The position numbers and the translations under genes were made by a program. From positions 1 to 33,402 of the forward strand of contig JAIXWE010000005.1 in the NCBI GenBank assembly GCA_027482195.1: a stretch of DNA of 33,402 bases, in the 5' to 3' direction. Origin of the DNA: Alphaproteobacteria bacterium (GTDB lineage: Bacteria; Pseudomonadota; Alphaproteobacteria; Micavibrionales; Micavibrionaceae). How positions within the stretch are numbered: position 1 is the first letter of the stretch; each line of letters begins with the position of its first letter. Positions 1-33,402 of this stretch are shown here, in pieces. Under the pieces are notes generated by a model. It did no database searches. It saw nothing but the letters and a program-made list of their open reading frames with translations, and had not been told where the DNA came from.

Positions 1-77
1 GAATTAATACGTTTTTATCCGCGCTTTCAACGCCATAATCTTTGCTTATTTGTTCAAGCAAATACGCCAATTCCTGA
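1..77. repeat. Terminal direct repeat, left copy (circular closure)
   Basis: Bases 1-77 are identical to 33326-33402. A perfect overlap of 77 bases is the signature left by k-mer (k=77) assembly of a circular or circularly permuted molecule, so the unique circle is 33,325 bp. Reading across the joint restores one intact gene (HK97 gp10-like). A true short terminal repeat of the virion DNA is less likely, because it would lie inside a coding sequence. Confidence 0.93.
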
Positions 78-118
78 GCACCGTAAACAGAACTAAAACT
101 TTGCTTTGGTCCAGCCAT
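1..118 (-). CDS. HK97 gp10-like protein, N-terminal part (gene split by contig ends)
   Basis: The ATG at 118-116 (MAGPKQSFSS...) reads through base 1 and continues in frame at 33325, giving a 190-residue protein that ends at 32871. A ribosome binding site (GGAAGG) lies about 7 bases upstream, inside the end of the tail chaperone extension, whose stop at 120-122 is one base away. The apparent TTG start inside the right-end copy is an artefact of linearisation. Function is described under 32871-33402. Confidence 0.85.
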   Translation of the reverse strand, partial: MAGPKQSFSSVYGAQELAYLLEQISKDYGVESADKNVLI

Positions 119-119
119 T

Positions 120-458
120 TTAAAACCTTCCTTCCGAACCGGGCATCATCTGCATGAATAACAATAACCGCTTGTTTGCTTCCTCTGCTTTTTGTTGCTC
201 AGTCAATGGTCTGTAAATGTACTCATAAGACAGACCAAGAATCTCATTCAATGTATACGCTTTAGAATTGCCGCCACGAATGTAATTAAAAACACCAGTG
301 GTAAGCAATCCCAATGTATTCAAAATTACTTTGTTGCCTATAAACCCATCATTAATCGCAATCATTACAACATTAAAATCATCCTCGCTCATTGCATCTG
401 GATTTGCACCATGCGCTAACAAATATGCTCTAGTCTGCAAACGCAATGAGCCAATTAG
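120..458 (-). CDS. Tail assembly chaperone, frameshift extension (T part of a G/GT pair)
   Basis: This reading frame lies in the -1 frame of the upstream chaperone gene. It is open from the slippery site (458) to the stop at 120, giving 112 residues (LIGSLRLQTRAYLL...). No ATG opens it; the first possible start is a TTG at 446 with no ribosome binding site. It is therefore most simply made only as a fusion of 265 residues after -1 slippage, like lambda gpGT. In lambda the T part contacts tail tube protein while G coats the tape measure. Its position just before the tape measure (one gene intervenes) fits. The family is inferred from arrangement, because these proteins are poorly conserved in sequence. 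Confidence 0.82.
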   Translation of the reverse strand, partial: LIGSLRLQTRAYLLAHGANPDAMSEDDFNVVMIAINDGFIGNKVILNTLGLLTTGVFNYIRGGNSKAYTLNEILGLSYEYIYRPLTEQQKAEEANKRLLLFMQMMPGSEGRF

Positions 459-916
459 TTTTTTTTCGTTTCCTCATAACTAGGCGAAATTACTTCCGCA
501 ATTTTTTTCATTAATTCTAATTGCACAGGAAACGGAAACTCGCTGTTAATTTCTTCGTAAGTTAATTCATCCATGTTTGCGCCTTCCATTTCAGGCACAA
601 GCAATTTCACCATTTCCAAAACTCTTTGCTCAGTCTGAGCAGTAATTTTTGCCAAGTTTTTTACTGATCGACCATCAACAATTACATCATCATCCAAATA
701 AACAATTGAATCGCTTTGCAATGTTTCTTTTTTTTCCAGCAGCGGTTTAATTAATTCTTCTGTTTTCTTTGTAATATCAACTTCAGAAACGCGCTTATTT
801 ATAATTTCCATTTCTGATGCTAGTGGAACGCGAACCTTAAAGTTTTGACCGCCCAAAACAAATGATCGAGTTCTTAAAATTTGTTGATTAACTTTTAGAA
901 TTTCTGACAGTTTCAT
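455..916 (-). CDS. Tail assembly chaperone (gpG-like)
   Basis: A 153-residue mostly helical, charged protein starting MKLSEILKVNQQ and ending EETKKN. It sits between the tail tube genes and the tape measure gene, where siphoviruses encode the chaperone that binds nascent tape measure protein and recruits tube subunits. The last codons are ACG AAA AAA AAC TAA, which place a slippery heptamer immediately before the stop. The start ATG at 916 has AAGGAT upstream (GAAAGGATAAGAT). Identification rests on synteny plus the frameshift signal rather than on sequence family recognition. Confidence 0.8.
   Translation of the reverse strand: MKLSEILKVNQQILRTRSFVLGGQNFKVRVPLASEMEIINKRVSEVDITKKTEELIKPLLEKKETLQSDSIVYLDDDVIVDGRSVKNLAKITAQTEQRVLEMVKLLVPEMEGANMDELTYEEINSEFPFPVQLELMKKIAEVISPSYEETKKN
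458..464 (-). other. Programmed -1 ribosomal frameshift site, A AAA AAC
   Basis: On the minus strand the zero frame reads ACG AAA AAA AAC TAA. The heptamer A AAA AAC (464-458) has the X XXY YYZ phasing needed for tandem -1 slippage, and the zero-frame stop follows at once (457-455). An SD-like GAGGA (475-471) lies about 7 bases upstream and could stimulate slippage, as in dnaX. After slippage reading continues CTA ATT GGC TCA into the 112-residue extension. I did not find an obvious strong downstream stem-loop. Confidence 0.85.
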
Positions 917-919
917 ATC

Positions 920-1147
920 TTATCCTTTCTTAATAATGCCGTTATATATTTCGTTGTTCAAATCGTTGACGTATTGAACAATCTCTTGTGGTGACATTTT
1001 ATCAGCATGATTCGCTGCAATGGCATGAACCAGTGAAATGCCTGTCAGTTTTTGTTGCGGAAAGCCAAACCAGCTTTTAGGTGCAATCAATGATTGCTCA
1101 AGCAAATACCCAAGCAAATCGTTGTTGTTGTTGATTTGTGTTGTCAT
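920..1147 (-). CDS. Hypothetical protein between tail tube and tail chaperone genes
   Basis: A 75-residue protein (MTTQINNNNDLLGYLL...) that I do not recognise. The N-terminus is asparagine-rich and the middle carries W-F-G-F-P-Q; the rest looks helical, with no membrane segment. It lies right after the terminator following tail tube copy 2 and 3 bp before the chaperone gene, so it probably takes part in tail assembly, but this is inference from position only. Confidence 0.72.
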   Translation of the reverse strand: MTTQINNNNDLLGYLLEQSLIAPKSWFGFPQQKLTGISLVHAIAANHADKMSPQEIVQYVNDLNNEIYNGIIKKG

Positions 1148-1159
1148 ATATTCTCATGT

Positions 1160-1179
1160 AAAAAAGCCCCCGAAGGGGC
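1160..1179 (-). terminator. Intrinsic terminator after tail tube copy 2
   Basis: On the minus strand the RNA reads GCCCC-UUCG-GGGGC followed by six U. A perfect 5-bp G/C stem closed by a UUCG tetraloop plus a U-tract is a textbook rho-independent terminator. It begins 7 bases after the tail tube 2 stop and precedes the small gene at 1147. Genes downstream therefore depend on read-through or antitermination. Confidence 0.92.
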
Positions 1180-1186
1180 GATTGTT

Positions 1187-1705
1187 TTAGTTGTTAGACC
1201 AGCCGTACTGACCACCGCGAGGATGAACAGTAAATACGCATTTGGCTTCTGCGCCGGGTTGTGGATCAATTTGAAATTGAGATACTCGACCATTAAATGC
1301 ATAAGCAATTGTGTTTGATCCATCTACCGCAGCCACCACAAATGTGCGATCTACAATACCGCTGTATGCGTCTGAACGAATCTGAAGTAGCGCAGCGTCA
1401 GATGGATTCCATGCGGCAGTAATTGATAGCGAAGTCGGAGCAGATTGCACAGGAATCTTGTCCGATTGACGCGCACCGGCAACCGAAAAGTTTGCCACTG
1501 CATCATCCTGCCCAAAAGCAGGAATTGCCTCGACAGGAACTGCAACACCGTTTGCGCCAGTGCCGTTTGCAGTAGTGCCGACAATTGCCGCCACTTGTGC
1601 AGTCCATACCGAAAGGTTAGCCGTTGTCAGTGGTGTTGGTGTTGCAGCCGACTGCATCCATAGTGATGCGCTAAAGCCGGGCAATACTTTGCTTGGAATA
1701 GCCAT
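1187..1705 (-). CDS. Major tail tube protein, copy 2 (paralogue)
   Basis: A 172-residue protein (MAIPSKVLPGFSASLW...) closely similar over its whole length to the product of 1720-2214. A block of 45 residues starting PVEAIPAFGQ and ending ITAAWNP is identical in both, as is the C-terminal HPRGGQYGWSNN. It should form the tail tube (lambda gpV-like/TTP fold) that stacks as rings around the tape measure protein. It differs from copy 1 mainly near residues 30-60, where it has extra Ala/Gly/Thr-rich residues, probably a surface loop. A strong terminator follows immediately, consistent with high expression. Tube role is inferred from position between tail terminator and chaperone. Confidence 0.8.
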   Translation of the reverse strand: MAIPSKVLPGFSASLWMQSAATPTPLTTANLSVWTAQVAAIVGTTANGTGANGVAVPVEAIPAFGQDDAVANFSVAGARQSDKIPVQSAPTSLSITAAWNPSDAALLQIRSDAYSGIVDRTFVVAAVDGSNTIAYAFNGRVSQFQIDPQPGAEAKCVFTVHPRGGQYGWSNN

Positions 1706-1719
1706 GATTTTTTTCCCTA

Positions 1720-2214
1720 TTAAACGTTATTTGACCAGCCGTACTGACCGCCGCGAGGATGAATCGTAAACATACATTTTGCTTCAGCACCGGGCGCAGG
1801 ATCAATATTAAATTGACTGACGCGACCGTTAAATGCGTAATAAACAATGTTTGAACCATCAACAGCAGCAATCACAAATGTGCGATCAATGACACCGCTT
1901 TCGGAATCTGAGCGCATCAGCAGCAGGTTAGTATCTGCCGGGTTCCATGCAGCGGTAATCGACAAAGATGTGGGCGCAGATTGCACCGGAATTTTGTCCG
2001 ACTGCCTTGCGCCAGCCACAGAAAAGTTTGCTACCGCATCATCTTGACCAAATGCCGGGATTGCTTCCACAGGCAACAGGTTGCCCGATACAGCAATCGG
2101 CGCAACGCTTGCCACAAGCGACAATTGCGCGACAGTCAATGGTGTTGGGGTTGCCGTTGGTTGGCAATATAGCGAAGCCGAAAAGCCCGGCAATACTTTA
2201 TTTGGAAGTGCCAT
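1720..2214 (-). CDS. Major tail tube protein, copy 1
   Basis: A 164-residue protein (MALPNKVLPGFSASLY...) located directly after the tail terminator gene, the usual place for the tube protein in siphoviruses. The ATG at 2214 is preceded by GAGGAATTAAAA, a good ribosome binding site. Its tandem paralogue follows 14 bp downstream. The two share invariant segments in the centre and C-terminus but use different synonymous codons, which shows an old duplication kept under protein-level selection. Either protein, or both, may build the tube. Confidence 0.82.
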   Translation of the reverse strand: MALPNKVLPGFSASLYCQPTATPTPLTVAQLSLVASVAPIAVSGNLLPVEAIPAFGQDDAVANFSVAGARQSDKIPVQSAPTSLSITAAWNPADTNLLLMRSDSESGVIDRTFVIAAVDGSNIVYYAFNGRVSQFNIDPAPGAEAKCMFTIHPRGGQYGWSNNV

Positions 2215-2246
2215 TTTTAATTCCTCAAAAAAAGTTAAAAGTTATT

Positions 2247-2663
2247 TTATGTCGGAATATCCATTGTGCAATCCAGATAAATGGAATGTAAACCAATATC
2301 GTTTTCGAAAGTGTTATATAAAAAATCGACATCGATCTTGCTTACATAAAATCCACTCACCCCGCCAAACTGCCCACTGTATCCATGCAATGCCTGTATT
2401 ATCGTGTTTGCTATGCTGAATGCATCTTGCAATGAACCAGCATATATATTGGTCTGGAATATTGGTCTATCTATTCCTTTGACCGATTGCGTTGTGCCCG
2501 TATAAACTGGTTGATGCACATTCCGCAAATTCCATGTAATAAACTTCTGTTGCGAAGCAAAGTTTCTGTTAAATGATGCATACACAGGAACCGGCGAAGC
2601 AGTCGATGTCAATTGCGCTTGTATTGCTAGTGCGTAATTACTGACATTGTTTTGACCAGCCAT
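2247..2663 (-). CDS. Tail terminator / tail completion protein (putative)
   Basis: A 138-residue protein (MAGQNNVSNYALAI...) placed between the head-closure gene and the tail tube genes. The segment KGIDRPIFQTNIYAG followed by an alpha-helix (DAFSIANTIIQALHG) and a short strand resembles tail terminator proteins of the DUF3168/gpU-like fold, which cap the tube and join it to the head. I rely mainly on length and position. Confidence 0.6.
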   Translation of the reverse strand: MAGQNNVSNYALAIQAQLTSTASPVPVYASFNRNFASQQKFITWNLRNVHQPVYTGTTQSVKGIDRPIFQTNIYAGSLQDAFSIANTIIQALHGYSGQFGGVSGFYVSKIDVDFLYNTFENDIGLHSIYLDCTMDIPT

Positions 2664-2666
2664 TGT

Positions 2667-3011
2667 TTAAACCTGTGTTGATGGATCATTGTGGTAACAC
2701 AAAAACGTCACTTTCATTCTATCGTTTGATTCCATTGCGCTATCAATTCGCCAATCATGCCCACGCCAAACGATAGAATACAAATTCTGATTGTCGTACA
2801 TATCTCGCGTATATGGTGTGTAATTAAAAGTTAAATTAATTACGCCAGCATAAACTCTATATTTTTCCGTAATTCTTACATCATTTTTTACTTCTTTAAC
2901 TTCTGCTTTGCTTTGAAATTTCAAAGTCTTTGTTGTTACCGTATCGCCATACGCCGAAGTTGTAAACCCCAAAGTATAGACTTGCGCTTCCTCATATCTT
3001 GCAATGCCCAT
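2667..3011 (-). CDS. Head-tail joining / head closure protein (putative)
   Basis: A 114-residue, beta-rich protein (MGIARYEEAQVY...) with the YSIVWRGHDWRIDSA segment reminiscent of small head-closure (stopper) proteins such as SPP1 gp16 and HK97 gp7-type proteins, which have the form 'Y..I.wrG..y.I'. It follows the connector gene and precedes the tail terminator, exactly as expected for the stopper sitting under the portal-adaptor ring. Confidence 0.62.
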   Translation of the reverse strand: MGIARYEEAQVYTLGFTTSAYGDTVTTKTLKFQSKAEVKEVKNDVRITEKYRVYAGVINLTFNYTPYTRDMYDNQNLYSIVWRGHDWRIDSAMESNDRMKVTFLCYHNDPSTQV

Positions 3012-3019
3012 TTAATTGC

Positions 3020-3673
3020 TCACATTACAAGTGGTTTGTACGGGCGCAACAATGTATCCACGCCAAGCGGTATGCGCTTCATATCCGTTGAAGTAACTTC
3101 ACTGCGATTATTGTACAAATGCGTAAACCAAAGCAATGCAGCTTGTTTAACAACCGGGTATGTCGCAAACGGTGAAGCCGCAAGCGTATATGTAACGATC
3201 ACAGGTGATGTCATTTGCGGATTAATGCTTGTAGGCAAATCAGAGCAAATGACCTTGCGCCCGGTTGGATCGTAATAATAAGCCGATGGCGATACCGTTG
3301 TCAGCACCGTTGGCGTTTCATCGTTGTAGTATTTGACCGAATCAATGGTCACGCCGCCCTGTGATGTTTCAGGCAAATCTAGCGACAATGGCGAACCGTA
3401 CAAAGCCGAAACACCGTAATACGATTTGTATTGCACCGACACAATTGGCGCACCAAGATAATCCTCGATGGCCATGCGGATTGCTAGTTCAAGCGAAGTC
3501 AAATAGGTATCCTGACTTGTATCAGAATACAAATTCAACTGTTCCCGAATTTCGGATAACGTCAACCAGCCCGTTGAAACATTACGATTTGTCTGTTCAA
3601 ACCAATCGTAATTAAACGGGTTGCGTGTTGGCGCAAGTTGAACAAATCCTAACCCTGTCTCTTGAACTGGCAT
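3020..3673 (-). CDS. Head-tail connector (gp6 / phiE125 gp8-like adaptor)
   Basis: A 217-residue protein (MPVQETGLGFVQLAP...) with the pattern of the phiE125 gp8/HK97 gp6 adaptor family: an N-terminal helix set (WLTLSEIREQLNL, then a second helix ending IEDYLGAP), a central beta region with repeated Tyr (DSVKYYNDE, AYYYDPTGR), a Pro/Val helix (PVVKQAALLWFTHLYNNR) and the terminal signature IPLGVDTLLRPYKPLVM. This ring binds the portal underside. It starts 2 bases after the stop of capsid copy 2. Confidence 0.8.
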   Translation of the reverse strand: MPVQETGLGFVQLAPTRNPFNYDWFEQTNRNVSTGWLTLSEIREQLNLYSDTSQDTYLTSLELAIRMAIEDYLGAPIVSVQYKSYYGVSALYGSPLSLDLPETSQGGVTIDSVKYYNDETPTVLTTVSPSAYYYDPTGRKVICSDLPTSINPQMTSPVIVTYTLAASPFATYPVVKQAALLWFTHLYNNRSEVTSTDMKRIPLGVDTLLRPYKPLVM

Positions 3674-3675
3674 GA

Positions 3676-4716
3676 TTAAGTCGCAATCAAACGAACACCG
3701 GCAAATGGATCGCGCACAGTCGATACCATGCGCTTTTCAGCAAACATTGTTACAAAGCCGGGCGCAGTCTGTTCCATCGCCTGAACAGTCATTTCCTCAA
3801 CATCGGCAATCGTCAGGAATTTAGCCCAATCAGCAAGGTAAATAGAAATGCTGCCGGTTGCAGTCCATGCATCCAAATACGGATTTGGGATCACAGGCCA
3901 ACCAAATACATTGACCACCGCACCGCCATTGTTCGTGCCGGTTTCCATAAAGTACGGAACATTGCCAGCCGATACCGCTTTGGTCAAAACATCGATTGCC
4001 GATGGATGCATCATCCATGCGGTTGTTGGCGAGTTCCAATATTGACCGGGCAGCGCAAGACGCATTTCCGACAATGTAGATTTGCTCAGACCGGCAACCG
4101 TTGCGCCGACTGTGGCAATAGTATGCCGACCATTGGTAATCGCTGTGCCGCTTGATCCAAACGCCGATACAGCACCAGCAGCGCCGGGATAACTATTCAG
4201 ACCGCGCAGACCATAAATGCCGCCTGTGCTGGTTGTAGTGCTTCCTGCCTGATCGTTATTTAAGCCCATTGACGCGCCTTCAAGTTGCGCGAATTCCATC
4301 ATCAAATCTTCAATGAGTTCGTTATTCAGGCCATTAACGTCTGACAATACCGCTGTGCGGATTGGCATCTGTGCGGTAATCACTCGCGTTGGCAATTGCC
4401 AAATCGATGTGTTGATATTAGGTGATCCGCTGTTGGGCGTGAATACATAGCCCCACGGGTTTGTGCTGTTTGCCGCATTACCTGTCTTTGCGACAAATTG
4501 AACGTCCGACATATTTGCGGTTTTGATTTGACGCGCACCCAAACGATATGGGTTGGCATATCGAAATGCTGCAAATACATCATCAAAGAAAGTTTGACCA
4601 CCAACACCAGAACCGCTGCCGGTAAGAGCAGAAGCCTCGCGCAAATCAATGGTGATTCTATCGCCAGTTTCTAGCGTCTGTTTGATACCGGTTAGGATTT
4701 TTTCGTTGGCTTTCAT
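3676..4716 (-). CDS. Second major capsid protein paralogue, lacking the delta (scaffold) domain
   Basis: A 346-residue HK97-fold capsid protein starting MKANEKILTGIKQ. It aligns with the upstream capsid protein from EASALTG onward: shared blocks include AKTGNA, IWQL, PIRTA, NNDQA, YGLRGL/NGLRGL and C-terminal EKR...PFAGVR. The upstream paralogue has about 105 residues before EASALTG; this one has only about 30, so the coiled-coil delta domain is essentially missing. I chose the ATG at 4716 because GGAA lies just upstream; alternatives are 4725 and 4758. It may build part of the shell (for example vertices) or be a variant shell protein. An intrinsic terminator separates it from copy 1. Confidence 0.88.
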   Translation of the reverse strand: MKANEKILTGIKQTLETGDRITIDLREASALTGSGSGVGGQTFFDDVFAAFRYANPYRLGARQIKTANMSDVQFVAKTGNAANSTNPWGYVFTPNSGSPNINTSIWQLPTRVITAQMPIRTAVLSDVNGLNNELIEDLMMEFAQLEGASMGLNNDQAGSTTTSTGGIYGLRGLNSYPGAAGAVSAFGSSGTAITNGRHTIATVGATVAGLSKSTLSEMRLALPGQYWNSPTTAWMMHPSAIDVLTKAVSAGNVPYFMETGTNNGGAVVNVFGWPVIPNPYLDAWTATGSISIYLADWAKFLTIADVEEMTVQAMEQTAPGFVTMFAEKRMVSTVRDPFAGVRLIAT

Positions 4717-4738
4717 TTTTTCCATTCCCAAATTTAGC

Positions 4739-4768
4739 AAAAAACCCCGGCAGCACACGCCACCGGGG
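4739..4768 (-). terminator. Intrinsic terminator between the two capsid genes
   Basis: On the minus strand: CCCCGG, a 12-base loop, CCGGGG, then six U. The perfect 6-bp G/C stem and U-tract make a good rho-independent terminator 11 bases after the stop of capsid copy 1. It would favour copy 1 transcripts and lower expression of capsid copy 2 and genes beyond unless antiterminated. Confidence 0.88.
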
Positions 4769-4779
4769 AAGCCGCATCA

Positions 4780-6123
4780 TTAGGTTGACGTGCCAGTAGA
4801 ACGATAACGAACACCAGCAAACGGGTTGACAACCGAAGTTGCCAAACGCTTTTCACCAAAGAACGTGATGAAGCCGGGGAGGGTTTGATCGTAACGGCGC
4901 ATGACCATCGACAGACGATCAACAGTGGTATGGAAACGCGACCAATCTGCAAAGTACATTGGATACAGGCTATTAGTACCAGCCGATCCAGTGGTCAACT
5001 GCGAAGGCGTATCGCAATACTTGTTGACGATAACGTCAAAGCCCATCAGCGTACCGACAATGCCATCATCACGCGACAAACCGTCAATGTAGATCGGGCG
5101 CTTCTGATCATCAACCAGACCGCGAATCTGCTGAAGCAGTACAGGGTTAATCATAAACTTAGCATCGGGAGTCCAGTATTCCTGTGGCAGCGAATAGACA
5201 AAATTCACAACGTCTTTGTATGTGATATTACCCGCACCGACCGTATTGGCGTTGGTGGTGAGCTGGTCATAAGTAGCAAGCGAATGCAGACCAGTAGTGC
5301 TACCAGTACCGCTATTGCCAAAAGCGGCAGTAGTAACAGAACCGCCAGCGTAAGTTGCAGCAGAACCAGCGTACTGATCCAGACCGCGCAGACCGTTTGT
5401 GCCACCGTATGGGTTGGAAACAGATTGAGCAGCTTGGTCATTGTTCTGCACCATTGAGAGTGCTTCAGACTGAGAGAATTCCAGCAGCATATCCGAAACA
5501 ACATTTGCTTCCAGACCGTCAATGTCATCCAGCGCAGCGGTACGGATTGGGAACTGGACGTTAATATCTTGCAGAACCAATTGCCAAATGGTTGTATCTT
5601 CAGTTGTGGTTGCACCGTTGTTCTGGATGGTGTAACCCCATGCAGCACCAGCGTTGCCGGTTTTTGCACGGAACTGATACGAAGAACCATCGGTTGCAAC
5701 TTGACGCGAAATTTGACGCATTGGGTTTGCAAGACGCAGCGGAGCAAACACTGGATCATAGGCAGTGCGACCACCCTGATTGTTACCGCCGCCTGTCAAT
5801 GCCGATGCTTCCTTCATGTATGCATCATATTCAGCAGCATCTTCAAACAGTTTCAGTTCCTTTTCCATGCGGGAATTGGATTTGTAGAACTGTGCAAGCG
5901 ATTCACGAACACGGCGATTAACGTCAACCTGAATGCCTTTGTTTGCGCGAACAATCTCAGGTGCGCGAATCTGTGCAACCTTTGCTTCCAGTGCTGCGAC
6001 CTTTTCGGCAAAAGAAACTTCAGCAGCAGCAACTGCCTCAGACACTTTTTCAGAAACGATTGCTTCGGTTTTTTCTTGCAGGTTCGATTCAATGGAATCG
6101 AGTTTTTCAATAATTTTGTCCAT
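4780..6123 (-). CDS. Major capsid protein, HK97 fold, with N-terminal scaffold domain
   Basis: A 447-residue protein. Residues 1 to about 60 (MDKIIEKLDSIESNLQ..., then repeated Ala/Glu/Lys heptads) predict a coiled coil, the delta domain that scaffolds assembly in HK97-type phages. The shell domain starts near EASALTGGG (about residue 106), the probable protease cleavage area, and ends GFITFFGEKR...NPFAGVRYRS, a typical HK97 capsid C-terminus. It follows the prohead protease and is followed by a strong terminator and a paralogous capsid gene. Confidence 0.95.
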   Translation of the reverse strand: MDKIIEKLDSIESNLQEKTEAIVSEKVSEAVAAAEVSFAEKVAALEAKVAQIRAPEIVRANKGIQVDVNRRVRESLAQFYKSNSRMEKELKLFEDAAEYDAYMKEASALTGGGNNQGGRTAYDPVFAPLRLANPMRQISRQVATDGSSYQFRAKTGNAGAAWGYTIQNNGATTTEDTTIWQLVLQDINVQFPIRTAALDDIDGLEANVVSDMLLEFSQSEALSMVQNNDQAAQSVSNPYGGTNGLRGLDQYAGSAATYAGGSVTTAAFGNSGTGSTTGLHSLATYDQLTTNANTVGAGNITYKDVVNFVYSLPQEYWTPDAKFMINPVLLQQIRGLVDDQKRPIYIDGLSRDDGIVGTLMGFDVIVNKYCDTPSQLTTGSAGTNSLYPMYFADWSRFHTTVDRLSMVMRRYDQTLPGFITFFGEKRLATSVVNPFAGVRYRSTGTST

Positions 6124-6135
6124 GATAGTCCTAAG

Positions 6136-6927
6136 TTATTTAAGTCGGGATTCCAGAGCCTTCAGCAACTCGCGCTGCTCAAGAGCGACCAGAAGTTCAT
6201 CAGCCGCACCCGATGTTGCCTCTCGCGTATCGGAGTTCGGTTCGGCAGTTTCGGGTTTTGCATCTCGCTTGCCCATTGCCTTGCCAAATACGGATGCGGC
6301 CTTTGTCGCATCCTTTTTTGAAAAGCCCACTTCACGCAGTGCTTTTTCAAATACTTTCAAATCAGCAGAACCATCTTCGCGGAAATATTCCAGCTTGCTG
6401 ATATTAGCCATTGGATTGTTTGGTTGCATCACGATTGACACTTCTGCCAATCCACCTTTTGTGATGCTGAAATAACCTTCCTCATCCATTGAATCAACTT
6501 GATTGCCTTCAGCATCAACCATGCACCATTCATCAGCGTATGCGCCGACAGAAACGCCGCCGACCATCATCGGAGATTCCTTCATGATGGTGTACAGATC
6601 ACGCCCGGTTGTGGTGTTGGTATAAATCATGCCGCGACCGATCATGCCTTCATCGGTGAATTCAAATTCATCCCATTGACCGACAGGCATTGATTGATCG
6701 TTGTGTTGAAAATACATCGGCAATGGTCTGCCAGCAGTGGCAAACTCTTTTGCCCATGCTTGAAATGGGGCAGCCTGATAATTGAATCTGCGACCGTCTG
6801 CGCCTTCACGCGCACCCCAAGTGGTAAGCATTGCTTCAATCTTGCCGCACATTTCATCGGCAGATTCATCGGCAGAGCGACCCAATGCAACTTGCGATTC
6901 GAAAAAAAACGTCACGTTTTTAGTCAT
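6136..6927 (-). CDS. Prohead maturation protease (HK97 gp4-like)
   Basis: A 263-residue protein (MTKNVTFFFESQVAL...). The herpesvirus/HK97-type serine protease signature is visible: His75 in PMYFQHNDQSMPVG, Ser126 in MVGGVSVGAY, and the downstream strand GLAEVSIVMQPNNPMA. The C-terminal third is charged and low in complexity (KAMGKRDAKPE..., ending ELLKALESRLK), like the self-cleaved tail of such proteases. It cleaves the capsid delta domain during maturation. The start overlaps the stop of the small basic ORF upstream (CATGACTAA) and an AAAAAGGTG site precedes it. Confidence 0.92.
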   Translation of the reverse strand: MTKNVTFFFESQVALGRSADESADEMCGKIEAMLTTWGAREGADGRRFNYQAAPFQAWAKEFATAGRPLPMYFQHNDQSMPVGQWDEFEFTDEGMIGRGMIYTNTTTGRDLYTIMKESPMMVGGVSVGAYADEWCMVDAEGNQVDSMDEEGYFSITKGGLAEVSIVMQPNNPMANISKLEYFREDGSADLKVFEKALREVGFSKKDATKAASVFGKAMGKRDAKPETAEPNSDTREATSGAADELLVALEQRELLKALESRLK

Positions 6928-7060
6928 GAAAATTCACCTTTTTCTGTTGCATTCCATTGGTTTGCAATGGTTTAATTTTGCGCCTACTAGCAGCCTGTTT
7001 TATTTTATCTGCGACCTGCTGTTGCTGTTGTCGCTTGCGATTTAGGCTAGGCTTTTCCAT
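6920..7060 (-). CDS. Small basic glutamine-rich protein between portal and protease
   Basis: A 46-residue frame starting MEKPSLNRKRQQQQQ and ending QQKKVNFHD. It overlaps the portal 3' end by 14 bases and the protease start by 8 bases, so it is packed between the two as a translationally coupled gene would be. It is strongly basic with a Q run. No function recognised; a nucleic-acid or scaffold binding role would be a guess. It may also be a non-coding connecting frame. Confidence 0.5.
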   Translation of the reverse strand: MEKPSLNRKRQQQQQVADKIKQAASRRKIKPLQTNGMQQKKVNFHD

Positions 7061-8453
7061 TTTGCCCCGTCTTGCCAACTGAGCTTGTGTTGCCGCCGCC
7101 GCCTGTATCTTGTGGTGAAGAACCTGCAATCGGTTCTTGTTTGCCGCCTTTATTAACTAGCGTTTTGGCAATCGTATCATCAATCTCGCACAAACCCAAA
7201 TATTTTCTTGCTTCATTCGGAGTCAAAATTCCAGCATTAACACCAGCGACAGAATAATTCATCTGGTCAAGTGGCGCACCCTTCAGGAAATTATCTGTCT
7301 GAAATTGTATGTATAAGTTTGGGTAACCTTGCAGCAAACTCACTTTTAGCTTTTGCTCTACATTGGTCAACAGCGGAGCCATTGTGCTTTTGTAGAATTC
7401 ATCCAGCATTGTTTGCGTGTTATTGAATTTTGATTCGCCCACACTAATCATTTGTGGTGGTACGCCAAACACACCGCAGATTCGTTTCATGGTCTGTTCT
7501 TTCAGCGCAGCAAGATCAGCATCTTGAATCGAAAGCATATCGACCGGCATATACTTCATGCCATTGTCCAGCAGCATACCTTGACCGGGTTTGGATGGAT
7601 CAGTCGGGCGCGATCCTGTCAGTTGCGACCATCCTTCCTTTAGTCGGGCAGCAATCTCTTTATATTTAGAATCAGGAATCACCTGATCGGTAACAAACAA
7701 GCCCGATGGTTTCGCGCCATTCTGCATGACATAGTTTGCGTAAAGATCAATATCCTGATCCAGACCAACCAATTCTGTCAGCAATATGCCTTTGTTCCAA
7801 CCGCCCGAACCTTGCCAACCCATTTCCATCATGTGCATAACCTGCCAATAATCTAATGGCGCATCTTTGGAAAATCCATAACTTGGCGTTGCAAGTCGAT
7901 ACATTGGGTATCGAGTTTCGGTTAGCTGTGTGGTAATTAGCGTTGCGTCCAGGATATACATTTCCAATGGCGTTTGATCTGATTTGTTTTGATCTTTGCG
8001 CCAAAACACTGTGTAGCATTCGCCAGCCATATCTAGCCACATCGAAAACTGATACCAGAATTCGTATTGCGATTGGAAGTTATTAGGATTGGCAAGCAAG
8101 TTATAAACTTGTCTCGCCTTAATTTTGTCACGCGCTCCGATAGATGGATCATGACAAGCATCAACCAATTGATCGTTGGCGTTGTAGGCCATTACTTTTA
8201 CAGGCAGTTGCGACAATGCTCTAGCCTTGACTGCAAGGCATGACATAACGGTTGAATTGCGCGACAACGTAGACATATCCACTGTTCGCCCTGCTTGCGT
8301 AGCAGAACTAGTCGTGACATACAGCATTTGCTGGAATGCGGATTGCGATCCGATATTCCGCAGCAAATTGTTGCCCAAAGTTGTCTGGCCGAAAAGTGTA
8401 TTGCTTTCGGATTTTGCGACAGACTTGCGTTTAAATATGTCTAGCATTCCCAT
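7047..8453 (-). CDS. Portal protein (HK97 gp3 family)
   Basis: A 468-residue protein (MGMLDIFKRKSV...) showing the HK97-type portal pattern: N-terminal MLDIFKRK, the region STVMSCLAVKARALSQLPVK (first helical core), YANYVMQNGAKPSGLF and the segment MKRICGVFGVPPQMIS... typical of the crown/stem region. The C-terminus is disordered and Gly/Gln rich. It forms the dodecameric ring through which DNA enters and leaves. A strong site (TGAGGAAAAAATT) precedes the ATG; the gene lies between large terminase and protease as usual. Confidence 0.94.
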   Translation of the reverse strand: MGMLDIFKRKSVAKSESNTLFGQTTLGNNLLRNIGSQSAFQQMLYVTTSSATQAGRTVDMSTLSRNSTVMSCLAVKARALSQLPVKVMAYNANDQLVDACHDPSIGARDKIKARQVYNLLANPNNFQSQYEFWYQFSMWLDMAGECYTVFWRKDQNKSDQTPLEMYILDATLITTQLTETRYPMYRLATPSYGFSKDAPLDYWQVMHMMEMGWQGSGGWNKGILLTELVGLDQDIDLYANYVMQNGAKPSGLFVTDQVIPDSKYKEIAARLKEGWSQLTGSRPTDPSKPGQGMLLDNGMKYMPVDMLSIQDADLAALKEQTMKRICGVFGVPPQMISVGESKFNNTQTMLDEFYKSTMAPLLTNVEQKLKVSLLQGYPNLYIQFQTDNFLKGAPLDQMNYSVAGVNAGILTPNEARKYLGLCEIDDTIAKTLVNKGGKQEPIAGSSPQDTGGGGNTSSVGKTGQNGKA

Positions 8454-8495
8454 AATTTTTTCCTCAAAAACTTATGTTTATGCGTGAATAATATA

Positions 8496-10157
8496 TTAAA
8501 AAACTCTAAAGCCAAAATTATCATTTGATACTGGATGATCTAATGAGCAATGAATCGCTATAACTAAAGCAATCACTCCATCCACTTTTGCAGATTTGTC
8601 TGCCTCATTCTTGCGTAATTTTATATTTCCTTGAACGTCCTCATAGACTTCAATATTTGAAATTTGCCATCCTAAAAATGGGTTGCCATCATGTTTAATA
8701 TTTTTTGAAAGAATTAATTTTTCTAAATGTTTAGATGGATTGCTTAATACTGCCATTCCTTGGCCAACTTTTGTAAGCGGCAATCCTTGGTCATTTAATC
8801 TTGCCACCAAACTTGCGGCATTATAACTATCGTATCCTAATGTTTTAACATCATATTTTTTTGCTTGGCTTATTATGTAATCGGATATTTCCCGATCATC
8901 CATGACGTTGCCTTGCGTCAAATGCAATATGTTTGAATCGCAAGCATTGCGGAATATATCCTGATAATGTTGCGGCACATGGTTTAATCCTTCTTCGGGC
9001 AGAAAGAATTTCCATTCCGCAAAATAGTCATCTTCAGCATACCGCTTCAGCGTACATACAGCATTTAAATCGCGAGTTGCCGCTAAGTCAAAACCAATAA
9101 AGACCGCTTCCGGTTCGCGCTCATCTTTGGGCACAGAGCATTCATCCCAGTGTGACCGATCAATCCATGCGGAATTTGCACTTACAAAAACATTGAGCGT
9201 CTTGCAAAGAAACTCATTTAGCGTTGCAGGTTTATGTTTTGCTTCCTCTGCCCGTTGCTGAATTGCTTCCTCAAAAACCGTGATGCCATGCATCGGGTTT
9301 GCCTTTGCCCATACCGCTGCATCTTTCCAATCGTCTTGCGTATCCAGCCCATATAGCAGCCCAAACCATCGGGGATTATCTGTCGCTTCGCCCGATAGCA
9401 TGGTTTGCATCATGAGCAAATCTTCATGAAACTTCGTATCCTTCGTAAAACTTGCCGTAGTGATATATATCCTAAGCGGATTTTTACGCGCCACCATACC
9501 GGAATGTAGAACCTCAATTGAATTCCTATCAATGATTTGCGCCGCCTCATCAATGATGGCGCATGATGGATTCATGCCATCGCCTGTTTTCTTTGTATCC
9601 CGCGACAATGCTTTAAACATCGATTGCGAATCGCCAATCTTTGTAATGTGATTCTTTTGTACGTTGTACAAGTTTTGCACTTCAGTCGGCATAGATTCAA
9701 TCAGACCTTTTGCCGATGTGAATACAATGCTTGCCTGATCCCGGCTAGTTGCCAGCGTATAGACTTCAGAACCTTTTTCGCCGAACAATAATTCGTATAA
9801 ACCAATCACAGCAATCAGCGTTGACTTGCCAGCCTTACGGGGAATGAACACGATCACATCATTGACCATGCGTTTGCCTTTGTCTTTTTTAGACCAAAAG
9901 CCATAGATGCCGCAGATCAAAAGTATCTGGAATGGTTCAAGGATTACAGGTTGCCCGGCATATACGCCCTTTGCATGGCGCATGATTGAAGCAAATTTGA
10001 GGAAATGCTCTACCGCTTCAGGATGGAATTCCCATTCCCATTCGCGGTTTTCGAGTTGATTGAGGAATCTTTGACAGGCAAGCAAAACATTGCGGCAAAC
10101 AAGTATCTCGCCCTTCACTACTTGATTGGCATAAATAACCCCATCCTGCCATTTCAT
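8496..10157 (-). CDS. Terminase large subunit (Terminase_1 / HK97 gp2-like)
   Basis: A 553-residue protein. ATPase: Walker A-like FIPRKAGKST near residues 104-113 and Walker B CAIIDEA near 199-205. Nuclease (RNase H-like) domain: GFDLAATRDLNAV (acidic residue near 357) and the late DGVIALVIAI segment. It cuts and translocates DNA into the prohead. I chose the ATG at 10157, which overlaps the small-subunit stop (ATGA), over a TTG four codons upstream. Confidence 0.95.
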   Translation of the reverse strand: MKWQDGVIYANQVVKGEILVCRNVLLACQRFLNQLENREWEWEFHPEAVEHFLKFASIMRHAKGVYAGQPVILEPFQILLICGIYGFWSKKDKGKRMVNDVIVFIPRKAGKSTLIAVIGLYELLFGEKGSEVYTLATSRDQASIVFTSAKGLIESMPTEVQNLYNVQKNHITKIGDSQSMFKALSRDTKKTGDGMNPSCAIIDEAAQIIDRNSIEVLHSGMVARKNPLRIYITTASFTKDTKFHEDLLMMQTMLSGEATDNPRWFGLLYGLDTQDDWKDAAVWAKANPMHGITVFEEAIQQRAEEAKHKPATLNEFLCKTLNVFVSANSAWIDRSHWDECSVPKDEREPEAVFIGFDLAATRDLNAVCTLKRYAEDDYFAEWKFFLPEEGLNHVPQHYQDIFRNACDSNILHLTQGNVMDDREISDYIISQAKKYDVKTLGYDSYNAASLVARLNDQGLPLTKVGQGMAVLSNPSKHLEKLILSKNIKHDGNPFLGWQISNIEVYEDVQGNIKLRKNEADKSAKVDGVIALVIAIHCSLDHPVSNDNFGFRVF

Positions 10158-10630
10158 TGCGGTTGCCAACCCTTCAGGAAGTCGGCCAATGGTGAAGCAT
10201 CTTCCAGCTTGTTTGCAGCAAGCCGTGACTTAGGCGTAAGGCCAAGTTCGTTCATTAACTTGACGCAATTATCCATCGCTTTGTTTGCAATGGTGATGTA
10301 CGGGTTTGGCGCAAGTGTTTTGCCACCGTTCATTTCGATCACCAGCGGCATAGTGTCTTGCTGTTTACGCGCATCAACATAAACTTGCATCTGGTCTGCC
10401 AACATTGTCAATGTGTGCCGATCCTGCTTTGAGCCAATGCCGTAAACGTCAAACAAATAATCGGCAGTTTCTTTGACAAACTTTTCCCGGTTAAAACCAT
10501 CAGGATTGTCTGCCCATTCAGCAAACGGGATTCTCGCTTTTATTTTTTCGGGCAGCATCATGCCGGGATTCTTCCCGACACTGCCATGCACTGAATGCAC
10601 TTCAGGCGGTAACTTGTGTGATAAACCCAT
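10154..10630 (-). CDS. Terminase small subunit (P27-like)
   Basis: A 158-residue protein from the ATG at 10630 (MGLSHKLPPEVHSVHG...), preceded by AAGGAAAATAAT. An upstream GTG at 10666 is possible but less likely. The order (N-terminal phage-conserved G-x-x-P-K-x-P region, helical middle with DMQVYVDARKQ-type helix, C-terminal SRLAANKL) matches P27-family small terminases, which recognise the packaging site. It lies directly before the large subunit and directly after a 200-bp non-coding region rich in repeats and DnaA boxes. Confidence 0.82.
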   Translation of the reverse strand: MGLSHKLPPEVHSVHGSVGKNPGMMLPEKIKARIPFAEWADNPDGFNREKFVKETADYLFDVYGIGSKQDRHTLTMLADQMQVYVDARKQQDTMPLVIEMNGGKTLAPNPYITIANKAMDNCVKLMNELGLTPKSRLAANKLEDASPLADFLKGWQPQ

Positions 10631-10666
10631 ATTATTTTCCTTGTTACGGCTTTCCTTTTTGACCAC

Positions 10667-10867
10667 CCCATAGTTTCAGGCTATATGTGGAAGATTGCAC
10701 CCGCGCTTGCTGTATAACTTATCCACATTTTTTAAGTTATTCCTGCCAAAACCGCAGTTATCCACAGGTTATCCACAGACTTTATCCACAATCTATCCAC
10801 AGAATATTTTCTTTGTTGCATCATGCTCAATTGATAATGCTTTGTAATAGTTTCACGCTATAACTTA
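10667..10867. other. Non-coding region upstream of terminase: DnaA-box cluster, candidate origin / packaging or control site
   Basis: About 200 bp without genes. It contains four perfect TTATCCACA boxes (10719-10727, 10758-10766, 10769-10777, 10782-10790) and one near match CTATCCACA (10793-10801), all in one orientation; the last four start 11, 13 and 11 bp apart, about one helical turn. Other repeats: ATAGTTTCA at 10670-10678 and 10847-10855, TATAACTTATC at 10713-10723 and 10859-10869, and an inverted repeat ATAACTTA/TAAGTTAT (10714-10721/10733-10740) enclosing the first box. HK97-like phages place cos between HNH and terminase genes, so packaging signals may also be here. Confidence 0.85.
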
Positions 10868-10871
10868 TCAA
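10844..10871 (-). promoter_or_regulatory. Candidate sigma70 promoter for the terminase/structural genes
   Basis: On the minus strand TTGATA (10871-10866), a 16-bp spacer, then TATTAC (10849-10844). Five of six and four of six matches to consensus. Transcription from it would cross the DnaA-box array before the small terminase gene. It overlaps the end of the HNH gene and one copy each of the ATAGTTTCA and TATAACTTATC repeats. Confidence 0.45.
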
Positions 10872-11290
10872 TACATCATGCCCGATAGCCTTACATAATC
10901 GTCATCACTGTATTGGGTTATGCCATGCGCTGTGTAATGGTTGTATATCCCCTTGCGCTCATCCTGCCCCTTCAAGGTATGGCAACCAGTGCATAGCGAT
11001 TGAAACAGGTTCACCTTAAACTTTGCTGTATCTCGCCTATGTGGGAATACATGGTCAACGGTTGACGCTGCGGTTATCTTCCCCTCATGCTGGCATCGAG
11101 CGCATAGCGGTTGCTTGCTTAGTTGCCGGGCGCGCATCTTATCCCAAGCCTGTTGGTTATACAGTTTGCTGTTTGCCTTACCAACTTCTGTCATCCCACC
11201 GCCATGCTCAGAGCAATATGCTGATCGTTGCGTCTTGGGATTGCGGCAGCGGTATTCCTTACATTCGGTATTCAGTGGTGCTGTTGGCAT
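10868..11290 (-). CDS. HNH endonuclease (terminase-associated type)
   Basis: A 140-residue protein (MPTAPLNTECKEYRC...). N-terminal Cys/His cluster (C-KEYRC, YCSEHGGG) is followed by CARC and the HNH core TVDHVFPHRRD...NLFQSLCTGCHTLK, with the DH, N and CxxCH residues that bind metal and DNA. HNH nucleases placed just before the terminase genes are common in HK97-like phages, where they assist terminase cleavage at cos. The start overlaps the upstream stop (TAATG), which favours the ATG at 11290 over upstream in-frame ATGs. Confidence 0.88.
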   Translation of the reverse strand: MPTAPLNTECKEYRCRNPKTQRSAYCSEHGGGMTEVGKANSKLYNQQAWDKMRARQLSKQPLCARCQHEGKITAASTVDHVFPHRRDTAKFKVNLFQSLCTGCHTLKGQDERKGIYNHYTAHGITQYSDDDYVRLSGMMY

Positions 11291-11487
11291 TACCGGGCAA
11301 CCCCACGCCATTGCAATGATTGATAACACGATTTGCATTTTGCATCAGGATATACATCAGCGTACCAATATCGCCCATCCCAATAGCAATACTCAATTAC
11401 GTCTGTGCGATAGATGGGATACAGTCGTTGATATATCCCCTCACGCGCAGGTAATTGCCATCCGTTAAACCATTGCGTTACCTGCAT
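11290..11487 (-). CDS. Small phage protein of unknown function (YWDG / WRG motif)
   Basis: A 65-residue protein (MQVTQWFNGWQLPAREGIYQ...). It contains YCYWDGRYWY and ends QSLQWRGVAR, a pattern (P-x-R-x-G-x-Y, YWDG-x-x-W, WRG near the C-terminus) seen in small proteins of many phages near HNH or replication genes; the function is unknown. ATG at 11487 is chosen because GAGGG lies 5 bases upstream; a TTG at 11541 would be a longer alternative. Its stop overlaps the HNH start by one base. Confidence 0.72.
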   Translation of the reverse strand: MQVTQWFNGWQLPAREGIYQRLYPIYRTDVIEYCYWDGRYWYADVYPDAKCKSCYQSLQWRGVAR

Positions 11488-11580
11488 GATTACCCTCGCA
11501 TAAGTAGCCGGTCTTTCCCGGCAGTCATCGGCAATCTGCAACCATCCAGTGCACCATCGTGTTGCTCTCGCCTTGCCAAC

Positions 11581-11811
11581 CTATTCCTCTGCTTCCTGTG
11601 CCGGTGGTGCAACAGGTTCAATGATCGGCGTTTGCATCAATGCCGACAAATGCTGAAGTGCAACATATTCAGCCGTGTCTGGCTTTGCCTTTGCAAGCCG
11701 GGTATTAATTTCTTTGGCATCCAGTGTTTCGAGATAACCGGCAGCAGCTTGTGCCAATGATTGGTAAGTGCTGGTCAAATGCTCAATTGCTGCATCAAGT
11801 TGTTTGCTCAT
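11581..11811 (-). CDS. Hypothetical small helical protein
   Basis: A 76-residue protein (MSKQLDAAIEHLTSTY...), predicted mostly helical with an acidic Pro/Ala-rich tail (PVAPPAQEAEE). AAGGAATTATC precedes the ATG. Not recognised. It follows the ferritin-like gene by 9 bases and probably belongs to the same transcript. Confidence 0.7.
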   Translation of the reverse strand: MSKQLDAAIEHLTSTYQSLAQAAAGYLETLDAKEINTRLAKAKPDTAEYVALQHLSALMQTPIIEPVAPPAQEAEE

Positions 11812-11820
11812 GATAATTCC

Positions 11821-12240
11821 TTATTTAAAACGTCTGAGTTTGTACATAGTTGTGTCGATCAGATCAGCAATCGCATCAACCAAATTTTGTATTTCTGCAT
11901 CTTCGCCAAACAATGCGCGACCTTCTGTTAGCTCTTGATTCAAATATTCTATATATGCAAGCGGAGCCATATCTTCGTATGATTCCATTTCATTTGGAAA
12001 CTTTGCAAGGATCACATTGTTCTTGCCCTGATAGGCTTCGACTACGGCGTCAACCAGTTCGGGAATCTCGCTATAAAACTCGCCCAATGCAACGTGCGCC
12101 GCATAGGATTCTGTCTGCCAATGCATGATGTGCGCGACCGTTGCCGAATGCAGCAAGTCCATGACCAATTCCACCAGCGTTTCATCGCCGTTGTCTTCGC
12201 CCTTGACCGCCATGCCGTTTTTAATTGAAAAGGTAACCAT
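11821..12240 (-). CDS. Ferritin-like / DUF5856-type phage protein
   Basis: A 139-residue helical protein. The segment LLHSATVAHIMHWQTESYAAHVALGEFY, followed by DAVVEAYQGKN, is the hallmark of the DUF5856 phage family, which resembles Dps/ferritin four-helix proteins (helix with H-x-x-H-W and E residues, then E-x-x-QGK). Function in phages is not established; possible roles are metal binding or DNA protection. Assigned from remembered motif pattern, so moderate certainty. Confidence 0.65.
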   Translation of the reverse strand: MVTFSIKNGMAVKGEDNGDETLVELVMDLLHSATVAHIMHWQTESYAAHVALGEFYSEIPELVDAVVEAYQGKNNVILAKFPNEMESYEDMAPLAYIEYLNQELTEGRALFGEDAEIQNLVDAIADLIDTTMYKLRRFK

Positions 12241-12248
12241 GTTTTGCC

Positions 12249-12995
12249 TTATGTGTTTTTGATCAATATGCCTTCAATGATAATCCCCGCTGGCATTGTT
12301 CCTGATGCCGCCGCAACCTGCCATTGCAGATCAGTCTTTTGCGTATACGGAAAAGGGATGCAGCGTCTTGCGTTGTAGTTCAATGCAAATGGCGATTGCA
12401 GCACAACATAAGTCGTTCCATTGGTGTTATCTGTTGCACTTACCCGATAAAGCCCATAAGCATTACCGCCGCCGCCTTGATTGTTGTATGCATCCACCCG
12501 GTACAAATAAAACGTATATCCGTTTGGCACTGAATAAACCGACATCTGTGTGCGACCGATCCCGGCAAGTATTTCGCCATATATCGCAGTCTTTGCAGCA
12601 TTGCCAATCAGAATATTGCCAACCGGGTTTGCATAAACCGCATCAGTCGCAAATGCGCTGTTTACGCGAATAAATTGATTGGTGGTCAATACGCCTGTTG
12701 TGCCATTGGTCAAAATTACCACTTCGGTAATCGGCAACCAATTGGCATCAAGCCCACTAATTACAATGCGGCAATTAACATCAGATGCCGAACTACTGTA
12801 AACCAGCAAATTCAATGGTGCAGCCGGGAAGTTATAAACTGTGGTTCGTTCCCATGCCGGGATAAATGTCGTGCCGACTGCCGCTTGATACCCAAAAATA
12901 TTGACCAATTGATGCCCGGCAATCATGCCACGCGCAACCTGCAATTCAAATGCTTCGGTACGCTCATATTGCGTGATTGATGGGTTGTAGATCAT
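12249..12995 (-). CDS. Putative virion-associated beta-rich protein
   Basis: A 248-residue protein (MIYNPSITQYERTEAF...). After a helical start (ELQVARGMIAGHQLVNIFGY) it is rich in Thr/Asn/Val strands and short Gly-rich turns, like phage capsid decoration or tail-surface proteins; similar proteins of unknown role (ARGMIAGH..., VNIFGYN-AVGTTF) occur in environmental phages. It is separated from the other structural genes and lies between the small nuclease and DUF5856 genes. No function can be fixed from sequence. Confidence 0.6.
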   Translation of the reverse strand: MIYNPSITQYERTEAFELQVARGMIAGHQLVNIFGYQAAVGTTFIPAWERTTVYNFPAAPLNLLVYSSSASDVNCRIVISGLDANWLPITEVVILTNGTTGVLTTNQFIRVNSAFATDAVYANPVGNILIGNAAKTAIYGEILAGIGRTQMSVYSVPNGYTFYLYRVDAYNNQGGGGNAYGLYRVSATDNTNGTTYVVLQSPFALNYNARRCIPFPYTQKTDLQWQVAAASGTMPAGIIIEGILIKNT

Positions 12996-12997
12996 CT

Positions 12998-13288
12998 TTA
13001 ATCCCTAGTTTGCTTTTGTATTTCTTCCCATGCCATTTCGGGCGAATTTACTACTGCAATTTGCCCTTTCCACTCATAATGCCACAGTCTTTGCTCTGGT
13101 GTAAGTACCTGCGCCGAAAGCGGTTTGCTGCCGTCTTTAATTTCGAGCAATATATTTTTGCCTTTATATCCGCAAACCAGATCAGGGAAACCGCGCCCGG
13201 TTGCGCTGGTAATTGATACCGTCACATTCTTTTCACGCAGAAACCGAACTACGGCTTTTTGGTTATCATCCACCCGCGCAATTTTCAT
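12998..13288 (-). CDS. PD-(D/E)XK nuclease (VRR-NUC-like)
   Basis: A 96-residue protein (MKIARVDDNQKAVVRFL...). The catalytic signature is visible: GRGFPDLVCGYKG with Pro35-Asp36, then ILLEIKDG with Glu49-x-Lys51, followed by LTPEQRLWHYEWKGQIAVV. This is the compact VRR-NUC/Holliday-junction-resolvase-like fold found in many phages, which may process branched DNA or recombination ends. Its ATG overlaps the upstream stop (ATGA). Confidence 0.85.
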   Translation of the reverse strand: MKIARVDDNQKAVVRFLREKNVTVSITSATGRGFPDLVCGYKGKNILLEIKDGSKPLSAQVLTPEQRLWHYEWKGQIAVVNSPEMAWEEIQKQTRD

Positions 13289-13764
13289 GTGTTTTTTTCC
13301 TTTAACTTGGCTTCAATGGCACAGGCAAAGTTTCCCCAATTTAGATTTTCCAAATGTAATTCTTGTATCTCGTAAGCCGTTAGCCGTTGCCATTCGCGCT
13401 GTGGTGGGGCGTTGATGGTCAAGATGCCATCCTGCTTTGCACCGCACTTTGTGCATTCAACTTCCATCAGGTACTTGTCAGCCACCGGCTCCGGTTCTTT
13501 GCGCTGTGGTGGGGCGGCAGCTGAAAGGAATCCGCACTCTTGATCAAACGCTCGCTGCTCCATATCGCCCAGCTTTAGCAGTCGCTCCGGTTCAGGTGCG
13601 CTAAGTCGGGCGCGGAGGGTTTCGATTGCTTCACCAGAGACATCCATTGCTTCATCAAAATCACGAACTCGGTTCTTCTTATCGCGCTCACCTGCCGCCC
13701 ATCTAATTCTTGTCAACGCATCCAGCACCTGCTGCGCTTCCTCGCGGGTTAGTGTGATGGTCAT
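13285..13764 (-). CDS. Hypothetical accessory protein with repeated APPQR motif and CxxC
   Basis: A 159-residue protein (MTITLTREEAQQVLDAL...). N-terminal helical region resembles proteins common in betaproteobacterial phages. Two APPQR motifs (about residues 84-88 and 119-123) suggest an internal duplication of a linker, and VECTKCGAKQDG gives a single CxxC. The C-terminus QRLTAYEIQELH...NWGNFACAIEAKL is also widespread in phages. Function unknown. The start overlaps the upstream stop. Confidence 0.72.
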   Translation of the reverse strand: MTITLTREEAQQVLDALTRIRWAAGERDKKNRVRDFDEAMDVSGEAIETLRARLSAPEPERLLKLGDMEQRAFDQECGFLSAAAPPQRKEPEPVADKYLMEVECTKCGAKQDGILTINAPPQREWQRLTAYEIQELHLENLNWGNFACAIEAKLKEKNT

Positions 13765-13988
13765 TGCTCCCCCTTCGCTCTCAGGTTTTTATCCACTGTT
13801 GCGTCAATACAAGTGCCTTCCAATTGCTTTATTTCGCCGCCGGTTTGCTCTGCTCTTTCACGCATTTTTTGCTTTTGATGCCGCACTTCCTCTTTGCAAA
13901 CTTCCTCACTGGTATAAAAATCTCTTTTTTGCATAAATTCACAATGAGCATTGATGCAAATCCATAGCACAGGAATAAAAATTGTCAT
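13761..13988 (-). CDS. Hypothetical small protein with N-terminal hydrophobic segment
   Basis: A 75-residue protein from the ATG at 13988 (MTIFIPVLWICINAHCEF...). Residues 2-13 are hydrophobic, possibly a signal or membrane anchor; the rest is charged (KEEVRHQKQKMRERAEQ). The start is 1 base after the stop of the 58-residue gene, so I prefer it over longer in-frame starts further upstream. Not recognised. Confidence 0.6.
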   Translation of the reverse strand: MTIFIPVLWICINAHCEFMQKRDFYTSEEVCKEEVRHQKQKMRERAEQTGGEIKQLEGTCIDATVDKNLRAKGEQ

Positions 13989-13989
13989 A

Positions 13990-14166
13990 TTATGATTTTT
14001 GCCTATTAGGTTTTTTTGCTTCCAATTCGCGCATATCCATCGCCAGATCAGCGACACCATGCCAATCCTCACGCGCAATCATGACTTGCAAATATTCCAA
14101 AAATACTCTGCGTTGCACTTCGTATTTAAAATAAATGTTTTCGTAGATGTCGTTATCGTTTTTCAT
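13990..14166 (-). CDS. Small phage protein (58 aa), REDWHGVADLAMDMRELEA type
   Basis: A 58-residue protein starting MKNDNDIYENIYFKYEV and containing MIAREDWHGVADLA, a pattern I associate with small replication-region proteins of betaproteobacterial phages; role unknown. Start overlaps the upstream stop (ATGA), and the stop is 1 base before the next start, so it is packed as a real gene. Confidence 0.72.
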   Translation of the reverse strand: MKNDNDIYENIYFKYEVQRRVFLEYLQVMIAREDWHGVADLAMDMRELEAKKPNRQKS

Positions 14167-14453
14167 TGTTGCCCCCTTGCGCGAATAGCAGTAAATGCGT
14201 CATGCCATGCTGCCGCTTCACTTGCTAAACGCGCTCGTTGCGTTTTCACTGTTTCTTTCATTGACCGTTCTTTAAGTTCCCATGCTTTGTCATGACACAC
14301 CTTTGCACACGCCTCGCGCTCTGCTGCCGCAACTTGCATTGCTAAACTTTCGCAAAATGCAGCAATAGAAATTGGATGCTCAGGTTTGCTAAACGGCAGT
14401 TTTGCATCTTCTACCGCCTCCCGCGCCATGCGGATAATGTCATCTTGATTCAT
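14163..14453 (-). CDS. Hypothetical accessory protein (AAEREACAKVC type)
   Basis: A 96-residue protein (MNQDDIIRMAREAVEDA...). The opening DDIIRMAREA and the later QVAAAEREACAKVC are typical of a widespread but uncharacterised family in Burkholderiales and Pseudomonas phages. Helical, with one paired Cys region. It overlaps both neighbours by 4-14 bases in a coupled series. Confidence 0.72.
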   Translation of the reverse strand: MNQDDIIRMAREAVEDAKLPFSKPEHPISIAAFCESLAMQVAAAEREACAKVCHDKAWELKERSMKETVKTQRARLASEAAAWHDAFTAIRARGQQ

Positions 14454-14628
14454 ACCAATCTATCCTCTTTTGTATTTTGTCGGCAGTGTCTTTAATGTAC
14501 AACCTGCAATCATGCTCTTTTTCCAATGAATAAAATGTTGCCATAGTCATTGTGCAAAACCCAAATCCATGCCGCGATAATGTTTTGTCTTTCCGCAAGT
14601 CTAAAAACCGGCATTCAATGCAACGCAT
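14440..14628 (-). CDS. Small cysteine-containing protein, probable zinc binding
   Basis: A 62-residue protein (MRCIECRFLDLRKDK...). The spacing CIEC...GFGFC...HDC resembles small zinc-binding phage proteins with C-x2-C, then a later C and a terminal H/D-C. AAGGAAG lies about 10 bases upstream of the ATG at 14628. Located just after the P-like gene. Exact role unknown. Confidence 0.65.
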   Translation of the reverse strand: MRCIECRFLDLRKDKTLSRHGFGFCTMTMATFYSLEKEHDCRLYIKDTADKIQKRIDWYESR

Positions 14629-15301
14629 TCGACAATGCTTCCTTTGCAAAACTAATCTGTATGTGCGTCAGCGTTTTATCCCCTGCCTTATGACGTTCCA
14701 TAATCAATTTTGCCCATCGCTTGTGATCTACCTTTGAATCCTGATTCTTGATTACTTGCGTTTCAGCAAGATAATGCTCTGCCACTTCCTTTGATGCTGG
14801 TGCTGGTGCTGGCAGCGCAATCATTGGTTCGGGTATATCAAACCATGCGCCCTTTGCCATTTCTTCCGACAATGCCGCTTCCCATCTGCCTTTAATGTTG
14901 GAATACGTCTGATGCTTCAGATCAAACGCGCCAACCTTGACCGATGCCCAAAATATTGCAGGATGTGACCATTCGCCCACGTTGCCATGCTCACGCGCCA
15001 CAACGCCATTAACCGCCTCATAGTAGGCAGAAACAGCGTCAACCGATGGTTTGCATAATTTGATGAATTGCGGCAGCGTTGGAGGCCATTCTTGCGTCAT
15101 TAGGGCATTTGCACCTCGCGCAACTTCATCACGCGACAATTTGCCCAACTCTTGCGCCCATGTTTCTTTGACTCCCTGCAAATTAACATCGCGCCACATA
15201 TCCAAAAATCTATGCCCGTATAACGAAACCATGCGATCAAACAATTTTTCAATCCATGCCATCGGCAGCGGATCAATTGAGGTCGATAATTGATTCATCA
15301 T
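14615..15301 (-). CDS. Replication protein P-like helicase loader
   Basis: A 228-residue protein (MMNQLSTSIDPLPMAWIEKLF...). The N-terminal W-x-x-x-LF-x-x-M...YG-x-x-F-x-x-x-W-x-x-x-N region and the repeated helical WPPTLPQFIKLC/PAIFWASVKVGAFDL segments match phage P-type proteins, which bring host DnaB helicase to the initiator at the origin. It starts 29 bases before the end of the DUF1376 initiator gene, the O-P order of lambdoid phages. The start AAAAGGAATT supports ATG at 15301; a second ATG follows at once. Confidence 0.75.
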   Translation of the reverse strand: MMNQLSTSIDPLPMAWIEKLFDRMVSLYGHRFLDMWRDVNLQGVKETWAQELGKLSRDEVARGANALMTQEWPPTLPQFIKLCKPSVDAVSAYYEAVNGVVAREHGNVGEWSHPAIFWASVKVGAFDLKHQTYSNIKGRWEAALSEEMAKGAWFDIPEPMIALPAPAPASKEVAEHYLAETQVIKNQDSKVDHKRWAKLIMERHKAGDKTLTHIQISFAKEALSNALH

Positions 15302-16001
15302 AATTCCTTTTGCCTGTCAAAACTTCCATTGCTTCGCGTCTGCTTTTATCTTTTGCGTTTGTATATGTGTCGTATCGCCTTTGATTTCTAACCCAGTTGC
15401 GCCAAGTTGCAAACCAATCCGTTTTTCTACCTTTTGCACCGGGTTGTGCAATCCAATAATCGCGGAAACTGTCTGAAACAACTTTCCAATCTAAATCAGG
15501 CCTATTCAATTTGCAATATTCTATTTCATCAATACTTGGGACCCAATCTTTAGGCAATTGCGTTCCGCGATTGCTTTTAACATTGGTTATTGGTTTATGG
15601 TTATTGGTTATTGGTTCTTGGTTATTGGTTGCCTTTCCATCTGGTTGCGAATCGGTATCCAATTGGTTCCCATCCGTATCCCATTGGGTTTTTTTAGGTC
15701 TGCCGCCTCGCTTACCATTTTCACGATTTTTTTCTGCCATTGAATGATATTGAGTAATGACCTCATCGCATCGCCCATGAAACCATCCATTTTCTTGCAA
15801 AAGAAAAAAGTCTTTTAAAACGCGCAAAACCACATCGGTATCCAATCGCAAGCGTCTGGAAACCCATTCGGTATCTGTTGGGATAGGTTTTTCAAGATCG
15901 TAATACATATCAAGCAATCGCCGATATGCCAAATCTTCATCATTGCTTAAATGTGCGGTATCGGCGCGATAATCGCCGATATGAAATTGGTAGTAATACA
16001 T
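15273..16001 (-). CDS. DUF1376 replication initiator (lambda O-like role)
   Basis: A 242-residue protein. Residues 1-90 show the DUF1376 pattern (MYYYQFHIGDYRADTAHLS, DLAYRRLLDMYY, PIPTDTEWVSRRLRL, GWFHGRCDEVI). Residues about 90-150 are a polar linker containing GKRGGRPKK and an N-N-x-x-P-I-T repeat that is encoded by a 7-bp iteron array. The C-terminus (DWVPSIDEIEYCKLNRPDLDW..., FRDYWIAQPGAKGRKTDWFATWRNWVR) is the usual end of this family, likely DNA binding. It should recognise the origin and hand over to the P-like loader. Confidence 0.8.
   Translation of the reverse strand: MYYYQFHIGDYRADTAHLSNDEDLAYRRLLDMYYDLEKPIPTDTEWVSRRLRLDTDVVLRVLKDFFLLQENGWFHGRCDEVITQYHSMAEKNRENGKRGGRPKKTQWDTDGNQLDTDSQPDGKATNNQEPITNNHKPITNVKSNRGTQLPKDWVPSIDEIEYCKLNRPDLDWKVVSDSFRDYWIAQPGAKGRKTDWFATWRNWVRNQRRYDTYTNAKDKSRREAMEVLTGKRNYDESIIDLN
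15582..15630. repeat. Seven tandem 7-bp iterons (ATTGGTT) within the initiator gene: candidate origin
   Basis: Seven consecutive units without a gap: ATTGGTT, ATTGGTT, TATGGTT, ATTGGTT, ATTGGTT, CTTGGTT, ATTGGTT. A further ATTGGTT lies at 15662-15668. In lambda the O protein binds iterons inside its own gene, so this array is a candidate replication origin. Three units equal 21 bp, which gives the 7-residue N-N-x-x-P-I-T repeat in the protein. Confidence 0.75.
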
Positions 16002-16037
16002 AGTGCCCCTTATATCATCGGGTAATTATCACTGAGG

Positions 16038-16073
16038 AAAAACAAAAGGCAGGACGGTGATAAATCGCCTTTT
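16038..16073 (-). terminator. Leader hairpin with U-tract ahead of replication genes (attenuator candidate)
   Basis: On the minus strand AAAAGGC, a 16-base loop, GCCUUUU, then G and UUUUU. The 7-bp stem plus U-run looks like a weak to moderate intrinsic terminator placed downstream of the extended -10 promoter at 16101-16109 and upstream of the DUF1376 start at 16001. It could end transcripts from the regulator genes or attenuate the replication transcript. Confidence 0.55.
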
Positions 16074-16097
16074 CGGTCTCGATAACCTAGCCTTTCC

Positions 16098-16157
16098 AAA
16101 AGTATAGCAGCAAACTCTTATAGTGCCGCATACTTTTCTATACATCACGATACTTTT
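16098..16157. promoter_or_regulatory. Promoter with inverted and direct ATACTTTT repeats (operator candidate)
   Basis: Minus-strand extended -10 TGC TATACT (16109-16101) without a good -35 box. The octamer ATACTTTT occurs at 16130-16137 and 16150-16157 and, inverted, at 16105-16098. The first pair forms a longer near-perfect inverted repeat (arms 16098-16111 and 16125-16137, one extra base). An extended -10 lying inside such repeats suggests repressor or activator control of the replication operon, perhaps by the Cro-like protein. Confidence 0.55.
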
Positions 16158-16444
16158 ACGATCCCTTGTAAGAACATTTGAAGCATGGTGCGCTCAAACC
16201 CTGCTTGCCAGTAATCGCATTTTTGCTCATACCGCATCTTGCCCTGATCCAATTCTGAATGGCATGAATAACACGCCCACGCGATAAAACAATCGTGCGC
16301 CTTTAAACCGCCGCCCTTGCCATGCCGCAATTGATTGCTGTGTGCTGCCACAACGGTTTCAGGATTGTTAGTACAGATGCCGGGTATCTGAACCATACAA
16401 TCCTGCCCTCTTGCAGCGTCCAGGATTCGCTTACTGCGAAACAT
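16145..16444 (-). CDS. YbcO-like nuclease (DUF1364)
   Basis: A 99-residue protein (MFRSKRILDAARGQDCMVQIP...). The segment ILDAARGQDCMVQIPGICTNNPETVVAAHSN, then GLKAHDCFIAWACYSCHSELDQG, closely follows E. coli DLP12 YbcO, a small HNH-like (beta-beta-alpha metal) DNase with zinc-binding Cys and His. The C-terminus FERTMLQMFLQGIVKVS also fits. Likely processes DNA structures during recombination. Start ATG at 16444 overlaps the Cro-like gene by 14 bases; upstream starts are possible. Confidence 0.85.
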   Translation of the reverse strand: MFRSKRILDAARGQDCMVQIPGICTNNPETVVAAHSNQLRHGKGGGLKAHDCFIAWACYSCHSELDQGKMRYEQKCDYWQAGFERTMLQMFLQGIVKVS

Positions 16445-16664
16445 TGGCACGGATAAATCCTGCCACTGTACGCAGATGCTGGTCATCTAGCAGCGATTCC
16501 ATCTTGATTGCGCCATCAGTGCCATACTCAATCAACGCAGCATTCTGGAATGTGACTTTCTTTTTGCCAGACCGCAGACGCGAAATTTCTGGTGGTGAAA
16601 TTCCAGTTTTATCCGACAGTTTTTTTGCTGCGCCATGTTGCGTCAAATATTCTTCAAGCGTCAT
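16431..16664 (-). CDS. Cro-like helix-turn-helix regulator
   Basis: A 77-residue protein (MTLEEYLTQHGAAKKLSDKTG...). The helix-turn-helix is GAAKKLSDKTGISPPEISRL, followed by RSGKKKVTFQNAALIEYGTDG, a typical Cro/YdaS-like layout. GAGAGGAT lies 6-8 bases before the ATG at 16664. A natural binding target is the repeat cluster at 16098-16157 or the palindrome at 17112-17126, which I infer from position. No partner CI repressor was found. Confidence 0.78.
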   Translation of the reverse strand: MTLEEYLTQHGAAKKLSDKTGISPPEISRLRSGKKKVTFQNAALIEYGTDGAIKMESLLDDQHLRTVAGFIRANVSQ

Positions 16665-16665
16665 T

Positions 16666-17010
16666 TTAATATCCTCTCTTGTTGGCAAATAAATTGTAGT
16701 TCTTCAACTCTGGTGTGAATGCATTGTGATACGGTGCTGAGACAATATTTTTTTGCTGGTATTTTTCTTGAATTTCAAAATCATCATCCAGCAAAGCAAT
16801 TGTTTCATCAAGCAAATAATATTTGTCATGCCGCAATCGGACAAGGTTTTTTTTCAAAAGTGAAGTCAGCGATTCCATTGCCCAACTGCGCCGACAAGTG
16901 CTTTGCAGTGCCAAATGCCGCAGCAATTCTTCCACGTTTAAATCGCCGTTTTTGTACAAAATTTGCAATATTCTATATCCGTTTGTGTCTTTTCTTGGCA
17001 AATTTGTCAT
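16666..17010 (-). CDS. Winged-helix-like regulator, first gene of leftward operon
   Basis: A 114-residue protein (MTNLPRKDTNGYRILQILYKNG...). Residues about 10-65 predict a winged helix (RILQILYKNGDLNVEELLRHL, recognition helix, wing LVRLRHDKYYL). C-terminal APYHNAFTPELKNYNLFANKRGY is a tail I associate with betaproteobacterial phage proteins next to Cro. Start has AAAGGAAACATTT upstream. It directly faces the early operon across the control region. Confidence 0.68.
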   Translation of the reverse strand: MTNLPRKDTNGYRILQILYKNGDLNVEELLRHLALQSTCRRSWAMESLTSLLKKNLVRLRHDKYYLLDETIALLDDDFEIQEKYQQKNIVSAPYHNAFTPELKNYNLFANKRGY

Positions 17011-17188
17011 AAATGTTTCCTTTTTTATATGAAATTAGTGCGGAATCTGGATTATTACCTAAAAAAAACATTAAATAAAGCAATTATTTGTTGTTTTGGC
17101 GGAATAAATACTTGCGTTGGGCGCAAATATCCCATATATTCTCTACATGGACGCAACAAATAGAACTCAACTTTTTTCGGAGGTTTCC
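17011..17188. promoter_or_regulatory. Divergent control region between early and leftward operons
   Basis: About 180 bp without genes. Rightward promoter: TTGCGT (17112-17117), 17-bp spacer, TATATT (17135-17140). A palindrome TTGCG-TTGGG-CGCAA (17112-17126) overlaps the -35 box and looks like an operator; a further CGCAA lies at 17152-17156. The AT-rich left half should carry the leftward promoter, but I could not choose a convincing one. Confidence 0.65.
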
Positions 17189-17368
17189 ATGTTTTCAGTC
17201 AACCAAATCGTTCGTGGTCATGTTGCTGGTGTGTTTGTAATCCTGTCGTTCCGCATTGGCGCTGATGGTGAGCGTTGGGCAAACCTGAAGGAAATCAACC
17301 CAGTGACACAAAAAACCTATCCCGGCGGTTTGTCGCTGCCAGAAAGCGCACTGCGCCAGTATCATTAA
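17189..17368 (+). CDS. First early gene, small protein of unknown function
   Basis: A 59-residue protein (MFSVNQIVRGHVAGVFVILSF...) with a strong CGGAGG site 6 bases upstream, which decides the start at 17189 over an upstream ATG at 17117. Mostly beta, ending YPGGLSLPESALRQYH. First gene behind the early promoter, a position typical of host-takeover or anti-defence proteins; not recognised. Confidence 0.8.
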   Translation: MFSVNQIVRGHVAGVFVILSFRIGADGERWANLKEINPVTQKTYPGGLSLPESALRQYH

Positions 17369-17376
17369 ATCAACCC

Positions 17377-17394
17377 GCCCGGCGCAAGCCGGGC
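17377..17394 (+). repeat. Intercistronic GNRA hairpin, copy 1
   Basis: GCCCGGC-GCAA-GCCGGGC: a 7-bp perfect stem with a GNRA tetraloop, starting 8 bases after the stop of the preceding gene and followed by ATTA. There is no U-tract, so it is not a terminator. It is matched by a second copy at 17662-17679. Confidence 0.85.
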
Positions 17395-17413
17395 ATTACT
17401 AAGTGAGGAAACC

Positions 17414-17653
17414 ATGCAAGTTATATATACAAACGATTGGAAAATTGTAGTGGTAAACGAATTTAACCAAACACTGAAAATCTTCAATTGGGAAGATGAA
17501 GACACAGCATACAATTTCTTTCTGTCGTGCCTCAATTCAGAAGAACGCACAGCGGAAGATCAGCGCATCGCTCAGATGGAAGCAGATTTGGCAATTGACG
17601 CTCAAGACGCTGCAAACCGTTGCTTGTCATCTGATCATTACTCTAGCTGGTAA
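17414..17653 (+). CDS. Small acidic early protein
   Basis: A 79-residue protein (MQVIYTNDWKIVVVNEF...) rich in Asp/Glu (IFNWEDEDTAYNFF, EERTAEDQ, MEADLAIDAQD), so its charge is strongly negative. Small acidic early proteins sometimes mimic DNA to block host nucleases, but no specific family is recognised here. GTGAGGAAA ribosome binding site. Flanked on both sides by the GNRA hairpins. Confidence 0.8.
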   Translation: MQVIYTNDWKIVVVNEFNQTLKIFNWEDEDTAYNFFLSCLNSEERTAEDQRIAQMEADLAIDAQDAANRCLSSDHYSSW

Positions 17654-17661
17654 ATTAATCT

Positions 17662-17679
17662 GCCCGGTGAAAGCCGGGC
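17662..17679 (+). repeat. Intercistronic GNRA hairpin, copy 2
   Basis: GCCCGGT-GAAA-GCCGGGC: same stem as copy 1 except that the closing C-G becomes U-G, and the tetraloop changes from GCAA to GAAA, still GNRA. It begins 8 bases after a stop codon, exactly as copy 1 does, and is also followed by ATTA. Confidence 0.85.
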
Positions 17680-17697
17680 ATTATTTGTGAGGAAATT

Positions 17698-17778
17698 ATG
17701 CAAAACGGATATTGGTATTTTGACGATTACGAAGATTGCTGGATTTACGTTCCATCCGCAAATGAACTGGCACAGTGA
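17698..17778 (+). CDS. Micro-ORF (26 aa), aromatic and acidic
   Basis: Encodes MQNGYWYFDDYEDCWIYVPS plus six residues. It has the same GTGAGGAAA site as its neighbours, 2 bases before the ATG, and its stop lies within the ribosome binding site of the next gene. Seven of 26 residues are Tyr/Trp/Phe and five are acidic. Translation looks likely; function is unknown. Confidence 0.55.
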   Translation: MQNGYWYFDDYEDCWIYVPSANELAQ

Positions 17779-17786
17779 GGAAACAA

Positions 17787-17900
17787 ATGAAATTCAAACC
17801 CTTTGCAACTGATGATTGGCTTGCCCGGCATCCAAAAGTGATGGCGGCAATTTCTGTGATATTGTTTATTGTCCTTTGTTACACGGAGACAATGCCATGA
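17787..17900 (+). CDS. Single-pass membrane micro-protein (37 aa)
   Basis: A 37-residue protein starting MKFKPFATDDWLARHPKV with a hydrophobic segment (about residues 19-33, MAAISVILFIVLCYT). The GTGAGGAAA site precedes it and its stop overlaps the next start (ATGA). A membrane peptide of this size could affect host membrane functions, but nothing specific is recognised. Confidence 0.58.
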   Translation: MKFKPFATDDWLARHPKVMAAISVILFIVLCYTETMP

Positions 17901-18112
17901 ATATGAAAGTTTCTGATATGTACGTTTACACACCAGCGACCACCGACATCACAATCCGGTGGAAAGCAAACGGATGGATACCGCCAACCGAAGACCCAAA
18001 GTTCCAGCGCAAATGGGCAGAATTCCGCAATAAAACCGCCGCTGGCATTGAAGCAATTATGAATCGAAGTGAGGAAATTAATCATGACCAAAGCCGTATA
18101 CAAAGCCATTAA
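17897..18112 (+). CDS. Small early protein of unknown function
   Basis: A 71-residue protein (MNMKVSDMYVYTPATTDIT...). The middle reads RWKANGWIPPTEDP, then PKFQRKWAEFRNK. GGAGA lies 7 bases before the ATG at 17897, and the start overlaps the upstream stop. Its 3' end overlaps the ERF gene by 29 bases in another frame. WIPPTEDP resembles small phage proteins of no known role. Confidence 0.7.
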   Translation: MNMKVSDMYVYTPATTDITIRWKANGWIPPTEDPKFQRKWAEFRNKTAAGIEAIMNRSEEINHDQSRIQSH

Positions 18113-18728
18113 TGCAGTCCAAATCGCCCTTGCCAAATCTGGTATAGCCAAAGACCGGCAAGCACAAACCTACAAATTTCGCGGCATCGATGATGTATAC
18201 AACGCAATCTCGCCGCTGTTGGGCGAACATGGATTGTGCATCCTGCCGCGCATGATCCGCAGGGATTGCCAAGAACGCCAAACCGCCAAAGGCAGCGCAA
18301 TCTTTTATGTCATCGTTGAAGCCGAATTTGACTTTGTAGCTGCGGAGGATGGCAGTTGCCACGTTGTCAGAACCTTTGGCGAAGCAATGGATATGTCGGA
18401 CAAAGCAACCAACAAGGCAATGTCGGCAGCGTATAAGTATGCCGCCATGCAAGCGTTTGCGATCCCCACAGAAGGCGATAACGATACAGAGAATCAGAAT
18501 ATCGAACCTGTGCCGGTCAACGCGCCAAAGCCCATTGGTGCGTTGCCTGACAAGGTATTTGCCGATTTTCTTTCCGCAATTGAAGCATCTGTAAATATTG
18601 ACGCATTGAAAGCAATGTTTGCCGCAGCGTATACCGCAGCCAAAAACATAAACGATCAGGCAGCAATGGGTACATTCCAAAAAGTGTACGAAAAGCAAAA
18701 AGCAGCATTGACCGGAGAGCAATCATGA
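18084..18728 (+). CDS. erf: ERF family single-strand annealing protein
   Basis: A 214-residue protein from the ATG at 18084 with GTGAGGAAA upstream (an ATG-less extension to 18069 is unlikely). N-terminal half shows the ERF pattern: VYKAINAVQIALAKSGI, YKFRGIDDVYNAISPLLGEHGLCILPR, and the long helix DMSDKATNKAMSAAYKYAAMQAFAIPTEGDNDTE. ERF proteins form rings on ssDNA and anneal complementary strands for phage recombination and circularisation. Adjacent Gp157 and SSB genes support this. The C-terminus is a separate helical tail. Confidence 0.9.
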   Translation: MTKAVYKAINAVQIALAKSGIAKDRQAQTYKFRGIDDVYNAISPLLGEHGLCILPRMIRRDCQERQTAKGSAIFYVIVEAEFDFVAAEDGSCHVVRTFGEAMDMSDKATNKAMSAAYKYAAMQAFAIPTEGDNDTENQNIEPVPVNAPKPIGALPDKVFADFLSAIEASVNIDALKAMFAAAYTAAKNINDQAAMGTFQKVYEKQKAALTGEQS

Positions 18729-18979
18729 CCGATCAGGATTTTGAACGCAAAGAAAAAGCCCGGCAGGATGCCATGTTTGACGCGCAATTTGCCGATGAGC
18801 CAACATCCAATGTTGATTATGCAGATGAACCGCCATGCAAAACCGGCAGTCAATGCACAAACAAATGCCAGCGTTGCGGTGAAATTAATCCTGCTGAGAT
18901 ACATACCTGCTCACCAGAACCGCAGGTAAATGGTTGGCCTTTGTATTCAGGATTGCCAAAGCCAAAGGAAAACACATGA
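18725..18979 (+). CDS. Small cysteine-containing protein between ERF and Gp157
   Basis: An 84-residue protein (MTDQDFERKEKARQDAMFD...). The N-terminal half is charged; the C-terminal half has CKTGSQC, CQRCGEI and HTC, probably one zinc site. Start overlaps the ERF stop (ATGA) and its stop overlaps the next start (ATGA), so it is translationally coupled. Role unknown; perhaps an ERF accessory. Confidence 0.72.
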   Translation: MTDQDFERKEKARQDAMFDAQFADEPTSNVDYADEPPCKTGSQCTNKCQRCGEINPAEIHTCSPEPQVNGWPLYSGLPKPKENT

Positions 18980-19476
18980 ACCTTGCCCTATATCAAATCG
19001 CAGATCAGTATTTGCAGGATATGCAAATGCTGCAAGAGCGTGATCTTGACGATCAAACCTTTGCCGATACGCTTGAATCATTGTCTGGTGATCTGGAAGT
19101 TAAAGCCACCAATGTCGCAATGTTTATCCGCAATTTGGAAGCCAGCGCAGATGCAATCAAAGCAGCGGAAAAGCAGATGGCAGACAGACGCAAGGCAATC
19201 GAAGCAAAGACCGAACGCATGAAAGAATACTTGCTTGAAAATATGGTGCGTACCGGCATCACAAAAATCGAATGCCCGTATTTCAAAATTGCAGTGCGCG
19301 ACAATCCTGATTCATTGGTTGTGGATGCCACCGCAGTTGTGCCGGGCGAGTATTTTAATCAACCGCCATTGCCCGATCCTGTCTTGGACAAAGTGCGGTT
19401 AAAAAAAGATTTGCAATTAGGTGTGGTGGTGGATGGTTGTAAATTGGAACGTAAGAAACGTATTGAAATTAAATGA
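18976..19476 (+). CDS. Gp157 (Siphovirus Gp157-like) recombination accessory protein
   Basis: A 166-residue protein (MNLALYQIADQYLQDM...). Family pattern: an N-terminal helix, ESLSGDLEVKATNVAMFIRNLEA, a coiled region KQMADRRKAIEAKTERMKEYLLENM, then ITKIECPYFKIAVRDNPDSLVV and the terminal basic region. Gp157 proteins are found with phage ssDNA-annealing genes. The start is the ATG at 18976 overlapping the upstream stop, with an AAAGGAAA site. Confidence 0.85.
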   Translation: MNLALYQIADQYLQDMQMLQERDLDDQTFADTLESLSGDLEVKATNVAMFIRNLEASADAIKAAEKQMADRRKAIEAKTERMKEYLLENMVRTGITKIECPYFKIAVRDNPDSLVVDATAVVPGEYFNQPPLPDPVLDKVRLKKDLQLGVVVDGCKLERKKRIEIK

Positions 19477-19485
19477 GGAAATAAT

Positions 19486-19899
19486 ATGGCATCTGTAAAT
19501 AAAGCAATTATTGTCGGACATTTAGGCCAAGACCCTGAATTGCGATATACATCTAGCGGTGAAGCAGCCGCCAATATATCAGTGGCAACGTCTGAGCAAT
19601 GGAAAGACAAACATTCTGGCGAACAAAAAGAACAAACTGAATGGCATCGCATTTCGTTTTTTGGTAAGCCAGCAGAAATTGTCTGCCAATATTTGCGGAA
19701 AGGTTCGCAGATATATGTTGAAGGAAAAATTCGCAGCAAGAAATACACAGACAAAAATGGCATTGAACGAACAGCATTTGAAATTATTGCTGAATCGTTC
19801 AAGATGCTAGGCAGCAAATCAGAATCAGGCAGTGGGAAACAAAGCAAACCAGCAGCAAAGCCGCAGCTTGATGATATGGATCAGGAAATTCCATTTTAG
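19486..19899 (+). CDS. ssb: Single-stranded DNA-binding protein
   Basis: A 137-residue protein. OB-fold: VNKAIIVGHLGQDPELRYTSSGEAAANISVA, WHRISFFGKPAEIVCQYLRKGSQIYVEG, RTAFEIIAESF. The linker is short and rich in Ser/Gly/Lys. The last residues DMDQEIPF keep the acidic-hydrophobic tip of bacterial SSB that binds partner proteins. It works with ERF in recombination and replication. TGAGGAAATAAT upstream. Confidence 0.96.
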   Translation: MASVNKAIIVGHLGQDPELRYTSSGEAAANISVATSEQWKDKHSGEQKEQTEWHRISFFGKPAEIVCQYLRKGSQIYVEGKIRSKKYTDKNGIERTAFEIIAESFKMLGSKSESGSGKQSKPAAKPQLDDMDQEIPF

Positions 19900-19911
19900 A
19901 AAGGATAAACC

Positions 19912-20058
19912 ATGAAATACATTATCGCCCTTTGGCTAGCAGCAACCGCAACAATGTCTTATGCAGCTTGCACATACAATACCTATTGCGATCAAGGCAG
20001 ATGTGTATATTGCACAACCTGCTGTTATGGGAATCAGTGTAATACCACCTGCAATTAA
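19912..20058 (+). CDS. Secreted cysteine-rich micro-protein (48 aa)
   Basis: A 48-residue protein with a good AAAGGAT site. Residues 1-19 (MKYIIALWLAATATMSYAA) are a typical signal peptide, with possible cleavage after SYA or SYAA. The rest (30 residues) has 8 Cys at 20, 26, 31, 34, 37, 38, 43 and 47, plus Tyr, Thr and Asn. Such density implies disulphide-rich folding in the periplasm or outside. The sequence around Cys20 (SYAAC) is a poor lipobox, so lipidation is uncertain. No family recognised. Not toxic-peptide proof. Confidence 0.75.
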   Translation: MKYIIALWLAATATMSYAACTYNTYCDQGRCVYCTTCCYGNQCNTTCN

Positions 20059-20159
20059 CGATCACCGGGCAAAAGCGGATGCTGCGGTTTTTATTAACCA
20101 TAGGGGTTTCATCAACCCGCAGTGAAGCGAGTAGCCCACCTTTTTCTATGTGAGGAAAT
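20059..20159 (+). ncRNA. Candidate structured RNA / intergenic element
   Basis: About 100 bp with no gene. A branched fold is possible: outer pair GGGC/GCCC, then CTGCG/CGCAG closing two arms, GGTT-TTTATT-AACC and GGTT-TCATC-AACC. A T-run follows (ACCTTTTTC). The two arms are near repeats of one another. It could be a small RNA, attenuator or riboregulator ahead of the downstream early genes. It does not look like a tRNA. This is manual folding only. Confidence 0.35.
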
Positions 20160-20498
20160 ATGAGAGAAATTGTTACCGATAATGATGTGCAAGAAGCATT
20201 AGACTTTTTGCGAAATCAAGCCGAAAAAGCCGCCGAAGCAAAAGCCCATCGCTTATACATGGTTGAGTATCGCAAGACCATGAAAGCAAACGTGATGCAA
20301 ATGCATCTGGATAAACCGCTTGCCGCACAGGAACGAGAAGCATACCGATCCGAAGAATATATCGCGCATCTGGATGCACTAAAAGCAGCAATTCAAAATG
20401 ATGTTTTTCACGAATGGAAAAGAGTAGCGTCAGAAGCCACAATTGAGGCATGGCGCACTCAAAATGCTAACCGCCGGGGTGAGGGAAAACTACAATGA
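20160..20498 (+). CDS. Hypothetical helical early protein
   Basis: A 112-residue protein (MREIVTDNDVQEALDFLRN...), predicted all helical and charged, with Ala/Glu/Lys-rich helices and a central HLDKPLAAQEREAYRSEEY segment. The pattern occurs in many phage early regions, without an assigned function. GTGAGGAAA site upstream of ATG. Confidence 0.78.
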   Translation: MREIVTDNDVQEALDFLRNQAEKAAEAKAHRLYMVEYRKTMKANVMQMHLDKPLAAQEREAYRSEEYIAHLDALKAAIQNDVFHEWKRVASEATIEAWRTQNANRRGEGKLQ

Positions 20499-20701
20499 AC
20501 TATGCCAACATTGAAAATTCATTGCGTTTGCAAAAGGTAATCACTGTGCTGAAAGATAAAAAATGGCACAGCACAATGGACATTATCAAACGCGCTGAAG
20601 TCTGTGCGGTGAATAGCATCATTACCGAATTGCGGTTTAATGGGTTTGACATTAAGTGCAAACGTGATGCAAACAAATGGTTGTATCAATTACAAGGATG
20701 A
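20495..20701 (+). CDS. Winged-helix-like small DNA-binding protein
   Basis: A 68-residue protein (MNYANIENSLRLQKVITVLK...). The layout (helix LRLQKVITVLKDKKWHSTMDIIKRA, then EVCAVNSIITELRFNGFDIKCKRDANKWLYQL) fits a minimal winged helix: recognition helix SIITELRFNG followed by a beta wing. Starts with ATGA overlap with the upstream stop. A transcription regulator of phage or host genes is plausible, not shown. Confidence 0.68.
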   Translation: MNYANIENSLRLQKVITVLKDKKWHSTMDIIKRAEVCAVNSIITELRFNGFDIKCKRDANKWLYQLQG

Positions 20702-20704
20702 ATT

Positions 20705-20890
20705 ATGAAACAAGAAGATTTTGTTGAAATGGTTAAAAAGTCTGGTTTTGATGAAGGCATGAAACAATTATTCATCACCAGTTATTGCATTGGGTACGAT
20801 CAAGGCAGAGTTGAACAGATGAAAAATGTGATTGATCGTATTGATTTGATTACTGCCGAACGCCAAATGGAATTTGCAACCAGACAATAG
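20705..20890 (+). CDS. Hypothetical small helical protein
   Basis: A 61-residue protein (MKQEDFVEMVKKSGFDEGM...), helical, with one Cys. It begins 3 bases after the previous stop, with AAGGATG upstream. A similar pattern (GYDQGRVEQM) is seen in small phage proteins of unknown function. Confidence 0.72.
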   Translation: MKQEDFVEMVKKSGFDEGMKQLFITSYCIGYDQGRVEQMKNVIDRIDLITAERQMEFATRQ

Positions 20891-20898
20891 GAAAAAAC

Positions 20899-21207
20899 AT
20901 GAGTACATTTAACATTATCGAATTGGATGTTGTCCGTTGGGGTGAGAATCGCGGCATCATTCAGAACAGCACCAGCGCAGCGCAAGTTAAAAAGACGCAA
21001 GAAGAAGTACAGGAATTGGTTGATGCTATTGCAGCCAAAGACAAATACGCTATCATTGATGCGATTGGTGATGTAATGGTGACGTTGACCATGATCGCCG
21101 CTATTGAAGATTTGCCGCTTGTCGCTTGTTATCAAGCAGCGTATGACCAGATTAAGAATCGAAAAGGCTATTTAGATGCAAACGGATTGTGGATTAAAGA
21201 ATCTTGA
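20899..21207 (+). CDS. MazG-like nucleotide pyrophosphohydrolase
   Basis: A 102-residue all-alpha protein (MSTFNIIELDVVRWGENRG...). Catalytic pattern EExxE at E35, E36 and E39 (TQEEVQELVDAI) and the D54-x3-D58 motif in IIDAIGDVMVTL match the MazG/all-alpha NTP pyrophosphatase fold. Phage MazG proteins hydrolyse nucleotides and have been proposed to adjust dNTP or alarmone pools during infection. Placed in the early operon. A small zinc-finger frame overlaps its 3' end. Confidence 0.86.
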   Translation: MSTFNIIELDVVRWGENRGIIQNSTSAAQVKKTQEEVQELVDAIAAKDKYAIIDAIGDVMVTLTMIAAIEDLPLVACYQAAYDQIKNRKGYLDANGLWIKES

Positions 21208-21355
21208 ACCAGCAGCAGAAAGCCCGGCAGGAACTAGGTATTGCAGCAATTGTCAGATGACAAAAAATTCTGTTGGTGGATTTTATAAACTGTACGCAAA
21301 CAAAAAGAATCGGCGTTGGGTATGTAAAGGTTGTGCCGAACGCCGATTTATATAG
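21176..21355 (+). CDS. Small zinc-finger protein overlapping MazG 3' end
   Basis: A 59-residue protein (MQTDCGLKNLEPAAESP...). It contains a two-CxxC zinc ribbon: RYCSNCQMTK and, 19 residues after the second Cys, RWVCKGCAERR. AAGG lies 8 bases before the ATG. It overlaps the MazG gene by 32 bases in another frame and ends 9 bases before the next start. Such short ribbon proteins are common in phages, often DNA or protein binding. Confidence 0.72.
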   Translation: MQTDCGLKNLEPAAESPAGTRYCSNCQMTKNSVGGFYKLYANKKNRRWVCKGCAERRFI

Positions 21356-21364
21356 CGAGGAAAT

Positions 21365-21562
21365 ATGAAAGCAATGACAGTGGTTATGCTTTTTTATATG
21401 TGCGTTTCTGTGGCAACCGTTTGTATGATTGCTTTGCTTGTTCAAAAGCCAGAAAAAATACCTTGTGGTGTTTCAGAAATTAGCCCTGATTTTTCAGCAG
21501 CAGACAGAGAATATTGCCGCCAACTAAGGCAGCGGCAAGCACTCTCAAAACATTATCTTTAA
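21365..21562 (+). CDS. Small membrane protein at end of early operon
   Basis: A 65-residue protein (MKAMTVVMLFYMCVSVATV...). Residues 4-26 form one transmembrane segment or uncleaved signal; the rest (PCGVSEISPDFSAADREYCRQLR) is polar, with two Cys. GCGAGGAAAT site. It ends 3 bases past the stop of the convergent lysozyme gene (4-bp overlap). A lysis accessory or membrane-modifying role is possible, unproved. Confidence 0.72.
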   Translation: MKAMTVVMLFYMCVSVATVCMIALLVQKPEKIPCGVSEISPDFSAADREYCRQLRQRQALSKHYL

Positions 21563-22035
21563 GGTTGCAGGTAAAACGTGCGCTCATCATTGCGCCTTTT
21601 TACCAGCCCTTTTAATACCTTGCCGCCAGCTTTGACGTACTTCAGGAATTCCTCAGACGCGCCCTGATAATCACCACGGTTGTGTTTCATGCGAAGCGTT
21701 GACCGTTGCAGCGTACCGTTCCCTAGATTGAAAGCAAAGGATACAAGTGCATCCATGCGCCCCTGATTAAGACCAGCAGGACAATACTTGGATACGCCTG
21801 TGACAAACCGTTTAAGATCATAAAAAAGCAGCGCATCGACTTCCTCTTTTGTCCATATTCTATTGTCTTCTTGCCGCAACGGAAACGCCATGCGCTGATC
21901 CATCGGCAGCTTGCCTTGTTCTGGATACAGCACATGACCCACACCTACCGTCCAAAGCAATGCCGGGCAGCGGTATGGTTTATATCTCACGCCCTCATGA
22001 TGCTTCAGCAACTCGCGCATTTTTGGGCTAATCAT
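21559..22035 (-). CDS. Endolysin, GH24 lysozyme family
   Basis: A 158-residue protein (MISPKMRELLKHHEGVRYKPY...). The catalytic arrangement E-8aa-C-5aa-T is exact: Glu14, Cys23, Thr29 (in HEG...RC...WTVGVGH), i.e. the Asp of T4-type lysozymes is Cys, a known endolysin variant. Downstream: GRMDALVSFAFNLGNGTLQRSTLRMKHN and VKRRNDERTFYL, typical of GH24. There is no signal peptide, so it needs a holin. Start overlaps the holin-like stop (ATGA). Confidence 0.95.
   Translation of the reverse strand: MISPKMRELLKHHEGVRYKPYRCPALLWTVGVGHVLYPEQGKLPMDQRMAFPLRQEDNRIWTKEEVDALLFYDLKRFVTGVSKYCPAGLNQGRMDALVSFAFNLGNGTLQRSTLRMKHNRGDYQGASEEFLKYVKAGGKVLKGLVKRRNDERTFYLQP
21570..21604. terminator. Bidirectional terminator-like hairpin within the endolysin 3' end
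   Basis: GGTAAAA ... GCGC-TCATCATT-GCGC ... TTTTACC: an outer 7-bp A/T stem and an inner 4-bp G/C stem. Read rightward it ends with CUUUUUA; read leftward with ACGUUUUACC. It lies just where convergent operons meet and may stop transcripts from both sides, although its inner stem is short. Confidence 0.5.
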
Positions 22036-22547
22036 TTGCCGAATGCCCTGCCGCCAAAGTGAAAAGCTATGATGGCAGCAAACAATGCTTGCGTTTCATC
22101 ATCCCAAAGTTGTGCCGCCATATCGGTAAAACTTACGCCAGCCTCAAACCCTTTGTATGCAAGCGTTGCATCAATCGCGCACAACAGGAAAAAGAATCCA
22201 TAAGTAATGACCGGGCGAACGCTTGTCCGCAGGTTCACCATCCACTGACTAGCGCCCTGACCGATGGCAATATCGTGAGCATAGATCGCAGCCATTTCTG
22301 CCTGTTGCGCCTGAATCAATGCTTGCTGTGTTGCTGCCGTTGTTTCTGTCTTTATCTCATCCAGCCGAATTTCCTCGATGCGCTCTTGTGCTTTGTATCC
22401 GCGCTCAAGCATTTGCAATTCACGCTCAGTTTGCAATTGCGCGAGTTTTAGTTCATGCGATTTGTCGGATTTATCCTGAAAGAAATCCAGAATCTTTGGC
22501 AGACCGCCCATCAAAAATGATAGGAATGTCGATAGCATTGTCAGCAT
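22032..22547 (-). CDS. Holin-like membrane protein (GTA holin 3TM type)
   Basis: A 171-residue protein from the ATG at 22547 (MLTMLSTFLSFLMGGLPKIL...), with AAGGGGG upstream and a TAATG overlap with the previous stop. N-terminal hydrophobic helix, then a charged coiled region (KLAQLQTERELQMLERGY), and C-terminal hydrophobic segments (VRPVITYGFFFLLCAIDATLA; ALFAAIIAFHFGGRAF). The 'RPVITY...FHFGGRAF' end matches the three-TM holin seen near phage lysozymes. It lies directly before the endolysin. Confidence 0.75.
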   Translation of the reverse strand: MLTMLSTFLSFLMGGLPKILDFFQDKSDKSHELKLAQLQTERELQMLERGYKAQERIEEIRLDEIKTETTAATQQALIQAQQAEMAAIYAHDIAIGQGASQWMVNLRTSVRPVITYGFFFLLCAIDATLAYKGFEAGVSFTDMAAQLWDDETQALFAAIIAFHFGGRAFGK

Positions 22548-23170
22548 TAATAACCCCCTTGTTGAAACATCCACCAGATACCGTAAGCCGTTGCAATCGT
22601 TGCAGCAGCACCAAATATCACGCCAATTATTATCTGTACGTTATCCCAAAACTTTTCTTTTTCTCTGCGCTTTTTCATTGCCGCGACTTTTTCAGCAAGC
22701 CGCTTTTCTGTTTCTGCTTTGCGCTTTGCTTCTGCTTTTTCTTGCCGATCTGATTGCAGCTTGTTTAATCGCCGATTAAAATCATCCCATAAACCTGCTT
22801 CAGAAAAATTGTATATGAGCCATTGCTTTATGTTTTCATAAAACATTTTTTGCTCACGATCAATCGCCATCATTTCCAAAACATATTCAGCATCCGAAAT
22901 ATATTCTGGCGGTTTGATTCCGGTTTCTTCAACCGTTGCATCCTGCTTTTGCTGCGCCTCAACCAACTCGATGCGCTTTTCTTCATACTTACTTGAATGA
23001 GAAAAGAATTTTGAGAATGATGGCATGGCATCCATTAATGATGCGCCAGCACCGATCATTTCTTCTAATTCATTAAATGTTTCTTTAGCTAATTGGGCTG
23101 TTTCTTTAACCCCGGTTAGTGCAAGTTTTACGCCTTGCGCCACCATAATTGCTGTGGATATTGGTTCCAT
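22547..23170 (-). CDS. Tail/lysis-module protein with C-terminal membrane segment (unknown)
   Basis: A 207-residue protein (MEPISTAIMVAQGVKLALTG...). The N-terminus is amphipathic; residues about 130-170 form a long charged coil (EKAEAKRKAETEKRLAEKV); the end is a transmembrane helix (NVQIIIGVIFGAAATIATAYG). I do not recognise it. It overlaps the holin start by 1 base, so a role in lysis is likely. A hairpin just upstream may hide its ribosome binding site. Confidence 0.72.
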   Translation of the reverse strand: MEPISTAIMVAQGVKLALTGVKETAQLAKETFNELEEMIGAGASLMDAMPSFSKFFSHSSKYEEKRIELVEAQQKQDATVEETGIKPPEYISDAEYVLEMMAIDREQKMFYENIKQWLIYNFSEAGLWDDFNRRLNKLQSDRQEKAEAKRKAETEKRLAEKVAAMKKRREKEKFWDNVQIIIGVIFGAAATIATAYGIWWMFQQGGY

Positions 23171-23174
23171 AATG

Positions 23175-23217
23175 CACCATAAGATTTAAATTTTTATTTT
23201 GTCTTATGGTGTATTTT
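23175..23217 (+). terminator. 10-bp perfect hairpin followed by T-run; also covers the start of the 207-aa gene
   Basis: CACCATAAGA (23175-23184) and TCTTATGGTG (23202-23211) are perfect inverted repeats with a 17-base loop. Read rightward, TATTTTTT follows, so it could end read-through from the convergent early operon. Read leftward, the second arm ends 4 bases before the ATG at 23170 and contains the only SD-like GGTG, so it may instead reduce translation of that gene. Confidence 0.5.
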
Positions 23218-23463
23218 TTACTTGCCGGTAAGTTTTGTTTGAAGACCTATAATAATTGCGCCAGCAATACTAACGGCAACAACGGCAATAAACGCCAATG
23301 TGCCATGATCTGCCCATCGGCGCAGCTTTTTACCAAATCGCAAATCCTCGCGAAATTCTTCTACCGATTCCGGTTTGTCTATATCAACACCAAGAATGGC
23401 AAATACTTTTTTAACCGCACGATCAGCAGCATCTTGGCAAATTGGGTTGTTGTTGCAGTCCAT
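23218..23463 (-). CDS. Small membrane protein (possible second holin)
   Basis: An 81-residue protein (MDCNNNPICQDAADRAVKKV...). The first half is soluble (VFAILGVDIDKPESVEEFREDLRF), and residues about 55-77 are a transmembrane segment (LAFIAVVAVSIAGAIIIGL). Proteins of this shape (DUF-type, one TM) are found in phage lysis modules and may act as holin or antiholin. Start ATG at 23463 is chosen over GTG at 23472. Confidence 0.68.
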   Translation of the reverse strand: MDCNNNPICQDAADRAVKKVFAILGVDIDKPESVEEFREDLRFGKKLRRWADHGTLAFIAVVAVSIAGAIIIGLQTKLTGK

Positions 23464-23468
23464 AATAA

Positions 23469-23771
23469 TCACTCATTTGCAATTGTTTCTTGAGGCGGGT
23501 TTCTTACGTCCACAAATTCGCCATCATTATAAAGCCATCCAATACCAGCCTCAGTATTTTCAATGCAAACAACATAAGTATTTATCGGCGCAGTCCACGG
23601 CAAAATTGTTTCCACAACAATAGTATTGCCGGTTTCTATTTCATTGCCATGCTCATCAATAATTGTTTCTGGCTTTGTGATTTGTAATGGTTCTTTTCTT
23701 CCATCCCAAATCATTACATTTTCAATGATGTGAGTTTTTGAATTAATGATTGCGTAGTTTTTAATATCCAT
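23469..23771 (-). CDS. Small protein downstream of tail fibre (tail fibre assembly-like)
   Basis: A 100-residue protein (MDIKNYAIINSKTHIIENVM...). The segments ENVMIWDGRKEP and IENTEAGIGWLYNDGEFVD resemble small phage proteins encoded right after tail fibres, which help fold or decorate them. Start ATG at 23771 lies 2 bases after the fibre stop with GGTGG upstream. Assignment rests on position and weak pattern. Confidence 0.6.
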   Translation of the reverse strand: MDIKNYAIINSKTHIIENVMIWDGRKEPLQITKPETIIDEHGNEIETGNTIVVETILPWTAPINTYVVCIENTEAGIGWLYNDGEFVDVRNPPQETIANE

Positions 23772-23773
23772 TT

Positions 23774-24838
23774 TTACCACCATGAAAGAACAATTTGACC
23801 TGCGCCACCTGCTCCGCTTGTGCCGCCTTCAGATGCGCCGCCACCGCCGCCCGGTACAGAGCCTGATGTTGCTGTTCCTGTACTATTTGAAAGACCAGCA
23901 CCGCCATTGCCGCCAAATGTGCTTGTGCCACCAGCAGACGCTGAAGTTGCCCCAGCGCCGCCGCCGCCAGCACCACCAAAAACAGAATTTCCACCAACAG
24001 TTGCTGTTGAAGATGCTCCACCGCCACCACCGCCACCTGCATAAGAACTGCCACCTTTATCTGCACTATTACCACCATTTCCACCACCAAAACCACCATT
24101 TCCAAAACCAGCAAGTGCTGCGGCAGGAGTAAAATCATAAGTTGGTTGACCCCCTAAACCCGGAGTTGATCCAGCGCCATTTCCTCCAGCAGATAATATA
24201 CCTCCACCGCCACCACCAGCTGATCCTCCGCTTGCTATAAAACCACCACCACCGCCACCGTAAGCAATTATTTGTGTACCACTTGGTTTAGATGGTAAAT
24301 TTGTAATTGAAAAACTTGTATCACCACCAACATTTCCAATGCCGGTTGTTGTTCTTGCTGCACCACCGCCCCCAACAGTATAGTTTTCAGATGCTGCAAG
24401 ATATGAAAGCGGAATTGTTATCGTATTGTACGCACCGCCTCCACCACCGCATGAAGAAGCCGCCGCCGCATTTCTTGCGCCACTTCCCCCACCTGCCCAA
24501 ACTTCAATTTTTATCCATTGATAATTTCCAGTTGTAGGTTTACTCCATGTTCCAGAACCAGATGAAATTGTTTGAGTTTGGATTATTGGCACAACATTAA
24601 TTGCTGTTGATTGCCATGTTGTTCCATTACTTGTTAAAACATTTCCAGATGTACCGGGCGCAACAAGTTGAACCTGCGAAGTTCCATTGCCTAGCAAAAC
24701 ATTATTTGCGGTTAATGTAGTTCGACCAGTGCCACCATTAGAAGCAGGAGTCGCATTAACAAGACCAGTTGATGCATCAAGTTGCCCTGATGAATTAACC
24801 TTGTTCGCAAGTTGTGAAAGATTAAATGCCTGTGTCAT
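23774..24838 (-). CDS. Glycine-rich tail fibre / adhesin
   Basis: A 354-residue protein (MTQAFNLSQLANKVNSSGQ...). Residues 1 to about 105 are a fibre-like N-terminus (NGGTGRTTLTANNVLLGNGT). From about 113 it is dominated by Gly runs (up to seven) in short Ala/Ser/Asn spacers, as in phage S16 gp38-type adhesins whose glycine-rich domain forms stacked polyglycine-II helices, with variable loops for receptor binding. It starts in ATGA overlap with the tip protein stop. Such regions evolve fast and set host range. Confidence 0.85.
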   Translation of the reverse strand: MTQAFNLSQLANKVNSSGQLDASTGLVNATPASNGGTGRTTLTANNVLLGNGTSQVQLVAPGTSGNVLTSNGTTWQSTAINVVPIIQTQTISSGSGTWSKPTTGNYQWIKIEVWAGGGSGARNAAAASSCGGGGGAYNTITIPLSYLAASENYTVGGGGAARTTTGIGNVGGDTSFSITNLPSKPSGTQIIAYGGGGGGFIASGGSAGGGGGGILSAGGNGAGSTPGLGGQPTYDFTPAAALAGFGNGGFGGGNGGNSADKGGSSYAGGGGGGGASSTATVGGNSVFGGAGGGGAGATSASAGGTSTFGGNGGAGLSNSTGTATSGSVPGGGGGASEGGTSGAGGAGQIVLSWW

Positions 24839-27800
24839 GCCGCACCTGTTCGTGAGAATGTTTGTTGTGAAAGAACTGTCGTATTGTTATTTGGCGTTGG
24901 ATTCAAAGCATAAGTGCCGGTTGCTGTAATGTAATCATTGCCAGCACCGGGCACATATAGACAACCGTTTCCATATAATTCAAACGCATTTACATCATAA
25001 GAGAATGTATACACAGATTGACCGTTGACTGTATAAGTAGAAATTAATGATGGCGAACCATTAGGCACACCAAAATTATTATGAGCAAACTGAATGATTG
25101 TAAAATTGCCGGTTGCTGTTGACGGAAAATTATTAACTGTGTTGCTTACCAAATCATAATCTTGATCGTTTACTACTGTGCCATTTAAAAAGAAAACTTC
25201 AGCACCCGATACAATTTGAAATTCTGTTGGCGAATAACTTGCAGCAGCAGACAATGAAACATCCCATCGACTAAACGATCTGTAAGTTGCACCTAATGCG
25301 CGATAACGATAAACAGAATTGCCAGCGGTTGCCGTGAATGTTGTAGTAAATACGATTTGTTTAGTTGCGTAATTAATTGATGAAACTGTGTATTGCGTTG
25401 GTGTACCTGTATTTGCAAACGTCAAAACATCGCCAGCATAAATTAATTGACTTGGTAAATTAGAATACGTTAGTGTATTTGTGCCTGATCCAGATGAATA
25501 CGCAATGTCCATGTTTGCATAATACGCGGCAGTGCTTGTTGATCTAAACGAAATGATGGTAACAACATCGCCAACCGCGCAAGCATTTAGCATGGTGACT
25601 GCGCTTGTCGTTTCTGTGTAATCACTTGTCGGCACAAGCAAAGCACCATTTCTAAAAACCAAGTCCTGACCATTAATATATCCTGCGCCCCTAGCTGTTG
25701 GCGTAAATACAGTTTGACCTGCCGTTGCAACAAACTCATCGCTTGTATAGTAAAAACCATCGGGCGCAACAAGACCAACTACTCGACCATAAATATCAAT
25801 CGTTAAATTTGCACCGCTTCCTGTGTATGTAGGCGAACCACCAAAATCAAGAAACTGTGCAAGCGATCCGACCAATGTGCCATTTGGATTATTGGTAATT
25901 GATATTTCGCCGCCGCCGATTGTTGTCGTTCCTGTTGTCAGCAATTGCCCTGTGCGAATATCCAGATCAATATAATTTGTACCATCAGGCAATGCCGACC
26001 ACAATGAAGGATCAAACGTAGATGCTGGAACATAAGCCGCTGTTGCTGCTGCATATGATGCTGGCGCAGTTCCAAAACTAAACGTGCGACCTGTGCGATT
26101 TATATAGCAAAGTTTATTTGCTGTGCCAAATGTTGGTTGTGCTAAATACCATGTGTAATCAGCCGGATTTGTACTAAACGATGATGATGATGAATTGTAT
26201 AAGCCGTAATAATTTTTGCCGATAGGCGAAGCATTCAATCCAGAGCCAGATAAATTATCACCATAAGCGACAATAAGATATTGATTGTCATATGTGAATG
26301 TTGTCGGCCTCCATTGCAACAATGCTGATGCGCTAGAAAAATCACTGCTGCCTAATTGATTAACCATTCTGCTGAAGAAATACCAATTGCCAGCGGGTAT
26401 TCCTGCCAAAGTAACAGGAGGCATTGCAGTAGATGGATTATATGGATTGCCGTTTGACTGAACCTCTGTCGTACCAGCAAATATTCTTTGTGCGCTTGTA
26501 GGATTGCTGAATGCCGAATACCAAATTTCAGCATATTGCACAATGCCAGCAGATGATGTTGTGACGTTTACCTGAAATGATGGGTTTGCAGCATTAGGAT
26601 ACAAGCCACCTATTGTCGGCGTTGGTATTGTTCCAAAAGTTAATGGATCACCTAAACCAGTATTAGGTGCTGGCGTAAATTCTGTGACATTAGCATCATC
26701 AAAAACGGCAGGATTAAATTCCATCAATGATAGCGTTGCGGTAATGCTGCCATCATTGTCAAAATCTTCAACCACTTTTGAAATTCTAAATAGCTTTGCT
26801 ACCCATCCATAATTTGCATTAGTGAGCGTGACAATATCACCAGCTTCTAATTGCAAACCAACATAATTAATTTTTAGTTGTACCTGCAAATCTTCGCGGC
26901 ATGATTCTAAAAATCTATTGGCAAGCAATTGTGCGCGAATATTATTATTTACAAAATTTAAATTAATCTCTTGTTTGTTTACTGGTTCGTTCGGGTACAT
27001 CAACGATGGATTAATAACAGACAAATCAAATGTTGCAGATGCAAAAGAATCTTGTTGCGTACCATCTGGAAATTTAACTTCTGCAATGTTAAATGAATTG
27101 CTTATGTCAACGGGCGAAACAGTTAAACCAGAAATAACATTTGAATCATCAAGAGCCATTGCAACCGTATATGTAGGTTGCTGAACAATAACACCCCATT
27201 GACCAGTAATTTCATTGTATTTCACCAAACAATCACAACTATTCGCCATTAGCTGAATGTTGCTCATGATTGAGTTTTGCGTATCTACTACGCCATCAAA
27301 CCTAAATCTTTTTATAAGATCAGAACCGCCACTATAATTTGTGTAAACAACATTTTGATCTGAGTAAACATTTAATGCAGTTAAACTAGCCGTGTTTATA
27401 TTTGACAACAAAATTGCTGCGCCATATCTTGATGATGAAAAATAATCTAAGAAACAATCGCCCGGCAAATATCGAGAATTTGTAATTTGGAATCGCATTG
27501 AATCCAAACCACGAATATTTGCAGTTACACTGTATTGAAGTTTGACAATCGCAAAAACGCAATTTGTCATTTGCTTTGCTGGCGACCATGTATAAACGAG
27601 ACCGGCAGCACTCATTACCTGATTAGCAGTTAATGTTGTATTTGCAGGATTTGCAGAGCCATTTCTGTATAAATAAAAATTTATTTTACCGTTTACTGTT
27701 GTGTCATAAAGACCAGTAGATTCATCAAGCAAAGAAATTACTTTGGTTAAATCTGTGCCATCAAAAATAACTCTTTTACCAGCGTAATAAATTTTCCCAA

Positions 27801-28152
27801 AAGTAAATGTATCTGGTGTGCCACTCGTTTCTGTATTTGTTACTTCAGATAATGCAACAACATAATAAATATTTTGATTATCTGAAGTAATGCTCATATC
27901 AACTAGCGCACCGCCGATATAAGCAGAGCCATAAACAACAGGTAATTTATTATCACCAGCAGGAGGAACCGTTACTCTGCTTCCAGGATTTTCAGTAGCA
28001 GTTGAATTTATTGTTGGTTCATTTGGTGTAAATACGCGAGAAATTACTGAGCTTGCAACTATGTTAATTGCAAACGCCGTTACATACGCAGCAGTTCCCG
28101 CACTAATAATCCCTGCGCTAACAAGATAGTTTGCAATTATTGTACCGGGCAT
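24835..28152 (-). CDS. Tail tip attachment protein (J-like host specificity protein)
   Basis: An 1105-residue protein. N-terminal region includes hydrophobic segment IISAGTAAYVTAFAINIVASSVISRVF and then RVTVPPAGDNKLPVVYGSAYIGG, the opening of tip-attachment hubs (lambda J/phage-tail_3-like). The middle has a long beta-rich domain (NQEINLNFVNNNIRAQLLANRFL; LEAGDIVTLTNANYGW), followed by FN3-like sections and a repetitive C-terminal end (ATAGNSVYRYRALG; YTFSYDVNAFELYG). It is the likely receptor-contact hub, placed before the fibre. Start overlaps the GNAT stop (TAATG). Confidence 0.82.
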   Translation of the reverse strand: MPGTIIANYLVSAGIISAGTAAYVTAFAINIVASSVISRVFTPNEPTINSTATENPGSRVTVPPAGDNKLPVVYGSAYIGGALVDMSITSDNQNIYYVVALSEVTNTETSGTPDTFTFGKIYYAGKRVIFDGTDLTKVISLLDESTGLYDTTVNGKINFYLYRNGSANPANTTLTANQVMSAAGLVYTWSPAKQMTNCVFAIVKLQYSVTANIRGLDSMRFQITNSRYLPGDCFLDYFSSSRYGAAILLSNINTASLTALNVYSDQNVVYTNYSGGSDLIKRFRFDGVVDTQNSIMSNIQLMANSCDCLVKYNEITGQWGVIVQQPTYTVAMALDDSNVISGLTVSPVDISNSFNIAEVKFPDGTQQDSFASATFDLSVINPSLMYPNEPVNKQEINLNFVNNNIRAQLLANRFLESCREDLQVQLKINYVGLQLEAGDIVTLTNANYGWVAKLFRISKVVEDFDNDGSITATLSLMEFNPAVFDDANVTEFTPAPNTGLGDPLTFGTIPTPTIGGLYPNAANPSFQVNVTTSSAGIVQYAEIWYSAFSNPTSAQRIFAGTTEVQSNGNPYNPSTAMPPVTLAGIPAGNWYFFSRMVNQLGSSDFSSASALLQWRPTTFTYDNQYLIVAYGDNLSGSGLNASPIGKNYYGLYNSSSSSFSTNPADYTWYLAQPTFGTANKLCYINRTGRTFSFGTAPASYAAATAAYVPASTFDPSLWSALPDGTNYIDLDIRTGQLLTTGTTTIGGGEISITNNPNGTLVGSLAQFLDFGGSPTYTGSGANLTIDIYGRVVGLVAPDGFYYTSDEFVATAGQTVFTPTARGAGYINGQDLVFRNGALLVPTSDYTETTSAVTMLNACAVGDVVTIISFRSTSTAAYYANMDIAYSSGSGTNTLTYSNLPSQLIYAGDVLTFANTGTPTQYTVSSINYATKQIVFTTTFTATAGNSVYRYRALGATYRSFSRWDVSLSAAASYSPTEFQIVSGAEVFFLNGTVVNDQDYDLVSNTVNNFPSTATGNFTIIQFAHNNFGVPNGSPSLISTYTVNGQSVYTFSYDVNAFELYGNGCLYVPGAGNDYITATGTYALNPTPNNNTTVLSQQTFSRTGAA

Positions 28153-28598
28153 TATCTATACCATGTTTCTTCAAGTTTATAAAAACCAAACTTGTTATAT
28201 TTTAAGTCTGGTGAATTGACCATTTTAGTCATCGTATAAAATTGTATTTTGCCCTGCTTTACCATTGCATTGCATTCTGACACATAGGCAGTAATCAATC
28301 TATAAGCCGCTGTGCCGCCTCGATATTCTGGATCAACCCAATATGCCACTTCACTACATTGCCGCGCTTTAGGATTCCATATATTCGGTATGATGGCAGC
28401 AATCAACATACCTATAATCACATCATCTTTTTCAGCCAAAAATATAACGCCTGATCCTGCCAATAATTCAGACAATAATTGAATTATATATTCCTCATCA
28501 TCGGCATATTTCAAAACATCTAATGGCGCAGCATCTCTATATTGTTTTAAAAGTTTAATAATTTCTGGAACATCAAACTTATTTGCTTGTCTTATCAT
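28152..28598 (-). CDS. GNAT family N-acetyltransferase in the tail module
   Basis: A 148-residue protein (MIRQANKFDVPEIIKLLKQ...). GNAT features: N-terminal strand-helix, VIFLAEKDDVIIGMLIAAI, and motif A YWVDPEYRGGTAAYRLITAY (acetyl-CoA pyrophosphate loop R-G-G-T-A), ending KFGFYKLEETWYR. It transfers acetyl from acetyl-CoA to an amine; the target is unknown. Inserted between tail-tip genes with tight spacing (1 and 9 bases), so it travels with the tail module. Confidence 0.88.
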   Translation of the reverse strand: MIRQANKFDVPEIIKLLKQYRDAAPLDVLKYADDEEYIIQLLSELLAGSGVIFLAEKDDVIIGMLIAAIIPNIWNPKARQCSEVAYWVDPEYRGGTAAYRLITAYVSECNAMVKQGKIQFYTMTKMVNSPDLKYNKFGFYKLEETWYR

Positions 28599-28607
28599 AT
28601 CTTTTCC

Positions 28608-29213
28608 TTATGAATTAGCTGATGCGCCTTTGCCAAAATAATAGTTTATTGTGCTGATGTAATTTACGCGATTCATTGATGTATCACCTGAATTGTAAAA
28701 TTGCCATGAGTTGTCGTTGGTATATCTGCCAGCCATTCGATTTTGCAAAATCAATTGAATGGACGATGCCGACACAGTAATCACGCCAACATATCCTCGC
28801 GCCTCTTCCATCCACTGTTCATTGATTGTGAATGAATTAATGTATCCATTAAAGAATTGATACAAACCGCCTGTGCCGCCGGTTGTAATCAATTGATTAT
28901 TGGTATCAAAAAACCCATGCCACATTTCAATTTGTGAGCCTTTAATATCTGCGCCCAATACCATTGCAAGCATTGACGTATCAATGCCAACAAGCGTCAC
29001 TGTTGTTTCGTTAGCTGTGGATTTAATATCACGCTGCGCCGATCCGACACTAACCAATTGACCAAGACCAGTAAAAGGCAAAGCGTCAACAGCCGAAACC
29101 GTTATTGCTGTTGGTGTTGTAGCAAATCTATAAACTGTTGATGCCGTTGTTATCCGCACAAAGTTTGCATACCGGATATTGTTTGTATTTTGAACTGGCG
29201 TAATTACATTCAC
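28608..29213 (-). CDS. Tail tip hub-adaptor protein (minor tail protein)
   Basis: A 201-residue protein with a GTG start at 29213 that overlaps the previous stop (GTGA), with GAGGTG upstream. Pattern: N-terminal beta region (NIRYANFVRITTASTVYRFA), then IEMWHGFFD, YQFFNGYINSF and SWQFYNSGDTSMNRV. The order after the tape measure and a distal-tail-like protein matches tail-tip adaptor proteins such as DUF2163-like/lambda L-type. ATG does not occur in frame, so the GTG is required. Confidence 0.7.
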   Translation of the reverse strand: MNVITPVQNTNNIRYANFVRITTASTVYRFATTPTAITVSAVDALPFTGLGQLVSVGSAQRDIKSTANETTVTLVGIDTSMLAMVLGADIKGSQIEMWHGFFDTNNQLITTGGTGGLYQFFNGYINSFTINEQWMEEARGYVGVITVSASSIQLILQNRMAGRYTNDNSWQFYNSGDTSMNRVNYISTINYYFGKGASANS

Positions 29214-29890
29214 AGCACCACCTCAATTGCTCTAAATCCACCTGTCCATTGGATGAATGAATCATTGGTCATAGGCACAAGCGAATAAGTCGGATAGTCA
29301 CGCATGATTACAGGAAAGGTAATGCCTGTGTAAGTGCTGCCGCCCAGTGCGGTTGTCGTGCCGTATTGCCCTATCACTGCGCCAATGGGCGAGGCAACCG
29401 TTGTCATGACTGTTCTATGTACCGGAATATTTACAGTCGCGCTTGCGCCCCTCTGTACGTCTGCCGTTGCTATGTATGCGTACCTATCAATCTGAATAAA
29501 ATCGCCTGTCTTTACAATGTACGCGCTTGCAGATATAGATGGCAATGAACCTAATACAATGGTTTTGTTTGCCGTTGCTGTTTGAATTGCCGTTGCATTA
29601 ATCTGAACGCTTGTCATATCGCCACGATATGCAATGTAATTAAGCCAGCCGGTAGAACCAAAGTTTAGATATTGCTCACCTTGCCGATCCACTTCCCGCA
29701 GCGCAGACAATACCGCCCGGTTCTGTGAATAAAGCAAATAATTCATCGGCCTTAATTCAAACTCAAATGGTTGCACCGTCAAAATTTCGGATGTGCTAAG
29801 TCGCATATTGCGCGACAACATTTGTCCGACAAATTTATGATCGTTAATGCCAACCGATTCAGCCACCGAAAGAATAGTTTGCAATGACAT
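29210..29890 (-). CDS. Distal tail / minor tail protein
   Basis: A 226-residue protein (MSLQTILSVAESVGINDHK...). Beta-rich with helix-rich start (LLYSQNRAVLSALREVDRQG) and FIQIDRYAYIATADVQRGASATVNIP, as in proteins that form the ring between tape measure and tip (Dit/gpM-like). Placed directly after the tape measure gene. Exact ring not resolved by sequence alone. Confidence 0.66.
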   Translation of the reverse strand: MSLQTILSVAESVGINDHKFVGQMLSRNMRLSTSEILTVQPFEFELRPMNYLLYSQNRAVLSALREVDRQGEQYLNFGSTGWLNYIAYRGDMTSVQINATAIQTATANKTIVLGSLPSISASAYIVKTGDFIQIDRYAYIATADVQRGASATVNIPVHRTVMTTVASPIGAVIGQYGTTTALGGSTYTGITFPVIMRDYPTYSLVPMTNDSFIQWTGGFRAIEVVL

Positions 29891-29893
29891 AAT

Positions 29894-32860
29894 TTATCTC
29901 GATATTGGAACACTACGATTTGCGCTTTGATACGCAGCCCAAATTGTATTTTTATTTGATGCAAGAAACTGCGTTGCCGATTGCGTATCAATTGCACTCA
30001 TGCTGGCAATGTATGTGCCGTTATTTGTAAAGCCGCCTTTGTTCATATTAGCCGCAGCTTGTTGCCATGATCCGTTTGGAATGACAGTGCCGGGAGTATT
30101 TGGCATAAATAATTCAGGACCATTTTCTCCAACTAATGTTAATCCGTTAATCGCGCCACCAGATGCAGCCTCTCCATATCCAACACTAATGCCAGCGTCA
30201 TAATTCATGGTTTTTATTCCAGCAGGAGTAAAAAACCCAACAAGCGATCTAAACAACATAGATGCTTGCGCTTGCATTTCCATGCGAATCAAATCTTTAA
30301 TAATTGATAAAGCAAATTCTTCAAATTTAAATTCGCCTGTTTCCACAAAATTGCTAATTGCTGCATCCATATTGCTCATAACAGTTGAAAATGCAGCCTC
30401 TCCACGCTTAAAAGCATTTTCAGCGGTTTCTTGAAATTGACGCGCAGAATATTCCCATCCATCAACAAAACTTCTTTGCCGTTCTATTTCCTTTTCTAAA
30501 TTTTGTTGACGCGCATTATTTATTTGATCTATCGCATCAAGTTCAATATCTCTTATTTCTTCAATGCTTTTAATTCTTTGTTCGTATTCTTCACGCGCTT
30601 TTTGTCCACCACCTTGACGCTTCATTTCATATTCAGCTTCTTTCATTTGATCGTTATATTTTTTTTCTGCTTCAATCAAACGGTGAATATTCTCCAATGC
30701 AAGATTAGACAAGTTATATTGATTAGTAGACATCAAATAACGATTGCCTTCTAGTTGCAATCGTTGTTTTTCAATATTTAATGTTGATTGAATGTTGGCA
30801 ATGTCGCGCCCTTTTTGCTGCGCCAAATCCAATTTAAACATTTTGTCTTCTAAATCAAACTGTTCTTTTGTTGCTTCTTTTCTTACTTCTTGAAGTCTAA
30901 CAATTGAATCAATTACAATTAATTCATTGTCTAATATTTTATTTCTATTTGCGTCAAGCAACATAAGATCGTGGAGAGTTTTTCCAGTTAACTCATATGC
31001 TTCATTTAATTCTTTTATTTTTTGTTTTGTTTCATCTTTTATTTTTTTAATTTCTTGTTCATATTCAATATCTAATTTTTTTTGTGCATAGGCAGCAGAG
31101 CCAAGATTAAATCTGTCTCTTTCTAAATTAATTAATTCAATTGTATTATCTGTTTCTTGTCTTAAAGTTACCATTCGTAAAGCAGTTTCATCTTTAACTG
31201 CTTTAATAGTTATGTCATGATTTCTTTTTTGTTCTTGTGCCAGTATTGTTGATCTTGCTTCTTGTATTGCAATGATTCTATTTTTTTCTTGCTGATATTG
31301 TTGATCTGCCAATTGCATATTTTTTTGACGCACTGCTGCATCTTCTGCTGATTTTGCAGATAAATCATATGCTCTCTCAATATCAATTAAAGTATTTGAA
31401 TATTGAGCACCTGCTTTTGCTAATTGATTTGCTTGTTCAACTTCTAATTTACGCAATTCATATGTGCCTTCACCAATTTCAAATTTTTCTTTTTCTAAAG
31501 AAAGCAAATCATATGTTGCTTTATATTCTGCATCATTAGTGTTAGCTTGTTTTTTATATTCAGTATCAATATTTTGCATCGTAATTTGATGCTGATGCGC
31601 TAATGCTTTTTGACGCAGACCATTTTCTATACCAAATTGTTTAACCCTCGCATCAATTGCAGCCTTTTCTTTTGCATTAATTAAATCAACTTGCGCTTTT
31701 TCTTTGTTACGCTCTTTTGCCGCATCATTACGAATTTGTGCAAGATCACTTGCCAAATTTAATATCATTTTTTCTTGCGCTATTGCAGCCTCACCTAGCG
31801 GAATTCCTTTGGCATCAATAGCAAACATTTTGTCGGCAATGTCTGCTTTTTCTTTTATTAGTTTAATTTCAAGTTCTAATGCTCTACGTGTTTCTTGTTT
31901 GCGCTTTTCTTCCTCTGCCGCAGCTTTTGCATCAGACTGCCCTTTTTTTGAAGGATTTTTATAATCGCCAGCAACAGCTGCTTTTGCAATTTCTATTGCT
32001 GCCCTGTTTTGTCTTTGTGGTGATGCGCCATAACCATGAGTTATTGCTGTGCCGGACATACCGCCCAATTCACCTGCGCCCCAATCAATTTCTGCGCTAC
32101 CACCTTCCTTTAAATTTTGCATTGTGTCCGCAATGTTTGCTATTGAATTAACAATTGCAGCCAATGGAGAAACCAATTTTTGAGCAAAGAAAAGAATATT
32201 TTTAAATGCCGCTTCTATGTTTTCCCATGCTTTTGCATTTTCTTGTATTGCAGAAAGCAAAGCCGGATCGCCCATTTCTTTGTATTTGTTTACAAAAGTT
32301 GAAGCGTCTACACCTTTCATCGCCTTACCAAGAATTTGATTTTGTAATGCTGCTCTTTTGCCAGCATCTTCTACTTGCGCCAATTCTTGTACTACTCTTT
32401 TGAACAAATCTTCCAGCTTTAGATTTTCAACATCTTTCCCGCTAATTTTTAATTCAGTAAATGCTTTGCGTAATTCGTCGCTACCCTCAATTGCATCTTG
32501 TTGAACACTTGCCAATTTGTTTAATGATGTGCCTATGTTATCAGCCTCGCCGCCAGCACCTTGCATCGCCGCTTGCATTGCAATTAATGATGATGTTGTT
32601 ACATCATAAGCAGCGGCAGTATCTTCAATTTGATCGGCATATTGGAATGCTTTTCCAACAACCAATGCAGCAGCAGCAACACCAGCAAGACCTGTTGCCG
32701 CTGTTGTCATAAACTCATCTTGCGCTTTTTGTGCATTACGCAACGCGCGCTTTTGATTCATTTCAAATTCGCGCGTTTTCTTTGTGGCATCATCAATGCC
32801 AGAAATAAATTCTTTGTTATCTAAACCAAGAATGACACCAAGCCGCGCAATTAATGACAT
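29894..32860 (-). CDS. Tape measure protein
   Basis: A 988-residue protein. N-terminal MSLIARLGVILGLDNKEFISGIDDATKKTREFE fits TMP families. Hydrophobic segments near residues 52-70 (TAATGLAGVAAAALVVG) and 235-255 (LFFAQKLVSPLAAIV). The middle (about 300-830) is a long Lys/Glu/Gln-rich coil. The C-terminus has GGAINGLTLVGENGPELFMPN and NGTYIASMSA, typical of TMP ends. At about 1.5 A per residue the tail would be near 150 nm (inference). Coding is very AT-rich in the middle. AAAGGG site before ATG. Confidence 0.95.
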   Translation of the reverse strand: MSLIARLGVILGLDNKEFISGIDDATKKTREFEMNQKRALRNAQKAQDEFMTTAATGLAGVAAAALVVGKAFQYADQIEDTAAAYDVTTSSLIAMQAAMQGAGGEADNIGTSLNKLASVQQDAIEGSDELRKAFTELKISGKDVENLKLEDLFKRVVQELAQVEDAGKRAALQNQILGKAMKGVDASTFVNKYKEMGDPALLSAIQENAKAWENIEAAFKNILFFAQKLVSPLAAIVNSIANIADTMQNLKEGGSAEIDWGAGELGGMSGTAITHGYGASPQRQNRAAIEIAKAAVAGDYKNPSKKGQSDAKAAAEEEKRKQETRRALELEIKLIKEKADIADKMFAIDAKGIPLGEAAIAQEKMILNLASDLAQIRNDAAKERNKEKAQVDLINAKEKAAIDARVKQFGIENGLRQKALAHQHQITMQNIDTEYKKQANTNDAEYKATYDLLSLEKEKFEIGEGTYELRKLEVEQANQLAKAGAQYSNTLIDIERAYDLSAKSAEDAAVRQKNMQLADQQYQQEKNRIIAIQEARSTILAQEQKRNHDITIKAVKDETALRMVTLRQETDNTIELINLERDRFNLGSAAYAQKKLDIEYEQEIKKIKDETKQKIKELNEAYELTGKTLHDLMLLDANRNKILDNELIVIDSIVRLQEVRKEATKEQFDLEDKMFKLDLAQQKGRDIANIQSTLNIEKQRLQLEGNRYLMSTNQYNLSNLALENIHRLIEAEKKYNDQMKEAEYEMKRQGGGQKAREEYEQRIKSIEEIRDIELDAIDQINNARQQNLEKEIERQRSFVDGWEYSARQFQETAENAFKRGEAAFSTVMSNMDAAISNFVETGEFKFEEFALSIIKDLIRMEMQAQASMLFRSLVGFFTPAGIKTMNYDAGISVGYGEAASGGAINGLTLVGENGPELFMPNTPGTVIPNGSWQQAAANMNKGGFTNNGTYIASMSAIDTQSATQFLASNKNTIWAAYQSANRSVPISR

Positions 32861-32870
32861 GATTTACCCT

Positions 32871-33402
32871 TTACTTTGCTTTGCTTTGTTTTGCTTTATA
32901 TTTTGTAATTTGATTTTGTATTTCAATTTTTAATTTTTCTGCAACCGCATCTTGATTTTTTTCAAGTGCTGGCCTTAAATATGGCCTTGGAGCCATTCTT
33001 GCCGAACCAAATTCACGTTGCAATGCTAATTGACCACGCTTTGACAAGCCTTTAGGCATAGCCATTGTTTTATTATGATTCTTTGTGCCGTATTCAACAA
33101 ACATTGCGCGACCATCAGAAATATCTTTTCCTTCCAATATTGCGCTTACTTGAGCAATAACCAAATCGGTTGGTTTAACATACATTGACCTTTGATCTTT
33201 TGGTTTAGCCAATCTTGCATCAACGCGCAAAGTTCTTTGCAATTGACCTGTATCATAACCATGCCCCGGTTTTAAATTAGCTTTAGCCGCATTTAATACA
33301 ATAGTCATTGCTGTTTTTGCAGCAGGAATTAATACGTTTTTATCCGCGCTTTCAACGCCATAATCTTTGCTTATTTGTTCAAGCAAATACGCCAATTCCT
33401 GA
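32871..33402 (-). CDS. HK97 gp10-like tail/neck completion protein (partial here; N-terminus at 1-118)
   Basis: Joined with 1-118 across the circle the protein has 190 residues. Pattern: GHGYDTGQLQRTLRVDARL, AMFVEYGTKNHNKTMAMPKGL and GSARMAPRPYLRPALEK, the R-x-x-P-x-x-RPAxE core of the HK97 gp10 family. The C-terminus is basic and repetitive (KYKAKQSKAK). HK97 gp10 proteins are normally encoded before the tail terminator; here the gene lies just before the tape measure. Confidence 0.85.
   Translation of the reverse strand, partial: QELAYLLEQISKDYGVESADKNVLIPAAKTAMTIVLNAAKANLKPGHGYDTGQLQRTLRVDARLAKPKDQRSMYVKPTDLVIAQVSAILEGKDISDGRAMFVEYGTKNHNKTMAMPKGLSKRGQLALQREFGSARMAPRPYLRPALEKNQDAVAEKLKIEIQNQITKYKAKQSKAK
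33326..33402. repeat. Terminal direct repeat, right copy
   Basis: Exact copy of bases 1-77. It should be counted once in the circular genome. Confidence 0.93.

Follow-up and report, generated by a model that had tools for sequence, protein, structure and literature searches.

What joins two short, overlapping reading frames at one end of this phage-like contig, and what do they make? In the window (the whole 33,402-nucleotide stretch that was analysed), a minus-strand frame, G, closes as ACG AAA AAA AAC TAA, and a second frame, T, runs on in the -1 register. An earlier note, made from the sequence alone, had read this as a G/GT-type -1 frameshift joining two tail chaperone frames. We are highly confident that a -1 programmed ribosomal frameshift yields a tail assembly chaperone, G, together with a minority G-T fusion, as for lambda gpG/gpGT. 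The earlier reading is thus supported by the heptamer, the open frame, selection on T, an HK97-like fold of G, a nearby tape measure gene and an SD-like element (Table 1). Sequence comparison and structure prediction show how the signal is laid out, that T is under selection and which fold G probably has; the slippage itself is inferred.

Table 1. Positions of the G-T junction, its putative signals and the genes that follow it
Feature	Position	Strand	Basis
G frame, 153 aa/codons; zero-frame stop TAA at 457..455	916..458	minus	ORF reading
Slippery heptamer A_AAA_AAC, inside A8 run 466..459	464..458	minus	Direct sequence
SD-like GAGG, 7 nt upstream of heptamer	475..472	minus	Codon bias in relatives
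Predicted stem-loop starting 6 nt downstream of the heptamer, with arms 451..438 and 400..387	451..387	minus	Fold and comparison
T extension, -1 frame, 112 codons; stop TAA at 122..120	CTA at 458..456 to 123	minus	Open frame, dN/dS
Neck/tail-completion (HK97 gp10-like) gene	118..1, across the 77-bp contig overlap to 33401..32871	minus	PHROG 5 'tail completion or Neck1', E 2.9e-12
Tape measure protein, 988 aa, next after neck gene	29894..32860	minus	PHROG 339, E 7.7e-17; Pfam Tape_meas_lam_C, E 2.8e-12

Direct reading of the minus strand confirmed both the zero-frame ending and the open -1 frame that the earlier note had described. The note had T ending 2 bases before the next gene, whereas a single base (119) separates the T stop from that gene's ATG (118..116). 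After a slip, reading would continue as CTA ATT GGC TCA TTG CGT (L-I-G-S-L-R), giving a predicted fusion of 265 aa. When the T region was base-shuffled 20,000 times, the frame stayed open in 2 cases, and in-frame X_XXY_YYZ heptamers number 56 in the 8,841 codons of the window's predicted genes; as evidence, recurrence in relatives is more decisive than either chance figure. We set aside a second in-frame AAAAAAC, located 3 nt before the stop of the gene at 13764..13285, where it overlaps an ATGA start of the ordinary kind.

To follow the junction across relatives, we searched IMG/VR with G, T and their profiles and included one genome contig, obtaining 72 distinct complete G-T pairs. This set was gathered by three heptamers (A_AAA_AAC, G_GGA_AAG and G_GGA_AAA), and relatives without a heptamer were inspected separately; one search pattern held the K-N codons in degenerate form, which favours amino acids, not codons. 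Conservation of the heptamer in related phages, the check proposed in the earlier note, was borne out: among these heptamer-collected loci, A_AAA_AAC (n = 63) or G_GGA_AAR (n = 9; five G_GGA_AAG and four G_GGA_AAA) stands at the same point, with a stop immediately 3' of it in 71 of the 72 distinct loci and one codon later in the remaining one. In the contigs related to L173, GGA AAG or GGA AAA precedes the stop and the preceding base is G in all, which is the lambda-type G_GGA_AAR. All 63 K-N loci carry A_AAA_AAC exactly, and the base preceding AAA AAC is always A, against a codon background in these genes of ~35-37% AAC for Asn, ~75% AAA for Lys and 39% A-ending codons for Arg. Conservation of the slip site therefore exceeds what codon usage gives, with the clade of Methylophilaceae phage P19250A, which was collected apart, as the exception. 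Some 16-23 A_AAA_AAC lineages were left after clustering at 70-80% identity, so this conservation does not reflect one recent copy.

The G-T arrangement was found in every relative examined except one clade with a different slip site. The -1 frame of several relatives has a stop directly adjoining the heptamer, which leaves this as the only place where a shift would be possible. A strict motif filter had suggested relatives lacking the heptamer, but this filter was too narrow, and on inspection all of these with a readable junction, P19250A excepted, had the heptamer. Separately, a G-T pair with the same A_AAA_AAC junction occurs on a contig labelled as part of a Nitrosotalea (archaeal) bin (L178, JAHEYD010000010.1), which is possibly a mis-binned phage contig.

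The T frame behaves as coding sequence. The T region had a median dN/dS of 0.28 when read in the -1 frame but 0.99 and 2.17 when read in the two others, compared with a median of 0.33 for G, indicating that T is under protein-level purifying selection, in the -1 frame only. This selection argues against G and T being one gene broken by an indel, whether by sequencing or assembly error or by decay. Although the junction is located in a homopolymer, as such a break might be, dozens of contigs that were assembled independently show the same arrangement, with three site sequences among them, and we assign this explanation a negligible probability.

Another possibility is that T is a separate gene with an internal start, translated by coupling to the G stop. 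It is annotated as its own CDS in the P19250A record, and in the window a TTG (446) lies a few codons past the junction. This TTG and an ATG ~25 codons in are the earliest candidate starts, and a search for a recognisable SD before each of the two returned none; the earlier note had likewise stated that the -1 frame has no ATG or ribosome binding site of its own, and there is indeed no ATG near the junction. Furthermore, conserved residues (K-L-I-G-S-L-R-x-Q) begin at the junction itself, reaching the heptamer upstream of any ATG of T, the first Met in the G_GGA_AAR clade is 33 codons in, and coupling would leave the fixed heptamer unexplained. An independent T gene is therefore very unlikely.

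Frameshifting in this gene would probably be assisted from both sides of the slip site. Upstream, the GAGG lies within a conserved Glu-Glu of G. The first Glu codon of this pair is GAG in 52 of 56 genes versus a 14% GAG background elsewhere, with a p-value that is too small given that the 56 sequences are related, and the second is GAG in only 1 of 56, which indicates codon choice rather than amino-acid choice. By this comparison the SD-like GAGG is under selection, giving support to an element (GAGGA) that the earlier note had only suggested. An exact anti-SD pattern had no match in the 1.8-Mb genome bin to which the contig belongs.

Downstream, our analysis adds a stem-loop that was absent from the earlier note. 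In the window it is predicted to form 14 pairs with a fold of -26 kcal/mol, and its inner part probably forms small hairpins. Stimulators usually start 5-8 nt downstream of the slip site (PMC4066793), and the 6-nt spacer and stem of the window agree with this rule. Across the 72 sequences, the first 84 nt past the slip had a mean z of -3.3 relative to codon shuffles that keep the T protein (94% of sequences below -2), and a scan along the gene in 21 spread sequences gave a mean z of -3.25 at this position, against -1.2 to 0.1 at all others. RNAalifold recovered the stem from 47 sequences of a single clade, with pairing kept in 93% of cells, and sliding the partner arm by one to three bases reduced pairing to 25-40%. 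From the pooled alignment the same program predicted none, an outcome that apparently arose from the inclusion of diverged clades whose stems differ. Compensatory double changes were seen at three stem pairs (C-G to G-C in 9 sequences, U-A to C-G in 2 and G-C to A-U in 1), a count matched by 29 of 500 shuffles, with kinship among the sequences inflating this and the other significance figures.

These two elements also help in weighing transcriptional slippage, in which slipping of RNA polymerase at the A8 run would yield mRNAs that contain one additional A and encode G-T by ordinary translation. A runs can cause such slippage (PMC3711429), and the window has eight consecutive A. Most relatives, however, carry six A only (AGA AAA AAC or CGA AAA AAC) and others have GGGAAAR, both too short for efficient slippage, and neither a downstream stem nor an SD-like element has a known role in that process. 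We consider it extremely unlikely that polymerase slippage is the source of the fusion, but within the clade of the window it may make a small contribution.

The nearest isolate, Methylophilaceae phage P19250A (KX815270; terminase 70%, G-T 38%), belongs to the clade in which the junction lacks the heptamer. There, 78 of 80 loci (L179-L258; 51 distinct junctions) have UCA AAG and then directly a stop, UAA or UAG, and the base before UCA varies; P19250A itself (L063:10295-10320) has UCA AAG UAG. At UCA_AAG_UAR only the Lys tRNA could re-pair well (AAG to AAA), and we regard A_AAG directly before the stop as a candidate single-tRNA slip site. In E. coli, A_AAG is the most shift-prone tetramer, and with strong stimulators tetramers reach at most 5.6% (PMC4066793). 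Because the -1 frame of some members is closed 7 nt upstream of the stop, a slip in those members must fall on the last two codons. The stem after the P19250A site had a z of -2.1, and the clade average was weaker (z -1.8). On balance, we think that one orthologous junction has probably switched among A_AAA_AAC, G_GGA_AAR and a lone A_AAG (UCA_AAG_UAR) while its place and downstream stem were kept. If true, this would provide a natural series for studying slip-site evolution and for asking if single-tRNA slippage is aided when the A site holds a stop codon.

Next, we asked what kind of protein G is. Searches of G and T against PHROG and Pfam gave no significant match to a named family, a sequence search of solved structures gave no relative of either, and Foldseek alone found no significant match in the PDB. 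Among structures compared with the AlphaFold2 model of G (pLDDT 89), the HK97 tail assembly chaperone 2OB9 ranked first (Z 5.8, rmsd 4.2 over 102 residues) and 3FGX third; both are called tail chaperones (PMC9603447). G is thus predicted to have the HK97 (gp13) tail-chaperone fold, with a middling score obtained on a predicted model. The model of T (pLDDT 84, pTM 0.53) had significant structural matches to unnamed phage proteins only.

The late genes on the minus strand run in the order terminase, portal, two capsid-like genes, connectors, two tail-tube-like genes, a 75-aa gene, G, T, neck and tape measure, placing G-T between the major tail protein (PHROG 158, upstream) and the tape measure (PHROG 339, downstream). 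The tape measure gene is not directly next to T but is separated from it by one neck-type gene, which is homologous (36% identity) to P19250A gene 12, where it precedes G. Taken together, the HK97-like match of the model, the gene position and the frameshift fit one function, that of a tail assembly chaperone. Among the family members that were read, a neck gene lies between T and the tape measure in most, and T is directly followed by the tape measure in L104, L172 and L173.

Two further pairs of neighbouring genes were observed in this region. The adjacent tail-tube-like genes (1187-1705 and 1720-2214) are 74% identical and appear to be a tandem duplication, with a single gene at that place in P19250A. 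The adjacent major-capsid-like proteins (3676-4758 and 4780-6123) are 38% identical over 369 aligned columns, and the downstream one (3676-4758) is without the N-terminal part of its neighbour.

The two ends of the contig are identical over 77 bp (1-77 and 33326-33402), and the window is therefore most likely the genome, ~33.3 kb long, of a phage that is circular or circularly permuted; it is probably complete, closes into a circle and was binned with a bacterial genome. T relatives were sought in 57 related genomes and none were found, so the bin does not firmly point to a host.

By analogy with dnaX, IS1 and lambda, we propose the following sequence of events. Most ribosomes would read G and halt at the UAA, releasing the 153-aa protein. 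In a minority, pairing of the upstream GAGG with 16S rRNA during decoding of AAA AAC, together with resistance of the downstream stem to unwinding, would cause a stall, and tRNA-Lys and tRNA-Asn would re-pair one base back on AAA AAA. Translation would then proceed through CUA AUU and the rest of T, producing the fusion with the junction K-N-L-I-G-S-L-R. The tape measure would then be coated by G, and tail-tube subunits would be brought in by the scarce G-T fusion. In E. coli, A_AAA_AAC shifts with low efficiency (PMC4066793), and the two stimulators may have been kept because it is weak on its own.

These results extend G/GT frameshifting to a family of mostly uncultured phages. Its chaperones match no named profile family, and the two frames are consequently annotated as unrelated hypothetical proteins, as in the P19250A record, where G and T are separate CDSs. 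Among papers on this phage group, PMC8024684 contains nothing on frameshifting and PMC8163748 mentions it for another phage only. The family also makes a clear case, by comparison, for an RNA stimulator located downstream of the slip site in a tail-chaperone gene, and its homologous junctions with different slip sites form a set for testing how the frameshift rate is tuned.

Finally, we compared the junction with known systems. In lambda, the tail chaperone gene precedes the tape measure gene, and slipping back by one base close to where the first frame ends appends the C-terminal T domain to a minority product (PMC5009743). The window shares the chaperone gene and T extension, and some of its relatives have lambda's identical G_GGA_AAG at the same point. 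It differs in its A_AAA_AAC heptamer, as the earlier note had recognized, and in the immediate stop, the SD-like element, the conserved stem and the neck gene between T and the tape measure. The E. coli dnaX signal combines an SD-like element, an A-rich heptamer and a downstream stem-loop (PMC3711429), a three-part layout found here within a tail-chaperone gene, but its heptamer is A_AAA_AAG and its slip makes a shorter product, whereas that of the window would extend the protein. A_AAA_AAC itself is a proven natural shift site in IS1 insA-insB' (A6C motif), where it lies near the end of the first frame and yields a longer fusion (PMC12428005); IS1, however, carries a transposase gene, and its stimulator is described as a possible pseudoknot, with no established stimulator listed in another account (PMC4066793). 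The haloarchaeal virus HCTV-2 is reported to use the same heptamer as the g-t shift site of its tail chaperone gene (PMC5009743); this archaeal virus is likened to the window by slip site. P19250A shares a homologous terminase, G-T and the downstream stem, but differs in having no heptamer and in having its neck gene before G. Thus, G/GT frameshifting, the A_AAA_AAC heptamer (IS1, HCTV-2) and the dnaX three-part layout were already known; new, relative to the literature consulted, are the chaperone family itself, the support that comparison lends to both stimulators, and the probable exchange of slip sites at one junction.

Follow-up and report, generated by a model that had tools for sequence, protein, structure and literature searches.

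Parallel change in the predicted ring-to-ring loop of two tandem tail tube paralogues points to a probable copolymer tail tube

Why should two neighbouring phage genes encode proteins that agree completely over 45 residues and yet spell most of these residues with different codons? A tail tube is commonly regarded as a homopolymer that has a single interface. The question is raised by two tandem open reading frames on the minus strand of the window, by which we mean the whole stretch of 33,402 nucleotides that was analyzed. The upstream gene encodes tail tube protein A (1720..2214, 164 aa), the second one tail tube protein B (1187..1705, 172 aa); 14 bases lie between them, and a Shine-Dalgarno-like sequence precedes each. 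All tube, capsid and tape measure coordinates given here refer to the minus strand. The window is one contig of a 1.8 Mb genome in 125 contigs and represents an essentially complete, terminally redundant siphophage genome. Its two ends have 77 identical bases in common (1-77 and 33326-33402), which indicates a complete phage genome of about 33.3 kb that is circular or terminally redundant. The junction of the overlapping contig ends is crossed by a small gene.

Gene order places A and B where tail tube genes are found. On the minus strand, terminase, portal and protease (PF04586) are followed by major capsid protein 1 (MCP1; 4780..6123, 447 aa, PF05065), major capsid protein 2 (MCP2; 3676..4719, 347 aa, PF05065), head-tail adaptor, head completion protein and terminator. 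Tube A and tube B come next, and then a 75-aa protein, two chaperone-like ORFs and the tape measure protein (29894..32860, 988 aa, PF09718), so that the tube genes have the terminator upstream, the chaperone-like genes downstream and the tape measure beyond. A and B have no Pfam match, and no sequence relative with a solved structure was found. The family can nevertheless be assigned through phrog_158 (“major tail protein”): with a cutoff of E 0.01, it is hit by 44 of the 48 family members that were aligned. Within the window, the E values are 1.2e-4 for B, but only 0.066 for A.

Structure prediction points the same way. The AlphaFold model of B (mean pLDDT 74.9, residues 65-89 below 50) contains b1 at 12-18, a helix at 34-42, b2 at 53-56, b3 at 93-98, a further helix at 104-115, b4 at 119-127, b5 at 132-146 and b6 at 155-170; in the AF2 model of A (mean pLDDT 77.9), b1, b3, the helix and b4-b6 are ordered as in B. 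When the B model was compared with the PDB, phage tail tubes occupied the top rows (VIA Z up to 12.6), and lambda gpV was the closest fold (VIA Z 11.6-12.0, rmsd ~3.2 over ~123 residues; Foldseek against 8k36, E 2.7e-5). Both models, and for B also the PDB comparison, show the b-sandwich, flanking helix and long b2-b3 loop of a gpV-like fold, which bears out the tail tube identity proposed in the initial annotation. Like gpV (PDB 7T2E, 8K36, 8IYK), B is predicted to carry O-loop, E-loop and flanking helix in the same order, and lambda has the same siphophage gene order. Points of difference are that gpV is the product of one gene, forms a homomeric tube and has a C-terminal Ig domain, and that no sequence similarity is detectable. 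The “tail tubular proteins A and B” of T7-like podophages (PMC10504331) are a different thing.

Over the whole length, A and B share 128 of 163 aligned residues. One unbroken identical run comprises 45 residues, beginning PVEAIPAF and ending TAAWNP (A 48-92, 1939..2073; B 57-101, 1403..1537). As the initial annotation had noticed, this core is written in different codons: 30 of its nucleotides differ, 28 of these in the third position of a codon, and 28 of the 45 codons are affected. The comparison of synonymous and non-synonymous divergence that it had called for gives a dN of 0.01 and a saturated dS (NG86). Differences between the proteins are densest at B 14-56, where B also has an insertion of 8-9 residues. 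This overlaps the variable region that the initial annotation placed near residues 30-60, but variation is not confined to one site, since a second group lies at B 105-134. Most of the 45-residue block is invariant across the whole tube family, and its remainder agrees far more within a genome than between genomes; the identity of A and B is therefore not due to chance.

Relatives were collected in scans of viral contigs, each contributing the best 80 of several hundred candidates, and tubes were counted at distinct loci whose flanking genes prove the count complete. Tandem A and B genes in the same order are present in at least 92 distinct relatives, and at least 66 have a single tube that is always of the A type, a ratio that follows from the queries used and is not a frequency in nature. 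The pair that was to be sought in relatives is thus conserved. Among the matches listed, the B insertion is absent from all 66 single tubes and present in all 92 second genes; B is always the second gene of the pair and never occurs alone, even though two scans started from B. As the single-tube relatives show, A-type protein alone suffices for a tube, and B is accessory. In a tree of 105 tubes, B forms one clade (SH-aLRT 100). The duplication is therefore old, in agreement with the earlier view that it is not recent. When mapped onto a tree of the genes for MCP2, adaptor, head completion protein and terminator, the dual state turns up in scattered places, and well-supported branches force at least 7-8 changes, implying that B was lost, or moved, repeatedly. 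In one contig (L127, 3946-4470), the B gene is broken into two frames, either by a frameshift or by a sequencing error.

Among cultured phages, a relative was found only in P19250A of Methylophilaceae (KX815270). It resembles the phage of the window in gene order, in having MCP1 and MCP2, and in its tube protein (63% identical), but has a single A-type tube gene and a tape measure of 594 aa as annotated. With regard to the host, relatives were found in a Betaproteobacteria MAG and in a Rhodocyclaceae MAG. Among 143 genomes searched, only the window's own genome matched, and a search of plasmids found no relatives. The phage of the window is a freshwater phage, and the available matches suggest that the dual-tube phages are a widespread freshwater group.

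How can the core stay identical in proteins that diverged long ago? One answer would be that A and B are redundant and match only because strong purifying selection acts on an invariant loop. Of the 32 columns of the E-loop, 20 are indeed nearly invariant, none is type-specific, and 8 change in lockstep. It is these variable columns that speak against mere conservation, because they agree within genomes and not across them. For 40 dereplicated dual genomes, amino acid identity in the core is 0.956 between A and its own B, but 0.863 between A and the B of other genomes. When the columns under test were left out of tree building, the core was found to have undergone 88 changes in A and 103 in B, and 34 fell on the same branch, against 7.4 expected if the genes changed independently (maximum of 500 simulations, 16). 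In 33 of these 34 cases, the substitution was identical. Columns outside the tested set behaved as expected by chance (26 same-branch changes versus 26.1). Because phage genes recombine, such counts depend on the tree, but module and background trees agree, the latter giving 46 same-branch core changes versus 14.4 expected. The core boundaries were set beforehand by the finding of the identical block. For ten C-terminal columns, there were 28 same-branch changes versus 10.2 expected, a figure that is biased since these columns were picked for covarying. The excess of same-branch changes in the core contradicts redundancy with an invariant loop, and consistent type-specific differences elsewhere in A and B argue against it as well; we regard it as very unlikely.

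Mismatch counts tell the same story. For the E-loop, the number of positions at which A is mismatched is 0.89 with its own B, 1.79 with the B of the five nearest genomes and 1.40 with their A. In the O-loop, by contrast, A differs at 15.4 positions from its own B and likewise at 15.4 from the B of the five nearest genomes, but at only 3.4 from their A. In the predicted ring-to-ring loop, A is thus nearer to its own B than to the A of its nearest relatives.

Lockstep is not a general feature of paralogues in these genomes. The two capsid proteins (HK97-type paralogues, 38% identical in the window) are paired in single- and dual-tube phages alike and served as a control: identity between MCP1 and MCP2 is 0.386 within versus 0.384 across genomes, with an excess in 3 of 348 columns. 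The lockstep of the tube proteins is therefore not a by-product of tree shape or genome sampling. The initial annotation had set the capsid duplication beside that of the tube; the capsid pair exists, but it represents a different phenomenon, and the missing lockstep suggests that MCP1 and MCP2 probably have distinct roles and are not interchangeable.

Gene conversion between the tandem copies could also homogenize the core. The copies are adjacent, and a tree of the core alone mixes A and B of one genome, as conversion would predict. The codons, however, do not follow the amino acids. At core residues shared by A and B, codon identity is 0.407 within and 0.400 across genomes (p = 0.27), and within genomes it is lower in the core than in the flanks (0.485). 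The excess over codon shuffles has a z of 2.9 in the core, compared with 12 in the flanks, and the longest identical tract averages only about 17 nt. Moreover, individual mutations could be traced where two genomes are so close that 75-85% of codons are still the same. At residue 65, A alternates between GGC and AGC, whereas B alternates between GGT and AGT; at residue 77, the codons of one genome (L021) are ACA for A and ACG for B; at residue 57, both genes switch between CAA and ATG, while the third bases nearby differ between the paralogues. Since the third bases stay paralogue-specific through the parallel changes, the matching changes must have arisen separately in A and B. In the cases traced, background-level codon identity and independent mutations contradict gene conversion, which we consider the least probable explanation of the core. 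The same observations bear on two earlier expectations: matching codons, the trace that recent recombination would leave, are not seen, and the similarity of the core is indeed kept by selection. Selection for codon divergence as a guard against recombination between A and B is not supported, since identical tracts, at 17.4 nt, slightly exceed the 15.7 nt obtained with shuffled codons. In the flanks, outside the lockstep block, codon identity between A and B is 0.485 within versus 0.437 across genomes.

The position of the lockstep columns suggests what selection acts on. The identical block coincides with the predicted ring-to-ring loop of the gpV-like fold, the long b2-b3 loop (E-loop or hinge loop; B 61-92, 1430..1525; A 52-83, 1966..2061). 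In the lambda protein, the E-loop lies at the place of the B 61-92 loop, and an inter-ring role of the b2-b3 loop has been described for several homologues (PMC8718954, PMC10721106, PMC11445458). Because pLDDT is below 50 for most of the loop, its contacts are taken from these homologues and are correspondingly tentative. Lockstep positions within the loop are B 61, 66, 70, 72, 74, 78, 86 and 88. More lie at the b4-b5 turn (B 128-131, 1313..1324; lockstep at 128) and in the b5-b6 loop (B 147-154, 1244..1267; lockstep at 148, 149 and 151). In JBD30, the adjoining ring receives the loop between two of its own loops (PMC11445458), and by topology the b4-b5 turn and b5-b6 loop are candidates for these docking loops, L1 and L2, respectively. 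Parallel change of A and B across genomes thus affects both the loop and its predicted docking loops. Of 34 O-loop columns, on the other hand, 24 are type-specific and none is in lockstep, and 4 more type-specific columns fall in the helix. The outer surface of the lambda tube is made up of O-loop and helix (PMC10721106), and it is in these elements, predicted to face outward, that A and B differ; the B-specific insertion (about B residues 42-49, 1559..1582) would lie in the O-loop, on the outer surface of the tube.

Together, these data suggest a model in which a single tail tube is built from A as well as B as structural subunits, in an unordered or freely ordered mixture, a reading that we hold with moderate confidence. 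Six-subunit rings would stack by insertion of the long b2-b3 loop of one ring into loops of the next. If each side of a ring junction can be occupied by A as well as by B, a substitution in loop or dock would be tolerated only when both genes acquire it, and selection would then drive identical parallel substitutions without gene conversion. On the predicted outer surface, the O-loop with the insertion of B and the helix, the two proteins would be free to differ, so that B could add a second type of surface to the tube. The data show that the duplication is old, that the two proteins change in lockstep, that no trace of conversion accompanies it, and where the columns lie in the predicted fold; co-assembly, residue contacts, stoichiometry and the function of the outer loop of B are what we infer in this model. 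The heteromeric tube raised as an idea in the initial annotation is favored, strict alternation of A and B less so, since alternation needs only a match of the A loop with the B dock and of the B loop with the A dock, not the same residues in both proteins. With the usual values of 1.5 A per tape measure residue and about 42 A per tube ring, the 988-aa tape measure would correspond to a tube of about 35 rings.

The main rival invokes shared third partners, which could produce lockstep without contact between A and B. Each tube would consist entirely of A or entirely of B, depending on expression or host, and the loops would match only because the terminator, distal tail protein and tape measure that they have to fit are common to both. 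In both lambda (PMC10721106) and JBD30 (PMC11445458), loop and dock do contact terminator and distal protein, and single-tube relatives manage with A alone. However, common partners constrain only the ends of the tube, and the loop and dock of each paralogue could elsewhere drift as a self-matched pair. In addition, A and B are probably made together, as they belong to one operon, have good ribosome-binding sites and are separated by 14 bases. All-A or all-B tubes therefore seem unlikely to us, if worth keeping in mind.

A zoned tube, mostly of A but with B in a defined block or in a ring at one end, or the reverse, would fit with the usual presence of special end rings (terminator, distal protein) and with the constant second place of B and its absence as a lone gene among the matches listed. 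Tape measures also tend to be longer in dual-tube than in single-tube phages (median 688 versus 600 aa, raw p 2e-13), but in a phylogenetic regression at lambda 1, that is, after full correction, p is 0.09, with only 3 independent pairs. A terminal B ring would moreover need only one face that matches A, whereas lockstep is found in both the loop and the predicted dock, and we regard zoning as improbable. The tape measure lengths of the relatives cluster at about 600, 660-690, 810-820 and 985 aa, with dual-tube phages at the long end.

There are precedents in the form of multiple tail tube genes, frameshift variants and Hcp heterohexamers. In SPP1, gp17.1 and gp17.1* occur in one tube at 3:1, differing on the outside and sharing the polymerizing core (PMC8718954). 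The two forms with a shared core are comparable to A and B, but gp17.1* arises by translational frameshift of one gene, so that the cores are identical by construction; A and B are separate genes kept matching by parallel mutation. Separately encoded tube paralogues in one siphophage have been annotated in actinophage Damascus (gp17 and gp19, two major tail proteins; PMC11080557), and Microbacterium phage Count (MH153801; L276, 9016-11948) has three, gp22, gp24 and gp25, that are 41-47% identical. Both belong to a different family and lack a near-identical loop. Hcp heterohexamers of the Bacteroides T6SS, as cited in PMC13323088, show that tube-fold paralogues can co-assemble in one ring, and the B model matches one of them (PDB 9VNE) with a Z of 8.2. 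They are a precedent for co-assembly only, as they belong to an effector-carrying secretion system and not to a phage tail; A and B are encoded in a phage genome with portal, protease, capsid and tape measure. A literature search that covered few subscription papers yielded no description of tube paralogues in tandem whose stacking loops match. What would be new, and what we rate at slightly better than even, is a true copolymer of two anciently diverged subunits from separate genes, with an interface kept identical by recurrent parallel mutation and outer surfaces that specialize, in widespread freshwater phages.

The locus offers a clean and replicated case of paralogues that are locally identical by selection rather than by gene conversion. 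Dozens of natural genome pairs record which interface substitutions have to be made twice, so that interface contacts, their tolerance and the bending of flexible tails become readable from evolution and testable. Amino acids that match within a genome without a match of codons are a bioinformatic signature by which other copolymers might be found, and the three paralogues of Count offer another family for tests of multi-subunit tubes.

Two minor observations concern other tail genes of the window. In the chaperone ORF at 455-916, a run of eight A on its strand precedes the stop (window 446-470), and the ORF at 120-446 carries on from it in another frame. A -1 frameshift is usual for tail assembly chaperones, and the region at 446-470 looks like one. 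Finally, a GNAT acetyltransferase-like gene (PF00583, 28152-28598) lies inside the tail tip cluster, directly before the gene for the 1105-aa tip protein.

Follow-up and report, generated by a model that had tools for sequence, protein, structure and literature searches.

The window analysed here, a 33,402-base contig with tailed-phage genes from a bacterial metagenome-assembled genome, encodes two tandem paralogous capsid proteins of the HK97 fold, of which only the first (copy 1) carries an N-terminal delta domain. We consider it probable, at roughly 60%, that the second protein (copy 2) is a minor shell protein which forms the pentamers, with copy 1 forming the hexamers and providing the scaffold. 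Both genes are kept throughout a large group of environmental phages, in which copy 2 is exchanged as a discrete cassette.

Two capsid genes in one head module

Both capsid genes lie on the minus strand within a head-gene order of TerS-like protein, TerL, portal, S78 protease, copy 1, copy 2 and head-tail adaptor, followed by tail genes (Table 1). The start codon of copy 2 is the ATG at 4716. Both proteins matched the Pfam family PF05065 (Phage_capsid) above its gathering score, and a BLASTP comparison of the two gave 38% identity over 371 columns with E 1e-73, a value at which the resemblance is not due to chance. At 70 alignment positions the same fixed residue is found in both copies, and copy-specific indels are fixed throughout 91 pairs. 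The shared motif EASALTG starts at residue 105 in copy 1 and at residue 27 in copy 2, and the C-termini of copies 1 and 2 are formed by NPFAGVR/DPFAGVR and a few further residues. The first-pass annotation had described two tandem HK97-fold capsid genes with common blocks and a shared PFAGVR ending, and a scaffold domain in copy 1 only. Family matches, adjacency and alignment bear out this description, with 26 residues before EASALTG in copy 2 (about 30 in that annotation) against 104 in copy 1.

Table 1. Positions of the capsid genes, their parts and the neighboring head genes in the window
Feature	Position	Strand	Evidence
Head-tail adaptor, 2 bases past copy 2	3020-3673	-	phrog_442 1.3e-14
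Copy 2, second HK97-fold capsid protein, 346 aa, without delta domain	3676-4716	-	PF05065 1.2e-14; HK97-fold model
Copy 2 residues 1-26, short conserved N-terminal segment (helix 3-17), ends before EASALTG	4639-4716	-	
Intrinsic terminator in the copy 1/copy 2 gap, CCCCGGTGGC-GTGT-GCTGCCGGGG then TTTTTT	4745-4768	-	
Copy 1, major capsid protein, 447 aa, with N-terminal delta domain	4780-6123	-	PF05065 4.5e-27; phrog_10 major head protein
Copy 1 residues 1-104, delta (scaffold) domain, helix 2-51	5812-6123	-	AlphaFold block pLDDT 63-75; no counterpart in copy 2
Prohead protease (S78 family)	6136-6927	-	PF04586 2.8e-8
Portal protein	7047-8453	-	PF04860 3.3e-58
Terminase large subunit	8496-10169	-	PF20441, PF03354

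The AlphaFold model of copy 1 was poor overall (pLDDT 50) and too weak for a structure search, and the fold of this protein was judged by sequence. Its N-terminal residues 2-51 are predicted as one long helix, as expected for a delta domain. The model of copy 2 (pLDDT 65) has the HK97 fold; its best solved match is the RcGTA capsid (Z 20.2, 235 residues, 3.8 A), followed by the EcCI2 satellite capsid at Z 19.3, while HK97 was matched at a Z of about 15. Monomer models of such low confidence (pLDDT 65 and 50) cannot tell pentamer from hexamer contacts.

Copy 1, with its long helical N-terminus and the S78 protease gene adjacent to it, may be a self-scaffolding capsid protein of the HK97 type, from which the protease would remove the delta domain; such a domain is absent from copy 2. 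Before EAS, an invariant K/R for cleavage was expected but not found, K/R being present in 59/91 copy 1 and 80/91 copy 2 proteins; the short N-terminus of copy 2 may nevertheless be cleaved. These 26 residues are probably more than a relic, since they are conserved and a helix is predicted in them; non-synonymous differences are also rarer here than in the remainder of the protein.

The tandem pair in environmental relatives

Scans of IMG/VR yielded hundreds of relatives, and 156 distinct complete tandem pairs were extracted from the loci kept. The relatives are environmental (metagenomic) contigs and one cultured phage, Methylophilaceae phage P19250A. The group is widespread and of freshwater, a habitat which is read from P19250A and the titles of a few metagenome-assembled genomes. 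All pairs have the order copy 1, copy 2; copy 1 comprises 437-462 aa, copy 2 usually about 337-353 aa, and almost every copy 2 protein has its EAS motif near residue 27. Copy 1 alone was not seen in any contig with enough sequence downstream of it. Loci with copy 1 but no complete copy 2 are contigs that break off at most about 190 bases past the stop codon of copy 1, except for L107, in which copy 2 is present but split into two frames by a frameshift, a deletion or an assembly error. In two loci a homing-endonuclease-like frame (PHROG 314, apparently GIY-YIG) lies between copy 1 and copy 2 (L037:2250-2897 and L050:6061-6706).

P19250A (KX815270) is the only close relative among phage records. 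Its genes 5 and 6 are the same tandem pair in the same order, with copy 1 about 60% and copy 2 55% identical to the window. In the record, gene 5 is annotated as GTA capsid protein and gene 6 as hypothetical, so that the second capsid protein is unrecognised there. Phage Venkman was described as a relative of P19250A (PMC8163748); it was rejected as a relative with the same module, since its head genes are of another type, in which a single capsid gene is present and the scaffold is separate, and it gave no match.

Further genes of the window were recorded alongside. Two tandem paralogous major tail (tube-like) proteins with long blocks in common are encoded on the minus strand (1187-1705 and 1720-2214) and are followed by a small hairpin and T run (1179-1166), whereas P19250A and the environmental locus L155 apparently have a single such gene. 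A gene for a starvation-inducible (Dps-like) protein of PHROG 858 is located near the terminase region (11821-12240, minus), and the tail module includes a GNAT acetyltransferase (28152-28598, minus), with a similar gene at the equivalent place in L155.

A tree built from 91 pairs (91 + 91 sequences) separates the two copies cleanly into reciprocally monophyletic groups, so the pair goes back to one old duplication, since which the copies would have had fixed, different roles. A single-capsid close relative that could serve as pre-duplication outgroup was not found; in a tree rooted with the very distant Bcep176 and RHph_X2_25, support was 100 for copy 2 and moderate (66) for copy 1. Copy 2 looks like the derived copy because of its longer branches (1.12 versus 0.73). 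Both copies are under strong purifying selection: by the Nei-Gojobori method, the median dN/dS of 280 pairs with dS below 1 was 0.096 in copy 1 and 0.115 in copy 2.

These data largely refute the explanation that copy 2 is a redundant duplicate, kept for dosage, or a decaying gene. Tandem duplication is its obvious origin, but the copies are only about 40% identical, form separate clades, are selected against change, and a single split copy (L107) was met among all loci. Relaxed selection or broken copy 2 genes in relatives, which had been set beforehand as speaking against a function of copy 2, were looked for in the sequences, and copy 2 proved to be maintained. That both copies are used, as the first-pass annotation had argued, is thus well supported, since the family has the pair throughout, in intact form, and purifying selection acts on both genes.

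The exchange of copy 2 became visible in pairwise identities. Those of portal, protease, copy 1 and adaptor correlate with each other at 0.78-0.92, those of copy 2 with these proteins at 0.52-0.63. Between two loci, L120 and L131, identity amounts to 98-100% directly past copy 2 and along most of copy 1, yet falls to 51-81% inside copy 2; the steep drop starts at the end of copy 1 and stops at the stop codon of copy 2. The same replacement pattern was found in L101/L102 and L091/L095. Whole copy 2 alleles are thus swapped as a discrete cassette on almost identical backbones, with the partner copy 1 staying in place. This hints at a possible selection for different copy 2 alleles.

Some copy 2 proteins carry extra domains; copy 1 lengths gave no sign of such additions. 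In L159, L160, L162, L163 and L164 the copy 2 frame is extended by about 103 N-terminal residues, which in L159 match PHROG family 2859 (function unknown); in these loci an internal ATG with AAGGA upstream could serve as start of a short form. Copy 2 of L229 and of L232 is longer by roughly 60-75 residues, inserted at the position of the E-loop tip, and the insertion of L229 resembles parts of phage tail fibre profiles.

The gap between the two genes contains the strongest terminator-like site of the scanned region in the window, a 10-pair stem followed by six T. Among the relatives, a GC-rich hairpin follows copy 1 in 139/141 distinct gaps, represented by 89 different hairpin sequences, compared with 0.9 expected from mononucleotide shuffling. 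A T tail follows the hairpin in 88/91 loci of the first set and, by the same rule, less often (46/69) in a more distant set. Under a strict rule, a sense terminator is located right after copy 1 in 82/91 loci, and only one other was detected in the 11 kb around it (-5 to +6 kb). Because of this conserved element, transcription is expected to drop past copy 1, with copy 2 reliant on read-through. The first-pass annotation had listed a variant under lower expression among its options for copy 2; the conserved terminator supports this at the level of transcription, and from it we infer the lower protein level. The terminator fits copy 2 as a minor component, but is by itself no proof of low amounts, as it also precedes all tail genes including that of the abundant tail tube.

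Proposed role of copy 2 and alternatives

In the model which we favour, copy 1 would be the major shell protein, whose delta domain scaffolds assembly and which builds the hexamers. Copy 2 would be a dedicated minor shell protein that arose from the old duplication, is devoid of the scaffold domain and is made in smaller amounts because of the terminator after copy 1. It would be present in the virion and located at the vertices, where homopentamers of copy 2 at the eleven non-portal positions would join the shell laid out by copy 1. If T=7, as assumed from the 38.7-kb genome of P19250A, about 55 pentamer subunits face 360 hexamer subunits. This vertex role is favoured by the precedents discussed below, by how short the N-terminus of copy 2 is and by the freedom with which this protein is exchanged; against it counts that in almost all HK97-fold capsids both capsomers are built from one protein.

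The main rival is that copy 2 co-assembles with copy 1 in the same capsomers and borrows the delta domains of its neighbours, which would result in shells of variable composition. The complete shell fold of copy 2 and the 70 positions common to both copies would agree with this arrangement, and a two-component HK97-fold encapsulin does form random hetero-pentamers (PMC12407261). We regard it as possible but rather unlikely, considering that copy-specific indels are fixed across the 91 pairs and that alleles about 35% different take the place of the entire copy 2 next to copy 1 proteins that are still 93-98% identical. If copy 2 were mixed with copy 1 in each capsomer, many contacts would have to fit at each swap, whereas a swap is less demanding for a protein whose contacts are chiefly with its own kind, as in homopentamers, because fewer contacts must match. 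The exchange is therefore moderate evidence for separate capsomers.

Somewhat less probable is another special place for copy 2, be it around the portal vertex, in a subset of hexamers or in setting the size or shape of the capsid. An HK97-fold protein reserved for the portal-proximal ring is not known to us; on the other hand, the copy 2 gene directly precedes that of the head-tail adaptor, RcGTA adjusts its shell subunits around the portal (PMC7296036) and the satellite protein Ccm shifts capsid shape (PMC8569155). A function outside the virion, as assembly chaperone, decoy against capsid-sensing host defences or regulator, would be in line with the extra N-terminal domain of some copy 2 proteins, and allelic exchange would suit an arms race. 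We nevertheless consider it improbable, as copy 2 keeps its fold, the PFAGVR motif at its C-terminus and its shell residues under a dN/dS of 0.11, and no precedent is known to us.

Precedents and significance

The assignment of copy 2 to the vertices has its best-known parallel in T4 gp23 and gp24, likewise two HK97-fold paralogues encoded by tandem genes, the second without the long N-terminal domain. T4 is a large myovirus with a separate scaffold, and its two proteins share about 17-20% identity, in contrast to 38% between the copies described here, for which no scaffold gene was seen besides the delta domain. Gp23 forms hexamers and gp24 pentamers, and 65 and 10 N-terminal residues, respectively, are removed (PMC9958956); T4 has been stated to be the only virus in which two HK97-fold proteins have distinct roles (PMC12407261). 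A sequence relation of our pair to gp23/gp24 was not found: the only matches were PF05065 and phrog_10/phrog_15928, and none was to a T4-type family. As no relation was detected, the pair was not filed in the T4 gp24 family.

In SaPIbov5, the protein Ccm is a homologue of the phi12 CP and occurs only in pentamers, with CP forming the hexamers (PMC8569155). Ccm is a satellite product that redirects capsid size and possesses its own delta domain (87 residues), whereas here both proteins are encoded by the phage itself and copy 2 is devoid of a delta domain. A Ccm-type satellite protein was ruled out for copy 2, the contig having its own terminase, portal, protease and tail genes. The Family 2B encapsulin of Streptomyces lydicus combines two HK97-fold paralogues in one shell, as proposed here, but is non-viral and forms random mixed pentamers (PMC12407261). 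The closest solved structure to both copies by profile, and to copy 2 also by fold, is the RcGTA major capsid protein Rcc01687; in RcGTA, unlike in our proposal, one major capsid protein forms pentamers and hexamers (PMC7296036). Beyond these cited cases, titles and abstracts of the open-access literature revealed no other tailed phage with two capsid paralogues.

In our estimation the chances are even that the pair represents an independent invention of the T4-type division into hexamer and pentamer proteins by siphoviruses, in which only the hexamer protein has the scaffold domain, while phages trade the vertex protein among themselves as a module, possibly under selective pressure from host or environment on the vertices. 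If true, this would be a second case of such a division, unrelated to T4 and found in small phages with many environmental relatives. With about 40% identity between the copies, the determinants of pentamer versus hexamer formation would become readable from many paired sequences, and the absence of the scaffold domain from one copy lets one ask whether pentamers need a scaffold at all. The exchange of copy 2 cassettes raises the new question of what selects for different vertices.

Follow-up and report, generated by a model that had tools for sequence, protein, structure and literature searches.

In E. coli, datA is a titration locus on the chromosome, an IHF-dependent cluster of strong DnaA boxes outside an origin. 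The DnaA-box array described here is likewise a cluster of strong boxes that probably lies outside the main origin, but datA is chromosomal and is not located at a DNA end. The injection stop signal of phage T5 contains DnaA boxes (PMC13250531) and, like the present array, combines them with repeats in non-coding terminal DNA. In T5, the boxes are found 5-9 kb into a long terminal repeat, whereas the present array touches a cos end. According to passages of a study of phage HK97, its cos has a 10-nt 3′ overhang and its small terminase site is at +15 to +29 from cos (PMC11331095). As far as those passages go, HK97 shares with the present locus the gene order (its HNH protein is gp74), a homologous TerL, the predicted overhang length, and a repeat at the same offset. 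The passages make no mention of DnaA boxes, whereas here an array of boxes abuts the right end.

The window, which is the whole stretch of 33,402 nt that was analysed, represents a phage contig that is complete and circular, its ends overlapping by 77 bp, and was binned within a 1.8-Mb genome. Among named phages, Methylophilaceae phage P19250A is the closest, with a TerL that is 70% identical. The genes around the array are ordered HNH, array, terS, and terL on the minus strand:

10868..11338, minus strand, HNH endonuclease gene (PHROG 144, PF01844)
10719..10801 (83 bp), plus strand, DnaA-box array, composed of four exact TTATCCACA and one CTATCCACA
10719, 10758, 10769, and 10782, plus strand, exact TTATCCACA boxes
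10793, plus strand, near-match box CTATCCACA
10154..10630, minus strand, small terminase gene terS (PF05119)
8496..10157, minus strand, large terminase gene terL of HK97 type (best solved relative 6z6d)

The best solved relative of TerL is a terminase large subunit (6z6d, E 2.8e-34), which we take to be HK97 TerL; phmmer gave no solved relative for TerS. The HK97-type TerL and an HNH gene upstream of terS are those of an HK97-type cos region. Elsewhere in the window, two adjacent capsid-like genes (3676-4758 and 4780-6123) look like duplicated paralogues, as do two similar, adjacent tail-like genes (1187-1705 and 1720-2214).

The initial annotation had described four perfect boxes and one near match in 83 bp, all in one orientation, and these are confirmed at 10719-10801. 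The boxes are spaced by 39, 11, 13, and 11 bp from start to start, in agreement with the claimed 11-13 bp spacing of four of them. The exact boxes are identical to the DnaA consensus 9-mer and are kept in relatives, which supports their assignment as DnaA boxes. No other exact TTATCCACA is present in the 33.4-kb window. Under a Markov model, a genome would have about 0.14 exact boxes on each strand, and the estimated probability of four same-strand copies within 83 bp is about 1e-12, so that a chance origin is indeed very unlikely. The proposed helical phasing does not hold in a strict sense, because the offset of the cos-proximal box from an invariant 12-mer varies by 0-2 bp among relatives.

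The position of cos was deduced from 69 loci encoding relatives. Eleven of the relatives' contigs (L007, L008, L011, L012, L013, L015, L024, L027, L031, L045, and L069, with L012 and L013 being near-identical) start at the base equivalent to 10699 of the window, and more diverged contigs start at apparently the same cos position. Three other contigs (L232, L236, and L216) end at the base equivalent to 10710. The ten bases between these ends read CAAGCGCGGG on the minus strand, and circular or read-through contigs contain them. Contig ends lying ten bases apart point to an HK97-type cos at 10700-10709. The overhang is probably 3′, because end repair would then strip the same ten bases from both ends. 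The assignment is based on assembled contigs rather than reads and fits HK97. The cos region contains the following elements:

10700..10709, no strand assigned, cosN, a putative 10-nt cohesive end with 3′ overhang (CAAGCGCGGG on the minus strand)
10670..10685, minus strand, ATAG-N7-CTAT repeat, candidate small-terminase site at +15 to +30 from cos
10847..10862, minus strand, second ATAG-N7-CTAT repeat, next to the stop codon of the HNH gene
10730..10741, minus strand, 12-mer AATAACTTAAAA, identical in all 14 cos regions that were aligned, with or without an array
10803..10826, minus strand, conserved block GCATGATGCAACAAAGAAAATATT, adjoining the array in roughly half of the relatives that have one

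The nearest DnaA box is only 9 bp from cosN. With cos at 10700-10709, the array thus lies at the very right-hand end of the virion chromosome. The paired 16-bp repeats that had been noticed around the array are real and 94% identical, and both copies are recognisable in most relatives, including array-free ones. By analogy with HK97, TerS may bind the ATAG-N7-CTAT repeat. The 12-mer AATAACTTAAAA is located at a near-fixed distance from cos. Since it is conserved more strongly than the boxes and is still present where they are gone, it is possibly a better candidate for a packaging signal. Many relatives (L004, L006, L009, L012, L014, L020, L021, and L064) carry an inserted gene between cos and terS whose start resembles that of a ParB-type DNA modification methylase (KIQEIEIEKLIPYARNSRTHSDEQVAQIAAS); the window lacks this insertion.

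The array is found at cos in about 11 relatives. Across six genomes, the boxes are 98.1% identical versus 60.8% for the spacers. Eight genomes with the array contain 27 exact boxes in total, every one of them at cos; three of these genomes (L016, L017, and L018) are nearly the same virus and do not count as independent. The box number ranges from about two to five and the exact offset also varies, while a pair of boxes with a CC spacer (11-bp period) is kept in most array-bearing relatives. Throughout the family, the boxes point the same way with respect to the late genes. The L011 contig, 36.6 kb long, has its left end at +1 and five boxes at 42-124 bp from its right end; its last bases look chimeric. 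No relatives were found among the GTDB representative genomes.

Absence from close relatives had been named as an observation that would speak against the array. The array is kept by most relatives with the region in hand and is missing from several, namely L006, L020, L021, and L064. These four retain the HNH gene, AATAACTTAAAA, cos, and the repeats wherever sequence is available, and the gene order is unchanged. The 35.6-kb contig of L064 contains no exact box anywhere. The array is therefore dispensable.

The comparison with host oriC boxes that had been suggested gives no match, as the dnaA locus of the bin, where dnaA follows a ribosomal protein S20-like gene, is devoid of exact boxes; this bin is not necessarily the phage's real host. 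It also holds a second phage contig (G000:C105, L214), which carries three exact DnaA boxes at 13816-13869 with the same 20-mer TTATCCACAGGTTATCCACA. They sit upstream of the HNH and terminase genes of that contig.

Box clusters in named phages were found by blastn with the array as query. The Arthrobacter phages Tiff81, Seahorse, RadFad, BillyTP, Gorpy, and Auxilium display the same order of HNH gene, DnaA boxes, and right cos end, with one to three exact boxes plus variants. In Tiff81, terS comes first, at position 52 of the left end, and the only three exact boxes of the phage are all within 92 bp of the end. The boxes are absent in Hestia, which has a different terminal HNH gene. The Arthrobacter group differs from the present phage in its sequence and its actinobacterial host, and its boxes are unannotated in the records. 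In Berlinvirus A7, all eight exact boxes come from one set of four that occurs at each end of the record, inside a terminal repeat. Ten of the 11 exact boxes are in terminal repeats in Klebsiella phage Kp7, as are 10 of 11 in the T5-like phages BF23 and Spc35. The Spc35 record annotates the terminal-repeat DNA as entering the host first. The Berlinvirus and Kp7 loci (L249, L250, L251, and L257) each have four to five exact boxes in the terminal repeat region, again unannotated.

Several of these named examples were chosen because they are terminal. In a rough count of blastn matches, 10 of 16 groups have boxes in the outermost fifth of their records (P ~2e-4), with the grouping made by eye and the record ends not always physical. 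A position-blind sample of 120 viral-contig arrays shows a weak enrichment, with 35 arrays within 1 kb of contig ends compared to 20.5 expected. Terminal placement is thus a strong pattern in certain groups of phages but unproven as a general rule. The neighbours of the 120 arrays are mixed (terminases, resolvases, methyltransferases, and primases) and reveal no clear theme. Four viral contigs (L186, L093, L104, and L160) contain seven to eleven exact boxes within about 500 bp. A search of the open-access literature for DnaA boxes together with cos or terminal repeats retrieved no report for cos.

The initial annotation had suggested several functions for the locus, including terminase binding at cos and a DnaA-dependent origin. 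A cos does lie within the interval, at 10700-10709, yet the array itself is not the terminase recognition site, because nearly identical terminases occur in phages without it. TerS of L009, which has four boxes, is 96% identical to that of L006, which has none, and the TerL proteins are 95% identical; TerS of L004 (three boxes) and of L021 (none) are 94% identical. Array-free relatives as a whole have TerS identities of 91-96%, and the array was rejected as a TerS-binding site on this ground. The adjacency to cos and the conserved orientation would suit 9-mers that serve the small terminase or the HNH protein and merely resemble DnaA boxes. Given the L009 and L006 pair, the identity of the 9-mer to the DnaA consensus, and the location of the HK97 TerS site on the opposite side of cos in the passages cited above, this explanation is very improbable, and a terminase site is nearly excluded. 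The array might instead be a replication origin, either main or second, as several strong boxes adjoin an AT-rich stretch. The AT-rich 12-mer is equally invariant where the boxes are missing, however, and the phage carries a replication module of its own about 4 kb from the array:

15273..16001, minus strand, gene for an O-like replication protein (DUF1376, primosomal)
15582..15630, no strand assigned, seven ATTGGTT iterons within the gene of the O-like initiator, probable origin of replication
14615-15301, P-like helicase loader

The O-like initiator gene is present in both array-bearing and array-free phages, and AACCAAT-type iterons (AACCAATAACCA repeats) are found in the window, L006, and L064. 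The array is thus not kept wherever the replicon is kept. In addition, the GC skew, which is confounded by gene orientation, shows no inflection at 10.7 kb. Because the initiator and iterons are retained in array-free phages and a skew inflection is absent, the array is probably not the main origin, and an origin of either kind is improbable.

Titration and transcription control, which had also been proposed, are viable. Under titration, the four to five strong boxes of each phage copy would soak up DnaA and stop host initiation, and their position at cos would be incidental. The boxes are of the consensus, high-affinity type, and it is their presence rather than their exact phase that is conserved, with about two to five among relatives. 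Titration leaves unexplained why all boxes are terminal in several unrelated phages, and we consider it unlikely. Alternatively, DnaA bound to the array could act as a roadblock or regulator of transcription running from HNH through cos into terS and terL, and be relieved as phage copies dilute DnaA. The array was said to sit between a candidate promoter and the terminase. Its placement between the co-oriented HNH and terS genes stands, and the uniform orientation of the boxes would fit such control, but a scan of 10100-11600 found no sigma-70 promoter and the gene order is identical in array-free relatives. A roadblock therefore appears quite unlikely.

We tentatively favour, at somewhat less than even confidence, an accessory site for host DnaA at the right tip of the phage chromosome. 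It would act at the terminus or the concatemer junction and not serve as an origin. The binding of host DnaA to the array is predicted from the exact consensus, the selection on the 9-mers, and their independent recurrence. In the most probable concrete form, DnaA would load on the tip when the linear genome comes in or when its ends are joined, and the loaded DnaA might tether, pause, or shield the end. Such a role has been suggested for the boxes in the injection-stop region of T5. If the phage behaves like lambda, it would package its right end last and inject it first. An action at the terminus agrees with the location of cos at 10700-10709, as fixed by the contig ends of relatives, and with the roughly 11 relatives that carry the array there. 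It would also account for the common position of the boxes in Arthrobacter, T7-like, and T5-like phages. The missing array in L006, L020, L021, and L064 and the weak contig-end enrichment among the 120 position-blind arrays argue against it, and an intergenic terminus may be mere free space that tolerates any regulatory cluster. The array is in any case separate from both the likely terminase site and the initiator.

A broader proposal, which we regard as rather unlikely, is that unrelated tailed phages, namely HK97-type cos phages from different bacterial phyla, T7-like phages, and T5-like phages, repeatedly placed DnaA boxes at their ends because host DnaA is a terminus-binding factor in entry, end joining, or concatemer cutting. 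No description of such a role for DnaA was found in the open-access literature searched. If it is true, the host replication initiator would gain a role at viral DNA ends, and scattered sightings of DnaA boxes in phages would become one testable pattern. The near-identical natural pair L009 and L006, with and without the array, and the cultured Arthrobacter phages of the same layout would make it directly testable.
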